In this document: piece by piece, positions 1-64,000 of the stretch
Layout of the letters: each line of letters starts with the position of its first letter
Numbering within the stretch: position 1 is the first letter of the stretch
Assembly: GCF_008107445.1 (NCBI RefSeq)
Contig: NZ_VSLD01000001.1
Location: forward strand, 248,001-312,000
Origin: Arthrobacter echini
Lineage (GTDB): Bacteria; Actinomycetota; Actinomycetes; Actinomycetales; Micrococcaceae
Length of the DNA stretch: 64,000 bases
Direction of reading: 5' to 3'
The notes under the pieces: generated by a model
Databases searched by the model: none
What the model saw: the letters and a program-made list of their open reading frames with translations, nothing else
Told to the model about the DNA's origin: nothing
Made by a program: the position numbers and the translations under genes

Positions 1-423
1 ACGGGCGTCCGGGTGGTTCCAGGGCTCCTCGGGGCCCGCCTCGGCGACGAGCCGGTCGAGGAGGGCGATCAGGCGCTCCATCTCCTCACGGGTGTGATCG
101 CCCACCGGGAACATCTCCCCGGTGTAGCGGACGGGTTCGCCCGCGGGGCCGATGTAGACGGACTCACCCTCGCGGTAGCGGGAGAAGGTCCCCAGACCGA
201 GCTCGCCGAGCAGGCCGATGAGTTCGGTCTGGTCCGGTGAGACCCACTGGCCCCCCACCTCGAACATCGCCCCGTCGATGATGTCGGTGTGGGTCCGGCC
301 GCCCACCCGGTCCCGGGCCTCGACGACGGCGACCGAGTGCCCGGCCTTCGTCAGGTCGCGTGCGGCGGTCAGGCCGGAAGGGCCTGCTCCGATGATGACG
401 ACGTCGCGCTCGATGGTTCCCAT
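1..423 (-). CDS. puo: Putrescine oxidase, N-terminal part (cut by window edge)
   Basis: Flavin amine oxidase expected to turn putrescine, O2 and water into 4-aminobutanal, ammonia and H2O2 in the cytoplasm. Only the first 141 residues are present. Seen: dinucleotide-binding GAGPSG at 12-17, the acidic ribose-binding residue E35, GGRTHT at 41-46 and GGQW at 57-60. The segments GGQWVSPDQT and RYREGESVYI match my memory of Rhodococcus/Micrococcus putrescine oxidase, hence the specific call over a generic monoamine oxidase. The start has GGGAGG five bases upstream. It is divergent from a TetR gene, with a palindrome between them. A GABA aminotransferase and an aldehyde dehydrogenase 2-4 kb away supply the following steps. 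The C-terminal half cannot be checked here. Confidence 0.85.
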   Translation of the reverse strand, partial: MGTIERDVVIIGAGPSGLTAARDLTKAGHSVAVVEARDRVGGRTHTDIIDGAMFEVGGQWVSPDQTELIGLLGELGLGTFSRYREGESVYIGPAGEPVRYTGEMFPVGDHTREEMERLIALLDRLVAEAGPEEPWNHPDAR

Positions 424-456
424 ATGATCCTCCCGGCCGCATGACGCGGACCACAA

Positions 457-473
457 AATGAATGACGTTCATT
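457..473. promoter_or_regulatory. Palindromic operator between puo and tetR
   Basis: The sequence AATGAATGACGTTCATT has perfect 6-bp arms (AATGAA/TTCATT) around a 5-bp centre. It lies in the 130-bp divergent gap between the oxidase and the TetR gene, next to AT-rich TACTAT (483-488) that could be a -10 for tetR. Size and symmetry fit a TetR-family dimer site, so the divergent TetR protein is the likely binder and would control both genes. Binding is inferred. Confidence 0.6.
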
Positions 474-553
474 ATTTCGCCCTACTATAGCCTTGAGGCT
501 TCTCCGGGGGAAGAGTCGAACCGGAATCCGTCTATCGCAGCAGGGGTCGATCC

Positions 554-1225
554 ATGAGCGCAGGACCAGCCTCGCCGCGCCGGGCCGGGCGTCCACCGCG
601 CGGTGTGCTCTCACGGGACAGCATCACCGCGGCCGCCCTCACCCTGATCGAGGACGAGGGCTATGAGGGACTGACGATGTCGGCCCTGGCGCGCCGGCTC
701 CGGGTCGCGCCGTCGGCACTCTACAACCACGCGGCCTCCAAGCGGGAGGTACTCGGCTGGGTGCAGGACCACGTCATGACGATGGTCGACTTCAGCACCT
801 TCGCGGAGGAGCCGTGGGAGGACGCCGTCCGGGAGTGGGCCAGGTCCTACCGGACGGTGCTGGCCCGTCACGGCCCCCTGGTGCCGGTCATCGCCGTCAT
901 GCCGGTCACCGACGCGGCCGAGACACTGCGCATGTACGAGGAGGTGGCCCGCGGTTTCCTCGCCGCAGGATGGCCCGAGGCCCTGATCGTCCCGTCGATC
1001 GTGGCCCTCGAGTCCTTCATCTTCGGATCCGCGCTCGACGTCGCAGCGCCCAGCGACATCTTCGACTCGGGAAGCCTGGGTCCGCACTTCCCGGTCTTCA
1101 CCTCCGCCGTACGGACCGCGAGGGAGGCCGACGGCGCCCGCAGCGCCGCGGACGCCGCATTCCACACCGGCCTCGAGGCCATGCTCGACGGCCTCCGCGC
1201 CCAACTGGCGGCCAGCCGCGGCTGA
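554..1225 (+). CDS. TetR/AcrR family transcriptional regulator
   Basis: A 223-residue one-component regulator. The N-terminal TetR helix-turn-helix is clear at about residues 20-67, with GLTMSALARRL, then VAPSALYNHAASK as the recognition-helix region. The C-terminal two thirds is an all-helical ligand/dimerisation domain whose ligand cannot be read from sequence. It is divergent from putrescine oxidase and shares an intergenic palindrome with it, so it probably represses puo and itself, perhaps released by putrescine or aminobutanal. The ATG at 554 has AGGGG about eight bases upstream. Typical length for the family. Confidence 0.85.
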   Translation: MSAGPASPRRAGRPPRGVLSRDSITAAALTLIEDEGYEGLTMSALARRLRVAPSALYNHAASKREVLGWVQDHVMTMVDFSTFAEEPWEDAVREWARSYRTVLARHGPLVPVIAVMPVTDAAETLRMYEEVARGFLAAGWPEALIVPSIVALESFIFGSALDVAAPSDIFDSGSLGPHFPVFTSAVRTAREADGARSAADAAFHTGLEAMLDGLRAQLAASRG

Positions 1226-1311
1226 GGGCGCCTTTACCCCCTTCCGCAACGCTGTTACGATCGCGTCACGGTCAAGTAGCGGCCGGCACTTCTGGCTCAG
1301 TGAGGTCCACA

Positions 1312-1905
1312 GTGTCCGTTACACCCCTTACCCCGATCTCCCTCTCCCCCGACGCTCTCGATGACGCCCCGTGGATCAGCGAGGACGTCCTCGGCCTCGT
1401 CGTGCGGGAGTTGCCCGGCCGCCCGGCCCGGTCCGCCCCGGTGATACCGCGCGATCTCTCCGCGACCACCGATCGGGAACTCCGTTCCCTGAGCAATCAG
1501 CTCTATCGCGTACTGGACACCGACAATGCGCCGTTCGGTGCGCTCGAGGACTACGAGGCCGTGATCGAGGAACTCGACGATCGCGCCGCGCATGCAGCAC
1601 AGCGCGTCGAGGCGGAGCGCGTGCGGGAGAAGTTCCGCGACAATCCCGTCACGTCGCGCTTCGAGCTCTTCCACGACGGCGTCATGGTGGGCTACGTGAA
1701 ATACGATCTGCGCGCCGGCCGCCTGCGCCTGCTGGAGACCATCGTGGGGACGGACCATCAGGACTCCGGGCTCGAAGCGGTCCTCGTCCGCGAATCGCTG
1801 CTCAACGCGCACCGCCGGCGCCTCGCCCCGATTCCCTACTGCCGCCACGCACAGGCGTTCCTGGCCGGGAATCCGCACTTCCAGGCCCTCATCCCGCTGG
1901 GCTGA
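1312..1905 (+). CDS. GNAT-like N-acetyltransferase (YidJ/COG2388 type)
   Basis: A 197-residue protein whose C-terminal ~85 residues have the small YidJ-type acetyltransferase fold: FELFHDGVMVGYVKY opens the sheet and IPYCRHAQAFLAGNPHF matches the family's closing Cys/His-containing segment. The usual acetyl-CoA loop (GxGxG/A) is weak (DHQDSGLEAVL), so activity is uncertain. The first ~100 residues form an extension without a recognised domain. GTG at 1312 is chosen because GAGG sits seven bases upstream. The frame is open further upstream, but that part overlaps the tetR gene in another frame. Convergent with gabT, separated by a bidirectional terminator. Substrate unknown. Confidence 0.75.
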   Translation: MSVTPLTPISLSPDALDDAPWISEDVLGLVVRELPGRPARSAPVIPRDLSATTDRELRSLSNQLYRVLDTDNAPFGALEDYEAVIEELDDRAAHAAQRVEAERVREKFRDNPVTSRFELFHDGVMVGYVKYDLRAGRLRLLETIVGTDHQDSGLEAVLVRESLLNAHRRRLAPIPYCRHAQAFLAGNPHFQALIPLG

Positions 1906-1952
1906 GGCCACGTCCGGGCTGGAACCACGACAGGACTGACGGCAACAGCAGA

Positions 1953-1981
1953 AAGACCCCGCAGCCGGGCTGCGGGGTCTT
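1953..1981. terminator. Bidirectional terminator between acetyltransferase and gabT
   Basis: Perfect 13-bp stem AAGACCCCGCAGC / GCTGCGGGGTCTT with loop CGG, placed between two converging genes. The A/T-containing outer ends give short U runs on both strands, as expected for a shared intrinsic terminator. Confidence 0.85.
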
Positions 1982-2016
1982 CATGGTCCGGCCGGCGCCC
2001 ACGGCGCGGCAGGTGA

Positions 2017-3402
2017 TCAGCCGGGCTGGACGCTCCGGATCGCGTGCGCGAGCACCTCGAGTCCGTCGGCGAGCAGTTCGTCGCTGATGACGAGCGGCGG
2101 GAGCAGCCGGATCACGTTCCCGTAGGTCCCGCAGGTCAGGATGATCACGCCTTCCCGCAGGCACTGTGCGGCGATGGCCTTCGTGGCCTCCGGGTTGGGG
2201 ACCTTACCGCCGGGCTCCACGAACTCGATGGCCAGCATGGCCCCCCGGCCGCGGATCTCACCGATGATGCTGTGCTCCCCGAGCTCGGACTGCAGCGTGG
2301 CGAAGCGCTCCATCACCTGCGCCTCGATGGACCTGGCCCGGCCCACCAGGTCCTGGTCCTTCATGGTCCGGATGGCACCGAGCGCCGCTGCGCAGGCCAC
2401 GGGATTGCCGCCGTAGGTCCCGCCGAGCCCGCCGGCGTGGACCGCGTCGAGCAGATCCGCGCGTCCGGTGATCGCCGAGAGCGGCATACCCGCGGCGATA
2501 CCCTTGGCCATCGTGATGATGTCCGGCACCACACCCTCGTGGTTCACGGCGAACCACTCACCGGTGCGGCAGAACCCGGACTGCACCTCGTCGGCGATGA
2601 ACACGACGCCGTTGGCCGCGGCCCACTCGGCGAGGGCCGGGAGGAAACCGGGAGCCGGCACGATGAAGCCGCCCTCCCCCTGCACGGGTTCGATGATGAT
2701 CGCGGCCACCGAGCCGGCGCCGATCTGCTTCTCGATCATCGTGATGGCACGCTGGGCGGCCTCGGGACCCGTGATGTCCGGGTTCTCCTCGCGGAACGGG
2801 TAGCTCATCGGTACCCGGTAGATCTCCGGTGCGAACGGACCGAAGTCGGTCTTGTACGGCATCGTCTTGGCGGTCAGCGCCATGGTCAGATTGGTGCGGC
2901 CGTGATAGGCGTGGTCGAAGGCGACGACGGCGTTCCGACCGGTGGCCAGGCGCGCCACCTTCACGGCGTTCTCCACGGCTTCGGCACCGGAGTTGAACAG
3001 GACCGTGCGCTTCTCGAAGTCCCCCGGTGTCAGCTCTGCGAGCTGCTCCGCGACGGCGATGTAGCCCTCGTAGGGCGTCACCATGAAGCAGGTGTGCGTG
3101 AAATGCTCCACCTGGTCCCTGACGGCGGCGACGACGGCCGGATCGGAGGCACCCACACTCGTCACCGCGATGCCGGCGCCGAGATCGATGAACGAATTGC
3201 CGTCCACGTCACGGACGATCGCCCCGTCCGCGTCCGCCGCGTAGACGGGGACCCCGGAGACGACGCCCTTGGCGACCACCTGCGCGCGGCGCGCAGCCAG
3301 TGCTGCGGACTTCGGGCCGGGGAAGGTGCCGTTGATGTGGCGCTTCTGCTCGATCCTGGTGGCCGGTGCCGTGGCTCCCGGCGTTGTTGCATACGTTGTC
3401 AT
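2017..3402 (-). CDS. gabT: 4-aminobutyrate--2-oxoglutarate transaminase
   Basis: PLP-dependent class III aminotransferase (461 residues) converting GABA and 2-oxoglutarate to succinate semialdehyde and glutamate. Seen: the cofactor-contact segment FNSGAEAVENAVKVAR, ADEVQSGFCRTG with the PLP-ring aspartate, and Schiff-base lysine in TMAKGIAAGMPLSA. Full length for actinobacterial GabT. It lies 26 bp downstream of the aldehyde dehydrogenase and is read in the same direction, so the two are one operon: aminobutanal is oxidised to GABA, then transaminated. The putrescine oxidase at the left edge supplies aminobutanal. No succinate-semialdehyde dehydrogenase is obvious beside it, although the neighbouring ALDH might also act there. 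Confidence 0.93.
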   Translation of the reverse strand: MTTYATTPGATAPATRIEQKRHINGTFPGPKSAALAARRAQVVAKGVVSGVPVYAADADGAIVRDVDGNSFIDLGAGIAVTSVGASDPAVVAAVRDQVEHFTHTCFMVTPYEGYIAVAEQLAELTPGDFEKRTVLFNSGAEAVENAVKVARLATGRNAVVAFDHAYHGRTNLTMALTAKTMPYKTDFGPFAPEIYRVPMSYPFREENPDITGPEAAQRAITMIEKQIGAGSVAAIIIEPVQGEGGFIVPAPGFLPALAEWAAANGVVFIADEVQSGFCRTGEWFAVNHEGVVPDIITMAKGIAAGMPLSAITGRADLLDAVHAGGLGGTYGGNPVACAAALGAIRTMKDQDLVGRARSIEAQVMERFATLQSELGEHSIIGEIRGRGAMLAIEFVEPGGKVPNPEATKAIAAQCLREGVIILTCGTYGNVIRLLPPLVISDELLADGLEVLAHAIRSVQPG

Positions 3403-3428
3403 GCGACTTCCCTTCCTCGTGGAGTTCT

Positions 3429-4859
3429 TCAGGCGTCCAGCACGGTCATGACGTGCTTGATGCGGGTGTAGTCCTCCACGCCGTACATGGAGAGGTCCTT
3501 GCCGTAGCCGGAACTCTTGAACCCTCCGTGCGGCATCTCGGCGGTGAGCATGATGTGCGTGTTGATCCAGACCGCACCGAAGTCGAGGTCCCGGGAGACG
3601 CGCATCGCCGTGCCGTGGTCGGTGGTCCAGACGCTGGAGGCCAAGGCGTAGTCGACCCCGTTCGCCAGTTCCACGGCCTCCTCCTCCGTACTGAACGTCT
3701 GCACGGTCAGGACCGGGCCGAAGGTCTCCTGCTGCACCACCCGATCGTCCTGCCTGGCCCCGGTGACGATGGTGGGCTCGAAGAAGTAGCCCTTCTCACC
3801 CGCTCGCTTGCCGCCCGTGGCGATGCTGCAGTGGGCCGGCAGCGCATCGATCACGGCATTGACCGCATTGAAGTGGTTGATGTTGTTGAGCGGTCCGAAG
3901 TAGTTCTCGGAATCGTCGGCGCTGCCCGTGGTCAGGGTCTTCGTGTGCTCGACCATCGCCGCGACGAGCTCGTCGTGGGCATCCTCGTGGACGAGTATCC
4001 GCGTGATGGCGGTGCAGTCCTGCCCGGCGTTGAAGAACGCGAACTCGGTGATCTGCTGCGCCGTCTTCTGCAGGTCGGCGTCGGCGAACACGACGGCGGG
4101 GGCCTTGCCGCCCAGCTCCAGGTGGGCCCGCTTGAGTCCCTTGGCGGCACCCGAGGCGACGGCGATACCCGCGCGCACCGACCCGGTGATGGACACCAGT
4201 CCGGGTACCGGGTGCTCCACCATGGCCGCCCCTGTCTCCCCGGTGCCGAGCACCACGTTCAGCACGCCGTCGGGAAGGATGCCCTGCGTGAGCCGGGCGA
4301 GGACGAGGGTCGATTCCGGGGTGGTGTCGCTGGGCTTGAGCACCACGGTGTTGCCCGCTGCGAGCGCCGGGCCGATCTTCCAGACGGCCATGAGGAACGG
4401 ATAGTTCCACGGTGCCACCTGCGCTACGACGCCGATGGGCTCCCGCCGCACGTAGGAGGTGTGGCCCTCCATGTACTCCCCCGCGGACTTGCCCTCGAGG
4501 ATGCGGGCCGCTCCGGCGAAGAACCGAAGCTGGTCGGCCCCGGCTGCAACCTCCTCCGTGGCGATCATCTCGCGCACCTGGCCCGTATTGCGGTGCTGGG
4601 CCTCGACGAGCTCCTCGGCGGCGGCCTCGACGGCATCGGCCAGCCTGAGCAGCATCAGCTGGCGCTGACCCGGCGTGGTCCGCTTCCAGGCGGGGAACGC
4701 CCGGGCAGCCGCCTGCATGGCGTCGTCGACGTCGGCGTCCGACGAGACGGGCGACTGCGCCACGACCTCGCCGTTGGTCGGATTCACGATGTCCAGGAGG
4801 TCGGTTCCGGCGGGCGTCACGAAGTCGCCGTCGATGAAGTTCTGAAGGGTCTCGGCCAC
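3429..4859 (-). CDS. Gamma-aminobutyraldehyde dehydrogenase-type ALDH
   Basis: NAD(P)-dependent aldehyde dehydrogenase, 476 residues. Catalytic cysteine lies in FFNAGQDCTAITR, the general-base glutamate in LELGGKAP, and the oxyanion asparagine in PWNYPF. Position directly upstream of gabT and near putrescine oxidase makes 4-aminobutanal the likely substrate and GABA the product. I chose the GTG at 4859 (protein starting VAETLQNFIDGDFV) because AAAGG lies eight bases upstream and family members begin there; an in-frame ATG at 4928 would add 23 unrelated residues and run into the divergent promoter region. Divergent from the pucR-type gene, which probably controls it. Confidence 0.85.
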   Translation of the reverse strand: MAETLQNFIDGDFVTPAGTDLLDIVNPTNGEVVAQSPVSSDADVDDAMQAAARAFPAWKRTTPGQRQLMLLRLADAVEAAAEELVEAQHRNTGQVREMIATEEVAAGADQLRFFAGAARILEGKSAGEYMEGHTSYVRREPIGVVAQVAPWNYPFLMAVWKIGPALAAGNTVVLKPSDTTPESTLVLARLTQGILPDGVLNVVLGTGETGAAMVEHPVPGLVSITGSVRAGIAVASGAAKGLKRAHLELGGKAPAVVFADADLQKTAQQITEFAFFNAGQDCTAITRILVHEDAHDELVAAMVEHTKTLTTGSADDSENYFGPLNNINHFNAVNAVIDALPAHCSIATGGKRAGEKGYFFEPTIVTGARQDDRVVQQETFGPVLTVQTFSTEEEAVELANGVDYALASSVWTTDHGTAMRVSRDLDFGAVWINTHIMLTAEMPHGGFKSSGYGKDLSMYGVEDYTRIKHVMTVLDA

Positions 4860-5022
4860 GCTGCACTGCCTTTCACGAGGGTGATGACACGGCATCATCG
4901 GACATCCGGTCACATCTGTTGTGGTCACGGTACCGGCGCCGGCAAGCCCTCGCCACAGCTAGTTGCACAGGGCGAGGCCTGGTCGGTGGTGCAGCAGCAC
5001 AGACTTCTCCTAGCATGGTCCT

Positions 5023-6483
5023 ATGGCTCTCTCGCTCCCCGACCTCCTTGCCGATCCCGCCCTCGAGCTGGTGCCGGTGGGTCGTACCGAAGCCTCTTCG
5101 CTCCCCATCCAATGGGTCGCCCTGACAGAACTGGAGGATCCGGCGCCCTTCCTCAACGGCGCCGAGGTGGTGCTGACCACCGGGGTGCGACTGCTCACGG
5201 AGTCCTCCCAGCGCCGCTTCGTCCGACGGACGCATGCTGCAGGCGCCCTCGCCATCGGCTTCGGTGTGGGCTTCGCCCACGACCGGGTCCCTCCCGTCCT
5301 GGTGGCGGCGGCCGACGCCGTCGGACTGCCCGTCTTCCTCGTCCCGTACGAGGTGCCTTTCATCGCCATCGGGAAGAAGGTCTCCGATGCCCTGTCGGCC
5401 GACCACTACGCCGGGCTGGAGGACCTGCTCGAGGGACACGCCGTGCTGGCCTCGGCCCTGCTCGGCGCCGGAGGACTCGGCGCCCTCCTCGCTCAGCTGG
5501 CACGGATGCTCGGCACCGAGGTGGCGCTGTTCCAGTACGGCGCGCGGATCGCCGGCGCTCCCGCGCCCCGACGCACGACCGTGCGCTCGGCAGGCGTGTC
5601 CGAACGGACCGCCGATCCGGCGTGGCACCGCCTGCCGATCGCCACGGGGCTCAAGGACCGATGCACGCTGGCGATCGGTGAACCCTACGTCCGCACCGCC
5701 GTGGTGGACTATGCGCAGAGCCTCATCTCGGTGGAGCTCACCAATCAGGCGCGCAATCGTACGGGAGCACGGATGGCCCTCGGTCAGCTGCTGGAGGACG
5801 TGGTCCGGGGCACCCTGGCCGGGCCGGACGCCGCCGCGAGACTCGCCAGCTCCGGCATGGACACGACGAAGCGCCACAGTGTGCTGATCGTCGCCGTGGC
5901 GTCGGGGCAGCGTCGGGCCCTGCGCACCCTCCCGCTGCCGGACGGGTGGGACGGCGTCTCGTCCGGGCTCGTCGACGATCAGCTCGTGCTGGTACTGCCG
6001 TCGTCGGGAACCCCCGATCCGATGCACCTCACCCGGTATCTGCACGGCGCCGGGCTGACCGCGCGCATCGGCGTGGGCGGCACCTACACCCAGCCGAACG
6101 GCCTGCGCTGGAGCTACTACGAGGCCCGCGAGGCCCTCCTGCGCGGGCAGAGCCTGAATATCGCGGACCGTCTCAGCCTCACCTCGCTGCTGCTGTCCAG
6201 TGCCGACGTACCCCTGGCCGATCTGGCGGCGGAGACCCTGCGCCCCCTCGAGGCCTTCGACGACGCCCACGGGGCCGGGCTCACCCTCACGCTCCAGCGG
6301 TACCTCGATCTCGACGGCTCGGTGGCCGCCGTGGCCGCGGATCTGGACCTGCACCGCAACACCATCCGCTATCGCCTCCAGCAGGTCGTCACCCTCTCAG
6401 GCTACGATCCGGCCGTCACCGCGGATCGGGTCCACCTCTATCTCGCCCTGCGGGTCAGAGCCCTGCACCGCAACGATCGCTGA
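5023..6483 (+). CDS. PucR family transcriptional regulator
   Basis: A 486-residue regulator with an N-terminal PucR-type sensor region (about residues 5-130, VPVGRTEASSLPIQWVALTE then VVLTTGVRLL) and a C-terminal helix-turn-helix (DLDLHRNTIRYRLQQV) typical of the PucR/CdaR group. It is divergent from the aldehyde dehydrogenase-gabT operon. Many actinobacterial PucR proteins activate adjacent purine, polyamine or GABA catabolic genes, so this one probably activates ALDH-gabT in response to an intermediate. The 163-bp divergent gap contains an inverted repeat CCTCGCC...GGCGAGG (4948-4977) that could be a site, but this is weak evidence. Confidence 0.87.
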   Translation: MALSLPDLLADPALELVPVGRTEASSLPIQWVALTELEDPAPFLNGAEVVLTTGVRLLTESSQRRFVRRTHAAGALAIGFGVGFAHDRVPPVLVAAADAVGLPVFLVPYEVPFIAIGKKVSDALSADHYAGLEDLLEGHAVLASALLGAGGLGALLAQLARMLGTEVALFQYGARIAGAPAPRRTTVRSAGVSERTADPAWHRLPIATGLKDRCTLAIGEPYVRTAVVDYAQSLISVELTNQARNRTGARMALGQLLEDVVRGTLAGPDAAARLASSGMDTTKRHSVLIVAVASGQRRALRTLPLPDGWDGVSSGLVDDQLVLVLPSSGTPDPMHLTRYLHGAGLTARIGVGGTYTQPNGLRWSYYEAREALLRGQSLNIADRLSLTSLLLSSADVPLADLAAETLRPLEAFDDAHGAGLTLTLQRYLDLDGSVAAVAADLDLHRNTIRYRLQQVVTLSGYDPAVTADRVHLYLALRVRALHRNDR

Positions 6484-6513
6484 CCCTCGACCGGCCTCCC
6501 GTCCGGGGGCGGG

Positions 6514-7479
6514 TCAGGGCAGTGCGGGCCGTCCGAGGAATTCGGCGATGTCCGCGTAGACCTCCTTCGACTCCGGCAGGCGGGGGAACGCCGGGAAGAC
6601 ATGGAATCCACCCGGATAGACCCTCATGGTGACGTTCGCTCCTGCTGCTACGGCACGGTCCCGGAACACCGCGGCGTCGGCCATGCAGATGTCGCGCGTG
6701 CCCTGGTAGATCCGTGTTGTCGGCACCGTCTCCAGCAGCGTGGCCGGCGCGCACGCCGGACTGATCAGCGGCGTGCGCGGATCGTCCCCGGCGGCCCACC
6801 ACAGCCCGGCCTGGACACCCCCGGCCACCGAGAGCATGGGGTCCACGGCGTCGTACTTCGGGATCTGCGGGTTCGTTCCCGTGACATCGAGCCAGGGGGA
6901 GAACGCGACGATCCGGCCGGGCGCGGGCAGCCCGGCCTCACGGAAGGCCCACGGCTGGGCTATCGCAAGACCGCCGCCCGCGGAGTCACCCATCAGGGTG
7001 ACGTCCCCGGGAGCAGCCGTGCGCAGCACCTCGCGGTACACGGAGACCAGATAGCCGAACGCCTCGCGGTAGGTGCTCTCCGGGGCGAGGCGATAGAGGG
7101 GAACGGTGACGGCGGCGCCCGTGCGCCGGGTCAGCTCCGCGATGATCCACCAGTGCGGACGGCCCAGCTCGTTGATGTAGATGCCGCCGTGCGTGTAGAT
7201 GATGTGCGAGCGCGTGGCTCCGAGGACGGGCCGCACCGTGATGGTGCGCACACCGTCGATCGTCGTCTCCTGGATGGTGTGCTTCTGCTTGAACGTCCAG
7301 GGGATCGCCGCCGCCGCCGGGTAGGAGCGGCCCCCGTAGGTCCGCTTGACCCAGTCGGTGTCGGCGAGCTGTTTCTTCGTGGGCAGGAAGCTGATCAGGC
7401 GGGACGCGAGGCGCATGGCACGGGAGCCGTCCTGCGCGCTCGGTTCGATACTCTCGGAGGGAGCGGATCCGTTCGTCAT
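6514..7479 (-). CDS. Alpha/beta hydrolase (hormone-sensitive lipase family)
   Basis: A 321-residue cytoplasmic esterase/lipase-type enzyme. Seen: oxyanion-hole HGG at 97-99 in YTHGGIYINE, and the nucleophile elbow GDSAGG with Ser166. The late acid and histidine fit family spacing in the segments YQGTRDICMADA and YPGGFHVFPAF. This is the HSL (family IV) arrangement rather than a classic GxSxG lipase. It starts with ATG at 7479, convergent with pucR and divergent from the TRIC-like gene. No signal peptide. The acyl substrate cannot be deduced, and there is no sign that it belongs to the amine pathway on its right-hand side. Confidence 0.85.
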   Translation of the reverse strand: MTNGSAPSESIEPSAQDGSRAMRLASRLISFLPTKKQLADTDWVKRTYGGRSYPAAAAIPWTFKQKHTIQETTIDGVRTITVRPVLGATRSHIIYTHGGIYINELGRPHWWIIAELTRRTGAAVTVPLYRLAPESTYREAFGYLVSVYREVLRTAAPGDVTLMGDSAGGGLAIAQPWAFREAGLPAPGRIVAFSPWLDVTGTNPQIPKYDAVDPMLSVAGGVQAGLWWAAGDDPRTPLISPACAPATLLETVPTTRIYQGTRDICMADAAVFRDRAVAAGANVTMRVYPGGFHVFPAFPRLPESKEVYADIAEFLGRPALP

Positions 7480-7629
7480 CGGCCCAGCCTAGTGCTGACG
7501 CGTCCGATGCCGCCGCCTCTGTCATGCTGATCAGGGCTCCACCGCCGGACCCGGCGACTCCGCCCGCCTGCTGCCGGGCACGTCGATCCACCCGGTGCAA
7601 CCACAGCAACCGGCATGCCGAAGGAGGAC

Positions 7630-8265
7630 ATGGACACCGCATCACAGATAGCCCTCGCCGCCGATCTCCTCGGCGTCCTCTTCTTCGCGGTCTCCGGGTC
7701 CCTGCTGGCCGCGCGGAAGAGCTTCGACCTCGTGGGATCGCTCCTGCTCGCGTCCCTCGCCTCGCTCGGCGGCGGCGTGGTCCGCGATGTCATCCTCGAC
7801 GTGCCCCCGGCGGCCTTCAACAACCCCGCGTACCTCGTACCCCCGCTGCTCGCCACGGTGCTGGTCTACTTCGTCTTCTCCGGCGTGGAGCGCGTGCGGC
7901 AGGTCCTGGTCCTGTTCGACGCGGCCGGGCTCGCACTCTTCTGCATCACCGGGACCGTCAAGGCCCTCGAGCTGGGGCAGCATCCCGTCTCGGCGGCCCT
8001 GCTCGGTGTCACCACGGCGGTGGGCGGCGGCCTGCTGCGCGACGTCGTCGCCAATGAGATCCCGCAGCTGTTCGACCCACGCGACATCTATGCCCTGCCC
8101 GCCCTGCTCGGGGCCACCATCGTCACCGTCCTGTACCTGACGGGGACCTTCACGATCGTCACCGGGATCCTTGCGGCTTCCCTCGTGTTCTCCCTGCGCG
8201 TCCTCGCCTGGCGCTACGGCTGGCACGCACCGCTGGCGGCGAGGACCTGGAGTGCACGTCCGTAG
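7630..8265 (+). CDS. TRIC/YadS-type cation channel family membrane protein
   Basis: About 211 residues with seven predicted membrane segments in two related halves. Each half holds the family's signature loop: GGGVVRDVILD in the first and GGGLLRDVVAN in the second. Prokaryotic members (formerly UPF0126) form trimeric monovalent-cation channels. Start choice: AAGGAGG lies just two bases before the ATG at 7630, which is closer than ideal, but an upstream in-frame ATG at 7615 has no ribosome-binding sequence at all. Stands alone between the divergent hydrolase and the downstream acidic protein; the physiological ion and trigger are unknown. Confidence 0.87.
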   Translation: MDTASQIALAADLLGVLFFAVSGSLLAARKSFDLVGSLLLASLASLGGGVVRDVILDVPPAAFNNPAYLVPPLLATVLVYFVFSGVERVRQVLVLFDAAGLALFCITGTVKALELGQHPVSAALLGVTTAVGGGLLRDVVANEIPQLFDPRDIYALPALLGATIVTVLYLTGTFTIVTGILAASLVFSLRVLAWRYGWHAPLAARTWSARP

Positions 8266-8323
8266 CTCCGGCCGTGTCGCCGGCGGCTAGGATGGGAGGC
8301 CCGCCACCTCTCCTGGAGTACCT

Positions 8324-8749
8324 GTGACCGAGCTTTTCGCCGACAAATTCCGTGGCCTCGTGCCCCAGTACTTCGAGGACGAGTGGGTCGAGGAGGACGG
8401 CCTGTCCGAGCTCGAACTCTCCGAGATGCTCCACGGCAAGGGGATCGACCCGCCGCTGGCCCTGTGGGAGTTCTACCGCGCGGTGGGCGCCACCGAGGAC
8501 ATCATGGAGGCGTTCCACTTCTTCTGGGACCCCGACGAACTCGAGATCGAGGACGGCTTCCTGCTCTTCCTCGAGGACGAGGACGAGCAGTACGCCTGGG
8601 GCATGAGAGCCGACCAGCTCGATGTCCCCGATCCCATCGTCTGGCGTCGCAACAATGCCCGCGGCGAATGGCAGAGCGAGGAGGGCACGTTCAGCGAGTA
8701 CGTCCTGGACCTGTTCGAGTGGGTCTTCGAAGAAGGGGAGGACGACTGA
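8324..8749 (+). CDS. SUKH/SMI1-KNR4-like acidic protein
   Basis: A 141-residue very acidic cytoplasmic protein starting at GTG. The pattern LALWEFYRAVG, a central FFWDPDEL...EDGFLLFLEDEDEQYAWGM stretch and a C-terminal DLFEWVF helix resembles the SMI1/KNR4 (SUKH) fold used by many toxin-immunity proteins. No toxin gene is seen beside it. Instead its TGA overlaps the ATG of the HIT-family gene (TGATG), implying translational coupling. It may therefore be a regulator or partner rather than an immunity protein. The family call is from residue pattern only and is moderately sure. Confidence 0.55.
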   Translation: MTELFADKFRGLVPQYFEDEWVEEDGLSELELSEMLHGKGIDPPLALWEFYRAVGATEDIMEAFHFFWDPDELEIEDGFLLFLEDEDEQYAWGMRADQLDVPDPIVWRRNNARGEWQSEEGTFSEYVLDLFEWVFEEGEDD

Positions 8750-9225
8750 TGGACTTCACCCACCATGCGCCCGAGGGCTACCAGTGCCCGTTCTGCGATC
8801 TGGCGCGAGGGGACTTCGGCAATCCCGGCAATCTGTGCCGACCCGGCGATGTCATCCACTCCGATGATCTCGCCCTGGCGTTCATCGCCTCGCACGGATT
8901 CGAACCGAATCCCGGCCACGTGCTCATCACACCCCGCGACCACGTCGAGCTGCTCTACGAACTGCCCGACGACGTCGCGGCCCGGATCATGACGCTCACG
9001 CGCGACATCGCGATCGCGATCAAGCGTGCTTGGGCACCCGACGGCATTTCCACCCGGCAGCACAACGAACCCGCGGGGAGCCAGCACGTGTGGCACTACC
9101 ACCAGCACGTCCTGCCGCGCTGGGAGGACGACGGCTTCTACTTCACCCCGAAGCGGCCCGTCGTCGACCCGGGGATCCGCGCCCGGAAAGCCGACGAACT
9201 GCGTGCCTTCCTCCCGCCGCAGTAG
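8749..9225 (+). CDS. HIT family nucleotide hydrolase/transferase
   Basis: A 158-residue histidine-triad protein. The catalytic motif is in HVWHYHQHVLPRW (triad H-Y-H-Q-H-V-L). A CPFC pair near the N-terminus (residues about 13-16) plus a later cysteine suggests the zinc-binding type of HIT protein. Expected to hydrolyse a nucleoside phosphoramidate or dinucleoside polyphosphate. It is coupled through a 1-base stop/start overlap to the SUKH-like gene upstream, and is convergent with the polyprenyl synthase gene 24 bp away. The exact substrate is not predictable. Confidence 0.88.
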   Translation: MDFTHHAPEGYQCPFCDLARGDFGNPGNLCRPGDVIHSDDLALAFIASHGFEPNPGHVLITPRDHVELLYELPDDVAARIMTLTRDIAIAIKRAWAPDGISTRQHNEPAGSQHVWHYHQHVLPRWEDDGFYFTPKRPVVDPGIRARKADELRAFLPPQ

Positions 9226-9248
9226 GAGCCGTCACCCGGGGGCGCGGT

Positions 9249-10343
9249 CTACACCTCGCGGCTGACCACGGCCTGCGCGAAACTCGTCAGAGCCTGTTTC
9301 ACCACGCTGTCCGGCAGGGGGTCCAGGGCAGCGACGGCGGCGTCCGCCCACCGCTGGGCCACCGCCCACGCCTCCTGTGTCTGCGGGTGTCCCCGCAGGG
9401 CGGCGACGGCCCCGGCGAGGGCCTCGTCCGAGGAGAGGTCGCCGTCGACCAGCGCGAGGACATCGGCGGCAGACCGGTCACCCCCGGCCGCGGCGCGGCG
9501 CAGCAGGATCACCGGCAGTGTCGGCACCGCCTCACGCAGATCGGTGCCTGGCGCCTTGCCGGAGGTGACCTTCAGCCCGGTGACATCGATGACGTCGTCG
9601 GCCAGCTGGAAGGCCACGCCCACCTTCTCGCCGTAGGAGACCATGACGTCCACGACCTCACGGGGGGCATCGGCGAAGATGGCGCCCAGCTGGCCCGAAG
9701 CGGCGACGAGCGAGCCGGTCTTGTCGGCGATCACGGAGAGATAGTGTTCCAGGTCGTCCTGGCCCTCGCGGGGTCCGACGGTCTCGTGCAGCTGGCCCAG
9801 GCACAGTCGCTCGAAGGTGCGCGCCTGGATACCGAGCGCTTCCCCGCCCAGCTCGGACACGAGGATGGAGGCCCGGGCGAAGATGAGGTCGCCGGTGAGG
9901 ATGGCCACGGAGTTGCCCCACACCTCGTGTGCGGTGGGTCCACCGCGGCGGTACGGGGCCGAGTCCATGACGTCGTCATGGTAGAGGGTGGCAAGATGGG
10001 TGAGTTCGACGACGACGGCCGCCTGGACGACCTGCGGCGTGGCGGGTGTGCCCAGATGGGACGCGAGGATGGTGAGCAGTGGCCTGATGCGTTTGCCGCC
10101 GGCCTCGACGAGGTGCCGGCTCGTGGCATCGGCCAGGGGATCCGAGTTGGAGATGGCATGGCGGAGCTGCGTCTCGACCTCGGCGAGGCATGACGACACC
10201 GAGGGCCCCAGCTGGGGGTCCTCGGCGATCAGGGCGAAGCCCGGCGGCAGGCGCAGGGCATCCGCCTCGTCCCGGGGGTCCGCCGCGTCCGGGGCGCTGC
10301 CCGGGCCCACGTTGGTCCAGCCGGGGCTGAAGGAGTGCGTCAC
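9249..10343 (-). CDS. Polyprenyl diphosphate synthase for the menaquinone side chain
   Basis: Class I trans-isoprenyl synthase, 364 residues, condensing IPP with an allylic diphosphate. Seen: GGKRIRPL at 82-89, the first Asp-rich motif DDVMD at 123-127, and the second motif DDVID at 249-253. The residues before the first motif (ATLYH) do not set product length clearly. Its place beside menJ and menG, as in mycobacteria (grcC1 next to menJ), points to the menaquinone prenyl tail. It starts with GTG, only nine bases after the menJ stop. TAGGCT six bases upstream of this GTG could be a -10 giving a leaderless message in addition to operon read-through. Confidence 0.9.
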   Translation of the reverse strand: MTHSFSPGWTNVGPGSAPDAADPRDEADALRLPPGFALIAEDPQLGPSVSSCLAEVETQLRHAISNSDPLADATSRHLVEAGGKRIRPLLTILASHLGTPATPQVVQAAVVVELTHLATLYHDDVMDSAPYRRGGPTAHEVWGNSVAILTGDLIFARASILVSELGGEALGIQARTFERLCLGQLHETVGPREGQDDLEHYLSVIADKTGSLVAASGQLGAIFADAPREVVDVMVSYGEKVGVAFQLADDVIDVTGLKVTSGKAPGTDLREAVPTLPVILLRRAAAGGDRSAADVLALVDGDLSSDEALAGAVAALRGHPQTQEAWAVAQRWADAAVAALDPLPDSVVKQALTSFAQAVVSREV

Positions 10344-10352
10344 CGTCTAAGC

Positions 10353-11669
10353 CTAACCACGTGCGCCCGCTCCCTGCGCACGCAGCAGCCGCGCCGCCGG
10401 CGGCTGGTTGGTGGTGGCGGGCACGAGCGATTCGAGCAGGCGGATGACGCGGTCCTCGAATCCCTTGCCGCCGGCATCGGTGAGATTGGCGAGCATGCGC
10501 ACCACGAACCGCATGAGCAGCGGGATCGGCATACCGGTCCGCAGTGCCAGGGACATCACGGCGGGCTTCCCGATCAGCTGCGCGAAGACCCGCCCGAGCG
10601 TGAAGTGGCTGCCCCACCGGCTGCGCACGTAGGGCGCGTAACCGGACATGACCTGGTCCCGTCCGAGCGGAGAGGAGATGCCCTGTGCGCGCTCGATGAA
10701 CTCGGCCGCGTATCGTGCGGACTCCATGGCGTAGGAGATCCCCTCGCCGTTGAACGGCGAGACCATGCCGCCGGCGTCCCCGAGGAGCAGCAGTCCGGGG
10801 CTGTAGTGCGGCGTCCTGTTGAAGCCCATGGGCAGCGCCGCGCCGCGGATCTCACCGACCTGGTTCTCCGGCGTGAAGCCCCACTCGGGGGGCATGGCCG
10901 CGGTCCAGTCGCGCAGCACCTGCTTGTAGTCCAGTCTGCCGAACTCCGCGGAGGAGTTGAGGATACCGAGACCCACGTTGGAGGTGCCGTCGCCTACGCC
11001 GAAGACCCATCCGTAACCGGGCAGGGGCTTGCCGGTGGCGTCGGGGAGTTCCAGCCAGCCCTCCATCCACTCGTCATCGGTGCGCGGACTGGTGAAGTAG
11101 GTGCGCACGGCGACGCCGAGGGGCCGGTCGTCCCGCTTCTGCATCCCGAGGCTGACAGCCGTGCGCGTCGAATTGCCGTCGGCGGCCAGGACGACGTCGG
11201 CCGAGAAGGAGCGCGTCTCGCCGGTCTTGCGACCGCCGGCGTCGAGCAGGTTCACTTCCACGCCGGTGACGCGCCCGGCGTCGTCGCGCACCGCGGAGGA
11301 CACGGCGTGACCCTCGAGGATGGTGGCGCCGGCAGTGCGGGCGTGCAGTGCCAGGGCCTCGTCGAAACCGAGCCGGGTGCGGACCAGGCCGTAGTCGGGG
11401 AAGTCGCTGAGTTCGGGCCAGGGCACCTCGACGGTGCGTGTGCCCGCGATGAGGCGCAGGCCCTTGTTCCGGCGCCACCCCTCGCTCTCGTCGTGCGGCA
11501 GGCCGAGCAGCTGCACCTCGCGCGTGGCACGGGGCGTCAGCCCGTCACCGCACACCTTCTCGCGGGGGAAGAACGTCTTCTCCAGGACCGTGACCTCGAT
11601 GCCGGCGCTCGCGAGATAGTAGGCGGCGGTGGATCCGGCCGGGCCGGCACCGACGATGAGGACCGACAC
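10353..11669 (-). CDS. menJ: Menaquinone reductase, geranylgeranyl reductase family (MenJ-like)
   Basis: FAD-dependent oxidoreductase of 438 residues. Seen: GAGPAGSTAAYYL at 7-19, the family motif FPREKVCGDGLTP (cysteine near residue 39), a central ADGNSTR and the late LLLGDAGGMVSPFNGEGI loop. The M. tuberculosis homologue MenJ saturates one isoprene unit of menaquinone; the neighbouring polyprenyl synthase and menG make that role likely here rather than archaeal-type lipid or carotenoid reduction. The GTG start abuts the menG stop codon with no spacer, so translation is coupled. Membrane-associated function is expected although no clear transmembrane helix is seen. Confidence 0.85.
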   Translation of the reverse strand: MSVLIVGAGPAGSTAAYYLASAGIEVTVLEKTFFPREKVCGDGLTPRATREVQLLGLPHDESEGWRRNKGLRLIAGTRTVEVPWPELSDFPDYGLVRTRLGFDEALALHARTAGATILEGHAVSSAVRDDAGRVTGVEVNLLDAGGRKTGETRSFSADVVLAADGNSTRTAVSLGMQKRDDRPLGVAVRTYFTSPRTDDEWMEGWLELPDATGKPLPGYGWVFGVGDGTSNVGLGILNSSAEFGRLDYKQVLRDWTAAMPPEWGFTPENQVGEIRGAALPMGFNRTPHYSPGLLLLGDAGGMVSPFNGEGISYAMESARYAAEFIERAQGISSPLGRDQVMSGYAPYVRSRWGSHFTLGRVFAQLIGKPAVMSLALRTGMPIPLLMRFVVRMLANLTDAGGKGFEDRVIRLLESLVPATTNQPPAARLLRAQGAGARG

Positions 11670-12431
11670 CTAGACGGCCGTCGTCTGGCGGGTCAGGCGG
11701 ACCTGACCGGGCCGCAGCGGTTCCTCACCGGGCGCGGCAGGCGCCTTGAAGGCACGGTGTACCGCGACGATGCCCCCGTTGAGATTCCGGTACTCGACGT
11801 CCTCCCAGCCGCTCTCGGCGATCCACGCCGCGAGCCCGTCCTGGCCCGGCCAGGCCCGGATGGACTCCGCGAGGTACACGTAGGCGTCCGGGTTGGAACT
11901 GACCCTGCGGGCGATCGCCGGCAGTGCTCGCATGAGGTACTCGGTGTAGGCGGTGCGCCAGAGTGCAGCGGTGGGCTGCGAGAACTCGGCGATGACGAGC
12001 CTCCCGCCGGGTCGGGTGACGCGCAGCAGCTCCTCGAGGGCCTTCTTGGGCTCGTTCACGTTGCGCAGGCCGAAGGAGATGGTCGAGGAGTCGAAGGAGT
12101 TGTCCGCGAAGGGCAGCTCGGTGGCGTCCCCGGCCACGAAGTCGATGTCGGGCCGCCTGCGCTTGCCCACCTTCAGCATGCCGAGGGAGAAGTCGCACGC
12201 GACGACGTCGATCCCGGCGTCAGCATAGGGTTCGCTCGAGGTTCCCGTGCCGGCCGCGAGATCGAGCACGCGCCCCCCAGGTTCGGAGCCCACCGCGTCC
12301 ACGACGATGCGCCGCCACCGGCGCGCCTGTCCCACGGACAGGACGTCGTTGACGACGTCGTACTTCGGCGCCACGTCGTCGAACATGGCCGCCACTTCGT
12401 CAGGGCGCTTCTCCAGGGATGCACGATTCAC
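11670..12431 (-). CDS. menG: Demethylmenaquinone methyltransferase
   Basis: SAM-dependent methyltransferase of the UbiE/MenG family, 253 residues, performing the last methylation of menaquinone. Seen: the N-terminal family signature [20 protein letters not shown], the SAM-binding motif [12 protein letters not shown], and the post-motif [24 protein letters not shown]. Starts at GTG 12431 and heads the menG-menJ-prenyl synthase operon. Divergent from menF across 140 bp, which must contain both promoters. Full length and well conserved. Confidence 0.93.
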
Positions 12432-12571
12432 CTGTCCATCATCTCAAACAAACGCGGGTCACCCAATCACGATCCCCCGGGTTGCCATGAGGGCCGGCGA
12501 CGGCGTCCACGCCGGTCCCTGCACCGCAGCGGGCGGTCCGGATCAGCGCCCCCGGAGTACGCTGGGGAATC

Positions 12572-13912
12572 ATGAGCACTCCGTCCCTCACCGCGCTGAC
12601 GCCTGCGCACGGACAGTCCAGCGGGCTCCGCAGCATCACGGTGGCTCGAGAAGACCTGGACCCCCGGACCGGACTCCTCGAGTACGTGGTGCGCGACGAC
12701 GCGCACACCTGGATCCGGCGGGGCGGCGGGCTGGTGGGATACGGGGAGATCACCCGGTTCACCGTGACCGGACCGGACCGTTTCACCCGGGCGCAGGACT
12801 GGTGGCGGCGCGAGCTGGCCGGCGCCGAGGTACTCGATGAACTCGGCATCCCCGGATCGGGCCTGATCGCCTTCGGCTCGTTCGCGTTCTCCAAGACCTC
12901 ACCGCACGCATCACGCCTGATCGTCCCCGAGGTAGTGGTCGGGTGCACAGAGGGTCGCAGCTGGCTGACCTACATCACCCGCGATCCCGAGGCGGAACTG
13001 AGTGCAGCAGCCGCGGAGGCGGCCCTTGCCGCGTGGCTCCTGGAGCCCGCCGCGGACCGCTCCCCCAGCCCGGGTGACCGCCTCGCGCCCGGCGTCCTGA
13101 CCGAGGATCAGTACACGCGGGCCGTCGCCGAGGGGGTCGAGCACGTCCGGAGGGGTGAGCTGAGCAAACTCGTGCTCGCACGCGACATCGTCGCCGAGCT
13201 GGAGCGGCCGATCGCGACGGCGCACGTTCTGCGCGAGCTCGCCGTGCGGTACGAGGACTGCTGGACCTACGCCGTCGACGGCCTGATCGGCTCGACGCCG
13301 GAGATGCTCATCAAGGTGGAGAACAACACGGCCGAGGCACGGGTGCTGGCCGGCACGCTGGATCGGGCCGATGCGCCGGCCGATGATCCCGGCTATGCCG
13401 AACGCGTCCTCGCCGGGTCCGAGAAGCAACTGCACGAGCATCAGATCGCCATCGACTCGCTCACCGAGACCCTCGCTCCGTTCACGAGTTCGATGACCTC
13501 CCACAGCGAGCCGTTCGTCCTGCAGCTGCCCAATGTGTGGCACCTCGCCTCGGACGTCACGGCGCGATTGACGGCGGACGACGACGGTCACGTGCCGACC
13601 TCGCTCGCCCTCGTGCAGGCGCTGCATCCCACCGCAGCCGTCTGCGGCACCCCGACCACCGTGGCCGGCGCATTGATCCGCGAACTCGAGCACCTGCAGC
13701 GCGGCCCCTACGCCGGGCCCGTGGGCTGGATCGACGCCGGCGGCAATGGTGAATGGGGTATCGCGCTGCGCGGCGCCGTGATCGAGACACCCACCCGCGT
13801 GCGGCTCTATGCCGGCTGCGGCATCGTGGAGGGCTCCACGCCCGAGGCCGAGCTGGCGGAGACCTGGAGCAAGTTCCGGCCGATGATCGAGGCCCTCGGT
13901 ATTCGGCGCTGA
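12572..13912 (+). CDS. menF: Isochorismate synthase
   Basis: Chorismate-binding enzyme of 446 residues that isomerises chorismate to isochorismate, the first committed step of menaquinone synthesis. Seen: KLVLARDIVAE at the start of the chorismate-binding domain, STPEMLI, LAGTLDR, the EHQIAIDSL segment, HPTAAVCGTP and the late YAGPVGWIDAGGNGEWGIALRGA and YAGCGIVEGS stretches. A salicylate or anthranilate synthase is less likely given menG, menD and menC in the same 10 kb. Divergent from menG. Confidence 0.92.
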   Translation: MSTPSLTALTPAHGQSSGLRSITVAREDLDPRTGLLEYVVRDDAHTWIRRGGGLVGYGEITRFTVTGPDRFTRAQDWWRRELAGAEVLDELGIPGSGLIAFGSFAFSKTSPHASRLIVPEVVVGCTEGRSWLTYITRDPEAELSAAAAEAALAAWLLEPAADRSPSPGDRLAPGVLTEDQYTRAVAEGVEHVRRGELSKLVLARDIVAELERPIATAHVLRELAVRYEDCWTYAVDGLIGSTPEMLIKVENNTAEARVLAGTLDRADAPADDPGYAERVLAGSEKQLHEHQIAIDSLTETLAPFTSSMTSHSEPFVLQLPNVWHLASDVTARLTADDDGHVPTSLALVQALHPTAAVCGTPTTVAGALIRELEHLQRGPYAGPVGWIDAGGNGEWGIALRGAVIETPTRVRLYAGCGIVEGSTPEAELAETWSKFRPMIEALGIRR

Positions 13913-14021
13913 TCCCGGCTCTGGTTACCAATAGGCAAAGCCTGTAGCCTGTGACGCACATCTCAACGATCGTCGCTACAATCAGCAGGACATTCTCCGC
14001 TCCCGTCCAAGTGAGGCATTC

Positions 14022-14822
14022 ATGAATCGCAGCAGAAGCGCAATGCTGGCGGCACTCGCCGCCGGCACCCTCCTCCTCAGCGCGTGCGGCGGAGGTTCCG
14101 ACGACGCCGGCGCCGACCCCAGCGCCGGGGCCGGCGGCCTCGACCTCGTCTCGGAGGGGTCCCTCACCGTCTGCTCCGACGTGCCCTACCCGCCGTTCGA
14201 GTTCGAGGAGAACGGGGAGTACACCGGCTTCGACATGGATCTCATGAAGGAGGTCGCCAAGGGGATGGATCTCGAGTTCACCGTGCAGGACGTCGGGTTC
14301 GACGGCCTCCAGAGCGGCGCGGTCCTCGCCGCCGGGCAGTGCGACGTCGGTGCCAGCGCGGTGACCATCACGGAGGAGCGCCAGGCCAGTCTCGCCTTCT
14401 CCGACCCCTACTACGACTCCCTGCAGTCCCTGCTGGTCCCCGAGGGCTCCGATATCGCCTCCATCGACGATCTGGGCAAGAAGCGCGTCGGCGTGCAGCA
14501 GGGCACCACCGGGGAGACCTACACGCGTGAGAACGCGCCGGAGGACACCGAGGTGGTCTCCTTCCCCTCGGACGCCGAGATGTACGCCTCCATCCAGGCG
14601 GGAGGCGTAGATGCACTGCTGCAGGATCTGCCGGTCAACATCGGGCATACCGAGGACGGTGCCTTCACGCTTGCCGAGGAGTACCCCACGGACGAGCAGT
14701 ACGGGTTCATCATGAAGAAGGACGGCACCGAGGATCTCGTTGCTGCCGTGAACGAGCAGCTCACCGCGATGCGCGACAACGGCAGGTACCAGGAGATCTA
14801 CGACTCCTATTTCACGGAGTAG
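14022..14822 (+). CDS. Polar amino acid ABC transporter substrate-binding lipoprotein
   Basis: A 266-residue type II bacterial solute-binding protein (family 3). The signal peptide ends in the lipobox LLLSAC, with Cys22 to be lipidated and anchored outside the membrane, followed by a Gly/Ser/Asp linker. The body has the family pattern [22 protein letters not shown] split across its first strand and [10 protein letters not shown] next. It heads the transporter genes that follow. A TACAAT at 13977-13982 is a possible -10. Residues of the pocket do not let me name the amino acid. A strong hairpin follows the gene. Confidence 0.9.
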
Positions 14823-14831
14823 CCCGATCCC

Positions 14832-14867
14832 GCCCGTGCGGCCGGACCGCTCTCCGGCCGCACGGGC
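14832..14867 (+). terminator. Perfect 15-bp hairpin after the binding-protein gene
   Basis: Stem GCCCGTGCGGCCGGA / TCCGGCCGCACGGGC, loop CCGCTC, ten bases after the stop and 30 bases before the permease start. There is no U-run, so it may attenuate or stabilise the 5' mRNA segment, giving excess binding protein over permease and ATPase. Confidence 0.7.
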
Positions 14868-14897
14868 CTCCCCGCCGAAGGAAGGTACATCCCGCGC

Positions 14898-15683
14898 GTG
14901 AAACGTTCAACCCGCAGGCACCTGGTTCAAGGCGTTCTCTACGTCGTATTCATCGCAGTGGTCCTGTTCGTCGTACTGTCCGCAGATTGGGGGCGGATCC
15001 AGCCCTACTTCTTCAACCTCGACGTCGCTGCCTCGCTCTTCCCCGAGATCGTGCTCACGGCCGCGAAGAACACCGTGATCTACACCCTGATCGCCTTCGT
15101 CGGTGGCGTCCTCCTAGGACTCCTGCTCGCCCTCATGAAGCTTTCACCGGTGCTGCCGTACCGCTGGCTCGCCACCGGGTACATCGAGCTGTTCCGTGGG
15201 CTCCCGGCGCTGCTGGTGATCTTCGGCTTCGCGTACGCCCTCCCCATCGCCCTCTCCTGGCAACCACCGGGGGGCAGTACGGGCGCCGGCCTGATCGGAC
15301 TCATCATCGTGTCCTCGGCCTACATCGCGGAAACTATTCGCGCCGGTATCGAGGCCGTCCCCAAGGGGCAGATGGAAGCAGCACGCTCCCTCGGTCTCAC
15401 CCCGCTGTGGACCATGATCACGGTCATTCTCCCGCAGGCCTTCCGCATCATCACCCCCCCACTGACCAACGAGCTCGTGATCATCATCAAGGACACCTCG
15501 CTGCTGTTCATTGCGGGCATGGCACTCGGCGACCGCGAACTCACGGTCTTCGCGCGCGACGGGCTGACGAGCACGGCCAATGCGACCCCGCTCGTGATCG
15601 CCGCCCTCCTGTACCTGGTCATCACGCTCCCGCTCACGCAGCTGGTGGCGAAGCTCGAACGACACAACAAGAGAGGTCGGTGA
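14898..15683 (+). CDS. Amino acid ABC transporter permease
   Basis: A 261-residue inner-membrane permease of the His/Glu/Gln (HEAAP) class. Multiple hydrophobic segments start at residue 13, with a first helix [19 protein letters not shown]. The EAA loop for ATPase contact reads [20 protein letters not shown] (about residues 157-176), preceded by [18 protein letters not shown] start at 14898 follows GGAAGG. Its stop codon overlaps the GTG of the ATPase gene (GTGA), so the two are coupled. A single permease gene implies a homodimer. Confidence 0.9.
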
Positions 15684-16465
15684 TCCCGGTGTCCCACACA
15701 GCATCGGAGGAGACAGGGCGCGGACCGACAGCAGCGGCACCCGCTATCGAGGTTCGCGAGCTGTGCAAGACGTTCGGCACCAACGCAGTGCTCAAGGGCA
15801 TCGATTTCCATGTTGACCAGGGCGAGGTGGTCTGCGTCATCGGTCCATCCGGATCCGGGAAGTCGACGCTGCTGCGCTGCGTCAATCGGCTCGAGGAGCC
15901 CACCAGCGGCACCATCGTGGTGGAGGGGATCGACATCACCGACAGCGAGACGGATCTCGACGCCGTCCGGACGCGCATCGGCATCGTCTTCCAGCAGTTC
16001 AATCTCTTCCCGCACCTGACGGTCCTGCAGAATCTGACGCTCGCCCAGCGGCGTGCCAAGAAGCGTGGCAAGCGGGAAGCCGCCGAGGTCGCCCGGAAGA
16101 ACCTGGAGAAGGTGGGTCTGTCAGAGAAGGCGGACGCCTTCCCCACTCAGCTCTCGGGTGGCCAGCAGCAACGCGTCGCCATCGCGCGCGCTCTGTCGAT
16201 GGACCCGGACATGATGCTCTTCGACGAGCCGACCAGCGCCCTGGACCCAGAGCTCGTGGGCGACGTCCTGGAGGTCATGAAGCAGCTGGCCCGTGAGGGA
16301 ATGACCATGATGGTGGTCACGCACGAGATGGGCTTCGCCCGGGAAGTGGGCGACCGCGTGGTCTTCATGGACGGCGGCGTGGTGGTGGAGCAGGGCGTTC
16401 CGGAGGACGTCCTCGGGAACCCGCAGCACGAGCGGACGCAACTGTTCCTCTCGAAGGTGCTCTAG
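15680..16465 (+). CDS. Amino acid ABC transporter ATP-binding protein
   Basis: ATPase of the polar amino acid importer, about 261 residues. Walker A is [10 protein letters not shown]-loop [10 protein letters not shown], signature LSGGQQQR, Walker [15 protein letters not shown] and H-loop VVTHEM. The start is ambiguous: GTG 15680 overlaps the permease stop and GTG 15689 lies 12 bases after GAGAGG; the overlap favours 15680. Its TAG stop shares the four bases CTAG with the convergent menD stop. The transporter is complete (binding protein, permease, ATPase) but sits between menaquinone genes without a visible functional link. Confidence 0.92.
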
Positions 16466-18285
16466 CCGCCCAGCTCCGCCGCCGCATCCACGTCCGTCGC
16501 AGCGTCCAGCACGGCGCGGCGGATGCGTGCATGGAGATCACGGAGCGTGCTGCGCTGCGTCCGGACCTCGAGGACTGAGCGGCCCAGGATGGGCCGCTCC
16601 AGCGCCGCCACCAGCTCCCCATACGTCGTCGCCCCCTCGTACGCCAGCCCATGGGCGGCGGCCAGTGCGGCGAGGTCGACGGCGTGCGGGGTCCCGAAGA
16701 GGCGCTCGACGGCGGCGCCGTAGCGGTCCGCCGTCGATTCCGCGCCGTGCTCGAGCAGGCCGAAGATGCCGCCTCCGCCGTCGTTGAGCACCACCAGCTG
16801 CAGCTCCGGCTGCACTTCCCCGGTGCCGATCAGCAGCCCGCCGACGTCGTGCAGGAAGGTCAGGTCCCCGAGCAGCACACGCGTGGGGGCGCGCGTCGCG
16901 AGCGCGATGCCCGTGGCCGTCGAGATGGTGCCGTCGATGCCTGCGAGACCGCGGTTCGCGAAGACCCTCAGCGGGTGACGGTCCGTGGCTGCCATGAGAT
17001 CCACGTCCCGGATGGGATTCGAGGAGCCGAGCACCAGATTGCCGGAAGTGCCCACCCACACCGCCTCCGCGACGTGCAGTCCCGTGAGCGCCTCCTCACC
17101 GTCGAGCACGGCACGGATGGCCGCCTGCGCCCGCCCTCCAGCCTCCTGCCACGTCCGCAGCCAGCCGTCGGCGCCGCGACCGGCAAAAAGGAGCAGCTCC
17201 GACAGATCTTCGATGATCCGCTCGGGGCGGCGACCCTCCTCGAACCAGGCGGCGGGCCCGGGCAGATAGAGCGCGTGCTCCACGTCGGACCGCGCGAGGA
17301 GCGCTGCGACGGGCCGTGAGAGAGTGGGACGCCCGAAGACGACCACCCGCGTGATGCTCGGCCCGAGCTGTTCGAGGAGCAGGCGGTAGGCGACGACGGC
17401 GCTACTGCCGGAGCGGGCGTTCGACGACGGTTCGGCGAGCAGCGGGAGCTCCAGGTGGGCGGCGAATGCAGCCGCGACCTCGCCGGCGTCGTGCCCCGCG
17501 ACGACCACCGTGCGCGCGTCGTCGCGCGCCTGCGGGAGCGGACGCTGCCGTGCGGCGGCTGACACGGCAGCGTCCGCCAACGTCGTCCCGGTGGTGACCC
17601 GCACGGCCGACGCCGCCAATGATGCGGTGACATCGACGGTGGCGATGCCGGTGCCGGAGACGCTGTCGGTGTCGGTGGCGGTGTCGGTGGCGGTGTCGGG
17701 CCCGGGCGCGGCTCGGCCGTCGGGGACCAGCGGATCCCGGAATGCGAGATTCAGGTGCACGGGGCCGCGCGGGGTGTCCTCCGCGTCTCCCCCGCGTGCG
17801 GCCCGGAGTGCCGCCGTGACGGGACCGGTCGGGTCGTCCCCGGCGGCGACGTCGAACTCCGTGCGCACGTGCACGCCGAACAGCTGCGGCTGCACGGTGG
17901 TCTGGTTGGCCCCGGTCCCCCGCAGTTCGGCGGGCCGGTCGGCCGACACCACCACGAGGGGCACCGCCGCGTGATTGGCCTCCATGACGGCGGGCAGCAG
18001 TTCGCCCACGGCGGTGCCCGACGTCGTCACGACGGCCGCGGGGCGACCCGCGCCGAGCGCGAGCCCCAGTGCCGTGAAGCATCCGGACCGTTCGTCGATG
18101 CGCACGTGCAGACGCACTCTCCCGGCGGCTTCGGCATCGGCGAGTGCGTAGGCCAGCGGCGCGCTGCGGGACCCCGGAGCGACGACGACGTCGGTGACGC
18201 CGCCCGCGATCAGTGCGGCGACCGCCCGGGCCGCCGCCGTCGCGGCATCGAGGGGAGCATCGGGGTAGGTCGCTGATTCGGTCAC
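16462..18285 (-). CDS. menD: 2-succinyl-5-enolpyruvyl-6-hydroxy-3-cyclohexene-1-carboxylate synthase
   Basis: ThDP- and Mg-dependent enzyme of 607 residues joining isochorismate and 2-oxoglutarate. N-terminal PYR domain has [15 protein letters not shown] and the cofactor glutamate region [15 protein letters not shown]. The ThDP/Mg motif in the C-terminal domain begins [13 protein letters not shown] and continues to [15 protein letters not shown]. The GTG at 18285 overlaps the menC TGA by four bases and is preceded by GGGAG, so it is preferred over upstream frames. At about residues 196-208 there is a low-complexity [11 protein letters not shown] insert from a DNA tandem repeat. Somewhat long for the family because of this. 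Confidence 0.92.
17665..17700. repeat. Tandem 12-bp repeat inside menD
   Basis: The unit GTCGGTGGCGGT occurs twice head to tail (17671-17694), flanked by half units on both sides. On the coding strand it yields a run of Asp-Thr/Ala-Thr residues in a linker of MenD. Copy number is prone to slip in multiples of four residues without breaking the frame. Confidence 0.8.
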
Positions 18286-19295
18286 GCTCCCATCCTCACA
18301 CCCGACAGGACAGCATGCGTGCGGCGGAGCCGGTCCAGCCACCACCGCCTGCGCTCCGGCGCTGCAGCGAAGCGATCCAGGAGTACCTCCGACACCTCCA
18401 CCTCGCGGACCGGCAGGAACCCGCCGTCCGGGACCAGCGAGGACTCGGTCACGTCGCCGGCCATGAGCGAGACCGTGGCGAGACCGCAGGCGTAGGGCAG
18501 CTCCGGCAGCGCGGCCGCGAGTGCCACCCCGGAGCGGATGCCCACGGAGGTGTCCAGCGCCGAGCTGACGACGGCGGGAAGACCCGCCTGCGCGATGATG
18601 TCCAGGGCCCGCCGGACACCGCCAAGGGGTGGCGCCTTGATGACCAGCAGATCGGCCGCGTCCTCGCGTGCCACGAGCAGCGGGTCCTCCTGGCGCCGCA
18701 CACTCTCGTCGGCGGCGACGAGGACACCGTACCCGCGACGCTGCAGTTCGAGGCGCACCGAGCGCAGACCCGGGATGTCCGCCACCGGCTGCTCCACGTA
18801 CTGCAGCCCGAAGCGGTGCAGCGCCTCGACGGCCCCGAGCGCCTCGTCCACGGTCCATCCGCCGTTCGCGTCGAGCTTGATGCCGGCGTCGGGGAGGAGG
18901 CGACGCACCTCAGCGACCCGGGCGACGTCGTCGGCCAGGCGCTGGCCCCGCTCGGCGACCTTGATCTTGACCGCGGAGACCCGGCCGAAGCGGGACAGCA
19001 CGGCCTCCACCCGGTCCGGCCCGACGGCGGGCACCGTCGCATTCACGGGGATGGACGAGCGCACAGGCGCGGGCAACCCCTGCCACGCGGCTTCCAGCGC
19101 CGATGCGAGCCAGGGTGCGGCCTCGGCGTCGTCGTACTCGGGGAACGGGCAGAACTCCCCCCAGCCGGCAGGTCCGCGGACCAGGAGGGCCTCGCGCTCG
19201 AGGACCCCGCGGAACTTCACGCGCATGGGGATCGAGACCACGCGCGCGGAGGCCAGAACCTCCTCGATGGGAGGCACGGGGGTGTCGTCATTCAT
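18282..19295 (-). CDS. menC: o-Succinylbenzoate synthase
   Basis: Enolase-superfamily dehydratase of 337 residues making o-succinylbenzoate. Catalytic set visible: Lys110-x-Lys112 (VKIKV), metal ligands Asp142 (LDANGGW), Glu169 (VEQP) and Asp196 (AADES), and Lys220 (IKAPP). ATG at 19295 is chosen since the conserved barrel-cap starts soon after. Upstream in-frame starts would add residues with no family match, and none has a good ribosome-binding site. Its TGA overlaps the menD start, so menC-menD is an operon. The region upstream is where the accessory island begins. Confidence 0.9.
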   Translation of the reverse strand: MNDDTPVPPIEEVLASARVVSIPMRVKFRGVLEREALLVRGPAGWGEFCPFPEYDDAEAAPWLASALEAAWQGLPAPVRSSIPVNATVPAVGPDRVEAVLSRFGRVSAVKIKVAERGQRLADDVARVAEVRRLLPDAGIKLDANGGWTVDEALGAVEALHRFGLQYVEQPVADIPGLRSVRLELQRRGYGVLVAADESVRRQEDPLLVAREDAADLLVIKAPPLGGVRRALDIIAQAGLPAVVSSALDTSVGIRSGVALAAALPELPYACGLATVSLMAGDVTESSLVPDGGFLPVREVEVSEVLLDRFAAAPERRRWWLDRLRRTHAVLSGVRMGA

Positions 19296-19665
19296 GTCGG
19301 AGCCGGGCCGGGCGTCGGGGTGGGAACTCACGCACTCAGGGTACGGGAGCGCGGCGGGCCGTCGGGCGGTCCGGTGGGCGGCGGACATCCGCGAAGCCGG
19401 CAGCGGTCTGCAGGAACTCACAGTGGTTTTTTACTGCTGGCGAGCTCGCTCGCTCGTTCCCGACCGAGCAGTGTTCAACCTGTAGGGCGGAATCGGACAG
19501 AAAGTCTCGGAGGAAATGAGCGACGAAGGAGCGCCCGGACCTCATCAGGCCAGAGCGAAGCGAGAGGTCCATTGCCCTGATTGGAGCGCCAGCGGAGACC
19601 GGGGAAGCACGAGAACGTGGAACACCTACGGGCGCCAGCCACGACACCTCCGTAGAATTGTGACC
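19296..19665. other. Non-coding stretch upstream of menC, left edge of island
   Basis: 370 bases without a supportable gene. It holds the left copy of the 23-bp direct repeat (19401-19423), a T-run after it, the palindrome GCGAGCTCGC (19439-19448), and a TAGAAT (19653-19658) that could be the -10 of the first small gene. An open frame from 19516 runs into that gene but its first 50 residues look like unselected translation. Confidence 0.6.
19401..19423 (+). repeat. Left copy of 23-bp direct repeat
   Basis: Shares CTGCAGGAACTCACAG (16 identical bases, 19408-19423) and the preceding CAGC with the copy at 22013-22035; 21 of 23 positions agree. I see no third copy in this window. Confidence 0.8.
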
Positions 19666-19893
19666 ATGACTATGGCGACGAACGAACAAGCACAGACACC
19701 ACCACGATCACACAACTCGAAGCGCGTCGCGGCGATCTATGGGTTCGCGGGTACGATGCTCGCGCTGATTGCTGTGATGACCTTCTCGAGGGTTGACGCC
19801 TGGTACCTGGTTATCGGCTTCGGCCTGATCGCGGTCCTGGCCGTCGTGTACGTCGCCAAGGCGATCATCGCGCTCCGCCACCAGAACGACTGA
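19666..19893 (+). CDS. Small two-helix membrane protein
   Basis: 75 residues, no family recognised. A polar N-terminus (MTMATNEQAQTPPRSHNSKR) is followed by two hydrophobic segments, about residues 22-41 and 46-68. ATG 19666 is preferred because TAGAAT ends eight bases upstream, which would place the transcription start at the ATG (leaderless message, common in actinobacteria). An in-frame ATG at 19672 or GTG at 19660 remain possible. Two more tiny genes follow closely, two bases and then overlapping, so the three look like one operon of small membrane proteins inside the island. Function unknown. Confidence 0.6.
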   Translation: MTMATNEQAQTPPRSHNSKRVAAIYGFAGTMLALIAVMTFSRVDAWYLVIGFGLIAVLAVVYVAKAIIALRHQND

Positions 19894-19895
19894 TC

Positions 19896-19973
19896 ATGAG
19901 TCTCTGGAGCCGCTACCTGTTCGGGGCCTCACTCGTGTTCGGGATTGGCGCGACGATCTTCGCCGGGCGGTGA
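19896..19973 (+). CDS. 25-residue membrane microprotein
   Basis: Short reading frame beginning MSLWSRYLFGASLV, essentially one hydrophobic helix with basic ends. It starts two bases after the previous stop codon, and its TGA overlaps the GTG of the next gene (GTGA at 19970-19973). This tight packing is the main argument that it is translated. No homologue recognised. Confidence 0.45.
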   Translation: MSLWSRYLFGASLVFGIGATIFAGR

Positions 19974-20113
19974 CCGGCAGGATGGGGCCCGCGTCGATCC
20001 TTGCCATGGTCCTGGCTGCCTCCGCGTTCCTGATCTGCTCCATCATCGACTACCGACGTGAGCGTTCAGCGATTGGCATCGTCGAGGACCAGGAAGCCGG
20101 GCTGCCTGGGTGA
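19970..20113 (+). CDS. 47-residue single-pass membrane protein
   Basis: GTG-started frame with one clear transmembrane helix (ASILAMVLAASAFLICSII, about residues 8-26) followed by a charged tail beginning DYRRERSA. Overlaps the preceding 25-codon frame by four bases. Converges on the MpaB-type gene, whose stop lies 20 bases beyond. No family recognised; the positive-inside rule suggests the tail is cytoplasmic. Confidence 0.5.
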   Translation: MTGRMGPASILAMVLAASAFLICSIIDYRRERSAIGIVEDQEAGLPG

Positions 20114-20132
20114 AGGCCTGTGCGGGCGGGGT

Positions 20133-21077
20133 CTAGTTGAGCCAGTCCGGGGGGCCGGCGAGGCCGAGCCGGTAGCGCGCCGCATCCACGGAGGGGCTAT
20201 GTGGGCCGAGGGCCAGCTGGAAGGTCCGTAGCTGCAAGCGGGTGCGCTGCAACCGGAGGCGATTCGCGAGTGAACGGTCGCCGCGGCCGGGCACCCCGGC
20301 GAGGGGGGCCACGGACGGGGAGATGACCAGCGCTCCTGCGCTGGCGATGCCGCTGTAGAAGATCCGCTCGGCCCGGTTCAGCCCGTCCGGTGCGGAGAGG
20401 AACGTCAGGAGCTCGGCGGGGACGGGTTCGAGGTCGGGTTCAAGCTCGCGCAGCGCTTCGGCAAGTTCCCGGCGGTTGGCCGGGAGGTCTTCGGCTCCGA
20501 GGGTTCGTGCGCTTCGGGACCAGTCGGCGACGTAGGTGTCGGCCCAGGTGCGGCCGAACCGTGGGGCGAGGTCGTGGCCGACGGCTTCGTGGGCGCCGAG
20601 GAAGGCGTCGGTGAAGGCCAGGTGCACCCAGCGCAGGAGGGCTGGGTCGGAGGCGGAGTAGGCGCGGCCGTCGTCGGTGGTGCCGCTGACCCGCCCGTGC
20701 ATGCGGCGGACGCGTGCCGAGTCCCGCTCGGCGAGTTCAGTGGAGCCGAAGGTGGTGATGGTGAGCCAGCGCGCGGTCCCGGCGAGGCGTGCCCAGGGGT
20801 CGCTGCGGTAAGAGGAGTGACGTGCGACCCCGGCCATGGCGAGGGGGTGTGCGCCTTGGCCGAGGAGGGCCGCGACGCCGCCGACCAAAGTCGAGAGGCC
20901 ACCGTGGACCTGCCAGACGACGCCGTCGGGTTCGAACAAGCCCGGACCCTCCCCCACCAGGGCGATGTCGCGCACCCAGTCCGGTGTCCCAGTGGGGTCA
21001 CCGGAAACCCGGGCACGAAACGCGTTGCGGACGCGGTGGCCCAGATCGGCGGGGCGTGGAATCGAGCTGAGAGGCAT
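20133..21077 (-). CDS. Oxygenase MpaB family protein (DUF2236)
   Basis: 314 residues. Typical features of the heme-dependent MpaB/latex-clearing-type family: VHGGLSTLVGGVAALLGQ, AHPLAMAGVARHSSYRSDPWARL, the TTFGS strand and the RRMHGRVSG segment, then LLRWVHLAFTDAFLG, whose histidine is a plausible heme ligand. Bacterial DUF2236 proteins are mostly uncharacterised; fungal MpaB cleaves a polyprenyl chain. ATG 21077 is selected because GGAG lies five bases upstream; 28 further upstream codons are open but unlike the family. It lies inside the island beside the transposase remnant, so it may be horizontally acquired. Confidence 0.85.
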   Translation of the reverse strand: MPLSSIPRPADLGHRVRNAFRARVSGDPTGTPDWVRDIALVGEGPGLFEPDGVVWQVHGGLSTLVGGVAALLGQGAHPLAMAGVARHSSYRSDPWARLAGTARWLTITTFGSTELAERDSARVRRMHGRVSGTTDDGRAYSASDPALLRWVHLAFTDAFLGAHEAVGHDLAPRFGRTWADTYVADWSRSARTLGAEDLPANRRELAEALRELEPDLEPVPAELLTFLSAPDGLNRAERIFYSGIASAGALVISPSVAPLAGVPGRGDRSLANRLRLQRTRLQLRTFQLALGPHSPSVDAARYRLGLAGPPDWLN

Positions 21078-21188
21078 GATGCTCCAACGACGGTAGATCG
21101 GGGTACGACGGACACCCAAGGACAGGAGTCCACTACGAAGCGTAGAACACTGCCCTGACAAGCCGATGGCTGCAGTGCCCTCGCATTG

Positions 21189-21803
21189 TCAGAAGAGCGT
21201 TGGCGCTTCGGGGTCGATGCCGGTGAGCAGGATCGCGGTCTTTTGATCATGTGTCGGGTAGGCGCGGAGCACGCGCAGGCGGGTGCAGTCATCGATCGCG
21301 GTGTACTGGTAGTAGCGCTTCTTCCGCCCTGTCTGTCCGAGGGGCTCGATGAACTGCACATCAACCTGCAGCGCGTGGCCTGGCCGCTGCTTCTCATGTC
21401 TCTTCCAACGGGTCTCCGTCCGCTTGTAGCGCTGCGACGCAGGAAGGCGGTTGAGATTCATGTTCTTCAGGACCCGCCAGACACCGGAGGCGCTGATCGT
21501 GATGTCGTGATACCGCTTCAGATACATCGTGATCCTCGCCGGACCGAAGTGGTACTGCTGACGAAGCCAGAGGATCTTCTCGACCACGTCCGCCTCCGTC
21601 GCCGTCGCCGTCGCCATCGGTGAATGATGTGGGGCACTCGAGCGGTCCTTCAACCCTTCGAGCCCCTCGGCTTCGTAGCGTTTCAGCCACCTGTAACACG
21701 CCTGCCGGCTCAGGCCGTAGTAGCGACGGGTCGCCGCAATGCTCCCGCTGACCTCCTCGACGTGACGCAGAACAGCGAGCTTGTGATTGGCTCGACGCTC
21801 CAT
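21189..21803 (-). pseudogene. IS481-like transposase, truncated at the 3' end
   Basis: About 204 residues of an IS481-family transposase: N-terminal helix-turn-helix (RRYYGLSRQACYRWLKRYEAEG), a linker, and the beginning of the integrase core with the first catalytic Asp in ALQVDVQFIEP. After TAIDDCTRLRVLRAYPTHDQKTA the frame ends in unrelated residues and a stop, so the second Asp and the Glu of the DDE triad are missing; family members run to roughly 350 residues or more. ATG at 21803 is used. The 5' side retains a plausible element end near 21905-21960, while the other end is lost. Inactive on its own. Confidence 0.85.
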
Positions 21804-22012
21804 CGCTCGAAGCCCTTCGTGGCTGTCTCTGGAACCATGGCGACCTCGACCGGTCGACGCACCGCCTTCTTCGGGAGTACCCCATGGAACAGGTCGATAC
21901 CGGTCGCACCACCCAGCGGACAAGTCGAGGGAAATGCACCCTAGCGGGGCCATCTTTTTTCAAGTCACACGCCAGACGGGATAGCCGGCATCAACGCTGC
22001 CGCCTGGTCCCA

Positions 22013-22035
22013 CAGCCGCCTGCAGGAACTCACAG
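22013..22035 (+). repeat. Right copy of 23-bp direct repeat
   Basis: Same orientation as the copy at 19401-19423 with two mismatches, both in the first eight bases. It ends 23 bases before the PAP2 start codon, so the island junction is immediately upstream of that gene. Confidence 0.8.
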
Positions 22036-22058
22036 CTGCATGTGGAACGATCGGTGGG

Positions 22059-22961
22059 ATGCCGTCGACGACCAGCCCCGCAGGCCGATCCGGGTCCCCA
22101 CTCCCCTTCGTCCTCGCCGCGCTGACCTGCGCCGCCGCCCTCGGTGGGACCTACTGGGCCTTCGTCCGGACGACGCGGGGACAGTTCGCCGACGAGTCGG
22201 CGTGGCGCGAGGCGGGGCTGCTCGCACCGGAGACGAAGGGTCCGTTCCTGCAGTTCCTGGACACGCTCCCCACCATCTCGCTCGTCCTCGCGGCCGCGGC
22301 CATCCTGTTCGTCGCGGTGCTGCGCCGCCGCTACGCTGCTGCGGTCGTGGCGAGCCTCGTCATCGTCGCCTCGAACATCACCACGCAGGTGCTGAAGAAC
22401 GTGGTCCTCGACCGGCCCGACCGGGGTGTCCAGACGCTGGACTTCAATTCCCTGCCGTCCGGGCACACGGCCCTCGCCGCCTCCACGGCGGCCGCCGTCT
22501 TCCTGATCGTGACACCGAGGTGGCGTCCGTTCACCGCGATGCTGGGCGGGGCGTACGCGGTGCTCGCGGGCGCGGCCACCTTCGTCAATCTGTGGCACCG
22601 TCCGGCGGACGTGGTGGCTGCCCTGCTCGTGGTCGGCGGCTGGGCGCTGCTCGCCGGACCGGTGATCCTGCGGGCGGACGGGTCAGGGAGGCGCAACCGG
22701 CAGGTCTCACCCGGCGGCTGGGGCTCCTCACGCCGCTGGCTCGCCCTCTGCTGGATGCTGGGTGTCGGCAGCCTGCTGGTCTCCGCCCTGCTCTATTTCT
22801 CGGTCCGGGCCGGCATCCTGGTCTCGGTACCGGATGCCGGCCGTCCGCTCTTCTTCTGGTGGGGCGTGCTGTGGATCATCGGCGTCGGCTTCGTCCTGGC
22901 CGCCGTGACCGCCTCACTGTTCGCGGCGCGGACCCGCCGCACCGACAGGGCGAACACCTGA
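22059..22961 (+). CDS. PAP2 family lipid phosphatase
   Basis: 300-residue integral membrane phosphatase. The three catalytic motifs are visible: LKNVVLDRPD (K-x6-RP), PSGHTA, and LWHRPADVVAA in place of SR-x5-H-x3-D. About six hydrophobic segments, with an extra pair of helices and a short polar insert (residues about 208-222) near the C-terminus. Candidates for the substrate are phosphatidic acid or undecaprenyl diphosphate; sequence alone does not decide. The start lies just after the right direct repeat, so its native promoter may have been replaced by island sequence. Confidence 0.87.
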   Translation: MPSTTSPAGRSGSPLPFVLAALTCAAALGGTYWAFVRTTRGQFADESAWREAGLLAPETKGPFLQFLDTLPTISLVLAAAAILFVAVLRRRYAAAVVASLVIVASNITTQVLKNVVLDRPDRGVQTLDFNSLPSGHTALAASTAAAVFLIVTPRWRPFTAMLGGAYAVLAGAATFVNLWHRPADVVAALLVVGGWALLAGPVILRADGSGRRNRQVSPGGWGSSRRWLALCWMLGVGSLLVSALLYFSVRAGILVSVPDAGRPLFFWWGVLWIIGVGFVLAAVTASLFAARTRRTDRANT

Positions 22962-23006
22962 CCGCTCCGGTGCCCGCCCCGTGGTGAACTGCGCTGTGAA
23001 CTCCGG

Positions 23007-24365
23007 CTACTCGTGGCGCAGTGGTTCGGCAGAGGTCTCGCGCGAGAGGGCGACGGCGATCAGGGAGACCACCGCTGCGGCCACGAGGTACCAGGCAGGA
23101 GCCAGGTCGCTGCCCGATGTGGCGATGAGGAACGTGGCAACGAACGGTGCAGTACCGCCGAAGATCGCATTGGCGAGATTGAAGCTGACCGCGAACCCGG
23201 TGTAGCGGACGCGAGTGGGGAACATCTCCGCGAGGAAACACGGCAGGGTGCCGTCGTTGAGCGTCAGCATGGCGCCGAGGAGGATCTGCACGAGCACGAT
23301 GATCAGGAAGTTCCCCGTCCCCAGCAGGGCGAAGGCCGGCACGGTCAGCAGGATGAAGGTGACGGACGCCGAGATGAGCACCTTCTTCCTGCCGTAGCGA
23401 TCGGAGAGCGCCCCGGTCAGGAAGATGAAGCCGATGTAGGTGATCAGCGCGATGGTGGTGGCGAGGAAGGACTCAGTGGCACCGAGGCCCAGCTCCGCGG
23501 ATAGATACGTGGGCATGTAGCTGAGGATCACGTAGAAGCCGACGGCGTTGAGCAGCACCGCGCCGCCCGCCCGTACCAGGAGGCGCCAGTGGAGCCGGAA
23601 CAGGCTGGCGACGGGCGCCTTGATGGTCTCGTCCTCGGCCGCGAGTTCCCGGAACACCGGGGTGTCCTCGAGCTTTGTCCGGATGTAGCGCCCGATCAGG
23701 CCCATGGGGGCCGCGAGGAGGAAGGGCAGTCGCCAGCCCCAGCTGCTCATGGCGTCGTCGTCGAGCAGCGTGGTCAGGAGACCCGCGATGAGCGAGCCGA
23801 GCAGGAGCCCGGCCGCCGTGCTGGCCGGCACCACCGCCGCGTAGAGACCACGCTTCTTCTCGGGGGCGTACTCGACGAGGAACGCCGACGCCCCGGCATA
23901 CTCACCCGACGCGGAGAAGCCCTGGACCACGCGCAGGAGCAGGAGGAGGATGGGCGCCCAGATGCCGATGATGGCGTAGCTGGGGATGAGCGCGATGCAG
24001 AAGGTGGCACCGGACATGATGAGGATCGAGAGGGAGAGCGCGGTCCGCCGTCCCACCTTGTCGCCGATGTGGCCCCAGACGAAGCCGCCGATCGGACGCA
24101 CCAGGAAGGAGATGGCGAAGAGCGCGAACGTGAGCAGCAGGCCTGTCTGCGGATCGGACTCGGGGAAGAACACCGCCGCGATGGTCACGGCCAGATAGCC
24201 GTAGACCGCGTAGTCGAACCACTCCACGAAGTTGCCGATGAAGCTCGCAGCAACGACGCGCCGGCGCGTGCTGCGGTCCACCGTCACCGGGGCGGACATC
24301 TCGTCCAGGCTCGTGGGGGAAGCTCCCTTCGGGACCGACGCCCGTTCGTCATCGCGCTGCGGCAT
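23007..24365 (-). CDS. MHS-family MFS transporter
   Basis: 452-residue proton symporter of the metabolite:H+ symporter group (ProP/ShiA-like): 12 helices, with NFVEWFDYAVYGYLA in helix 1, GHIGDKVGRRTAL in the 2-3 loop, and RVVQGFSASGEYAGAS in helix 4. An ATG at 24365 has GGAGGAG upstream. It is read towards PAP2 and lies downstream of purU in orientation but has its own promoter and operator, which match those of the BCCT and creatinase genes. I infer uptake of creatinine, creatine, sarcosine or a betaine. The MHS family also carries dicarboxylates and aromatic acids, so the substrate rests on the shared operator. Confidence 0.87.
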   Translation of the reverse strand: MPQRDDERASVPKGASPTSLDEMSAPVTVDRSTRRRVVAASFIGNFVEWFDYAVYGYLAVTIAAVFFPESDPQTGLLLTFALFAISFLVRPIGGFVWGHIGDKVGRRTALSLSILIMSGATFCIALIPSYAIIGIWAPILLLLLRVVQGFSASGEYAGASAFLVEYAPEKKRGLYAAVVPASTAAGLLLGSLIAGLLTTLLDDDAMSSWGWRLPFLLAAPMGLIGRYIRTKLEDTPVFRELAAEDETIKAPVASLFRLHWRLLVRAGGAVLLNAVGFYVILSYMPTYLSAELGLGATESFLATTIALITYIGFIFLTGALSDRYGRKKVLISASVTFILLTVPAFALLGTGNFLIIVLVQILLGAMLTLNDGTLPCFLAEMFPTRVRYTGFAVSFNLANAIFGGTAPFVATFLIATSGSDLAPAWYLVAAAVVSLIAVALSRETSAEPLRHE

Positions 24366-24383
24366 GGACTACTCCTCCGATTG

Positions 24384-24400
24384 GTTGCACTGATTGCAAC
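24384..24400. promoter_or_regulatory. GTTGC-N7-GCAAC operator, MHS transporter promoter
   Basis: GTTGCACTGATTGCAAC, perfect 5-bp inverted arms. It starts 11 bases downstream of the -10 box, i.e. across or just after the transcription start. The same element is found at 33595 and 36409. A second palindrome, TTGTTG-CA-CAACAA (24402-24415), overlaps the -10. Binder probably the nearby IclR or GntR protein. Confidence 0.75.
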
Positions 24401-24411
24401 GTTGTTGCACA

Positions 24412-24440
24412 ACAATAGGAGTGGGCCGCATCACAGTCAA
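24412..24440 (-). promoter_or_regulatory. Sigma-70-type promoter for MHS transporter
   Basis: On the minus strand TTGACT (24440-24435), 17-bp spacer, TATTGT (24417-24412). Predicted start about 24405, inside the palindrome region, with the ATG at 24365. Confidence 0.75.
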
Positions 24441-24481
24441 GTATTTAGACCGTCGGATCCCGCAACGCCCGGGCGGGCACG

Positions 24482-24512
24482 AAAAAGGCCGACCGGTGGT
24501 CCGGTCGGCCTT
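24482..24512 (-). terminator. Intrinsic terminator after purU
   Basis: 12-bp stem AAGGCCGACCGG / CCGGTCGGCCTT with 4-base loop; on the minus strand it is followed by a run of Ts, as a rho-independent terminator needs. It ends the glyA-sox-sdaA-purU transcript. Confidence 0.9.
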
Positions 24513-24536
24513 GTCCGCAGTCTTCGCGTAGTACTC

Positions 24537-25406
24537 CTAGCGCAGGACCACGGTCCTGTTGCCGTGCAGGATCACCCGGCCCTCGCAGTGCCACCGCACC
24601 GCATTGCTCAGCGCCTTGCACTCGGTGTCCCTGCCGGCCGCGACGAGGTCCTCGGGTCCGTAGGTGTGATCGACCTCGACCACCTGTTGGGAGATGATCG
24701 GCCCCTCGTCCAGCTCGCTGTTGACGTAGTGGGCTGTGGCCCCGACCGTCTTCACGCCGCGGGCGTACGCCTGGTGGTACGGCTTGGCTCCCTTGAAACT
24801 CGGGAGGAACGAGTGGTGGATGTTGATCGCCCGTCCGTCCAGCTTCCGGGTCAGCCCGTCGCTGAGAACCTGCATGTACCGTGCCAGCACCACGAGTTCC
24901 ACGTCGAGCTCCTCGACCAGCTCGATGAGGCGTGCCTCCGCGGCCGGTTTGGTGTCCGCCGTGACCGGCACGTGGAAGAACGGGATGCCGTGCCATTCCA
25001 CGAGCCTCTGGTGATCGGTGTGGTTCGACACCACGGCCACCACCTCCACGTTCAGTTCACCGCTCCTCGTCCTGAACAGCAGGTCGTTGAGGCAGTGCCC
25101 GAACTTGGAGACCATGATGAGCACCCGACGTCGTGCGCTGTGCGGTTCCAGCCGCCACCGCATCCCGAACTCCTCCGCGACCGCGCCGAACGCCTCCCTG
25201 AGGGCCTCGACGGAAGGACCGCCCTCGGCCCGGACGTGCAGGCGCATGAAGAAGTGCCGCTGAGAACGTTCCCCGAACTGCTTGTTGTCCAGGATGTCGC
25301 AGCCGTGCTCCAGCAGGAACCCGGACACCGCGTGGACGATACCCGGCCTGTCCGGGCAGTCCAGTGTCAGGACGTACTCGTCCCCCGCCTCAGCACTCAA
25401 TGACAT
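24537..25406 (-). CDS. purU: Formyltetrahydrofolate deformylase
   Basis: 289 residues, hydrolysing 10-formyl-THF to formate and THF. An N-terminal ACT-type domain ([20 protein letters not shown]) precedes the formyltransferase-fold domain, whose active-site segment [20 protein letters not shown] and the later [17 protein letters not shown] carry the conserved Asn, His and Asp. The start overlaps the end of sdaA by 17 bases. As the last gene of the sarcosine operon it would release the one-carbon units loaded onto THF by sarcosine oxidase, regenerating free THF. Followed by a clear terminator. Confidence 0.93.
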
Positions 25407-26763
25407 TCACGGCGAGGCCACCCCTTGAGGTCTCCTTGTACTTGGACTTCATATCGGCTCCGGTCTCCCGCATGGTCTTGATCGCCTTGTCCAGAGACAC
25501 CTTATGGCTGCCGTCGCCGTGCAGGGCCAGGCGCGCCGCATTGATCGCCTTGACGCTGGCGATCGCATTGCGCTCGATGCACGGGATCTGGACCAGTCCG
25601 CCGACGGGATCGCAGGTGAGACCGAGATTGTGCTCGATCCCCACCTCCGCGGCGTTCTCCACCTGCGCCGGCGTGCCGCCGAGCACCTCGCACAGACCGG
25701 CTGCGGCCATGGAGCAGGCCGATCCCACCTCTCCCTGGCAGCCCACCTCGGCACCGGAGATCGAGGCATTGAGCTTGAAGAGGATGCCGACGGCGGCCGC
25801 CGTCAGCAGGAAGGTGACCACGCCGTCGTCGTCGGCGCCAGGGACGAACTTCGTGTAGTAGTGGAGCACGGCAGGGATGATCCCCGCGGCGCCGTTGGTC
25901 GGGGCCGTGACGATACGGCCACCGGCTGCGTTCTCCTCGTTCACGGCGAGCGCGAACAGATTGACCCACTCCATGGCTCGCAGCGGATCGCTCACACCGA
26001 CGTCGGCGTTCAGGGTCCGGTACAGTGACGGCGCGCGGCGCTTGACCTTGAGCCCCCCGGGGAGGATCCCCTCGGCGGCGCAGCCGTTGTCCACGCACTC
26101 ACGCATGACGGCCCAGAGACTCAGCAGTTTCTCGCGCAGCTCCGCCTCGGTGTGCCATGTCAGCTCGTTGGCGAGCATCACCTGCGAGATGGACATCCCC
26201 TCACGACTGCAGATCTCGAGCAGTTCGTCGGCGGACGTGAACGGGTAGGGCAGTACGGTCGAGTCGGCCACCACGCGGTCGGCCGCGTCGGCATCGCCGT
26301 CCACCACGAAGCCGCCGCCGATCGAGTAGTAGCTCCGTTCGGTGAGGACCGAGCCGGCATGGTCCAGCGCGCGGAAGGTCATCCCGTTGGGATGGGCGGG
26401 CAGGGACTTGCGCCGGTGCAGCACCACGTCCTCGTCCCAGTTGAAGTCGACGCGCTGGCTGCCGCCCACCCAGAGCTCCGCGTCGAGGGCGGCGGCGGCC
26501 ACGAGATCGTCCGCCGCCGCAGTGTCGACCGTCTCGGGGAGCAGGCCCTTGAACCCAAGGACCACCGCCTTGTCAGACCCGTGGCCCCGACCCGTGGCAC
26601 CGAGGGAGCCGAACAGTTCGGCCTGGACCCGCCGCGTGGTACCCAGGACGCCGTCCTCCTCGAGGCCGTCGGCGAACAGCTTGGCCGCCCGCATGGGGCC
26701 CACAGTGTGGGATGACGAGGGCCCGATGCCGACGGAGAACAGATCCAAAACACTCAGTGCCAT
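25390..26763 (-). CDS. sdaA: L-serine ammonia-lyase, iron-sulfur type
   Basis: Single-chain serine dehydratase of 457 residues converting serine to pyruvate and ammonia. The N-terminal beta-type domain has [18 protein letters not shown]; the C-terminal alpha-type domain carries the cluster cysteines in [16 protein letters not shown] and in [12 protein letters not shown]. It starts immediately after the soxG stop (TGA then ATG) and overlaps purU. In this operon it takes the serine made by GlyA from sarcosine-derived glycine and one-carbon units into central metabolism. Confidence 0.93.
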
Positions 26764-27399
26764 TCAGGGCACCTCGGGCGCGGCGTACTCGCGCATGGCG
26801 TCCAGGAGCCAGCGGCCCAGGAAGTCCGCGAACGAGGCACGGGGGAAGATCCGGAAGCTCTCGTCACCGGTCTTCCAGAGGACCACGGGGATCTGGCCGA
26901 TCTCCGTGGACAGCGCCGTCCCCGCCTTGAGAACACGGGGGTGCAGATCCAGCGAGCAGCCCTTCTCCAGGACGGCACGGGACCGCGATCCGGTCAGCTC
27001 GAATGTGGTGCGGTTGGCGGAGAGATCCACCACCTGCCCCTCCCCGTCGCCGAGGGCGTCGCGCAGCGACTGGATCAGGGTTCCGCCGAGGCTCTCGTGC
27101 GCCTCCATCGGGGCCACCACCAGGAACTCGGTGGGGCCGAGCCAGAGCACGGAGCAGTCGTCGTTCCCGCCGACACCTCCGGAGGCCTCCGGCAGACCGC
27201 CGGTGACTGCGGCGATACGATCGCCGACCTCCGTCCCGTGCTGCACCCTGAGTCCCACCATGGTCAGGAAGGGCTCCTCGCGCAGTTCGACGACGCCGGC
27301 CACGGAGCCGGCCTCGAATGCGTCCGCGAGCGGTGCGGCCGGGCTCGTCCTGCGGGAGAGATCGTTGTCTCGTACTGTGTGAGCTGTTGTCTTAGCCAT
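26764..27399 (-). CDS. soxG: Sarcosine oxidase gamma subunit
   Basis: 211-residue small subunit of the heterotetrameric sarcosine oxidase, related to the GcvT C-terminal fold ([15 protein letters not shown] and [22 protein letters not shown]). It helps form the complex around the alpha subunit. The start overlaps the end of soxA by eight bases; its stop touches the sdaA start. Gene order glyA-soxB-soxD-soxA-soxG-sdaA-purU matches the known actinobacterial and proteobacterial sarcosine operons. Confidence 0.9.
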
Positions 27400-30334
27400 C
27401 TTTGCGGGTCCCTTCGGGGTCGAATAGCACGGTATCTGACACGACGACGTCGACGCTTCTGTCTCCGGCCACGGCCACGAGAGTCTCGCCGATCCGCCCG
27501 CGCCCGTTCTTGATCAGCGCCAGCGCGAACGACCTGCCCAGGGCCGCACTGTGGTAGCTGGAGGTGACGAAGCCCTCCATGGAGACCTGGCCCTCGGCCG
27601 GATCGGTGGAGGCGCCCTTCGCCACGAGCTGCGACCCCTCCGGCAGCCTGAAACTGCCGTCGGCGGGCAGCACGCTGACCAGGTGCTTGCGGTCCTCGCG
27701 CTGGGCGTCGGCCCGGGCGTAGGAGCGCTTGCCGATGAAGGACTTCACCTTCGAGACCACCCACTCCATGCCCGCGTCCTGCGGGGTGACGGTGCCGTCG
27801 GTATCCTGACCCACGATCGGGTAGCCCTTCTCCGCGCGCAGGACGTGCATGGTCTCCGTGCCGTACGGCGTGATCCCGTATTCCGCTCCGGCTGCCGCGA
27901 CGGACTCCCAGGTGTTGAGCCCGTACCAGGCCGGCACGTTGATCTCGTAGGCCAGTTCACCGGAGAAGGAGATGCGGCAGACCCTCGCCCGCACACCCGA
28001 CGCGAGCGTGGTCTCCCGGAACGTCATGAACGGGAAGGCCTCCGCGTCCAGTCCGCCGTCGGCGTCGAGCTCGGGAGCCACCTTCGCGAGTACCGCGCGG
28101 GACTTGGGTCCCACGACCGCGATGGTGGTCCACTGCTCCGTCACGGATGTGCACTGCACATCCAGTTCCGGCCACTCGGTCTGCAGCCATTCCTCGAGCC
28201 AGTCGAGCACCTTCGCGGCACCGCCGGTGGTCGTGGTCATGAAGTACCGGTCCTCGTCGAGGCGCAGGGTCACGCCGTCGTCGAAGATCATGCCGTCCGC
28301 GGTGCACATCACGCCGTAGCGTGCCGAGCCCGGCTTGAGCTTCTTGAACGCGTTCGTGTAGATCCGGTTCAGGAACTCACCGGCGTCCTTGCCGCGGATC
28401 TCGATCTTGCCGAGCGTGGTGGCGTCCATGAAGCCCACCGAGTCGCGGGTGGCGGCGCACTCGCGCAGCACGGCCGCGTCCATGTCCTCCCCGTCCTGCG
28501 GGTAGTACCACGGCCTCTTCCACTGCCCGACGTCCTCGAACAGGGCGCCGTGGGCCTCGTGCCAGGGCTGGATGGACGTCTTGCGCGCCGGATCGAACAG
28601 CTCGCCGCGCTGGCGGCCCGCGAGTGCGGCGAAGGCCACCGGGGTGAAGGGTGCCCGGTAGGTGGTGGTACCGATGTCGCCGATACCGCGGGAGGCCTCG
28701 CCCGCGGTGCGCAGAGCGGCGGCGATCACGCCGATCGCGTTCACGCCCGAGGTCTTGCCCTGGTCGTTGGCCGTGCTTATGGACGTGTAGCGCTTGATGT
28801 GCTCCACGGACCGCATGCCCGCGCCCGTGGAGCGCAGGACATCGGCCACGGTCTGGTCCCGCTGGAAGTCGACGAAGTGGTGGTACCACTCGTCCGGCGT
28901 CCCGGTCTGACCCGGAACGAGCCACAGCTGGCGGGTGGGGGCCGACGCGGTGGGCTCCGCCTGCGCGCCAGGCATCGCCCCGTCGCTCGAACCGACGGCG
29001 ATCGCCGCCGTCAGGCCCGCGGCGCCACCTTCTGCGAGGCAGTCCTCGAGGGCGAAACTGCCGCGGCCGGAGCCGATGGACTGCTGGTTGGGCACCACGG
29101 TGCTCGGCACGAAGGCCGCGAGCTCGTCGTCCCAGCGCAGCTTGCCCTGGCGCTGGGAGTGGAGATGCACCACGGGGCTCCAGCCGCCGGAGACCGCCAG
29201 CAGGTCGCAGGCGATCTTCTCGACGGTCTCGGTGAGCTCACCGTCGTCGGTGATGCCCCGGACGGTCACGGCGTCGAGCCGGTTGTCGGCGGAGGCCGAG
29301 GTGTCGGCCACGGCGCTGCTGATGAGCACCCGGGTACCCGCCGACGCCGCGGCCGAGGCCACGTCCGAGTGCTCGGGACGTGCGTCGACGACGGCCGCGA
29401 CCTCGATACCGGCTGCGGCGAGATCCGCGGCGAGGGCGTACGCGCTGTCATTGGTGGTGCTGATGACGACCTTGCGTCCGGCCCCGACGGCGTACCGGTT
29501 CAGGTACGTGCGCACCGCGGAGGCGAGCATGATGCCCGGGCGGTCGTTGTTCTCGAACACCAGCGGGCGCTCGTGTGCGCCGGGGGCCAGGATGACCTGC
29601 GAGGCGCGGATGTGCCAGATCCGCTGGCGGGATACACCGGGAGCAGCCGGACTGGAGAGATGGTCGGTGCGGTTCTGGACCGCGATGATGTAGTTGGCGT
29701 CGTACGCTCCGAAGACCGTGGTGCGATTGAGCACGGTGCACTCGGCACCCGAGACCAGTTCGGCCTCGACGTCGTTCACCCAGGCCAGCGCGGGCTTGCC
29801 CTCGATGGCCTCCGCCAGCTCGGGAGCCGTGGATCCAGAAAGCAGCGATCCGCCCAGCTCGGACTGATCGTCGAGCAGCATCACGCGGGCACCGGTACGC
29901 ATGGCCTCCCGCGCGGCCATGAGGCCCGCCGGTCCGCCGCCCACCACCAGGATGTCCGTGTGCACATACTTCTTGTCGTACTCGGCGCGGTCCTCCTCGG
30001 GGTCCAGCCGCCCGCGGCCGTTGAGGAACTCGGTCTTCAACCCGTCCACGAGGGTCACCGTGGGCGCCGGGAGCATGGACTCGGCGACGTCGCCGGGGAA
30101 CCGCGGGGAGATGCGGACCAGGGCGTTGGGTTCCTCCACCCCGGCGGAGACGATGCCACGGGGCCGGTTCTCGTAGAGCGAGTCGCCGGCCCCGATCCGG
30201 CCGTTGGCCAGCAGTGCCGAGGTGAGGGTGTCCCCCGGGTGCCCGGAGAGTTCCTCGCCGTCGACGGTGAAACGCCAGGAGATGGTGCGGTCGATACGCC
30301 CGCCCTCGGCGAGGCGGGAATTCTGGGAAGTCAC
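27392..30334 (-). CDS. soxA: Sarcosine oxidase alpha subunit
   Basis: 980 residues, the NAD- and THF-binding subunit. An N-terminal ferredoxin-like region is followed by a pyridine-nucleotide binding domain ([18 protein letters not shown], about residues 140-157) and a C-terminal aminomethyltransferase (GcvT) domain that captures the methyl-derived one-carbon unit on THF as methylene-THF. GTG at 30334 overlaps the soxD TGA by four bases; an open frame extends upstream but would run through all of soxD's tail in another frame, so it is not used. Length matches family. Confidence 0.93.
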
Positions 30335-30747
30335 TGCGTTGCTCCCTTCGGGGCGGTGGCGGCGGGTTCCGCGGGGCCGAGATCGGTCGAGGCGACACTC
30401 GGGCCCGTGGTTCCCGTGGTGGTGCTGTCGGGGGCCAGACTGGCCGTGCCGAAATCGGCCGGCTGATCGGTGTTCGGCGCCGGCCGTGGCGCACCCATCG
30501 GGTAGATGGCCTGGATGTCGTAGGTGACGGTGTCGCGGAGCATGTTGAACCACTGGCGGCACCCGGTACTGTGCAGCCAGCGCTCGGCGAACGAGCCCTT
30601 GGTGTTGTCACGGTAGAACAGGAACTCGGCCCACTGCCGGTCGGTCAGTTCGTCCGGGTTCTCCGGATAGGGCACGTGGGCCTGGCCACCGTAGTGGAAC
30701 TCGGTCTCGTCGCGGGAGCCGCAGTTGGGGCAGGAGATGAGCAGCAT
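30331..30747 (-). CDS. soxD: Sarcosine oxidase delta subunit with C-terminal tail
   Basis: 138 residues. The first ~85 are the zinc-binding delta subunit ([13 protein letters not shown] with a CxxC pair, then [15 protein letters not shown]). The last ~50 residues are a low-complexity Ala/Pro/Thr/Ser-rich tail (for example [11 protein letters not shown]) not found in the roughly 90-100 residue members I know, probably disordered. Start ATG 30747, 39 bases after soxB; the stop overlaps the soxA start. Confidence 0.9.
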
Positions 30748-30786
30748 GTGCTTCTTCTTTCTGGGGTCTGAGGTCGCGGACGGCGG

Positions 30787-32004
30787 CTAGTGGGCCACGG
30801 CGGCTGCGCCGTGCTCGTCGATCAGGGCGCCGGTCTCGAAGCGTTCGAGTGCGAAGGGTGCATTGAGCTCGTGCGGCGCCCCGGTCGCAATGGTGTGGGC
30901 GAAGGTATAGCCCGCGGACGGTGTACCCTTGAAACCCCCCGTGCCCCAGCCACAGTTCACGAACATGTTCTCCACGGGAGTGGTCCCCACGATCGGAGAT
31001 GCATCCAGGGTGGTGTCCACCACTCCACCCCAGGTCCGCAGGACGTGCGCTCGCGCGAAGATGGGGAAGAGCTCGACGGCGGCCGCCATCTGGTGCTCGA
31101 TCACGTGGAACGAGCCGCGCTGGCCGTACCCGTTGTAGGAGTCCACGCCGGCGCCCATGACGAGCTCGCCCTTGTGTGCCTGGGAGACATAGACGTGCAC
31201 GTGGTTGGACATGACCACCGTCGGGTGGACTGGTTCGTGCAGCTCGGAGACCAGGGCCTGGAGCGGGTGGGACTGGATGGGCAGCCGGAAACCTGCCATC
31301 TCCGCGAGGACCGAGCTGTGACCTGCTGCGCACAGACCCACCTTCTCGGTGTTGATGGTCCCGCGATTGGTCTTGACGCCGGTCACCCTGTTGCCGTCCT
31401 TGACGAAGCCGGTCACTTCGCAGTTCTGGATGATGTCCACGCCGAGCTCGTCGCACTTGCGGGCGAAGGCCCAGGCCACGTGGTCGTGCTTGGCGATCCC
31501 CGCGCGGGGCTGGTACGTGGCACCCATGACCGGGTAGCGGATGTTGTCGCTGATGTTCAGGATGGGGCAGAGTTCCTTGACCTGCTTCGGGTCCAACCAC
31601 TCGGCGTCGACGCCGTTGAGCTGGTTCGCGCCCACGCGGCGCATGCTCTCGCGGACGTCCCCGAGCGTGTGGGCGAGGTTCATCACGCCGCGCTGGCTGA
31701 ACAGGAAGTCGTACTCGAGCTCCTCGGGCAGGGTCTCCCACAGCTTGAGCGCATGCTCGTACATCGCCGCGCTCTCGTCCCACAGGTAGTTCGACCGGAT
31801 GATCGTGGTGTTGCGCGCCATGTTCCCGCCGGCGAGCCAGCCCTTCTCCAGGACCGCGATGTTCGTCATCCCGTGGTTCTTCGCGAGGAAGTACGCGGTG
31901 GCCAGGCCATGACCGCCGCCACCGACGATGATCGCATCGTAGGAGGGCTTGGGGTCCGGGTTGTGCCAGAGGAAGTCCGGGTGCTCCGGGAGTTTGTCGG
32001 CCAT
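30787..32004 (-). CDS. soxB: Sarcosine oxidase beta subunit
   Basis: 405-residue catalytic subunit with FAD and covalent FMN, oxidising sarcosine to glycine. Seen: the dinucleotide-binding [21 protein letters not shown] at about residues 25-45 (split here as family motif), [16 protein letters not shown] typical of SoxB, and [16 protein letters not shown] near the C-terminus, the FAD-contact motif of the DAO fold. Start ATG 32004 lies four bases after the glyA stop. The enzyme makes glycine, methylene-THF and H2O2 together with the other three subunits. Confidence 0.94.
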
Positions 32005-32008
32005 GGTC

Positions 32009-33409
32009 TTAGGCTCCGATCGGGGTTGAGAGGGGCGCGAGGTCGGGGTAGAGCGGGTGCTTCCGGGCGAGCGCGAGGACGCGGTCCCGCAGGTCGTCGA
32101 GGACCGCGGTGTCGGCCGGCCCCTGCTGGGTGCCGGCCACGAGGGTCAGGGCGATGATGTCCGCGACCTCCACGAAGGCCTCCGTGCTGAAGCCACGGGT
32201 TGCGAGCGCCGGTGTACCGATGCGCAGACCCGAGGTGACCATCGGTGGGCGCGGGTCGAACGGGACGGCGTTGCGGTTCACGGTGATGTCGATCGAGGCC
32301 AGGAGGTCCTCGCCCTGCTGCCCGTCCAGCTCGGAGTGGCGCAGGTCCACGAGCACCAGGTGCACATCGGTGCCTCCGGTGAGCACGCCGATGCCGCGCT
32401 CTGCGACATCGGGTTGACCCAGGCGCTCGGCGAGGATGCGGGCTCCTTCGAGGGTGCGCTCCTGCCGCTCGCGGAACTCCTCCGTGGCGGCGATCTTGAA
32501 GGCTACGGCCTTCCCCGCGATGACGTGCTCCAGCGGGCCACCCTGCTGCCCCGGGAAGACCGCGGAATTGATCTTCTTGGCAATGTCGGTGTCGTTGGAC
32601 AGGATGATCCCGCCGCGCGGGCCGGCCAGCGTCTTGTGCGTCGTGGATGTCACCACGTGGGCGTGCGGCACCGGGGAGGGGTGCAGGCCTGCGGCAACGA
32701 GCCCGGCGAAGTGGGCCATGTCCACGAGGAGGTAGGCGCCGACCTGGTCGGCGATCCGCCGGAAGGCGGCGAAGTCCAGCTGGCGCGGGTAGGCGGACCA
32801 GCCGGCGATGATCAGCTTGGGCTGGTGCTCCACGGCCAGTCGCTCAACCTCGGCCATGTCCACCAGGTGCGACTCGGGGTCCACCCCGTAGGCAGCCACG
32901 TTGTAGAGCCGACCCGAGAAGTTGATCTTCATCCCGTGGGTCAGGTGTCCGCCGTGGGCGAGGTTCAGGCCGAGGATGGTGTCCCCCGGCCTGATCAGTG
33001 CGTGCATCACGGAGGCGTTGGCCTGTGCACCGGAGTGTGGCTGGACATTGGCGAAGCCCGCGCCGAAGAGATCCTTGACCCGGTCGATCGCCAGCTGCTC
33101 GATGACGTCGACGTGCTCGCAGCCGCCGTAGTAGCGCCGTCCGGGATATCCCTCGGCATACTTGTTGGTCAGCACCGAGCCCTGCGCCTGCATAATCGCC
33201 TGCGCCGTGTGGTTCTCCGACGCGATCATCTCGAGGCCTTCACGCTGACGGCTGAGCTCCGCGTCGATGCGTGTTGCGATCTCCGGATCGAGGTCGGCGA
33301 GATCGGCGGTCAGCGACGCCGAGACGACCTGTCCGCGGTTGCCCTGTGCTGCCGCCGTCGTCGGGTTCGTTTTGGTCTCCTCGGAGGAGATCGTCGTTTC
33401 CTGAACCAT
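32009..33409 (-). CDS. glyA: Serine hydroxymethyltransferase
   Basis: PLP enzyme of 466 residues. Segments [45 protein letters not shown] and the Schiff-base lysine in [14 protein letters not shown] are all present. ATG 33409 is used since AGGGA is seven bases upstream; a GTG at 33436 would add nine residues. The N-terminal ~35 residues are a Thr/Gln-rich extension. As first gene of the sarcosine operon it combines glycine and methylene-THF from sarcosine oxidase into serine. Probably a second, catabolic copy beside a housekeeping glyA elsewhere. Its promoter has the CTGATATATCAG palindrome. Confidence 0.94.
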
Positions 33410-33436
33410 CGAAGGTCCCTGCCTTTCCGTCGACAA

Positions 33437-33448
33437 CTGATATATCAG
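33437..33448. promoter_or_regulatory. CTGATATATCAG operator of the glyA-sox operon
   Basis: Perfect 12-bp palindrome located about 10 bases downstream of the -10 box of the glyA promoter, ahead of the ATG. Size and AT centre resemble sites of FCD-type GntR repressors, and such a regulator (37939-38598) is encoded in this cluster. It differs from the GTTGC-N7-GCAAC element on the divergent side. Confidence 0.65.
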
Positions 33449-33457
33449 ATTGCACCC

Positions 33458-33486
33458 ACCATAGGAGGAAGATCACATCGGGTCAA
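33458..33486 (-). promoter_or_regulatory. Promoter of the glyA-sox operon
   Basis: Minus strand TTGACC (33486-33481), 17-bp spacer, TATGGT (33463-33458). Start expected near 33451, just before the CTGATATATCAG palindrome. Confidence 0.7.
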
Positions 33487-33554
33487 GACTCCCGCTTGAT
33501 CTGGCCGGCCGGCGCGGAGTGCTTGACTCCCCGGGCCGCACATCGTCCAACCTC

Positions 33555-33582
33555 TTGACTGTGACGCCCACCACTGTACGAT
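33555..33582 (+). promoter_or_regulatory. Promoter of the BCCT transporter gene
   Basis: TTGACT (33555-33560), 16-bp spacer, TACGAT (33577-33582). The start point would be near 33589, giving a 98-base leader before the ATG at 33687, with the operator inside the first bases. Confidence 0.65.
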
Positions 33583-33594
33583 CTGTGGAACACC

Positions 33595-33611
33595 GTTGCA
33601 ACGTCCGCAAC
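33595..33611. promoter_or_regulatory. GTTGC-N7-GCAAC operator, BCCT promoter
   Basis: GTTGCAACGTCCGCAAC, same 5-bp inverted arms and 7-bp centre as the sites at 24384 and 36409, and again 12 bases after the -10 box. Position downstream of the start fits repression by road-block. Confidence 0.75.
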
Positions 33612-33686
33612 AACCCCGTGTCTCGAATCTTCGAGAGCAACCTCGCAGCCGTCCACGTGCGGCCGCCCAACGAAAGAGACGTTGGC

Positions 33687-35456
33687 ATGTCCATCAACGA
33701 GCAATCGGATCCGGCCCGAGCGGCATCCCGAAACGAGGCCGGTGCCGAAGGCGGCAGCACATCGACCTCGACCAAGGCGACGCGGGGCGACGGAACACAG
33801 CCCCCGCGTCAGGTCGACCTACCCCGCTTCCGCGGCCGAGTCATCCCGCCGCTGGACCGGGCCATCATCAAGATCCTGCCGCCGCTGCTCATCATCGGCC
33901 TCGTGGTAGCCGTCACCCTGAACCCTGAGGGTGCCGCCGGAGTCATCGGCGAGCTGCGCACCTTCGTCACCTCCGGCTTCACCTGGCTGTTCGTCCTCTA
34001 CTCCCTCGTGGCCCTCGGTGTCTGTGGCTGGCTCGCCTTCAGCCGCGTGGGCAAGATCCGCCTCGGCGGCCCGCAGGCCAAGCCCGAGCACGGCAATTTC
34101 GCCTGGTACTCCATGCTGTTCGCGTGCGGACAGGGCATCGGCCTCATCTTCTGGTCCGTCGCCGAGCCGATCATGCTCCGCGACGAGAGCCCCGTCATCG
34201 CACCCCAGGCCGACACGTCCGGCGGCGGGATCGTCTGGTCCTACTTCCACTGGGGCGTCACCGCCTGGGCCATGTACTGCGTGGTTGCGGTCTGCCTCGC
34301 CTATTCGCACCACAATCTCGGGAAGACCCTGACGTTCCGGGAAGCCACCGTGGACATCCTGCCCAAGAGGACCCAGCGCGGCGCCGGCGTGATCGTCGAA
34401 CTGCTCGCGATCATCGCGACGGTCCTCGGCCTGGCAACCTCGTTCGGCTTCGCGGCCCTCCAGTTCACCTCCGGCCTCTCCTCCTTCACGGGCCTCAGCG
34501 CAGGCCCCGGCCTCTGGATCGCCGTCATTGTCGGGCTCGGCGGCCTGACCGCCATCTCGGCCTTCCTCGGGGTCAACAAGGGCATGAGGAGGGTCAGCGA
34601 GGCCAACTCGATCCTGAGCATCGTCCTGATGGCTGCCGTGTTCGTGTTCGGACCGACCATCTACATCATCTCCAACATCTCGGAGACGTTCGGCTCGTTC
34701 TTCTACAACTTCATCCCGATGAGCTTCTGGACCGATTCACCCACGGCTGCAGCTCCCATCGAGAGCTGGCAGGACAGCTGGAACGGCTGGTGGACGGTCT
34801 TCATCTGGTGCTGGGTCATCGCCTTCTCGCCCTTCGTCGCCGGCTTCATCGCCCGCATCTCCCGTGGTCGGACCATTCGTGAATTCGTCATCGGCGTCAC
34901 CGTGATCCCCTCGCTGATCGTGATGATCTGGATCGGCATCCTCGGCTCGGCCGCCGTCTATTACGACGACCAGTCGAACCGCTCCATCTCGGACGGAGTT
35001 GCGGCCGATACCTCCAGCGGACTGTTCTCGATGCTCAGCATGGTCCCCATCGTGGGTGGGTTGCTCCTGGTGATCTCGACCATCCTGGTGGCCACGTACT
35101 ACGTCACGAGCCTCGACGCCGGCACCTATGCCCTGGCGGAGTTCGTCTCGGCGCCCAACAAGTCGGGTCCCTGGTTCAGGGTGATCCTCGTTGTCAGCAT
35201 CGCTGCCGTCGCGCTGATCCTGCTCTCCATCGGCGGCACGGCCGTGGTGGACACCGTACAGACCGGCACCATCATCGGCGCCTTCCCCTTCTCCTTCGTG
35301 ATCCTCCTGATGATCGCGAATCTCATCCGGAGGCTGCGGAAGCGCAACAAGGAGGTCAAGAGGCTCGAGAAGGAGGTCAATGATCCCGCGCACCGCGCGG
35401 AGGACGACCAGCTCGACGCCGACGGCCTTCCGCTGGCGCACCGCGCAGAGCACTAG
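33687..35456 (+). CDS. BCCT family betaine/carnitine/choline-type transporter
   Basis: 589-residue secondary transporter with 12 predicted helices. The family signature region in helix 8 reads GWWTVFIWCWVIAFSPFVAG, followed by the conserved ISRGRTIREF loop. A polar 60-residue N-terminus and a charged C-terminal tail (RRLRKRNKEVKRLEKEV) frame the core. Start ATG 33687 has GAAAGAG eight bases upstream; the longer open frame upstream contains the promoter and operator and so cannot be coding. Same strand and reading frame as creatininase downstream, with a hairpin between. Likely cargo: creatinine, creatine, sarcosine or glycine betaine. Confidence 0.9.
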   Translation: MSINEQSDPARAASRNEAGAEGGSTSTSTKATRGDGTQPPRQVDLPRFRGRVIPPLDRAIIKILPPLLIIGLVVAVTLNPEGAAGVIGELRTFVTSGFTWLFVLYSLVALGVCGWLAFSRVGKIRLGGPQAKPEHGNFAWYSMLFACGQGIGLIFWSVAEPIMLRDESPVIAPQADTSGGGIVWSYFHWGVTAWAMYCVVAVCLAYSHHNLGKTLTFREATVDILPKRTQRGAGVIVELLAIIATVLGLATSFGFAALQFTSGLSSFTGLSAGPGLWIAVIVGLGGLTAISAFLGVNKGMRRVSEANSILSIVLMAAVFVFGPTIYIISNISETFGSFFYNFIPMSFWTDSPTAAAPIESWQDSWNGWWTVFIWCWVIAFSPFVAGFIARISRGRTIREFVIGVTVIPSLIVMIWIGILGSAAVYYDDQSNRSISDGVAADTSSGLFSMLSMVPIVGGLLLVISTILVATYYVTSLDAGTYALAEFVSAPNKSGPWFRVILVVSIAAVALILLSIGGTAVVDTVQTGTIIGAFPFSFVILLMIANLIRRLRKRNKEVKRLEKEVNDPAHRAEDDQLDADGLPLAHRAEH

Positions 35457-35463
35457 TGCCCGA

Positions 35464-35501
35464 AGCACGCAGCGCCGCGACGCCTCGCGGCGCTGCGTGC
35501 T
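35464..35501 (+). terminator. Perfect 16-bp hairpin between BCCT and creatininase
   Basis: AGCACGCAGCGCCGCG / CGCGGCGCTGCGTGCT with a 6-base loop, seven bases after the transporter stop. No U-run follows. It may be a rho-independent-like attenuator or an mRNA-end stabiliser setting the transporter:enzyme ratio. Confidence 0.7.
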
Positions 35502-35585
35502 CGCCCCACGCCCCAAACCCCACGCCCCACGTCAAGGAGGCTCGCCATACACGCGGAACCAGCCGTCGCAGGAAACAGTGTCCTG

Positions 35586-36371
35586 ATGTCCGAGATGGAC
35601 GCCCATACCTTCAGTACCTGGCTGGAGGAACAACCGGGCCCGGTCCTGGTGCCTGTCGGCGCCCTGGAGCAGCATGGGCCTCATCTCCCGATGGGCACGG
35701 ACGCCGTCCTGTCCACGAGTATCGCCACGGCAGTGGCTCGGCGAACCCGGGGACTGGTGGCCCAGCCATTCACCTACGGCTACAAATCGCAGCAGAAATC
35801 CGGCGGCGGCAACCACCTCCGGGGCACCACGAGCCTGGATGCCGCAGCCCTCATCGCCCTGACGCGATCCGTCACGGTGTCGCTCCTTAAACAGGACGTC
35901 CGCCGGATCGTATTCGTCAACGGGCACTTCGAGAACTACCAGTTCCTCTACGAGGGCGTCGATCTCGCGCTCGACGAGCTCGGCATCGGCAGCGGTGACG
36001 ACCGGAGCGTGCTGCTGCTGTCCTACTGGGACTACGTCTCGGAGCCCACGCTCGCGCAGGTCTACCCCGACGGGTTCCCGGGCTGGGCGATCGAGCACGG
36101 CGGTGTCCTCGAGACGTCCCTCATGCTGCATCTGGAGCCCTCGCTGGTGTCGCTCGATCGAGCCATACAGCATCCGGCGGCATCGCTCCCACGGTTCGAC
36201 CGGTTGCCCGTCGTCGCGGGCCGCACCCCGGATTCCGGCTGTCTGTCGGCGCCTGCCGGTTCGGACGCCGACAAGGGCCGACTGCTCTTCGACCAGGTGG
36301 TGGAGGACCTCTCGGCGGACATCACCACCGAGTTCGGTCTCGACCAGGCGGAACATCCCGAGGGGGCTTGA
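35586..36371 (+). CDS. Creatininase (creatinine amidohydrolase)
   Basis: 261-residue metal-dependent amidohydrolase interconverting creatinine and creatine. Metal-ligand motif GALEQHGPHLPMGTDA carries the conserved Glu, His and Asp, FVNGHFEN carries the second His region, and EHGGVLETSLML the late Glu. The annotated ATG at 35586 has no good ribosome-binding site. A perfect AAGGAGG (35534-35540) instead precedes an in-frame ATA at 35547 by six bases, which would add 13 residues. See finding. Creatinase follows within 112 bases from its own promoter. Confidence 0.9.
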   Translation: MSEMDAHTFSTWLEEQPGPVLVPVGALEQHGPHLPMGTDAVLSTSIATAVARRTRGLVAQPFTYGYKSQQKSGGGNHLRGTTSLDAAALIALTRSVTVSLLKQDVRRIVFVNGHFENYQFLYEGVDLALDELGIGSGDDRSVLLLSYWDYVSEPTLAQVYPDGFPGWAIEHGGVLETSLMLHLEPSLVSLDRAIQHPAASLPRFDRLPVVAGRTPDSGCLSAPAGSDADKGRLLFDQVVEDLSADITTEFGLDQAEHPEGA

Positions 36372-36396
36372 CTTCGGTCGGGCAACGCTCAATACT
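36368..36396 (+). promoter_or_regulatory. Promoter of the creatinase gene
   Basis: TTGACT (36368-36373, overlapping the creatininase stop codon), 17-bp spacer, AATACT (36391-36396). The expected start is near 36403. Confidence 0.7.
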
Positions 36397-36408
36397 CCAA
36401 ACAACAGT

Positions 36409-36425
36409 GTTGCACCTCACGCAAC
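36409..36425. promoter_or_regulatory. GTTGC-N7-GCAAC operator, creatinase promoter
   Basis: GTTGCACCTCACGCAAC, third copy of the shared operator, again 12 bases beyond the -10 box. A partly overlapping CAACA-G-TGTTG palindrome (36402-36412) adds symmetry, resembling the double arrangement at the MHS promoter. Confidence 0.75.
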
Positions 36426-36482
36426 ATGAACCCCGAGGAGCACTCCCCGCGCCTCGTACGACCACCCAGGAAAGGCCCTCCC

Positions 36483-37739
36483 ATGACAACCACCGATGAC
36501 CAGGCCGTCACCGACGTCGCGAAGCTCGACCGACTCAAGACCCTCAACAACGGGCAGAAGGTCTCCCTCACCTTCTCCGACGCCGAGTTCGAGCGTCGCC
36601 TCGGCGGGCTCCGCCGCATCATGGCGGAGAAGGACCTCGACGCCGTGGTCCTGACGAGCTACCAGTCCATCAAGTACTACTCCGACTTCCTCTTCACCTA
36701 CTTCGGGCGCTCCTACGCCATGGTGGTCACGGCGGACGACACCGTCACCGTCACCGCGAACATCGACGCCGGCATGCCGTGGCGCCGCAGCTACGGCGAC
36801 AACGTGGTCTACACGGACTGGCGCCGCGACAACTACATCTTCGCGATCCAGGAGGCGCTGCGTACCCGCGGTATCAAGGCGAAGCGCCTCGGCGTCGAGG
36901 ACGATTCGCTGCCGCTGGACAACCGCAACAAGATCCAGGCGGCCTTCGAGAACGCGACCCTCGTGGACGTGGCCCAGGCCGCCATGCGCCAGCGCATGAT
37001 CAAGTCCGCGGAGGAGATCGAGGTCATCAAGCACGGTGCCCGGATCGGCGACCTCGGCGGCGAGGCCATCCGCGGTGCCATCAAGGCCGGCATCACCGAG
37101 TACGAGGTGGCACTGATCGGCACCGAGGCCATGGTGCACGAGATCGCCCGGACGTTCCCCGATTCCGAGATCCGCGACACCTGGGTGTGGTTCCAGTCGG
37201 GCATCAACACCGACGGAGCACACAACTGGGCCACGACCCGCAAGATCCAGGAACACGACATCCTGTCGCTGAACTGCTTCCCCATGACCTCCGGCTACTA
37301 CACGGCCCTGGAGCGCACCCTGTTCTTCGGTGAGCCGGATGAGCGCTCGCTCGAGCTCTGGAACATCAACGTCGAGGTCCACGAACGTGGCCTGGAACTC
37401 ATCAAGCCCGGTGCCGTCTGCAAGGACATCGCCGCCGAGCTGAACGAGATCTACATCGGGCACGGACTGCTGGCCAACCGCACCTTCGGGTACGGGCACT
37501 CCTTCGGTGTGCTGAGCCACTACTACGGACGCGAAGCGGGCCTCGAGCTCCGCGAGGACATCGACACCGTCCTGGAAGCGGACATGGTGGTCTCCATGGA
37601 ACCGATGATCACCGTGCTCGATGGCCAGCCCGGTGCCGGCGGCTACCGCGAGCACGACATCCTGGTGGTCGGGGAGAACGGAGCGGAGAACATCACCAAG
37701 TTCCCGTTCGGCCCCGAGCACAACATCATCAGCGCCTGA
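36483..37739 (+). CDS. Creatinase (creatine amidinohydrolase)
   Basis: 418 residues, hydrolysing creatine to sarcosine and urea. It has the metallopeptidase M24 'pita-bread' fold without the metal site. The active-site histidine is in INTDGAHNWATTRK, with family segments FGYGHSFGVLSHYYGREAG and DMVVSMEPMITV. ATG 36483 is used because AGGAAAGG lies upstream and the protein then has normal length; the ATG at 36426 falls against the operator. Its product sarcosine is the substrate of the SoxBDAG genes. Urea needs a urease, none of which is in this window. Confidence 0.93.
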   Translation: MTTTDDQAVTDVAKLDRLKTLNNGQKVSLTFSDAEFERRLGGLRRIMAEKDLDAVVLTSYQSIKYYSDFLFTYFGRSYAMVVTADDTVTVTANIDAGMPWRRSYGDNVVYTDWRRDNYIFAIQEALRTRGIKAKRLGVEDDSLPLDNRNKIQAAFENATLVDVAQAAMRQRMIKSAEEIEVIKHGARIGDLGGEAIRGAIKAGITEYEVALIGTEAMVHEIARTFPDSEIRDTWVWFQSGINTDGAHNWATTRKIQEHDILSLNCFPMTSGYYTALERTLFFGEPDERSLELWNINVEVHERGLELIKPGAVCKDIAAELNEIYIGHGLLANRTFGYGHSFGVLSHYYGREAGLELREDIDTVLEADMVVSMEPMITVLDGQPGAGGYREHDILVVGENGAENITKFPFGPEHNIISA

Positions 37740-37752
37740 TACCGGCGTAACA

Positions 37753-37801
37753 GGACGGGAAGGGCGGTGCGGCAGAGGATGCCGCACCGCCCCTCCCGTC
37801 C
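37753..37801 (+). terminator. Long hairpin after creatinase
   Basis: 22-bp stem with one mismatch (arms 37753-37774 and 37780-37801, loop GAGGA). No U-run, but very stable; the likely end of the creatinase transcript. Confidence 0.7.
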
Positions 37802-37846
37802 GACGGGTCGGGAGCGCGCCAGAGGCATCCGCGCTCCCGGCCCGTC
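37802..37846. terminator. Second hairpin, abutting the first
   Basis: 17-bp stem with one G-U wobble (arms 37802-37818 and 37830-37846, 11-base loop). It directly follows the previous hairpin, giving a tandem pair that isolates creatinase from the gntR gene. Confidence 0.6.
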
Positions 37847-37884
37847 CTCGCGGAACGGACCGGCCTGACCGCGCGGTAAAGTGG

Positions 37885-37898
37885 GGCCACCGGTGGCC
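37885..37898. promoter_or_regulatory. GGCCACCGGTGGCC palindrome before gntR
   Basis: Perfect 14-bp palindrome about 40 bases upstream of the gntR start. It may be an autoregulatory site, but GC-rich palindromes of this length also occur by chance in such genomes. Confidence 0.35.
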
Positions 37899-37938
37899 AG
37901 GACCAGGGGCCTCGGACTATCGGTGAGGGATGGGGACA

Positions 37939-38598
37939 ATGGGCAGTACCAGCGTGATCACGACCGAGGACGTATCCCTGGCCGAGCGTGCCTACGGGAT
38001 CCTCCGCGACCGGCTCATCATGCTGGATATCGCACCCGGCGAGCCCATCAACGAGGCCCGGGTGGCAGCGGAGCTGGGATTCGGGAGGACGCCCCTCCGC
38101 GAGGCCCTCAAGCGTCTGGAGACGGACCACCTGGTTGTGTCCTACCCCCGCAGGGGTACCTTCGCGACCATCGTCGACATCACTGAACTCGCCGCGATCT
38201 CCGAGGTGCGTCAGGTGCTGGAACCACTGGCTGCCCGCAGCGCCGCGCTGAACACAGATCCCGGCATCCGGCTCGAGCTGGAGCAGGTGGTTGCGGCCAT
38301 CACGTCGATGGACGCCCACCAGGACCGCCACGAGCTCATGCAGTACGACCTCGAGGTGCATCGCCTGATCTACCGTGCGGCCGGCAATCACCACCTCGAG
38401 GAATCACTCATCAGGCTCGACAACCTCGCCACGCGCATCTGGTGCCTGGTGCTGAACCGCCTGCCGTCCATCTCCGGGCACATCACAGAACATGTCGAGC
38501 TTCTCCACGCCATCCTCGCCGGTGATGCGGACAGGTCCGCCGCGCTGTCCGCCGCCCACGTCACGCACTTCGAGCGGACCGTCCGCACCATCTTGTGA
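37939..38598 (+). CDS. GntR family (FCD-type) regulator
   Basis: 219 residues. N-terminal winged helix (AYGILRDRLIMLDIAPGEPINE then GFGRTPLREALKRLE, YPRRGTFA) and a C-terminal all-helical FCD sensor with metal-site histidines (YDLEVHRLIYRAAGN, ITEHVELLHAIL, AAHVTHFE). ATG 37939 preferred over ATG 37930, since GAGGG directly abuts the latter. It sits between creatinase and IclR and most likely senses a creatine/sarcosine pathway metabolite. CTGATATATCAG in front of glyA is the best candidate site for this class. Confidence 0.88.
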   Translation: MGSTSVITTEDVSLAERAYGILRDRLIMLDIAPGEPINEARVAAELGFGRTPLREALKRLETDHLVVSYPRRGTFATIVDITELAAISEVRQVLEPLAARSAALNTDPGIRLELEQVVAAITSMDAHQDRHELMQYDLEVHRLIYRAAGNHHLEESLIRLDNLATRIWCLVLNRLPSISGHITEHVELLHAILAGDADRSAALSAAHVTHFERTVRTIL

Positions 38599-38705
38599 CC
38601 GATCGGGCCTTCCGATCCGCGAAGGGCCACGGCCCGGCCGGAGCAAGAACCGAAACGGACATATGCCGCCGATCTTCCGCCAGATACGCAAGGATGGTCC
38701 CCATC

Positions 38706-39548
38706 ATGACTTCAGCTGATTACGTGACTGCGACCACCGAGCCCAAGAGTGCCTCCGTCATCATCAATGCCATCGCGGTGCTCCGGTCCTTCACGGCGGA
38801 CGAACCCCTCCTGGGTGTCACCGAGATCGCCAACAGGGTCGGCCTCCACAAGAGCACGGTGTCCCGGATCCTCGCCACCTTCGAGCAGGAACACCTGGTG
38901 GAGCGCGATCCCGAGACCCGGAGATTCCGGCTGGGCCTCGGCCTCATCGCCGTCGCGGGTCCGTTGCTGGCGGAGCTGGAGGAGCGCCAGGTGGCCTACC
39001 CCGTGCTGCGTGCCCTGGCGGAGCAGACGGGCGAGACGAGCGCACTCATGCTCTGGAGCGACGGCCAGTCCATGTGCGTGGAGCAGATCGCGAGCCACCA
39101 CCAGATCAAGCACACCACACCACTGGGGGCCAGGTACCGGGACGCGATGAGTGCGTCCGTGCAGGTCTTCCTGAGCGCGGAATCCGACGAGCGGGTCGCG
39201 TCGATGCTGCGCGACGGCTCGATCACGCATCCCGGTCCGGGCGACGCCGCCGTCGACGCGTATCTGCGCCGGCTCGAGGAGGCCCGGGTCAGGGGCTGGG
39301 CCATCAACTACGGCGAGTCCTCCACCGACGAGGTGGGTGTGGCCGCCCCCGTCCATGACCATCGCGGTGATCTCGTGGCCGCCGTGCTCATCCCGGCGCC
39401 ACGCTTCCGCATCGGACCGGACAGCCTGCAGGATCTCGGAGAGGCCTGCGCGGCCGCAGCCCGTCAGATCTCGGCCCGCCTCGGCGGGAAGGCCGCGAAC
39501 GGTCTTCAGCCACTGGTCACAGGGGCCGGTCGCTCGAGGAACAGCTAG
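38706..39548 (+). CDS. IclR family transcriptional regulator
   Basis: 280 residues. N-terminal helix-turn-helix (LLGVTEIANRVGLHKSTVSRILATFE) and C-terminal IclR effector domain (PVLRALAEQTGETSALMLW ... GWAINYGESSTDEVGVAAPV). ATG 38706 used; ATG 38694 is an alternative with no better ribosome-binding site. Same direction as and 107 bases after gntR. A second regulator type in one catabolic cluster parallels the two operator types seen, so IclR may bind the GTTGC-N7-GCAAC sites. This pairing is inference. Confidence 0.88.
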   Translation: MTSADYVTATTEPKSASVIINAIAVLRSFTADEPLLGVTEIANRVGLHKSTVSRILATFEQEHLVERDPETRRFRLGLGLIAVAGPLLAELEERQVAYPVLRALAEQTGETSALMLWSDGQSMCVEQIASHHQIKHTTPLGARYRDAMSASVQVFLSAESDERVASMLRDGSITHPGPGDAAVDAYLRRLEEARVRGWAINYGESSTDEVGVAAPVHDHRGDLVAAVLIPAPRFRIGPDSLQDLGEACAAAARQISARLGGKAANGLQPLVTGAGRSRNS

Positions 39549-39589
39549 CCGCCGGCGGACAGCGGAGATCGCTGTCGAGGAAGGACACC

Positions 39590-39856
39590 ATGAGCACATC
39601 GTCCGCAGCCGGGCCCGGCGCTCACCCCTGGCGCGGCCCCTTGATCTCCGTCGGCGTCCTCGTCGTGGCGTTCGTGCTCCTGGCCGCCACGGGTGCATCG
39701 GCCCTGCTCCTCACCCCGCTGCTGGTGGGAGCCTGGAGTATCCTGCAGCTCCGCGGGAACAGGCGCTACTGGCTTCCCCTCGCGCCCTGTCTTATGGCCG
39801 TCCTGTTCTGGCTCTACCTCTTCGTCACAGTCCTTCTCGGCTTCGTCCTCGACTAG
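39590..39856 (+). CDS. Small three-helix membrane protein
   Basis: 88 residues, no family recognised. Three hydrophobic segments at about residues 18-36, 39-51 and 63-87 (GVLVVAFVLLAATG, LLLTPLLVGAWSIL, MAVLFWLYLFVTVLLGFVL). GAAGGA precedes the ATG. It follows iclR by 41 bases on the same strand and converges on the crcB pair. No functional clue. Confidence 0.65.
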   Translation: MSTSSAAGPGAHPWRGPLISVGVLVVAFVLLAATGASALLLTPLLVGAWSILQLRGNRRYWLPLAPCLMAVLFWLYLFVTVLLGFVLD

Positions 39857-39905
39857 GAGCACTCCCCAGTCGCACGCCGTCGCGCGGTCCCGCGAGATCG
39901 GCCCG

Positions 39906-40292
39906 TCAGAGCTGGACGAGCAGGATCCCGAGGGTGAGTCCGAACCCCGCGGCGAGCAGTGCCGTCACGGCGGTTCCTGCGCCGGAGACGAGCGCCGCTC
40001 CCACCCGGCCGGCCCGGAGCAGGCGTACCGTGTCGATGCTCGCGGTACTGAACGTGGTGTAGCCGCCGAGGAAGCCGGTACCGGCCACGAGCATCCAGGC
40101 CGGTGGTACGGCGGCCACGAGCACCAGGCCCGTGACGATGCCGAGCAGGAACGAGCCACTGATGTTGATGGTCATGGTTCCGACCGGGAACCGGCCCGAG
40201 GAACGCGAGCCGACGACGTCGTCGAGCACGAAGCGCGCCACCGATCCGAGACCGCCCGCCACGGCGAGCACGAGTACGAGGCCCACGCTCAT
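39906..40292 (-). CDS. crcB: Fluoride efflux channel CrcB, first copy
   Basis: 128-residue Fluc-type fluoride channel subunit with four helices. Seen: GGLGSVARFVLDD, GTMTINISGSFLLG and the sodium-site/pore segment GTGFLGGYTTFSTASID. Its ATG overlaps the stop of the second crcB by four bases (ATGA). Paired crcB genes encode heterodimeric antiparallel channels in many Gram-positives. No fluoride (crcB) riboswitch was recognised upstream of the pair. Confidence 0.93.
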   Translation of the reverse strand: MSVGLVLVLAVAGGLGSVARFVLDDVVGSRSSGRFPVGTMTINISGSFLLGIVTGLVLVAAVPPAWMLVAGTGFLGGYTTFSTASIDTVRLLRAGRVGAALVSGAGTAVTALLAAGFGLTLGILLVQL

Positions 40293-40735
40293 GGAGCCGT
40301 CCTTTGCGCCCTGCTCCCGAGGAGGACACCCAGGGCGCCGGCTCCGAGGCCCAGCACCACGGAGCCGACCACGTAGGTCACACCTTCGAGGACGCGACCG
40401 GTGCCGAGCAGCAGCAGCGAATCCACGGCGAAGGCGCTGTAGGTGGTGAACCCGCCGAGAAAACCGGTGCCGGCGAGGAGCCGGACGGAGCGGCGGCGTC
40501 CCTCGTCGGGGCCGCGGTGCACCAGGGTCTCGAGGAACAGACCCAGCAGAAAGGCACCCGAGATATTGATCAGGAAGATCCCGAGTGGAAGGCCGGTCGG
40601 CGTGGGAAGGAGCTCGGAGATACCGAATCGCGCCAAGGTACCACCCATGCCGCCGCCGAACACGAGGGCAAGATCGATGACGCGGTGGCGATCTGGCACC
40701 ACCTCGCTCGGTTGGACGTCCGACAGCTCGCTCAT
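40289..40735 (-). CDS. crcB: Fluoride efflux channel CrcB, second copy
   Basis: 148 residues, first gene of the pair. Conserved GGMGGTLARFGISE, FLINISGAFLLGLF and GTGFLGGFTTYSAFAVDS. It has a ~20-residue soluble N-terminus absent from its partner. ATG 40735 is preferred; the longer open frame upstream (Cys/Arg-rich) does not look coding. Divergent from the DASS transporter across 118 bases. Confidence 0.92.
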   Translation of the reverse strand: MSELSDVQPSEVVPDRHRVIDLALVFGGGMGGTLARFGISELLPTPTGLPLGIFLINISGAFLLGLFLETLVHRGPDEGRRRSVRLLAGTGFLGGFTTYSAFAVDSLLLLGTGRVLEGVTYVVGSVVLGLGAGALGVLLGSRAQRTAP

Positions 40736-40853
40736 CGACCTACATTTGCATGGCTGTCGACGGCGCGCCAAGAAGCTGCGTACGGGCGAGCACACTGCAG
40801 TAACGGACCTGTAACATCGTGATCCAGAACACATGGCGCGCGGAGGGAACCAG

Positions 40854-42458
40854 ATGAGTCATCAGTCCGGACAAGTGGCAGCGGGCGGGAACGCGGTGAT
40901 GGAGGACGGCGAGTCCACGCGGTCGATCGGCAGGATCTGGATGCTCCGCGGGATCGGCATCGCCGTGGCCGTGGCGATCTACCTCCTGCTCGGCGGCTCC
41001 GATCTCTCGAACGACGGGCGCGTAGTCGCTGCGATCGCCGGCCTCATGGCCGTGTGGTGGATGACGGAGGCCGTGCCACTGTCCGTCACCTCGCTCCTGC
41101 CGATCGTGCTCCTGCCGATGTTCACCGTCATCACGGTGGCGGAGGCCACCGCGCCGTACGCGAACTCGATCGTCTTCCTGTTCCTCGGCGGGTTCCTGAT
41201 CGCCATCGCCATGCAGAAGTGGAATCTCCACCGGCGCATCGCGCTGCTGACCCTCCGACGCGTGGGCACCCATCCGCGCCGGATCATCCTCGGCCTGATG
41301 ATCTCCACGGCTTTCCTGTCGATGTGGGTGTCCAACACCGCCACGACCCTCATGATGCTGCCGATCGCACTGAGCGTGCTCACACTCGTCGTCGAGAACA
41401 GCCATGGGGCCAACGCCGAGGAGGGGAAGACGGGCGCCGACCTCGCCGCGGGCAAGGCCATCAGCAACGTGGTGGATGACAAGCAGATCCGCATCTTCGG
41501 TGTCGCGCTCGTCCTCTCGGTTGCCTGGGCTGCGACCATCGGCGGTCTCGGAACCCTGCTCGGCAGTCCCCCGAACGCGATCGTGGCCGGCTACATCAGC
41601 ACCGAGCTGGGCGAGGACGTGGGATTCGTGCAGTGGATGCTGCTCGGCGTCCCCATCGTGATCGTCTTCATCGGCCTGGCCTGGCTGCTCATCACCCGCG
41701 TGATCTTCAAGTTCTCGCTGGAGGAGATCCCCGGAGGCAAGCAGCTGATCGATACGGAGATCAGCAAGCTGGGGCGGATGAGCCAGGGCGAGAAGACCGT
41801 CCTCGTGGTCTTCTGCAGCGCGGCGTTCCTCTGGATCGTCCCGGGCCTCGTCTCCAACATCGGCGCAGTCAGCAGCGCACTGCCGTGGCTCGGGGAGTTC
41901 AACGACACCGTGATCGCCATCGGCGCCGGGATCGTCCTCTTCATGATCCCGGCAGACAAGGCCGGGAGCATGACCCTCGTCTGGAAGGATGCCGAGGAAG
42001 GACTGCCCTGGGGCGTGCTCCTGCTCTTCGGTGGAGGCCTCTCGCTGGCCGGCGCCGTCGCCGCCACCGGACTCGACGCCTGGTTCGGGGAGCGCGTGAG
42101 CGGTCTCGGGGCACTGCCGATCGTCCTGCTGCTCGCCGTCGTCGTCACGATCGTCCTGCTGCTGACCGAGATCACCAGCAATACCGCCACCGCCGCCACC
42201 TTCATTCCCATCCTCGGCGGGGTCGCCATCGGGATCGGGATGGACCCCACCACGCTGCTCATTCCCGCGGCACTGGCAGCCACCTGTGCCTTCATGCTTC
42301 CCGTCGGCACTCCGCCCAATGCCATCGTCTACGCGACCGGGAACGTGAAGATCTCGGAGATGGTGCGCGGAGGTATTGTCCTCAACATCGTCGGGGTCAT
42401 CCTCATCACCATGTTCACCGTTCTCATCGGGCCCTTCGCCCTGGGCATGGTGCTCTGA
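40854..42458 (+). CDS. DASS/SLC13 family anion:sodium symporter
   Basis: 534-residue transporter with 11-12 membrane helices. Both substrate/sodium SNT motifs are present: SNTATTLMMLPIAL and TSNTATAATFIPIL. Length and motifs fit the dicarboxylate (INDY-like) branch. ATG 40854 follows GGAGGG at proper distance, so the upstream ATG at 40833 is discarded. Substrate is probably succinate, malate or a related carboxylate, which would suit the amine-degrading lifestyle, but nothing local fixes it. Confidence 0.9.
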   Translation: MSHQSGQVAAGGNAVMEDGESTRSIGRIWMLRGIGIAVAVAIYLLLGGSDLSNDGRVVAAIAGLMAVWWMTEAVPLSVTSLLPIVLLPMFTVITVAEATAPYANSIVFLFLGGFLIAIAMQKWNLHRRIALLTLRRVGTHPRRIILGLMISTAFLSMWVSNTATTLMMLPIALSVLTLVVENSHGANAEEGKTGADLAAGKAISNVVDDKQIRIFGVALVLSVAWAATIGGLGTLLGSPPNAIVAGYISTELGEDVGFVQWMLLGVPIVIVFIGLAWLLITRVIFKFSLEEIPGGKQLIDTEISKLGRMSQGEKTVLVVFCSAAFLWIVPGLVSNIGAVSSALPWLGEFNDTVIAIGAGIVLFMIPADKAGSMTLVWKDAEEGLPWGVLLLFGGGLSLAGAVAATGLDAWFGERVSGLGALPIVLLLAVVVTIVLLLTEITSNTATAATFIPILGGVAIGIGMDPTTLLIPAALAATCAFMLPVGTPPNAIVYATGNVKISEMVRGGIVLNIVGVILITMFTVLIGPFALGMVL

Positions 42459-42490
42459 CGGTTCAGTACCAGACACGGACCGGGGGGCCC

Positions 42491-42886
42491 ATGACAGCGG
42501 ACAGCACGGCGCAGCGTTCCGAGCCCATCAGACATGTTCTGGAGCACTGCGAGATCCTCGATCACCGGCGGTGGATGGAAGTGGTGCTCCGCGCCGGTCA
42601 TGACGTGACGGATGCAGACCTGCTCGTGTTCCGTGCAGGTCTGCGCGAGGTGGCGGACTGGCAGTCGAAGCCGATGCTCATCCACATGCGGTCCCTGCTC
42701 GGCGTGAGCCTCGAGGGCCGGGCACGCATCAGCCGCTACAGGCACCCAACGCGGATCGCCGTCATGGGGAACAGCCCGATGGACGAGATCATCGCGAGTT
42801 TCACCCTGCGCTCCCCCAGCCGGACGGAGTACTTCTCCGATCGACTGGAGGCTCTGCGGTGGCTCGGAGTAGCCCCTCCGCACTGA
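42491..42886 (+). CDS. STAS/SpoIIAA-like small protein
   Basis: 131 residues. The alternating hydrophobic pattern (CEILDHRRWMEVVL, MLIHMRSLLGVS, RIAVMGNSPMDEIIASF, YFSDRLEALRWLG) matches small actinobacterial STAS-like proteins related to SpoIIAA. No catalytic residues or membrane helices. ATG 42491 starts 32 bases after the transporter gene, so they may be co-transcribed. Family call is by pattern only; function unknown. Confidence 0.55.
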   Translation: MTADSTAQRSEPIRHVLEHCEILDHRRWMEVVLRAGHDVTDADLLVFRAGLREVADWQSKPMLIHMRSLLGVSLEGRARISRYRHPTRIAVMGNSPMDEIIASFTLRSPSRTEYFSDRLEALRWLGVAPPH

Positions 42887-42946
42887 GCCGGTCCAGCCAG
42901 GACGACCGCCGGTGTGAACCGACGTCGGGGAGCAGGGGGACGACGG

Positions 42947-43552
42947 GTGAGAATGAAGGGTATGACGTTCTCCTCCGATCCGGTCCTCGACGCGATGGCG
43001 ACACGGCGCTCGGTCTCGAAGGTGGGTCCAGAGACTCCCTCCGACACCGAACTCCTCGAGCTATTGGCAGCGGTCACCCCGGTTGCCGACCACAAGGCAC
43101 TCCGGCCCTGGCGACTCATCACCCTGCGCGGTGATGACCGGAGGCGGCTCGGCGAAGCACTCGACGAGGCGGCGGGAACGATTCGTGGGCCCGGTGAGCA
43201 CAACGCGAAGCCTTTCCGCGCAGAACTGCTGATCGCCGTCGTCGTGAGCCCGAAGGAGCACCCCAAGGTGCCGGCGTGGGAACAGCACGCCACGGCCGCC
43301 GGTGCCGCGCATCTGCTGGAGCTGGCGCTGTGGCGAGCCGGCTGGGGGGTCATGTGGCGGACGGGCCTGCTGACGAACGCTCCGGCGGTGCGTGCCGCAC
43401 ACGGACTCGCCGCGCACGAACAACTCATGGGCTGGCTCTATGTGGGCAGTATCAACGACTCGTTCCGTACCCGCCTGCTCGGATCGAACCGGCCGGCACT
43501 CGATCCCCGTCAGTTCCTGGGGTCCATGCCGCCGGCGCAGACCCAGGCCTGA
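42947..43552 (+). CDS. Nitroreductase family protein (YdjA-like)
   Basis: About 201 residues. FMN-dependent nitroreductase fold: ATRRSVSKVGPE at the start, VADHKALRPWRLITLRG resembling the YdjA FMN-contact segment, and a central helix AAGAAHLLELALWRAGWGVMW split around the dimer interface. Start is unsettled: GTG 42947 has AGGGGG six bases upstream and is used; ATGs at 42953 and 42962 are alternatives. Substrate unknown. It converges on the tri-cysteine peptide gene. Confidence 0.8.
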   Translation: MRMKGMTFSSDPVLDAMATRRSVSKVGPETPSDTELLELLAAVTPVADHKALRPWRLITLRGDDRRRLGEALDEAAGTIRGPGEHNAKPFRAELLIAVVVSPKEHPKVPAWEQHATAAGAAHLLELALWRAGWGVMWRTGLLTNAPAVRAAHGLAAHEQLMGWLYVGSINDSFRTRLLGSNRPALDPRQFLGSMPPAQTQA

Positions 43553-43593
43553 CCGGCGCTGCTGGTCCGGCGATACACACCCGGCACAGCCGG

Positions 43594-43710
43594 TCAACAG
43601 CAGCAGGCGAGGATGCCGTCCATTCGGGCGGGTGGGAATCCGGTGCTTATGATGGTCCTCGTGCCGGCTTTGGGGGAGCCTGCACCGAGTTCAGAAGCGA
43701 GCTTATCCAT
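43594..43710 (-). CDS. 38-residue peptide ending in Cys-Cys-Cys
   Basis: Small frame starting MDKLASELGAGSPKAG, continuing through a Thr/Ser-rich middle and ending ARMDGILACCC then TGA. GAAGGA lies seven bases before the ATG, a better ribosome-binding site than many larger genes here have. Three ideas: precursor of a ribosomally made modified peptide (Ser/Thr plus terminal Cys, GA-type leader end), a cysteine-sensing leader peptide as described for mycobacterial poly-Cys short frames, or a metal-binding microprotein. No modification enzyme and no downstream same-strand gene is adjacent. Confidence 0.5.
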   Translation of the reverse strand: MDKLASELGAGSPKAGTRTIISTGFPPARMDGILACCC

Positions 43711-43812
43711 TTCTTCGTCCTTCGGGATCGGACAGGTAAGTGTGCTGAACCGTCTTTCGCCCTCCAATACAGGCCCCGACGACACCATCATCCTCGGGGC
43801 AGGGCCCCGCTG

Positions 43813-44076
43813 ATGGTCGACGAGGCGACCAGGACCCGGGCGCGACGCGCCGACCTCTCGTGGAAGCGTCACCTGGAGGATCTGGCGGCCTTCCATGCCC
43901 ACTACGGGCGGACCCCGTCCTCGATCCGGCCCGTGAACGCCGGCGAGGAACGCCTGGCCAGGTGGTGGCACCGTCAGCTCGTCGCCGCCGGACGACAGCT
44001 GCTGACCGCCGAACAGGCGTGCCTCCTCGACAACCTCTTCAGCCCCAACGCTATGGACGACCTGGCAGCCTGCTGA
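43813..44076 (+). CDS. Small helicase-associated-domain protein
   Basis: 87 residues consisting of a single helicase-associated (HA) type repeat: WKRHLEDLAAFHAHYGRTPS, then GEERLARWWHRQLVAAG and LLTAEQACLLDNL. Such free-standing HA proteins are frequent in Arthrobacter-like genomes; the repeat is thought to bind nucleic acid. ATG 43813 is the only sensible start. Expressed away from the tri-Cys peptide gene. Function not known. Confidence 0.6.
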   Translation: MVDEATRTRARRADLSWKRHLEDLAAFHAHYGRTPSSIRPVNAGEERLARWWHRQLVAAGRQLLTAEQACLLDNLFSPNAMDDLAAC

Positions 44077-44125
44077 GGACGGAAGAGCCTCAGCCGATGC
44101 ACGGAGCCAGGTGTCCTCGCTGCAG

Positions 44126-44812
44126 TTAGGGGGCGAGCACCACGTCCTCGCCGCGGAAGGTCGCGCGGAAGCCGTCGTCCCTGACGCCGACATCCTGCAG
44201 CACGAGGCCCTCGGGGAGACCCTCGACGTCGTGCTCGATAGTCACGGCACGGCGCGCGACCGCGGCCAGGGCATCGGAGAGGAATCCGGGCCCGCCGATG
44301 TCGATGGACCGTGGCTCGACGACGAGCCGACCGGTCACGACCTCCACCGTGCCCGACGCGACCACGCGCACCTCCCGGCCCAGCACCTCCACGGTCCGGA
44401 CAACCTCGGCCTCCCCGCCGTCCCCGGGCCGGACGATCGCCCCGCCGCCGAGCTCCTCGGCGACGACGTCGAACGGCACCGTGGCATCCAGCTCGAGCCC
44501 ACCCGCGATGAGCCCGCCGGGCCCGGTGACCACGTCCCGCCCCACGGCGTCGATGTCCCGCAGCGTGGTACCCCCGCTCACCGCTGTTCCCGCCTCCAGG
44601 ACGACGTCGGCCAGCCACACGTCGTCCTCCCGGAGCTCCTCGGGCGGCCCGGCAGCGACCGGTCCTTCGCCGCTCGGCGACGGACGTGCTCCCGGCCCGC
44701 TCCGTCCGGCAGGTTCGCTGATCATGAACCAGACGACGGCCAGCGCCACCACCAGCACGATCAGCAGGCCGGCGGCACCGATGAGCCAGTCCCTCGCACG
44801 CGTCCACTCCAT
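44126..44812 (-). CDS. LmeA-like DUF2993 phospholipid-binding protein
   Basis: 228 residues. One N-terminal membrane anchor (LIGAAGLLIVLVVALAVVWF, about residues 10-29), a Pro/Gly-rich linker, then an extracytoplasmic beta-rich domain with VSGGTTLRDIDAVGRDV, PRSIDIGGPGFLSDALAAV and VRDDGFRATFRGEDV, the DUF2993 pattern. Mycobacterial LmeA binds phosphatidylinositides and helps lipomannan elongation; a role at the cell envelope is likely here too. ATG 44812 has GAGG closely upstream. It follows the SDR gene by 75 bases but looks functionally separate. Confidence 0.8.
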   Translation of the reverse strand: MEWTRARDWLIGAAGLLIVLVVALAVVWFMISEPAGRSGPGARPSPSGEGPVAAGPPEELREDDVWLADVVLEAGTAVSGGTTLRDIDAVGRDVVTGPGGLIAGGLELDATVPFDVVAEELGGGAIVRPGDGGEAEVVRTVEVLGREVRVVASGTVEVVTGRLVVEPRSIDIGGPGFLSDALAAVARRAVTIEHDVEGLPEGLVLQDVGVRDDGFRATFRGEDVVLAP

Positions 44813-44887
44813 GACCTCAGTCTGATGGGTTCCCGATCCGGGAGCGAGTCCCCGCGCGGAGCCCCTCCAACTCGAGGGGCACAAGCG

Positions 44888-45694
44888 TCACAGCGGCGTG
44901 ACGTAGGCGCCGGCGATCCCCCCGTCGACGAGGAACTGGCTCGCGGTGATGAAGGAGGAGTCGTCCGAGGCGAGGAACGCCACGGCCGCGGCCAGCTCGT
45001 CGGGCTCCGCGAACCGGCCCAGCGGCACGTGGACCAGTCGGCGGGCCGCGCGCTCCGGGTCGCTCGCGAACAGCTCCGTCAGGAGGGGTGTGTTGACCGG
45101 ACCGGGGCACAGGGCGTTGACGCGGATGCCCTGCCGGGCGAACTCGACGCCGAGCTCGCGGCTCATCGAGAGCACGCCGCCCTTTGACGCGGAGTAGGAG
45201 ATCTGCGAGGTCGCGGCGCCCATGACGGCCACGAAGGAGGCCGTGTTGATGATCGAGCCCTTGCCCTGGTGCTGCATGTACGGAATGACGTGCTTGCAGC
45301 AGTAGTAGACGCTGGTCAGATTGACCTCCTGCACCCGTCGCCACGCGTCGATTCCCGTCTCGAGGATCGAGGCGTCCTCCGGGGGCGAGATCCCCGCATT
45401 GTTGAACGCGATGTCCACCCGCCCGTAGGTGTCCCTGGTGGTCCTGAAGAGGCTGACGACGTCGTCCTCCTGCGTGACGTCGGTGCGCACGAAGATCCCT
45501 CCCACCGAGTCCGCCGCCTCCTGACCCGCCTCGTCGGAACAGATGTCCGCAATGACAACGCGGGCCCCCTCGTGGGCCAGGCGCCGGGCCGTCGCCAGCC
45601 CTATCCCGGACGCCCCACCGGTGATCACCGCACTGCGATCCTTCAGTCGATTGCTGATCAACCCGTTGTAGGGGGCAGCGCTGTCCTCAGCCAT
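44888..45694 (-). CDS. Short-chain dehydrogenase/reductase, candidate gamma-glutamyl-alcohol dehydrogenase
   Basis: 268-residue classical SDR: cofactor loop TGGASGIG at about residues 25-32, NNAG, catalytic Ser in NTASFVAV region, and YSASK. An acidic residue after strand 2 (IADI) favours NAD(H). It is the last gene of the permease-ligase-amidase-ALDH operon, 45 bases after the ALDH. In an ethanolamine route the gamma-glutamylated alcohol must be oxidised to an aldehyde, and this SDR is the only alcohol dehydrogenase-type gene available. That assignment is inference; annotation pipelines would likely call it a 3-oxoacyl-ACP reductase. Confidence 0.85.
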   Translation of the reverse strand: MAEDSAAPYNGLISNRLKDRSAVITGGASGIGLATARRLAHEGARVVIADICSDEAGQEAADSVGGIFVRTDVTQEDDVVSLFRTTRDTYGRVDIAFNNAGISPPEDASILETGIDAWRRVQEVNLTSVYYCCKHVIPYMQHQGKGSIINTASFVAVMGAATSQISYSASKGGVLSMSRELGVEFARQGIRVNALCPGPVNTPLLTELFASDPERAARRLVHVPLGRFAEPDELAAAVAFLASDDSSFITASQFLVDGGIAGAYVTPL

Positions 45695-45739
45695 GGCACT
45701 CCTTGGTTCCTTGCGTGGTGACGAATGGGTGGTCGGCAG

Positions 45740-47116
45740 TCAGTCGGTCGAGATGAAGACATTCTTGACCTCGCTGAAGGCATCGAGGGCATCAGGGCCG
45801 AGCTCACGGCCCAGACCCGACTGCTTGTAGCCCCCGAACGGCGTGGCGTAGCGGACCGAGGAGTGCGAGTTCACCGAGAGGTTCCCCGCCTCGACGCCAC
45901 GCGAGACCCGCAGCGCCCGACCGACGTCGGACGTCCAGATGGATCCGGAGAGCCCGAAGTCCGAGTCATTGGCGATGCGCAGGGCATCGGCCTCGTCGTC
46001 GAAGGGCACGACGGCGACCACCGGTCCGAAGATCTCCTCCCGCAGGGATCGCGCCCCGGCATCCGACGGCGTGAGGACCGTCGGCGGGAACCAGAAGCCC
46101 TCCCCGGTCGGCGCAGTCCCCTGGAACGCGACCTCGGCATTGGGCCGGCCGTCGCCGTCGTACACGAAGGACGACACCGTGGCGTGCTGGTCCGCCGAGA
46201 TGAGCGGTCCCATCTCCGTGGTCTCCTCGGAAGGGTCACCGACCCGGAAGGCCTTGACCGCGGGCTCGAGCAGACCGAGGAACTTCTCGTAGACGGAGCG
46301 CTGGACGAGGATGCGGGAACGGGCGCAGCAATCCTGCCCGGCGTTGTCGAACACGCCGCCCGGGGCGCTGGCGACAGCCCTGTCGAGATCGGCGTCCGCG
46401 AAGATGATGTTGGCGCTCTTGCCCCCGAGTTCCAGCGTGACGCGCTTGACCTGCTCGGCGCATCCGGCCATCACCCGCTTCCCGACGGCGGTCGACCCCG
46501 TGAAGACGACCTTGCGCACCGACGGGTGGGTGACGAAGCGCTCGCCCACCACTGACCCCTTGCCTGGCACCACGGTGAACACACCCTCGGGAATGCCCGC
46601 CTGCAAGGCCAGTTCACCCAGCCGGATCGCAGTCAGGGGCGTCAGCTCGGCGGGCTTGAGAACCACGGTGTTGCCGGCAGCGAGCGCGGGCGCGAACCCC
46701 CAGCCGGCGATCGGCATGGGGAAGTTCCACGGGACGATCACCCCCACCACCCCGAGCGGCTCGTTGAAGGTGATGTTCACTCCCCCGGCCACCGGTATCT
46801 GCCGACCGGAGTGCCGTTCGGGAGCCGCGGAGTAGTAGGTCAGCACGTCCCGGACATTGCCGGCCTCCCAGAGTGCATTGCCGATGGTGTGCCCGGCATT
46901 GGCCACCTCCAGGGTGGCGAGGTGCTCCAGATCGGAGTCCACCACGTCGGCGAACCGTCGCAGCAGCCGGCCACGATCGGCCGGAGCCACGGCGCGCCAG
47001 GACGCGAAGGCGGTGGCCGCTGCCTCGATGGCCCTGTCGGTGGCGGCGACGTCGGCCAGCGCAACATCCTGGATCGCGGCACCGGTGGAGGGGTTGAGGA
47101 CGGTGAAGCTGCTCAC
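45740..47116 (-). CDS. Aldehyde dehydrogenase of the gamma-glutamylation cluster
   Basis: 458-residue NAD(P)-dependent ALDH: VPWNFPMPIAGW, LELGGKSANIIF with the base Glu, catalytic Cys in FDNAGQDCCARSR (two adjacent cysteines), and EEIFGPVVAVVPF. The GTG at 47116 overlaps the amidase stop (GTGA). Expected to oxidise a gamma-glutamylated amino-aldehyde to the acid before hydrolysis. Distinct from the ALDH at 3429-4859, which sits with gabT. Confidence 0.88.
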   Translation of the reverse strand: MSSFTVLNPSTGAAIQDVALADVAATDRAIEAAATAFASWRAVAPADRGRLLRRFADVVDSDLEHLATLEVANAGHTIGNALWEAGNVRDVLTYYSAAPERHSGRQIPVAGGVNITFNEPLGVVGVIVPWNFPMPIAGWGFAPALAAGNTVVLKPAELTPLTAIRLGELALQAGIPEGVFTVVPGKGSVVGERFVTHPSVRKVVFTGSTAVGKRVMAGCAEQVKRVTLELGGKSANIIFADADLDRAVASAPGGVFDNAGQDCCARSRILVQRSVYEKFLGLLEPAVKAFRVGDPSEETTEMGPLISADQHATVSSFVYDGDGRPNAEVAFQGTAPTGEGFWFPPTVLTPSDAGARSLREEIFGPVVAVVPFDDEADALRIANDSDFGLSGSIWTSDVGRALRVSRGVEAGNLSVNSHSSVRYATPFGGYKQSGLGRELGPDALDAFSEVKNVFISTD

Positions 47117-47850
47117 GTGAGGCTCTCCTGACGGTGGTGGTAGCGGGCGGCCGCGTCCACGAACCCCTTGAAGAGCCGGGCGTCCGCCGGGTTCTCCTCG
47201 GGGTGGAACTGCACGCCCAGGGCCCAGCCGGGCGCGTCGGTGCACTCGACGGCCTCGATGGTCCCGTCGGGCGCCCACGCGGTAGGGCGGAGTCCGGCTC
47301 CGAGACGGTCCACGGACTGGTGGTGATAGCACGGAGCCGTACCCACGTGCCCGAGCAGCCCGGCCGTCAGGGTACCCGGCTCCGTGGTGAACTCCACGGT
47401 GCCGTAGACCCCTGGCGAGGGCTGGTAGCGCGATTCCGGGAGCAGATCGGGCACGTGCTGGAACAGGGTGCCTCCGAGGGCCACATTCAGGATCTGCGCG
47501 CCACGGCAGATCGCGAAGAGCGGCACCCCGGTCTCCAGCGCTGCCCGGGTGAGCCTGATGTCGTGGTCGTCTCGCTCGGGCTGTGCCGCGGTGGTGGGGT
47601 GCGGGTCCGCCTGGTAGTTGGCGGGGTCCACGTCCACCCCGCCGATCACGATCAGGCCGTCCAGCACGGCGAGGACCGATTCGTCGGTACCCACCGGCGG
47701 CAGCAGGAGAGGGGTTCCGCCCGCGGCCACCACCCCGGTGACGTACTTCCCCGGGACGATGGCGGCGCGGTCCTCCCACACACCCCACGACGCTTCCTGC
47801 CAGTAGGTGGTCAGGCCGATCCTGGGCCTGGACTGGGTGGCACCTCCCAT
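47113..47850 (-). CDS. Class I glutamine amidotransferase-like gamma-glutamyl hydrolase (PuuD type)
   Basis: 245 residues. Peptidase C26 fold: nucleophile Cys in FAICRGAQILNVALGG, His-Pro-Glu in LGVQFHPEENPAD, and VIGGVDVDPANY near the active site. In E. coli PuuD it splits gamma-glutamyl-GABA to GABA and glutamate; here gamma-glutamylglycine is the alternative substrate. Start ATG overlaps the ligase stop by one base (TGATG); its stop overlaps the ALDH start, so three genes are translationally chained. Confidence 0.88.
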   Translation of the reverse strand: MGGATQSRPRIGLTTYWQEASWGVWEDRAAIVPGKYVTGVVAAGGTPLLLPPVGTDESVLAVLDGLIVIGGVDVDPANYQADPHPTTAAQPERDDHDIRLTRAALETGVPLFAICRGAQILNVALGGTLFQHVPDLLPESRYQPSPGVYGTVEFTTEPGTLTAGLLGHVGTAPCYHHQSVDRLGAGLRPTAWAPDGTIEAVECTDAPGWALGVQFHPEENPADARLFKGFVDAAARYHHRQESLT

Positions 47851-49223
47851 CAGTGGCGCTCGAATCCGCGGTGGACTTCCCAGTCCGTGATGGCCGCATT
47901 GAACTGCTCCAGCTCCACGTCCGCGTAGTGCGTGTAGTGTTCCACGACCTCCTCCCCGAAGACTTCCCGGGCGATCGCGGAGTTGGCGAAGAGTTCCCTG
48001 GCCTCCGCCATGGTGTGGGGTACGTGCTCCGCATCGGAGTCGTAGGCGTTCCCCTCGGTCATGGGCGGCAGTTCCAGTTCGTGCTCGATCCCGTAGAGGC
48101 CGCCGGCCAGCATCGCGGCCAGCGCGAGGTAAGGGTTCGCGTCCGCTCCGGGCAGTCTGTTCTCCATCCGGGCCGAGTGCCCCTTGCCCACCAGGCGCAC
48201 CGAGCAACTGCGGTTGTCCAGGCCCCAAGCCACGGCCGTGGGGGCGAAGGAGCCCTTCGCGAAGCGCTTGTAGGAGTTGATGTTGGGCGCATAGAAGAGG
48301 GTGAAATCCCGCATGGTAGCCAGCACTCCGGCAATGAAGTGGTTGTACAGCGCGGTGCGCTCCCCCGTGTCGGCGTCCCAGAAGACCAGGTCCCCCTCGG
48401 TGCCGCGCAGGGACATGTGGATGTGGCAGGAGGATCCGTCGCGTGCGTTCGGCTTGGCCATGAAGGTCACCGACTGCCCGCGCTGCGCCGCCATCTGCTT
48501 GGCTGAGAGCTTGTAGAAGACGTGGTTGTCCGCCGTCGTGATGACGTCGTCGTACCGGAAGGCGATCTCGTGCTGCCCGAAGTTGCACTCGCCCTTGGCC
48601 GACTCGACGATCATTCCGGCCTCGAACATGGTGTTGCGGATGTCGCGCAGCAGTGGTTCCACCCGCATGGACCCGAGGATCGAGTAGTCGACGTTGTAGA
48701 GATTCGCGGGTGTCAGCTCGAGATAGTTGCTGCGCTGCGCCTCCTCGTAGCTGGTGTTGTAGATCATGAACTCCAGTTCCGTCCCGGACACGGCCCGGTA
48801 CCCCAGGGCCACGGCCTTCTCCTGCTGGGAGCGCAGGAGACTCCGTGGGGAGACGGAGACGCGCTCACCGGTGGTGTAGTTGAGATCGGCCTGGATCATG
48901 GCCGTCTTCTCCAGATAGGGCACGCGCCGGATGGTGTCCAGATCCAGATCGAACTCCATGTCCCCGTAGCCCTTGTCCCAGCTGGACATGGCGTACCCGG
49001 CAACGGTGTTCATCTCCGTGTCGACGGACAGGAGGTAGTTGCAGGCCTCGGAGCCGTGCTCCAGGGCGGACTCGAGGAAGAACCCGCCGTGGATGACCTT
49101 CCCCTGCAGGCGCCCCTGCATATCGGTGAAGGCCAGGATCACACTGTCGATCTCGCCGTCGTCGATGGACTGCCGGAGCTGGTCCACGGTGAGCATTTTC
49201 TCGTTGCGCGGATGTGACGTCAT
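47850..49223 (-). CDS. Glutamine synthetase-like gamma-glutamylamide ligase (GlnA4/PuuA type)
   Basis: 457 residues with glutamine synthetase fold: N-terminal half-barrel (LAFTDMQGRLQGKVI), metal-ligand segments SGTELEFMIYN and AKGECNFGQHE, ATP-site DGSSCHIHMSL, and ENRLPGADANPYLALAA. No adenylylation tyrosine loop (NLYDLPPE) of housekeeping GlnA. Such enzymes ligate glutamate to amines. Streptomyces GlnA4 uses ethanolamine, GlnA3 polyamines, and E. coli PuuA putrescine. ATG 49223 follows GAGGAG. Operon context (ethanolamine-type permease, SDR, no amine oxidase) favours ethanolamine. Confidence 0.87.
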   Translation of the reverse strand: MTSHPRNEKMLTVDQLRQSIDDGEIDSVILAFTDMQGRLQGKVIHGGFFLESALEHGSEACNYLLSVDTEMNTVAGYAMSSWDKGYGDMEFDLDLDTIRRVPYLEKTAMIQADLNYTTGERVSVSPRSLLRSQQEKAVALGYRAVSGTELEFMIYNTSYEEAQRSNYLELTPANLYNVDYSILGSMRVEPLLRDIRNTMFEAGMIVESAKGECNFGQHEIAFRYDDVITTADNHVFYKLSAKQMAAQRGQSVTFMAKPNARDGSSCHIHMSLRGTEGDLVFWDADTGERTALYNHFIAGVLATMRDFTLFYAPNINSYKRFAKGSFAPTAVAWGLDNRSCSVRLVGKGHSARMENRLPGADANPYLALAAMLAGGLYGIEHELELPPMTEGNAYDSDAEHVPHTMAEARELFANSAIAREVFGEEVVEHYTHYADVELEQFNAAITDWEVHRGFERH

Positions 49224-49256
49224 TTTTCTCCTCGGGTGGGCATTGGGATGCAGGCT

Positions 49257-50693
49257 CTATTTCAGGGTCTTCTCGGAGTCCTGGAGCAGGGCGAACTCCT
49301 CCTCGGGTGCGCTCGCCACCAGGTGGTGGCGGCTGTAGAACCAGAAGTACGCCAGGGCCACGAGGAACACCCCGGCGGTGATGCTGGCTGCCACCACATC
49401 CAGGACGAAGGTCGCGACCAGTGCGACGACGGCCAGGACGAGCGCGATACCCGTGGTCACCACACCGCCCGGTGTCCGGTAACCGCGCTCCAGGTCGGGT
49501 TCCTTGACGCGGAGCATGATGTGGCTCAGGTTCAGCAGCACGTACGAGAGCGTGGCGCCGAAGACCGCGATGTTGATCAGCAGGCCGCCGTTGCCGGTCA
49601 CCGACGCCAGGATGAAGCCGATGGTTCCCGGGACCACGAGTGCGAGCCACGGCGTCTGCCGGGAGGTGGTGAGGGAGAGCGCCCTGGGCAGATAACCGGC
49701 GCGGGAGAGCGCGAAGAGCTGTCGGGAGTAGGCGAAGACGATCGAGAAGAAACTCGCCACCAGGCCCGCGAGACCGGCGTAATTCACGACGTCGGCCAGG
49801 ACGGAGTCGCCACCGGCGACCGCCCGGAGGGCCTCGGGGAGCGGCGAATCGGATTCCCCCATGGCCGATGCCCCCGCTGTGCCGGGGACCAGCACGAGCA
49901 TCGCTGCTCCGGAGACGAGGAGGAACACCATGGCGACGATGATGCCGCGTGGCATGTCCCGCTTGGGGTTCGAGGACTCCTCGGCTGCCAGCGGCACGCC
50001 CTCGATGGCCAGGAAGAACCAGATCCCGAAGACCAGCGCAGCCAACACACCCGAGATGCCGAAGGGCAGGAACGCGCTGGAACCGGTCGAGCCGTCCGGG
50101 ACGATGTCGAAGAGATTGTCGGTGCGGAAGTGCGGTACCAGGCCGATCACCGTGATGACCAGCGCTATGACGGCGATCGCGGTGATGCCGAACATGACCT
50201 TCAGCGCCTCACCCACACCCCAGAGGTGGATGCCGATGAACACCACGTAGGTCACGAGGTAGACGGGCCACGAGTTGGTGAGTCCGAAGAGCCCGAGTGC
50301 CTCGATGTAGCCTCCGATGAAGGTGGCGATGGCGGCGGGTGCCACCGAGTACTCGATGAGCACGGCCATGCCGGTGGCGAAGCCACCCAGCGGTCCGAGG
50401 GCACGACGCGCGAAACCGTACCCGGCCCCCGCCGTCGGGAGGGTGGAGGACATCTCCGCGAGCCCGAACACCATGCACGTGTACATGAGGCCCATGAGCA
50501 GGAAGGCGATGAGGAGTCCGCCCCAGCCGCCCACGGCGAGGCCAAGGTTCCAGCCGGAGAAGTCCCCCGAGATGACGTAGGCGACGCCGAGGCCCGCCAG
50601 CAGGATCCAGCCGGCTGCGCCTCCCCTGAGCCGACGGTGCTCCAGATAATCCTTGTCCACAGCTCCGTAGTCGATGCGGGATGTTCGCGCCAT
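49257..50693 (-). CDS. APC-superfamily permease, ethanolamine permease-like
   Basis: 478 residues with 12 helices. The opening RRLRGGAAGWILLAGLG, GDFSGWNLGLAVGGWGG and FGLAEMSSTLPTAGAGYGFA follow the ethanolamine permease (Eat) pattern closely; later LAIEGVPLAAEESSNPKRDMPRG is split over the helix 6-7 loop and matches the same family. Heads the operon ligase-amidase-ALDH-SDR. ATG 50693 has only a weak GGACGA site. Divergent from gntR, with a 25-bp palindrome in the gap. Putrescine or another amine remains possible. Confidence 0.85.
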   Translation of the reverse strand: MARTSRIDYGAVDKDYLEHRRLRGGAAGWILLAGLGVAYVISGDFSGWNLGLAVGGWGGLLIAFLLMGLMYTCMVFGLAEMSSTLPTAGAGYGFARRALGPLGGFATGMAVLIEYSVAPAAIATFIGGYIEALGLFGLTNSWPVYLVTYVVFIGIHLWGVGEALKVMFGITAIAVIALVITVIGLVPHFRTDNLFDIVPDGSTGSSAFLPFGISGVLAALVFGIWFFLAIEGVPLAAEESSNPKRDMPRGIIVAMVFLLVSGAAMLVLVPGTAGASAMGESDSPLPEALRAVAGGDSVLADVVNYAGLAGLVASFFSIVFAYSRQLFALSRAGYLPRALSLTTSRQTPWLALVVPGTIGFILASVTGNGGLLINIAVFGATLSYVLLNLSHIMLRVKEPDLERGYRTPGGVVTTGIALVLAVVALVATFVLDVVAASITAGVFLVALAYFWFYSRHHLVASAPEEEFALLQDSEKTLK

Positions 50694-50770
50694 GAGTCGT
50701 CCGTTCTGGGAAGGAGGAGTCTCTGCTGGATCTGTACGGTGGGCGATCAATGGAACAATTTCAGTCCTTT

Positions 50771-50795
50771 GCCCTGACTCACTGTGAGCCAGGGC
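50771..50795. promoter_or_regulatory. 25-bp palindrome between permease operon and gntR
   Basis: Arms GCCCTGACTCAC and GTGAGCCAGGGC around a single central T; 11 of 12 arm positions pair. It lies near the middle of the 197-bp divergent gap. A second inverted element TGGT-N10-ACCA is at 50837-50854. Both are plausible sites of the divergent GntR protein. Confidence 0.65.
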
Positions 50796-50890
50796 ACATC
50801 GCCGCGTCAACCCTTCGAGGGTAAGAAGTTTTCGAATGGTTCCCGATCGGACCACAGCTCGTGGAGCACGCTTCATGGGATGCTGGCGTC

Positions 50891-51646
50891 ATGAACATCA
50901 CGGACGACGCAGCTTCGGAGCTCCACCCGCGCTACAGGCTGCTCGGCTCGGTCCGGACGGGCAATGCCTTCGAGGAGACCGTGGAGCACCTGCTGCGCGG
51001 TATCAAGATCGGCCTTTTCCCCGCCGGTGAACGTCTGCCGGCCGAACGCGAGCTGGCGAAGGTCCTCGGGGTCTCCCGGGCCACCCTGCGCGATGCCCTG
51101 GCAGAACTGCAGCAGGCCCGGTACCTGAGTATCCAGCGCGGACGGTACGGCGGAGCAGTCGTCGCCCCGGAGTTGCCCTCGCGGGGTGCGGCACTGGGTA
51201 GCCAGGACCGGGCTGCGGTGGAGGATGTCCTCGCCTTCCGGGCCGCCGTGGAACCGGCGGCTGCAGCACTGGCTGCCGACTCGACGCTCACGGCGTCGGA
51301 CCGCACCCGTCTGCTCGATGGGCTCCGCTCGGTCTCGGGGGCCGGCCCCGGACAGTACCGTCCCCTGGATGCACGCCTGCACATCACCATCGCCGAGCTG
51401 GGAGGCTCCCCGCGCCTGGCCGCAGCGGTTGCCGAGGCACGTGCCGCAACAAGCGACCTGCTGGACCGTATCCCCTTCCTGGAGCGGAACATCGAGCACT
51501 CGGACCTCCAGCACACCAGCATCGTCGAGGCGATCCTGGCCGGGGACCCGACTCTTGCACGGACCCTGATGCTGGAACACCTCGAAGGAACCGCCGCCCT
51601 GCTCCGCGGCTTCCTCACCGAGGCCACTCAGGAGCCGGAGGCATAG
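50891..51646 (+). CDS. GntR family (FadR-type) regulator of the amine cluster
   Basis: 251 residues. Winged helix with ERLPAERELAKVLGVSRATLRDALAEL, then FCD-type sensor (AVEDVLAFRAAVEPAAAALA, LDARLHITIAELGG, HTSIVEAILAGD) with spaced Asp/His residues able to hold a metal. Divergent from the permease operon and probably its repressor. ATG 50891 is the natural start; an in-frame start at 50861 adds ten unrelated residues. The effector may be ethanolamine or its gamma-glutamyl derivative. Confidence 0.87.
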   Translation: MNITDDAASELHPRYRLLGSVRTGNAFEETVEHLLRGIKIGLFPAGERLPAERELAKVLGVSRATLRDALAELQQARYLSIQRGRYGGAVVAPELPSRGAALGSQDRAAVEDVLAFRAAVEPAAAALAADSTLTASDRTRLLDGLRSVSGAGPGQYRPLDARLHITIAELGGSPRLAAAVAEARAATSDLLDRIPFLERNIEHSDLQHTSIVEAILAGDPTLARTLMLEHLEGTAALLRGFLTEATQEPEA

Positions 51647-51718
51647 CCGACCCGCTCCACGACGTCCACGGCCCGATGGCTGCGCATGGGGCGCTGCGGG
51701 ATTGAGTAGGCTCCGAGC

Positions 51719-52972
51719 ATGACGTGGCTGACGCGCAGTGCCGGTTTTCTTCCGATCCGCAGGACCGCAGGCTGGCTCGCCGCGGGCTTCCTCGCCCTGC
51801 AGGGCGTGGTCATCGCCGTGCTGCTGGTCACGGATGCCGTGAAGAAGAAGGGACGAGCCCGCCGAACGGGCTTCCCCCGCCCGGGCACGTTCCACAGCAC
51901 GGTGGGTGACACGCGGATCACCACCTACACCTACGGCGCCGATCTGTATCGGGACATGCTCACCGCGATCGACGGCGCGCAGACGCGCATCCTGCTGGAA
52001 ACCTTCATCTGGAAGGGCGACGAGGTGGGCCGGCAGATCCGCGACGCGGTGAACAGGGCAGCGGCCCGCGGTGTCGAGGTGTACGTGATCTACGACCACT
52101 TCGGGAATCTGGTGGTCCCGCGGTCCTTCTACAGTTTCCACCCCGCTGTGCGGGTCTTCCGCTTCCCCGCCATTGATCCGTCGCTGCTGCACAGCCCCCG
52201 CCGCGCTGCAGGGCTGACCCACCGCAAGCTGCTCGTGGTGGATCAGGGCCTGGGCTTCGTGGGTGGGTACAACCTCGGCTCCCTCTACGCGACCGAGTGG
52301 CGCGACACCCATCTCCGGCTGGAAGGGACGACGGCGTTCGAGCTGGGGCATTCCTTCGCGCAGGTATGGAACAGCCTTGCTGCGAAGCATCCCGATCTCT
52401 CACCGCTCAATCCGACCGCGTGGAATCCTCCGATCCGCGCCATCAACAACATCCCGGTCAACCGCGTCTTCCCGATCCGCAGCGTGTACCTGGATGCCAT
52501 CAGCCGCGCTCAGACGTACATTCATCTCACGACGGCGTACTTCATCCCCGACCAGCAGGTGCTCAAGGCCCTCATCGAGGCGTCCAGGCGAGGCGTGGAT
52601 GTGCGGGTGATCGTACCGGAGGTCTCGAACCATATCCTGACGGACTGGTTGTCCCGCGGCTTCTACACCACGCTCCTGCGGGAGAACATCACCATTCTGC
52701 TGTACCGGAACGCGATGATCCACGCCAAGACGGCCAGCATCGACGGCCAGTGGTCCATCGTCGGCACGGCCAACATCGACCGGCTCAGCCTGGGGTTCAA
52801 CTACGAGATAGACCTCGAGATCCAGGACGAGGACTTCGCTGCCGACATGGAGCGGATCTTCACCGTCGACAGCGCCAACTGCCGCATCGTCGACGCCGGG
52901 GAGTGGAGCAGGCGCCACCCCGCGGCGCGGATCGCGGAGACGGTCCTGAGACCGCTGCGGCCCTATCTCTGA
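51719..52972 (+). CDS. Phospholipase D-like cardiolipin synthase family protein
   Basis: 417 residues. One N-terminal membrane helix (AAGFLALQGVVIAVLLVTDA) followed by two PLD domains with HKD motifs: THRKLLVVD at about residues 163-171 and IHAKTASID at about 334-342, the latter followed by the usual GTANID. Actinobacterial cardiolipin synthases are more often of the CDP-alcohol type, so this bacterial PLD-type enzyme may have another phospholipid role. Stand-alone, 72 bases after gntR. Confidence 0.88.
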   Translation: MTWLTRSAGFLPIRRTAGWLAAGFLALQGVVIAVLLVTDAVKKKGRARRTGFPRPGTFHSTVGDTRITTYTYGADLYRDMLTAIDGAQTRILLETFIWKGDEVGRQIRDAVNRAAARGVEVYVIYDHFGNLVVPRSFYSFHPAVRVFRFPAIDPSLLHSPRRAAGLTHRKLLVVDQGLGFVGGYNLGSLYATEWRDTHLRLEGTTAFELGHSFAQVWNSLAAKHPDLSPLNPTAWNPPIRAINNIPVNRVFPIRSVYLDAISRAQTYIHLTTAYFIPDQQVLKALIEASRRGVDVRVIVPEVSNHILTDWLSRGFYTTLLRENITILLYRNAMIHAKTASIDGQWSIVGTANIDRLSLGFNYEIDLEIQDEDFAADMERIFTVDSANCRIVDAGEWSRRHPAARIAETVLRPLRPYL

Positions 52973-53008
52973 GTTTCGTCTGCTGCTGATCAGCGCCCCG
53001 AGGAACGC

Positions 53009-53686
53009 TCAGGCGACTGTCCCGCCCGCAGGTGCTGCGCCGTCGGCGGCCGAGCCCCGCCCGACGGCGTCGTCGTCGTCGTCGTCCGACCGTCGGGGAC
53101 GCTCCGGGATGCGGAACACCGGGAGGGCGATGTTGATCATGGGCCCGATGAGCAGGGCGAAGGCCACGGTGCCGAGACCCACGGAGCCGCCGAGCCACCA
53201 GCCCAGCAGCAGGACAGTCCCCTCGATGGCGGTGCGTACCAACCAGATGGGCAACCCGAGGCGGTCGTGAAGACCCGTCATGAGCCCGTCGCGCGGTCCG
53301 GGACCCAGCCTCGCCCCGATGTAGAGGCCGCTGGCGATCGCGAGCAGCACGAGGCCGCCCGTGAACAGCATTATCCGGGCCCACAGCTGATCCGGCTCGC
53401 CCAGGAGTGCGAGTCCGGCCTCGGCGCTGGGGCCCACGAGAAGCACATTGAGGATGGTCCCGATACCCGGGCGTTGCCGCAGCGGGATCCAGAGGACGAG
53501 CACGATCACCCCGATGATGTTGGTCATGAACCCGAAGGGGATGCCGGTCTGCAGTGCCCCGCCCTGACCCAGGACGTCCCACGGTGAGACCCCGAGCGTG
53601 GCCCTGATCATCATGGCGAGCGAGAAGCCGTACAGGAACAGACCGACGAGGAGCTGGAGGCCCCGCCAGGTGCCGCGAAATGTCAT
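53009..53686 (-). CDS. YczE/YyaS/YitT family membrane protein
   Basis: 225 residues with about five to six membrane helices. LFLYGFSLAMMIRATLGVSPWDVLGQG is the YczE-like opening (helix, then GxSPWDV), and LGPGPRDGLMTG repeats the pattern in the second half. The C-terminus carries a run of six aspartates encoded by a GTC/GAC triplet repeat (53068-53087) and a disordered Gly/Ala tail. Function of the family is uncertain (export or folding partner roles proposed). Transcribed away from upstream UvrA-like gene in the same direction. Confidence 0.85.
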   Translation of the reverse strand: MTFRGTWRGLQLLVGLFLYGFSLAMMIRATLGVSPWDVLGQGGALQTGIPFGFMTNIIGVIVLVLWIPLRQRPGIGTILNVLLVGPSAEAGLALLGEPDQLWARIMLFTGGLVLLAIASGLYIGARLGPGPRDGLMTGLHDRLGLPIWLVRTAIEGTVLLLGWWLGGSVGLGTVAFALLIGPMINIALPVFRIPERPRRSDDDDDDAVGRGSAADGAAPAGGTVA

Positions 53687-53817
53687 GGTCCCAGTAGACC
53701 GCCGAACGGCCCCTGCAACAAATGGTCCCGTGCCGTGCGCAGCACCTCAGGTCACCCCCTGTCCGCGCCCTCGCGGGTTCCTGCCCCGCGTCACCGCGTG
53801 GAAGTGAGGGCGGCAGG

Positions 53818-56361
53818 TCAGGCGGCGGCGACCCGCTGGTCGAGGTACTCGGCGAGATAGGGCGCCGTGATGCTCGTTCCACGGTCGAGATCGGCGATCT
53901 GCCGGGGCGTTCCGGTGGCCACGATGGTCCCGCCGGCCGAACCACCACCGGGGCCCAGATCGATCACCCAGTCCGCCGCCGCCACCACGGCCATGGTGTG
54001 CTCCACGACCACCACGGTGTTCCCCGCTGCCACGAGCTTCCGGAGCTGCGCGAGGAGCAGGACGACGTCGGCCGGGTGCAGGCCCGTCGTCGGTTCGTCG
54101 AGCAGATACAGGGTGTGGCCCCTGCGGGCACGCTGGAGCTCGGTGGCCAGCTTGATGCGCTGGGCCTCACCGCCGGAGAGCTCGGTGGCAGGCTGTCCGA
54201 GGCGCAGATAGCCCAGCCCCACCTCGCGGAGTGTCTCCAGGGACCGGGCCGCCGCAGGGATGTTCGCCAGGAACACCTCGGCGTCGTCGACCGTCATCCC
54301 GAGGACGTCGGCGATGGTGCGCCCGTCCAGGGTGACGGTCAGCGTCTCGTCGTTGTACCGGGCTCCGTGACACGTGGGGCAGGGGCCGTAGCTGCCGGGC
54401 AGGAACAGGAGCTCCACCGACACGAAGCCCTCGCCCTGGCAGGTCTCGCATCGCCCGCCCGGGACGTTGAAGGAGAAGCGGCCCATCCCGAAGCCCTTGG
54501 CGCGAGCAGCCGGGGTGGCCGCGAAAGCCTTCCGGACGGCGTCGAACAGGCCCGTGTACGTGGCCAGATTGGAGCGGGGCGTCCGGCCGATGGGCTTCTG
54601 GTTCACGCTGACCAGGCGGTCGATGTGCTCGAGTCCGCTGATCCCGGCGACCACCGCACCAGTCACGGCGTCCTCGTCGGGCTCGGTGTCCGCCGGCTCG
54701 AGATCGGCCGGGGTGTCGTTGCGGACGTGCCGCCCGACGCCCTCGGCGAGGACCGAGCTGACGAGGGTGGATTTGCCCGAGCCGGACACCCCGGTGACGG
54801 CCGTGAGGACACCCACGGGGATGTCGGCGTCGAGCCCCACGAGATTGTGGCGGTGGATGCCTTCGAGATGGAGCCAGCCCGAGGGCTCGCGCGGCTCGGC
54901 GGTGTCTGGAGTGGTGGTCGGTGCCAGGAACGGTGCCGTGAGGGATTCGGGCACGTCCTGGAGCCCGTCCACGGGCCCGCTGTAGACGATGGTCCCGCCG
55001 CCCTGGCCCGCGAGTGGGCCGACGTCCACGATCCACTCGGCCCGCCGCACCACGTCCATGTTGTGCTCCACCACGAAGACGGTGTTCCCGGCGTCCTTCA
55101 GTGCCTCCAGGACGCCCAGGAGCGGTTCCACGTCGGCGGGGTGCAGACCGGCGGAGGGTTCGTCGAGCACGTAGATCACGCCGAACAGGCCGGAGCGCAA
55201 CTGGGTGGCGATGCGCAGTCGCTGCATCTCGCCCGGAGAGAGTGTGGGCGTGGCCCTGCTGAGGCTCAGGTAGCCCAGTCCCAGGTCCACCAGCACCTCG
55301 AGCCGCTGGATCAGGTCCCGGCTGATGGTCACGGAGACCTCCGTCCGCTCACCCGAGCTGGACGAGCGGTGTGCGGCGGTCGGGTGCTCGACGGCGGCGG
55401 CCGGCGCGAGGTGCGCTGTCAGCTCCGCGAGAGGCAGGGCGTTCGCCTCGGAGATGGACAGTCCCGCGAAGGTCACCGCGAGCGCCTCGTGGCGCAGCCC
55501 GGTCCCTCCGCACAGGGTGCAGGGGCCGGATTCCATGAACGGCAGCACGCGGTCCCGCATCTGCTGGCTCTTGGAATCGTGCAGGGTGTGCATGACGTAG
55601 CTCTTCGCGCTCCAGAACCTTCCCTTGTAGGGTTTGGCGATCCGGTCCCGCTGGGGGGTGACGTCGACCACGGGCTGCTCGTCGGTGAACAGCAGCCACG
55701 AGCGTGCTTCCTCGGGGAGATCACGCCAGGGGATGTCGATGTCATAGCCGAGCTCGCGGACGATGTCCCGGAGGTTCTTGCCCTGCCAGGCACCGGGCCA
55801 CGCGGCGATGGCGCCCTCGGTGATGCTCAGTGAGGGGTCGGGGACGAGGGTCTGCTCCGTGACGTCGCGAGCGATGCCCAGACCGTGGCAGCGGGGGCAG
55901 GCTCCGGCAGCGGTATTGGGCGAGAACGCATCGGAGTCCAGCCTGCCCTCGACTCCCTCGGGATAGGTTCCGGCGCGGGAGTAGAGCATTCGCAGTGAGT
56001 TCGAGAGCGTGGTCAGCGTACCCACCGTGGAGCGCGCGCTCGGGGTTCCGCGGCGCTGCTGCAGGGCGACGGCGGGCGGGAGCCCGGTGATCGACCCGAC
56101 GTGCGGTGTGTTGCCCTGCTGGATGAGGCGCCGCGCATAGGGCGCGACCGACTCGAGATAGCGGCGCTGGGCCTCGGCGAAGATGGTCCCGAAGGCAAGC
56201 GACGACTTCCCGGACCCGGAGACGCCGGTGAAGGCGACGACGGCGTCGCGTGGGCAGTCGACGTCGACGGCGCGGAGGTTGTTCTCACTCGCGCCGCGCA
56301 CGCGGACGAAACCCTCTCGCGTACTGCTCGTCTCGGCGGGGGCGTTGATCAGTTCAGTCAC
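53818..56361 (-). CDS. UvrA-like ABC ATPase (excinuclease subunit A paralogue)
   Basis: 847 residues with the UvrA layout: Walker [10 protein letters not shown] at 46-54, zinc modules [16 protein letters not shown] and CETCQGEG...CPTCHGARY, a second Walker [10 protein letters not shown] and two signatures, [15 protein letters not shown] and [15 protein letters not shown]. It is about 100 residues shorter than housekeeping UvrA, and the first signature is LSPGE rather than LSGGE. This fits UvrA2-type paralogues linked to drug tolerance or damage sensing. GTG 56361 chosen (AGGG eight bases upstream); GTG 56367 is possible. No uvrB or uvrC nearby. Confidence 0.87.
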
Positions 56362-56630
56362 CGTCACCACCCTACGGTCATTCGGTCCCCGGACTGCCCT
56401 GCGCAGGCTGACCAGGCGGAGGGGCACGTCGCGGGGCGAGCCGCGGTCATGGCGATCCGCCTGGGCCGGCCTGGTCGACCCGACCCCACGGCACGGGGAG
56501 AGGACGGTCCAGTCCACCTGTGGGAGAGTCGCTTCCGTTCGCCGAGCAACCGAAGTCCCGTTGGGGCATTCTTGTGCCCCCGCTGCCCGACGCATCCGAA
56601 GTCTTGCGGGTGGATCCCATGATTCCGGGC

Positions 56631-57131
56631 CTAATCCCCGGTAGATCCGTCCAGCAGCTCGCGCAGAATATCCAGATGACCGCAGTGCCTACCCGTTTCC
56701 TCGATCATGTGCACCAGAACCCACCGCACGCTCTGTCCGCCGTCGCCAGCGCGGCAGCGATCCTCCAGCCCATACCGCTCGAGAACGTCACGGGACTGGC
56801 GGCAGGCAGCCTCGTAGTCCCCAATGATGTTCACCAGGCTGTCCTCTTCACTCACCCGGAATTCGCCGTCGGGGTCCTCCGCGGACCACCGGGTGGGCAC
56901 GTCATGCCGCCCGTCAATCCGGTCCTGGAACCAGAACAGTTCAACGTCTGTCAGGTGTTGCACCGATCCTGACACCGTCGTCAGCGAAGGTACGAGCCGC
57001 CTGGTGCCGTCGGTATTGCTGAGGCCACTGGCCTTCATCACTACCGTTGCCCGGAAGTAGTCCAGGAAGCCGGTCAGTGTCTCCCGCTCTCCGGCCGCCA
57101 CAGGTGGTTCCGTCCGGCTGTCGTGTCCCAT
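56631..57131 (-). CDS. DinB/DUF664 family protein
   Basis: 166 residues, four-helix-bundle protein of the DinB-like group. Metal-site histidines appear in SVQHLTDVELFWFQDR and HMIEETGRHCGHLDILRE. Family members include thiol-dependent enzymes (mycothiol or bacillithiol S-transferases), so in an actinobacterium a mycothiol-using role is possible but unproven. ATG 57131; 270 bases upstream of the UvrA-like gene in the same direction. The gap between them shows no further gene. Confidence 0.85.
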   Translation of the reverse strand: MGHDSRTEPPVAAGERETLTGFLDYFRATVVMKASGLSNTDGTRRLVPSLTTVSGSVQHLTDVELFWFQDRIDGRHDVPTRWSAEDPDGEFRVSEEDSLVNIIGDYEAACRQSRDVLERYGLEDRCRAGDGGQSVRWVLVHMIEETGRHCGHLDILRELLDGSTGD

Positions 57132-57431
57132 CCGACCAACCTAGTCAGGGGAGTCGAGCCACAGTGCAGGCGCGCCGACCACGACGAACAGGGACGAGCG
57201 GAACGGCTCAGGAAGAAGTCTCATACGCCGATCGGGGTGTGGAACAGCCTCGTGAGCGCCCAGCCCAACGCTGGTTCCGTTCACGGTCGCGGGGCCAATC
57301 CCGATCCGTAGGTTCGGGTCTGCTGCACGGATAGGTGAGGCCGTCCCGCTGTCGGTTCCTACAGAGCCCTCGCGCCAAGCGTGTCGTAAAGTCGTTGAGG
57401 GGGCCCGTCCGCACGCTACCTGGAGGCTCCC
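57132..57431. other. Divergent intergenic region, no gene seen
   Basis: 300 bases between the DinB-like gene and the acyltransferase gene. Short frames exist on both strands, but none has a convincing start or composition. No tRNA-like fold or clear promoter pair was recognised. Confidence 0.5.
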
Positions 57432-59663
57432 ATGCACACCGCGCCCCCCTCCGATCCCGCTCACACGGGGCCCCGGCGAGAGGCTGCGTCCGGGAGGACA
57501 CGCATTAGGCCGGACATCCAGGGCCTGCGCGCCCTGGCGGTCGTGGTGGTGGTACTGGATCATCTGATCGGGTGGCCGAGCGGCGGCTTCATCGGCGTGG
57601 ACATCTTCTTCGTCATCTCGGGCTTCCTCATTACGGGGCTCCTTCTCCGGGAGTACGAGAAGGCCGGGCGCATCTCCTTCGGCAACTTCTACCGGCGGCG
57701 CATCAAGCGCATCATTCCGGCGTCGCTCGTCGTGATCGTAGTGACCCTCCTCGGGGCCTACGCGATTTTCAGGCCCTCCCGCTTCCACGGGACGGCGCAG
57801 GACGGCGTGGCAGCGGCGCTGTTCTACGCCAACCGGCGCTTTGCAGCCATTGGCACCGACTACTTCCGGGCGAACGTACCGGTCTCTCCCCTGCAGCACT
57901 TCTGGTCCCTGTCCGTCGAGGAGCAGTTCTACTTCGTGTGGCCCGCCGTGATGCTCCTGGTGCTGACGTTGGTGGCAAAGCAGCCGAACGGTGGTCCCGC
58001 GCAAGCCCGGCTCTGCGCAGGACTCATCATCGGACTGATCTCCGTGGCATCCTTTGCCTGGGCATTCCGGGAAACGCAGACCTCACCAACCCAGGCCTAC
58101 TTCTCCACGTTCTCCCGCGGCTGGGAACTCGGTGCCGGTACGGCTCTGGCCTGCGCCGCACCGCTGTGCAGCCGACTCGCTGCGAGGGTGCGTCCGCTGC
58201 TGGCCTGGCTGGGCATCGGCCTGATGGTGGCCGGGCTGTTCCTCGTCGACTCGTCCTCGGCCTTCCCTGCACCGTGGGCACTTCTCCCTGTCCTCGGTGC
58301 GGTCCTCGTGATCCTGGCCGGTACCGGTGCGGACAGACACCGGTTCCTGCTGCCCCTCACCAATCCCGTGAGCGGGTACCTCGGCAACATCTCCTACTCG
58401 CTGTACCTTTGGCACTTCCCGGTGATCATCATCGGCGGCGCCGTGTTCCTCGGCCGGGGCCCCGTATTCTACCTGGGCTGCGCTGCAGCGATGATCCTCC
58501 TCGCGGTGTTCTCCTACCACCTCATCGAGGACCCGGTCCGTAGGTCCTCGTGGCTCTCCGGGCAGAGAGCAGGGGCTGCCGGAACGACGACGCCGGACAG
58601 GAAGGCAGCTCACGAAACGGCGCGTCGGGCCGGCTTCCAGCGAGCCGCCATAGCTGCCGGCCTCACGGCCGTTCTGGCGACAGGAGCGGTGCCCCTCGTA
58701 CCAGAGCATGCCCGGGCCATTGAGCTGGCCGGCAAGGAAGCGCCCGCCGTGTCGGATGAGACGGCCATTTTGCAGAGGCAGATCCGCAGTGCGCTCGAGA
58801 AGGAGGACTGGCCGCAGCTGGAACCCAGTATGGACGAGGCGATGAACGGACCGTTGGCTTCCGGAGAAATCAGCGCCTGCGGTGGTACCGGACGCTTGGA
58901 TATCAGAGAGTGCACGTGGGGTGACCCTGATGCCACCCGACGCGCAGTGGTTGTCGGCGACTCGATCGCAATGTCCTGGACGTCGACAGCGCGAGACGTG
59001 TTCAGATCCGCGGATGGCTGGGCGGTCACCAGCCTCGCTTCGTCCGGCTGCACCTTCACGGACACCCTCGTGAAGAATCCTTCCCCGAGACTCGTGGCGG
59101 CGTGCGAAGGGCGGAAAGCGCAGGCTGTGGAGGCTATCACCAGACTCCGACCAGAGGTCGTGATCATTTCCAACACGTACGAGCCGCGAATCCCCGCGGG
59201 CCGGGACGAGCCAATGAGTCCGGAGGAGTGGAAGGACAGCACACAGGAAATTGTGTCCCGCTTCAGCGATTCCGTGGGCTCCGTCATATTCCTCTCGCCC
59301 CCACCCCTCACCACCGACATCCAGACGTGCTATTCGAAGATCGCCGACCCATCCTTCTGCGCCGGACAGATCGACGCGCAGTGGCACACCTTCGCGACCG
59401 CCGAACAGGAGCTCGCCGCAGAACTCGGTGCGCTCTACGTGAGTCCGGAACTCTGGTTCTGCACAGAGAATTGGTGCCCGAGCTTCATCGGGAACACTCC
59501 CGTGATGCGGGACCTCGTCCACATGACGCCGCAGTTCCAAACCAAACTGGTACCCGCCCTACGCCACGAGCTCGAAAATCACGCCATCCTCGAATCCCGA
59601 CAGTCCTCTCCCCGGGAAAGCCGTGACCAGCCACGAGAACGGCTTCCGTTACCTTATTCGTGA
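57432..59663 (+). CDS. Acyltransferase-3/SGNH fusion (OafA-like) cell-surface O-acetyltransferase
   Basis: 743 residues. The N-terminal integral-membrane acyltransferase-3 domain (DIQGLRALAVVVVVLDHLIGW with the catalytic His, then GGFIGVDIFFVISGFLITG across helix 2) spans about 10 helices to residue ~380. The C-terminal extracytoplasmic SGNH domain has block I VVVGDSIAMSW and a late DLVHMT carrying the Asp/His pair. Such proteins move acetyl groups across the membrane onto cell-wall glycans or exopolysaccharide. GGAGG precedes the ATG. No glycan cluster accompanies it. Confidence 0.9.
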   Translation: MHTAPPSDPAHTGPRREAASGRTRIRPDIQGLRALAVVVVVLDHLIGWPSGGFIGVDIFFVISGFLITGLLLREYEKAGRISFGNFYRRRIKRIIPASLVVIVVTLLGAYAIFRPSRFHGTAQDGVAAALFYANRRFAAIGTDYFRANVPVSPLQHFWSLSVEEQFYFVWPAVMLLVLTLVAKQPNGGPAQARLCAGLIIGLISVASFAWAFRETQTSPTQAYFSTFSRGWELGAGTALACAAPLCSRLAARVRPLLAWLGIGLMVAGLFLVDSSSAFPAPWALLPVLGAVLVILAGTGADRHRFLLPLTNPVSGYLGNISYSLYLWHFPVIIIGGAVFLGRGPVFYLGCAAAMILLAVFSYHLIEDPVRRSSWLSGQRAGAAGTTTPDRKAAHETARRAGFQRAAIAAGLTAVLATGAVPLVPEHARAIELAGKEAPAVSDETAILQRQIRSALEKEDWPQLEPSMDEAMNGPLASGEISACGGTGRLDIRECTWGDPDATRRAVVVGDSIAMSWTSTARDVFRSADGWAVTSLASSGCTFTDTLVKNPSPRLVAACEGRKAQAVEAITRLRPEVVIISNTYEPRIPAGRDEPMSPEEWKDSTQEIVSRFSDSVGSVIFLSPPPLTTDIQTCYSKIADPSFCAGQIDAQWHTFATAEQELAAELGALYVSPELWFCTENWCPSFIGNTPVMRDLVHMTPQFQTKLVPALRHELENHAILESRQSSPRESRDQPRERLPLPYS

Positions 59664-59762
59664 CTCTGGTCCTGCTACACGATGTGGGTCTCTCGAAATG
59701 ATCCACGACGACTCGCGTCCGTGCCCCTTTCCGCATCGACCTTCACCTGAGAAGGTAGCGGG

Positions 59763-60971
59763 ATGACCCTGGACATCGCGGCCCTCCGCGCTCACTTCCC
59801 CGCCCTGCTCACCGGCACCGCACACTTCGACGGCCCCGGCGGAACACAGACCCCCACCATGGTGGGAGCCGCGATAGCCGATACCCTCACCGGGCCGCTG
59901 TCCATCCGCGGCTCCGGTACGGGATCGGAAACCAACGCCGAAGTGGCGGTCGGCGAATTCCGGGCAGCCATGGCCGATCTGCTGGGAGCGCACCCTCGCG
60001 GTGTCGTCTATGGGCGAAGCGCAACGCAGCTGACCTATGACTTCTCGCGCCACCTCGCCAAGACCTGGCAGCCAGGGGATGAGATCGTCGTCTCACGCCT
60101 GGACCATGACTCCAACATCCGCCCGTGGGTGCAAGCTGCCGCATCGGTCGGCGCCACCGTGCGCTGGATCGATTTCGACCCGGACACCACGGAGATCGAC
60201 GACGCGTCCGTCGCAGCCGCGATAACAGAGCGCACGAAGCTGGTGGCAATCACCGCCGCGTCGAACCTGCTCGGCACCAAACCGCCGGTGCGCCGCATCG
60301 CCGAGGCCGCTCACGCGGTCGGCGCCCTGGTCTACGTGGACGGGGTGCACTACACCGCCCATGCGGCCGTCGATGTGACGGCGCTGGGAGCGGACTTCTT
60401 CGCCTGTTCGCCCTACAAGTTCCTCGGGCCCCACTGCGGTGTCCTCGTAGCCGACCCGGAACTGCTGGAGTCACTGCAGCCGGACAAGCTGCTGCCGTCC
60501 ACGAACGAGGTGCCCGAGCGGTTCGAGTTCGGCACCCTCCCTTACGAGATCATGGCCGGAGCTACGGCGGCCGTGAATTTCCTCGCGGCGATCGCGCCCG
60601 GCGCCGGAACCGGCCGCCGTGCTCGCCTTCTTGCCTCCGCCCACGTGGTCGAGGAGCACGAGCTCGCAATGCGCTCCCGCATCGAGACAGGGCTGGCGGA
60701 CCTCGGCCCCGCCGTCACGATGCACTCGAAGGCCCAGGATCGGACGCCGACACTGCTGGTGACCTTCCCGGGCCGGTCCTCCACGGACGCCTACCGGTTC
60801 CTCGTGGAACGGAACATCCTCGCGCCGGCCGGCTCGTTCTACGCCTACGAAGCCTTCCGTCGCCTCAATCTCGAGGACACCGCCGCACTGCGGATCGGCG
60901 TCGCGCCCTACACCGACGACGACGACGCCGACCGTCTCGTGGCCGCGCTCGGCGAGTTCGTTGCGTCGTAG
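59763..60971 (+). CDS. Cysteine desulfurase-like PLP enzyme
   Basis: 402-residue class V aminotransferase-fold protein. HFDGPGGTQTP at the start, the cofactor aspartate in VYVDGVHYTAH and the Schiff-base lysine in ACSPYKFLGPHCG are seen. The flexible active-site cysteine loop of real IscS/SufS is not apparent, and the group (TIGR01976-like) is known as cysteine desulfurase-like proteins with unclear substrate. Starts at ATG 59763 with GAAGG upstream. Convergent with the dehydrogenase operon; no Fe-S assembly gene adjacent. Confidence 0.87.
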   Translation: MTLDIAALRAHFPALLTGTAHFDGPGGTQTPTMVGAAIADTLTGPLSIRGSGTGSETNAEVAVGEFRAAMADLLGAHPRGVVYGRSATQLTYDFSRHLAKTWQPGDEIVVSRLDHDSNIRPWVQAAASVGATVRWIDFDPDTTEIDDASVAAAITERTKLVAITAASNLLGTKPPVRRIAEAAHAVGALVYVDGVHYTAHAAVDVTALGADFFACSPYKFLGPHCGVLVADPELLESLQPDKLLPSTNEVPERFEFGTLPYEIMAGATAAVNFLAAIAPGAGTGRRARLLASAHVVEEHELAMRSRIETGLADLGPAVTMHSKAQDRTPTLLVTFPGRSSTDAYRFLVERNILAPAGSFYAYEAFRRLNLEDTAALRIGVAPYTDDDDADRLVAALGEFVAS

Positions 60972-60996
60972 TGCGGGGGTGAGGATCGTCGCGGTC

Positions 60997-62553
60997 CTAC
61001 AGGTCGGCGAGCAGCCCGCCCGGGTTCTCCATCGCGTCCGCGACGAAGCGCAGGAAGCCACCGGCGGTGCCACCGTCGCAGACGCGGTGATCGAAGGCGA
61101 GCGTCAGTTCGGTGATCTTCCGCACCGCGAGCTGACCGTCCACCACCCAGGGCCGGTCCATGATCCGGCCCATGCCGAGGATCGCGGACTCCGGATAGTT
61201 GATGATCGCCGCGCTGCCGTCCACCCCGAACACGCCGTAGTTGTTGAGGGTAAAGGTGCCGGAGGACAGCTCCGAAGGCGTCGCCTTGCCCTCGCGCGCC
61301 AGGGCAGCGAGACGACGGATCTCGGCGTCGAGTGCGCGCGCCGACATGGTGTCCGCACGTCGGACGCTGGGCACCACGAGCCCGCGGTCGGTCTGCGCGG
61401 CGATGCCGAGATTCACGCCGTCCACACGGACGAGCTCCTGCGTGCCGTCGTCGGCGATGGCGATCCGGCTGTTCAGCTCGGGGTAGCGGGCCAGACCGGC
61501 GACGACGAAGCGCGCCACAAAGGCCAGGATGCCCGGCACGGCGTCGGGGGTGCGGCGCTTCATGCCCTCGCGCAGCTCCATCAGGGCCGTGACGTCCACG
61601 TCGACCCAGACGGTCGCCTCGGGGATCTCCCGCCTGCTGCGCGTCATGGCGTCGGCGATGGTCCGGCGGACCCCGCGCAGCGGTGTGCGCTCCAGGACGG
61701 CCAGACCGGATCGGGAATCCGCGACCGCATCGACGTCGGCGCTGGCCTGTGCCGCCTCCGGCGCTCCGGCGGCCGTGAGGGGTGGTGCCGCGCTCCCTGA
61801 GATCGCCGCGATGACGTCGCGGCGCAGGATCAGGCCCTGCTCCCCCGAGCCCGTCAGATCAGCAAGCCTCAGACCGTTCTCACGCGCGAGTCTGCGGACC
61901 AGCGGGGAGATGCAGATCGGAGCTCTCGCTCCTGGTCCCGCCACGGTCGATGCTGGGCGGGGCGACGGCGGGTCGGCGGGCGTGGAAGCCGCAGCCGGTG
62001 GGGCGGTGGGCGTCGCGGCGTTCGGCGTTGCGGCGGGCGGAGCCCCTGCATCCAGGCCGGCAGGCTTGGCGGCGGCCTTCCGCGGACGCGTGCGCCCCCC
62101 GGTCAGGCCGCCGGGGGTGCCGTACCCGATCAGCACGTTGCCCGAGCCCTCTGCGGCCACGGGTGATTCATCATTGTCCTGCGTCGCGGCAGCAGGCACC
62201 CCGGCCTCCTCGCGCACGGCGGCGGCAGCTGTGAGGAGGGCGGGGTCGCCAGCGGCGATCGACTCCTCCACATCATCAGATTCCTCCGAGCCTTCGGGCC
62301 GCACGGACAGGAACGGCGCTCCAACGTCGAGCACTTGTCCCGGCCTCCCATGCAGGACGGCGACGGTCCCCTCGAAGGGCGAGGGCACCTCCACCACGGA
62401 CTTGGCTGTCTCCACCTCCGCGATGGGCTGGTCGACGGCGACGGCGTCGCCCTCGGCGACGAGCCAGGTCACCAGCTCCGCCTCGGTGAGGCCCTCCCCG
62501 AGGTCGGGGAGGGCGAAGACCAGGAGTTTCGCTGTCTCTGGAGCGGCGGTCAT
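60997..62553 (-). CDS. 2-Oxoacid dehydrogenase E2 (dihydrolipoamide acyltransferase)
   Basis: 518 residues. Lipoyl domain with modified lysine in VETAKSVVEVPSPFEG (about residue 50), long Ala/Pro/Thr-rich linker (residues ~110-215), peripheral subunit-binding domain (ISPLVRRLARENGLRLADLTGSG), and catalytic domain ending in DHRVCDGGTAGGFLRFV with the HxxxDG motif. One lipoyl domain and the operon with separate E1 alpha and beta genes point to branched-chain 2-oxoacid dehydrogenase rather than pyruvate dehydrogenase, which uses a homodimeric AceE in most actinobacteria. Confidence 0.9.
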   Translation of the reverse strand: MTAAPETAKLLVFALPDLGEGLTEAELVTWLVAEGDAVAVDQPIAEVETAKSVVEVPSPFEGTVAVLHGRPGQVLDVGAPFLSVRPEGSEESDDVEESIAAGDPALLTAAAAVREEAGVPAAATQDNDESPVAAEGSGNVLIGYGTPGGLTGGRTRPRKAAAKPAGLDAGAPPAATPNAATPTAPPAAASTPADPPSPRPASTVAGPGARAPICISPLVRRLARENGLRLADLTGSGEQGLILRRDVIAAISGSAAPPLTAAGAPEAAQASADVDAVADSRSGLAVLERTPLRGVRRTIADAMTRSRREIPEATVWVDVDVTALMELREGMKRRTPDAVPGILAFVARFVVAGLARYPELNSRIAIADDGTQELVRVDGVNLGIAAQTDRGLVVPSVRRADTMSARALDAEIRRLAALAREGKATPSELSSGTFTLNNYGVFGVDGSAAIINYPESAILGMGRIMDRPWVVDGQLAVRKITELTLAFDHRVCDGGTAGGFLRFVADAMENPGGLLADL

Positions 62554-62554
62554 G

Positions 62555-63631
62555 TCAGTCCTCCCATTGCAGGGCGTCGACGGCGTCGAGGATGCGGTCC
62601 ACGCTCGGCAGGTAGAAGTGCTCGAGCTTCGGTGACGGGAAGGGGATGTCGAACCCGGTCACGCGGAGCACCGGCGCGGCGAGCGAGTGGAAGCAGCGCT
62701 CCTGCACCCGCGCCACGATCTCGGAGGCCACCGAGGCGAAGCCCGGCGCCTCGGCCACGACCACGGCACGACCGGTGCGTCGGACGCTCTCGGTGACGGT
62801 CTCGTCGTCGAACGGGACGATCGAGCGCAGATCGATGACTTCGATCGAGCGTCCCTCCTCGGCGGCCGCAGCAGCAGCGGCGAGCGCCGTCGGCACCGAC
62901 GGGCCGTAGCTGATGAGGGTCGCGTCGGTCCCGGCGCGGGCGACGACGGCGCGTCCGATGCGGCGCGGTGCCTCGCCGTCGTCGAACGTCCTGCGGAGCT
63001 CGGCGAGGTCGACCTCCTCCTTGGACCAGTACAGCTTCTTGGGTTCCAGGAACACCACGGGATCGGGCGAGGCGATGGCCTCGCGCAGCATGAAGTAGGC
63101 GTCGCGCACGGTCGCTGGAGCGAGGACCGTCAGACCGGGTGTGTGGGCGTAGTAGGCCTCTGACGAGTCGCAGTGGTGCTCCACCCCGCCGATCCCGCCG
63201 GCGTAGGGGATCCGGATGACGATCGGCAGGCGGACCTTGCCCTTGGTGCGGTTCGGCATCTTCGCCACGTGGCTGACCACCTGCTCGAAGGCCGGGTAGG
63301 CGAAGGCGTCGAACTGCATCTCGACCACGGGCCTCATGCCGTTCATCGCCATCCCCACGGCCATGCCCATGATGCCGGCCTCGGCGAGCGGCGTGTCGAA
63401 ACACCGCTCCTCGCCGAACCGGGCGGTCAGCCCGTCCGTGATGCGGAAGACTCCGCCGAGTGGCCCCACGTCCTCGCCGAACATCAGCACGGCGGGATCA
63501 GCCTCCATGGCGTCGGCGAGGGCCGCGTTGAGCGCCATCGCGAAGGTCGAGGTGGTCGTGGCTGCACGGGCGGGGGTGGCGTCGGGCTGGCCGATACCGT
63601 CCGCGACGGGCGCTTCGGTGGTCTGCGTCAT
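62555..63631 (-). CDS. 2-Oxoacid dehydrogenase E1 beta subunit
   Basis: 358-residue transketolase-like subunit: LMFGEDVGPLGGVFRITDGL, DTPLAEAGIMGMAVGMAMNG and the C-terminal FDIPFPSPKLEHFYLPSVDRIL. It ends one base before the E2 start and its ATG overlaps the E1 alpha stop (ATGA), so the three are translated together. Forms the alpha2beta2 ThDP enzyme decarboxylating branched 2-oxoacids. The first 25 residues are a variable extension. Confidence 0.9.
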   Translation of the reverse strand: MTQTTEAPVADGIGQPDATPARAATTTSTFAMALNAALADAMEADPAVLMFGEDVGPLGGVFRITDGLTARFGEERCFDTPLAEAGIMGMAVGMAMNGMRPVVEMQFDAFAYPAFEQVVSHVAKMPNRTKGKVRLPIVIRIPYAGGIGGVEHHCDSSEAYYAHTPGLTVLAPATVRDAYFMLREAIASPDPVVFLEPKKLYWSKEEVDLAELRRTFDDGEAPRRIGRAVVARAGTDATLISYGPSVPTALAAAAAAAEEGRSIEVIDLRSIVPFDDETVTESVRRTGRAVVVAEAPGFASVASEIVARVQERCFHSLAAPVLRVTGFDIPFPSPKLEHFYLPSVDRILDAVDALQWED

Positions 63632-64000
63632 CGCTGGTTCTCCTTCGTCGCGCTCCCGGTCACAGCAGGATCCGCGGGAGCGGCGTCCCGGGCCAGTTCC
63701 TCGCGCAGCTGCTCCGCCTGCTCGCGCAACTGCGTGGTCTTCTCCGCGTAGACGTACTCGAAGAGATCGGCCGGGTTGACCTCGACGTCCGTGTTGAGTC
63801 CCTTGCGAATTGTCGCGGCGATGGTGTCGGCTGCTGCTGCGAGGTCGGTCTCCGCCTCGTCGGACAGCAGCTCGAGGCCCTTCAGATAAGTGCGCATGCG
63901 CACCAGCGGATCCTTCGGGATCCAGCGCTCGACGTCGTCGGCCGACCGGTAGCGCGTGGCGTCGTCGGCGTTCGTGTGGGCCTGCATCCGGTACGTGTGC
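63628..64000 (-). CDS. 2-Oxoacid dehydrogenase E1 alpha subunit, C-terminal part (cut by window edge)
   Basis: Only the last ~124 codons are present. HTYRMQAHTNADD matches the family segment that precedes the phosphorylation-loop region, followed by WIPKDPLVRMRTYL and a helical tail (EKTTQLREQAEQLREELARD). The ThDP motif lies outside the window. The frame is open to the right edge, so the ATG at 63987 is internal. First gene of the E1 alpha-E1 beta-E2 operon as far as visible. Confidence 0.9.
   Translation of the reverse strand, partial: HTYRMQAHTNADDATRYRSADDVERWIPKDPLVRMRTYLKGLELLSDEAETDLAAAADTIAATIRKGLNTDVEVNPADLFEYVYAEKTTQLREQAEQLREELARDAAPADPAVTGSATKENQR

What the first reader, a model, noticed from the sequence alone, without database searches (positions are those of the whole stretch)
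19666..20113. Overlapping trio of 75-, 25- and 47-residue membrane proteins
Three frames follow each other with gaps of +2 and -4 bases, each encoding one or two hydrophobic helices with basic ends; the first appears to be leaderless. The last two are too small for usual gene calling. Such packed microprotein operons can form small membrane complexes, toxin-like units or regulators of the neighbouring oxygenase.
Basis: partly seen in the sequence, partly recalled or inferred. Interest (0 to 1): 0.52.

Follow-up and report, generated by a model that had tools for sequence, protein, structure and literature searches.

The report
Leaderless membrane-protein gene pair, second broken
What looked like three tiny membrane-protein genes is most likely two, a pair found intact in related Arthrobacter; here the second gene is broken into two pieces, which are the 25- and 47-residue 'genes', while the two unnamed small-protein families themselves are real.

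Summary
The three frames exist as described: 75, 25 and 47 aa, gaps +2 and -4, and no such trio in 30 resampled sequences. They are not three genes. In three relatives (uncultured Arthrobacter 2B2-80-3Z, A. ruber, A. bussei) the 25- and 47-residue frames are one gene, P2, of 63-72 aa and two predicted helices, directly downstream of P1; in two of them start and stop overlap as ATGA. In the window P2 carries an in-frame TGA plus a one-base shortfall in a G run, both at the turn between the helices. So 'frames 2 and 3' are most likely halves of one recently broken gene. Both families look leaderless: a -10 box 7 nt before ATG in 12 of 12 P1 genes, 6 nt before ATG in 14 of 14 solo P2 genes. Neither passes a Pfam or NCBIfam cut-off. 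The pair lies with MpaB in a block missing from the menC-PAP2 gap of most Arthrobacter. Nothing supports a toxin or a regulator of the oxygenase. Two other Arthrobacter have P2 out of frame at the same turn, the one odd point left.

The parts
19653..19658 (+). -10 promoter box TAGAAT, 7 nt before the ATG of P1 (predicted leaderless start)
   Evidence: sequence; same spacing in 12 of 12 P1 copies
19666..19893 (+). P1, 75-aa two-helix membrane protein, intact; stops two codons earlier than in the nearest relative
19896..20113 (+). P2, broken copy of a 63-72-aa two-helix membrane protein gene
   Evidence: one frame in three relatives; profile hits fall in two frames
19984..19987 (+). G run one base shorter than in the nearest relative: frame change within P2
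20133..21077 (-). MpaB/Lcp-family oxygenase gene, convergent with P1-P2
   Evidence: PF09995, E 1.1e-42; dN/dS 0.09 against G034
21189..21953 (-). IS481-type transposase fragment inside an 822-bp stretch (21174-21995) absent in G034
19416..19606 (+). shortened copy of an intergenic repeat of Micrococcaceae plasmids
19408..19423 (+). left copy of 16-bp direct repeat CTGCAGGAACTCACAG bounding the block
22020..22035 (+). right copy of the 16-bp direct repeat, in the native PAP2 upstream region

Best explanation
A leaderless two-gene operon of small two-helix inner-membrane proteins, whose second gene is broken in this genome. Transcription from TAGAAT starts at the ATG of P1 (inferred); the ribosome starts P1 without a leader; in intact relatives P2 follows by stop-start coupling at ATGA or from a start 2 nt beyond the P1 stop (overlap shown, coupling inferred). 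P1 and P2 are predicted helical hairpins and most likely act together as a small membrane complex or as modulators of a membrane partner (inferred, low confidence). In the window a ribosome on P2 makes helix 1 and stops at the TGA; helix 2 lies in another frame and could be made only by restart at GTG 19970 (or ATG 19982). Most likely the halves are a recent pseudogene, carried with MpaB on a block inserted between menC and a PAP2 gene.
For: P2 is one frame in G034, G013 and G007 and in G014 and other genera. Profile hits on the window fall in two frames, profile positions 1-33 and 30-65, with a TGA inside. Pairwise dN/dS among the three operon copies of P2 is 0.31-0.47, so P2 is coding. AlphaFold2 on three sequences gives helices 3-25 and 32-68 at low to moderate confidence (pLDDT 70.9, pTM 0.40): both lesions fall in the turn. 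The changes assigned to the window lineage in the N half (3 of 3) hit residues identical in all three operon relatives. -10 spacing is fixed in 12 of 12 P1 and 14 of 14 solo P2 genes. Empty menC-PAP2 gap of 61-254 bp in 21 of 28 other fetched loci.
Against: The C half has taken none of the 4 changes that could be assigned to a lineage (all 4 fall on G034), so it does not look decayed. Window-G034 dN/dS is 0.31 and 0.43 for the two halves, no higher than between intact copies, on few changes. Two other Arthrobacter (G018, G032) have P2 out of frame at the same turn, which chance decay explains only partly. No transcript or protein data. The function of P1 and P2 is a guess.
Confidence: 0.82

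Rival explanations
1. Gene fission that still works: the TGA makes a GTGA overlap in just the frame into which the one-base difference moves helix 2, so the ribosome ends helix 1 and restarts at once to make helix 2 as a separate peptide; the two helices pair in the membrane.
For: Split lies in the predicted turn and leaves each helix whole; GTGA is at the right place and in the right frame; helix 2 shows no window-specific change among 4 assignable ones; P2 is also split at this turn in G018 and G032.
Against: No relative has the GTGA; G018 and G032 lack a stop there, and G032 has lost its start codon; residues V19, L22 and E24, identical in the three operon relatives, have changed. Too few changes for a test.
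Confidence: 0.07
2. Three separate microprotein genes.
For: Three frames with hydrophobic stretches, absent in 30 of 30 resampled sequences.
Against: Frames 2 and 3 are one gene in three relatives and match one profile in tandem.
Confidence: 0.03
3. Sequencing or assembly error in the window.
For: One lesion is a one-base length difference in a G run, a common error type.
Against: There are two independent lesions, one a substitution to TGA; no reads could be checked.
Confidence: 0.05
4. Programmed -1 frameshifting rejoins the halves.
For: Three of seven Arthrobacter P2 genes are one base short at the same spot; in the window and G032 the heptamer G GGC CCG has the X XXY YYZ form (form recalled).
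Against: In the window the TGA lies before the slip site in the entering frame, so shifting cannot rescue it; G018 lacks the heptamer; four Arthrobacter genomes and the other genera are in one frame.
Confidence: 0.02

Closest known systems
Leaderless small-protein genes of mycobacteria (PMC4633059; abstract and passages seen)
   Same: Actinobacterial small proteins with an ATG at the (here predicted) mRNA 5' end and no Shine-Dalgarno leader
   Different: Here the start is inferred from -10 spacing only; these are Micrococcales families without a name in the libraries searched
Overlapping, translationally coupled gene pairs (ATGA/TGATG; PMC6728339, part of the abstract seen)
   Same: P1-P2 overlap by ATGA in G034 and A. 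ruber
   Different: In the window and A. bussei the gap is +2, and coupling is not tested
MpaB/Lcp-family oxygenase (PF09995)
   Same: The neighbouring gene at 20133-21077 is a member
   Different: Convergent neighbour only; three close copies elsewhere lack P1 and P2
Rv2743c/PspM, DUF2244, DUF202, DUF6232 (weak Pfam/NCBIfam hits)
   Same: Short hydrophobic stretches align
   Different: All below the curated cut-offs; likely shared hydrophobic composition

Membership tests
Leaderless gene | -10 box at a spacing that puts the transcript start at the ATG | tested here: met
   12 of 12 P1 genes 7 nt, 14 of 14 solo P2 genes 6 nt; left out before counting: 5 partial or degenerate P1 loci of the 17, and for P2 the operon copies, G186 (no ATG), G032 (no start) and the broken second copy of G247
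Leaderless gene | Mapped transcript 5' end at the start codon | not testable with these tools
   no RNA data
Coupled overlapping pair | Stop-start overlap ATGA between P1 and P2 | tested here: not met
   +2 in the window and G007; -4 in G034 and G013
P2 family (defined here) | One open frame of about 58-72 aa with two helices | tested here: not met
   window copy lies in two frames with a TGA
P1 family (defined here) | MTMGTN start, two helices, AKAI.ALR end | tested here: met
   12-sequence alignment A1; window has A for G at residue 4
Type I toxin | Short hydrophobic toxin with antisense RNA | tested here: inconclusive
   no Rfam family reached its gathering score in the window, one chance hit at E 3.6 at the locus; no assay
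Known defence or phage family | Match to a PADLOC or PHROGs profile | tested here: not met
   PADLOC none; PHROGs only E 0.017 for P1
MpaB/Lcp oxygenase (neighbour) | PF09995 catalytic domain above cut-off | tested here: met
   147.1 bits against cut-off 23

The most novel reading that the evidence does not exclude
A two-helix membrane microprotein has been split at its turn into two separately translated one-helix peptides by a stop-restart GTGA, and the same turn is a recurrent break point of the family (window, G018, G032): gene fission in progress in a leaderless operon.
Probability: 0.07. Interest if true: 0.6.

Novelty: new member of a known kind. Interest (0 to 1): 0.27.

Why it matters
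It shows how a broken gene can pose as a packed microprotein operon, and how relatives expose it. It also defines two small leaderless membrane-protein families of Micrococcales that the profile libraries searched do not name, one of which is out of frame at the same turn in three genomes.

Tried and rejected
Pfam, NCBIfam, PHROGs and PADLOC: nothing above a curated cut-off for P1 or P2. Solved structures by sequence: 0 hits for P1, one at E 0.048 for P2, taken as chance. No fold search was run, as the models are low-confidence two-helix hairpins (pTM 0.40 and 0.32). Plasmids by tblastn: no P1 and no P2 match. Viral contigs: no P2 relative. Rfam: nothing (one search gave one chance hit). Shared neighbours of P1: only P2 (3 relatives), MpaB next to P1-P2 (2 relatives; in G032 about 2.5 kb from one P1 copy), and a protein recalled as YiaA/B-like downstream in 3 genomes; no constant partner. 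Sequencing error as sole cause rejected, as there are two lesions. Programmed frameshift rejected for the window, as the TGA comes first.

Full report
OBSERVATION. The three frames are in the sequence exactly as described. A search for trios of short hydrophobic frames finds this one and no other in the window, and none in 30 of 30 resampled sequences. The middle frame is only weakly hydrophobic (1.35). So there is a real coding signal here, but its reading as three genes had to be tested.

RELATIVES. A protein search with the 75-aa frame (P1) matched 11 of 38 genomes of the same genus, the window's own included. Contig lengths and record titles identify the genus as Arthrobacter, G034 as an uncultured Arthrobacter (2B2-80-3Z), G013 as A. 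ruber, G007 as A. bussei, G008 as A. cheniae and G019 as Arthrobacter sp. Leaf234. In G034, G013 and G007 the DNA after P1 encodes ONE protein of 72, 65 and 63 aa (P2) where the window has the 25- and 47-aa frames. The four-way DNA alignment shows two differences that break the frame in the window alone: an in-frame TGA at 19971-19973 and a G run (19984-19987) one base shorter than in G034. The start/stop overlap between P1 and P2 is ATGA in G034 and G013, and the gap is +2 in G007 and the window; in the window P1 ends two codons before the G034 end.

THE P2 FAMILY. A profile of P2 matched 7 of 38 Arthrobacter genomes: 4 in one frame (G013, G034, G007, G014) and 3 in two frames at the same turn (window, G032, G018). 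In a draw of 295 genomes of the bacterial family, 15 matched, and in 396 of the order, 5 (one, G365, weak and inside an 894-aa frame). G247 holds an intact copy and a second, broken one. Outside the P1-P2 pair P2 stands alone with its own -10 box (mostly TAGGCT) 6 nt before ATG in 14 of 14 genes examined. G032 has lost its start codon; G018 is otherwise intact. Pairwise dN/dS among the three operon copies is 0.31-0.47.

THE P1 FAMILY. P1 matched 29 of 295 family genomes at E 0.001, but several weak hits lie inside long frames and are probably chance. In 12 of 12 full-length Arthrobacter copies a -10-like box lies 7 nt before ATG. Codons 4-6 (GGG ACG AAC) keep the same codon in 34 of 35 cases where the residue is kept, while most other conserved residues vary their codons (GCG at alignment column 68 is an exception); this hints at selection on the nucleotides at the mRNA 5' end. 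The window is the only copy of the 12 with another codon 4.

SELECTION. Window against G034: dN/dS 0.62 for P1 (13 changes), 0.31 and 0.43 for the P2 halves, 0.09 for MpaB. With G013 and G007 as outgroups, the N half of window P2 has 3 changes of its own, all at residues identical in the three relatives, while the C half has none of 4 assignable changes. The break therefore looks recent, and a working split cannot be excluded on so few changes.

STRUCTURE. AlphaFold2 gives two helices for P2 (3-25, 32-68; pLDDT 70.9, pTM 0.40) and for P1 (17-40, 46-74; pLDDT 65.1, pTM 0.32). Both lesions of P2 fall in the turn.

SETTING. P1-P2 and the convergent MpaB lie in a block between menC (name recalled; enolase-like domains) and a PAP2-family gene. 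In 21 of 28 other fetched Arthrobacter loci menC and PAP2 are 61-254 bp apart without MpaB; in 2 the interval is about 950 bp, in 5 menC was not found in the short flank, and 6 of the 36 genomes with PAP2 were not fetched. Among these only G034 is known to share the insertion. In A. ruber the P1-P2-MpaB group lies on another contig than PAP2. The block is bounded by a 16-bp direct repeat. The 1.1 kb around MpaB is 91-92% identical to the own contig C42, which carries many transposase-like frames, and to the A. agilis plasmid pAAG24-152, so the block is plausibly plasmid-derived (inference). Compared with G034 the window has two further stretches, 19369-19606 (mostly a shortened plasmid repeat) and 21174-21995 (an IS481 fragment).

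MECHANISM. Shown: two families, the -10 spacing, the ATGA overlap in two relatives, the broken window copy, the insertion. Inferred: leaderless start, coupling, membrane hairpins acting together, loss of P2 function. [quoted passage not shown] whether this holds in Arthrobacter was not tested. A paper search for leaderless small membrane proteins with Arthrobacter returned one unrelated phage paper, and none of four searches listed a paper that by its title is on these families; titles and starts of abstracts were all that was seen for papers other than PMC4633059 and PMC6728339.

VERDICT. The trio is most likely a two-gene operon with a broken second gene. The finding is modest, with a small chance of something odder in the recurrent break at the turn.

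Noticed in passing
19416-19606; L044:8845-9150 and 12502-12806; L043, L042, L050, L115, L116: About 300-bp intergenic repeat of Micrococcaceae plasmids (13 PLSDB records, no annotated gene under the listed matches), with inverted ends GTTTTTTGC / GCAAAAAAC and a predicted fold with 10 doubly changed pairs among 73 but an unfavourable covariation term; no Rfam match. The window copy lacks the middle and the right arm.
   Followed up: partly
L061 (G032), L062 (G018), window 19971-19988: P2 genes of three Arthrobacter genomes are one base short at the same TGGGG/CC spot between the two helices.
   Followed up: partly
19666-19689: Codons 4-6 of the P1 family (GGG ACG AAC) are almost invariant at synonymous sites, which suggests a nucleotide-level signal at the 5' end of a leaderless mRNA.
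   Followed up: partly
19408-19423 and 22020-22035: Exact 16-bp direct repeat CTGCAGGAACTCACAG bounds the inserted block; the right copy belongs to the native PAP2 upstream region.
   Followed up: partly
L026 and L055 (G004:C1, near 1293031): P1 remnant with the conserved start fused to the end of helix 2 (internal deletion), another decayed copy.
   Followed up: no
L050 (G032 contig C4): A P1 copy lies between copies of the plasmid repeat and about 2.5 kb from an MpaB gene, which suggests spread by recombination between repeats.
   Followed up: no
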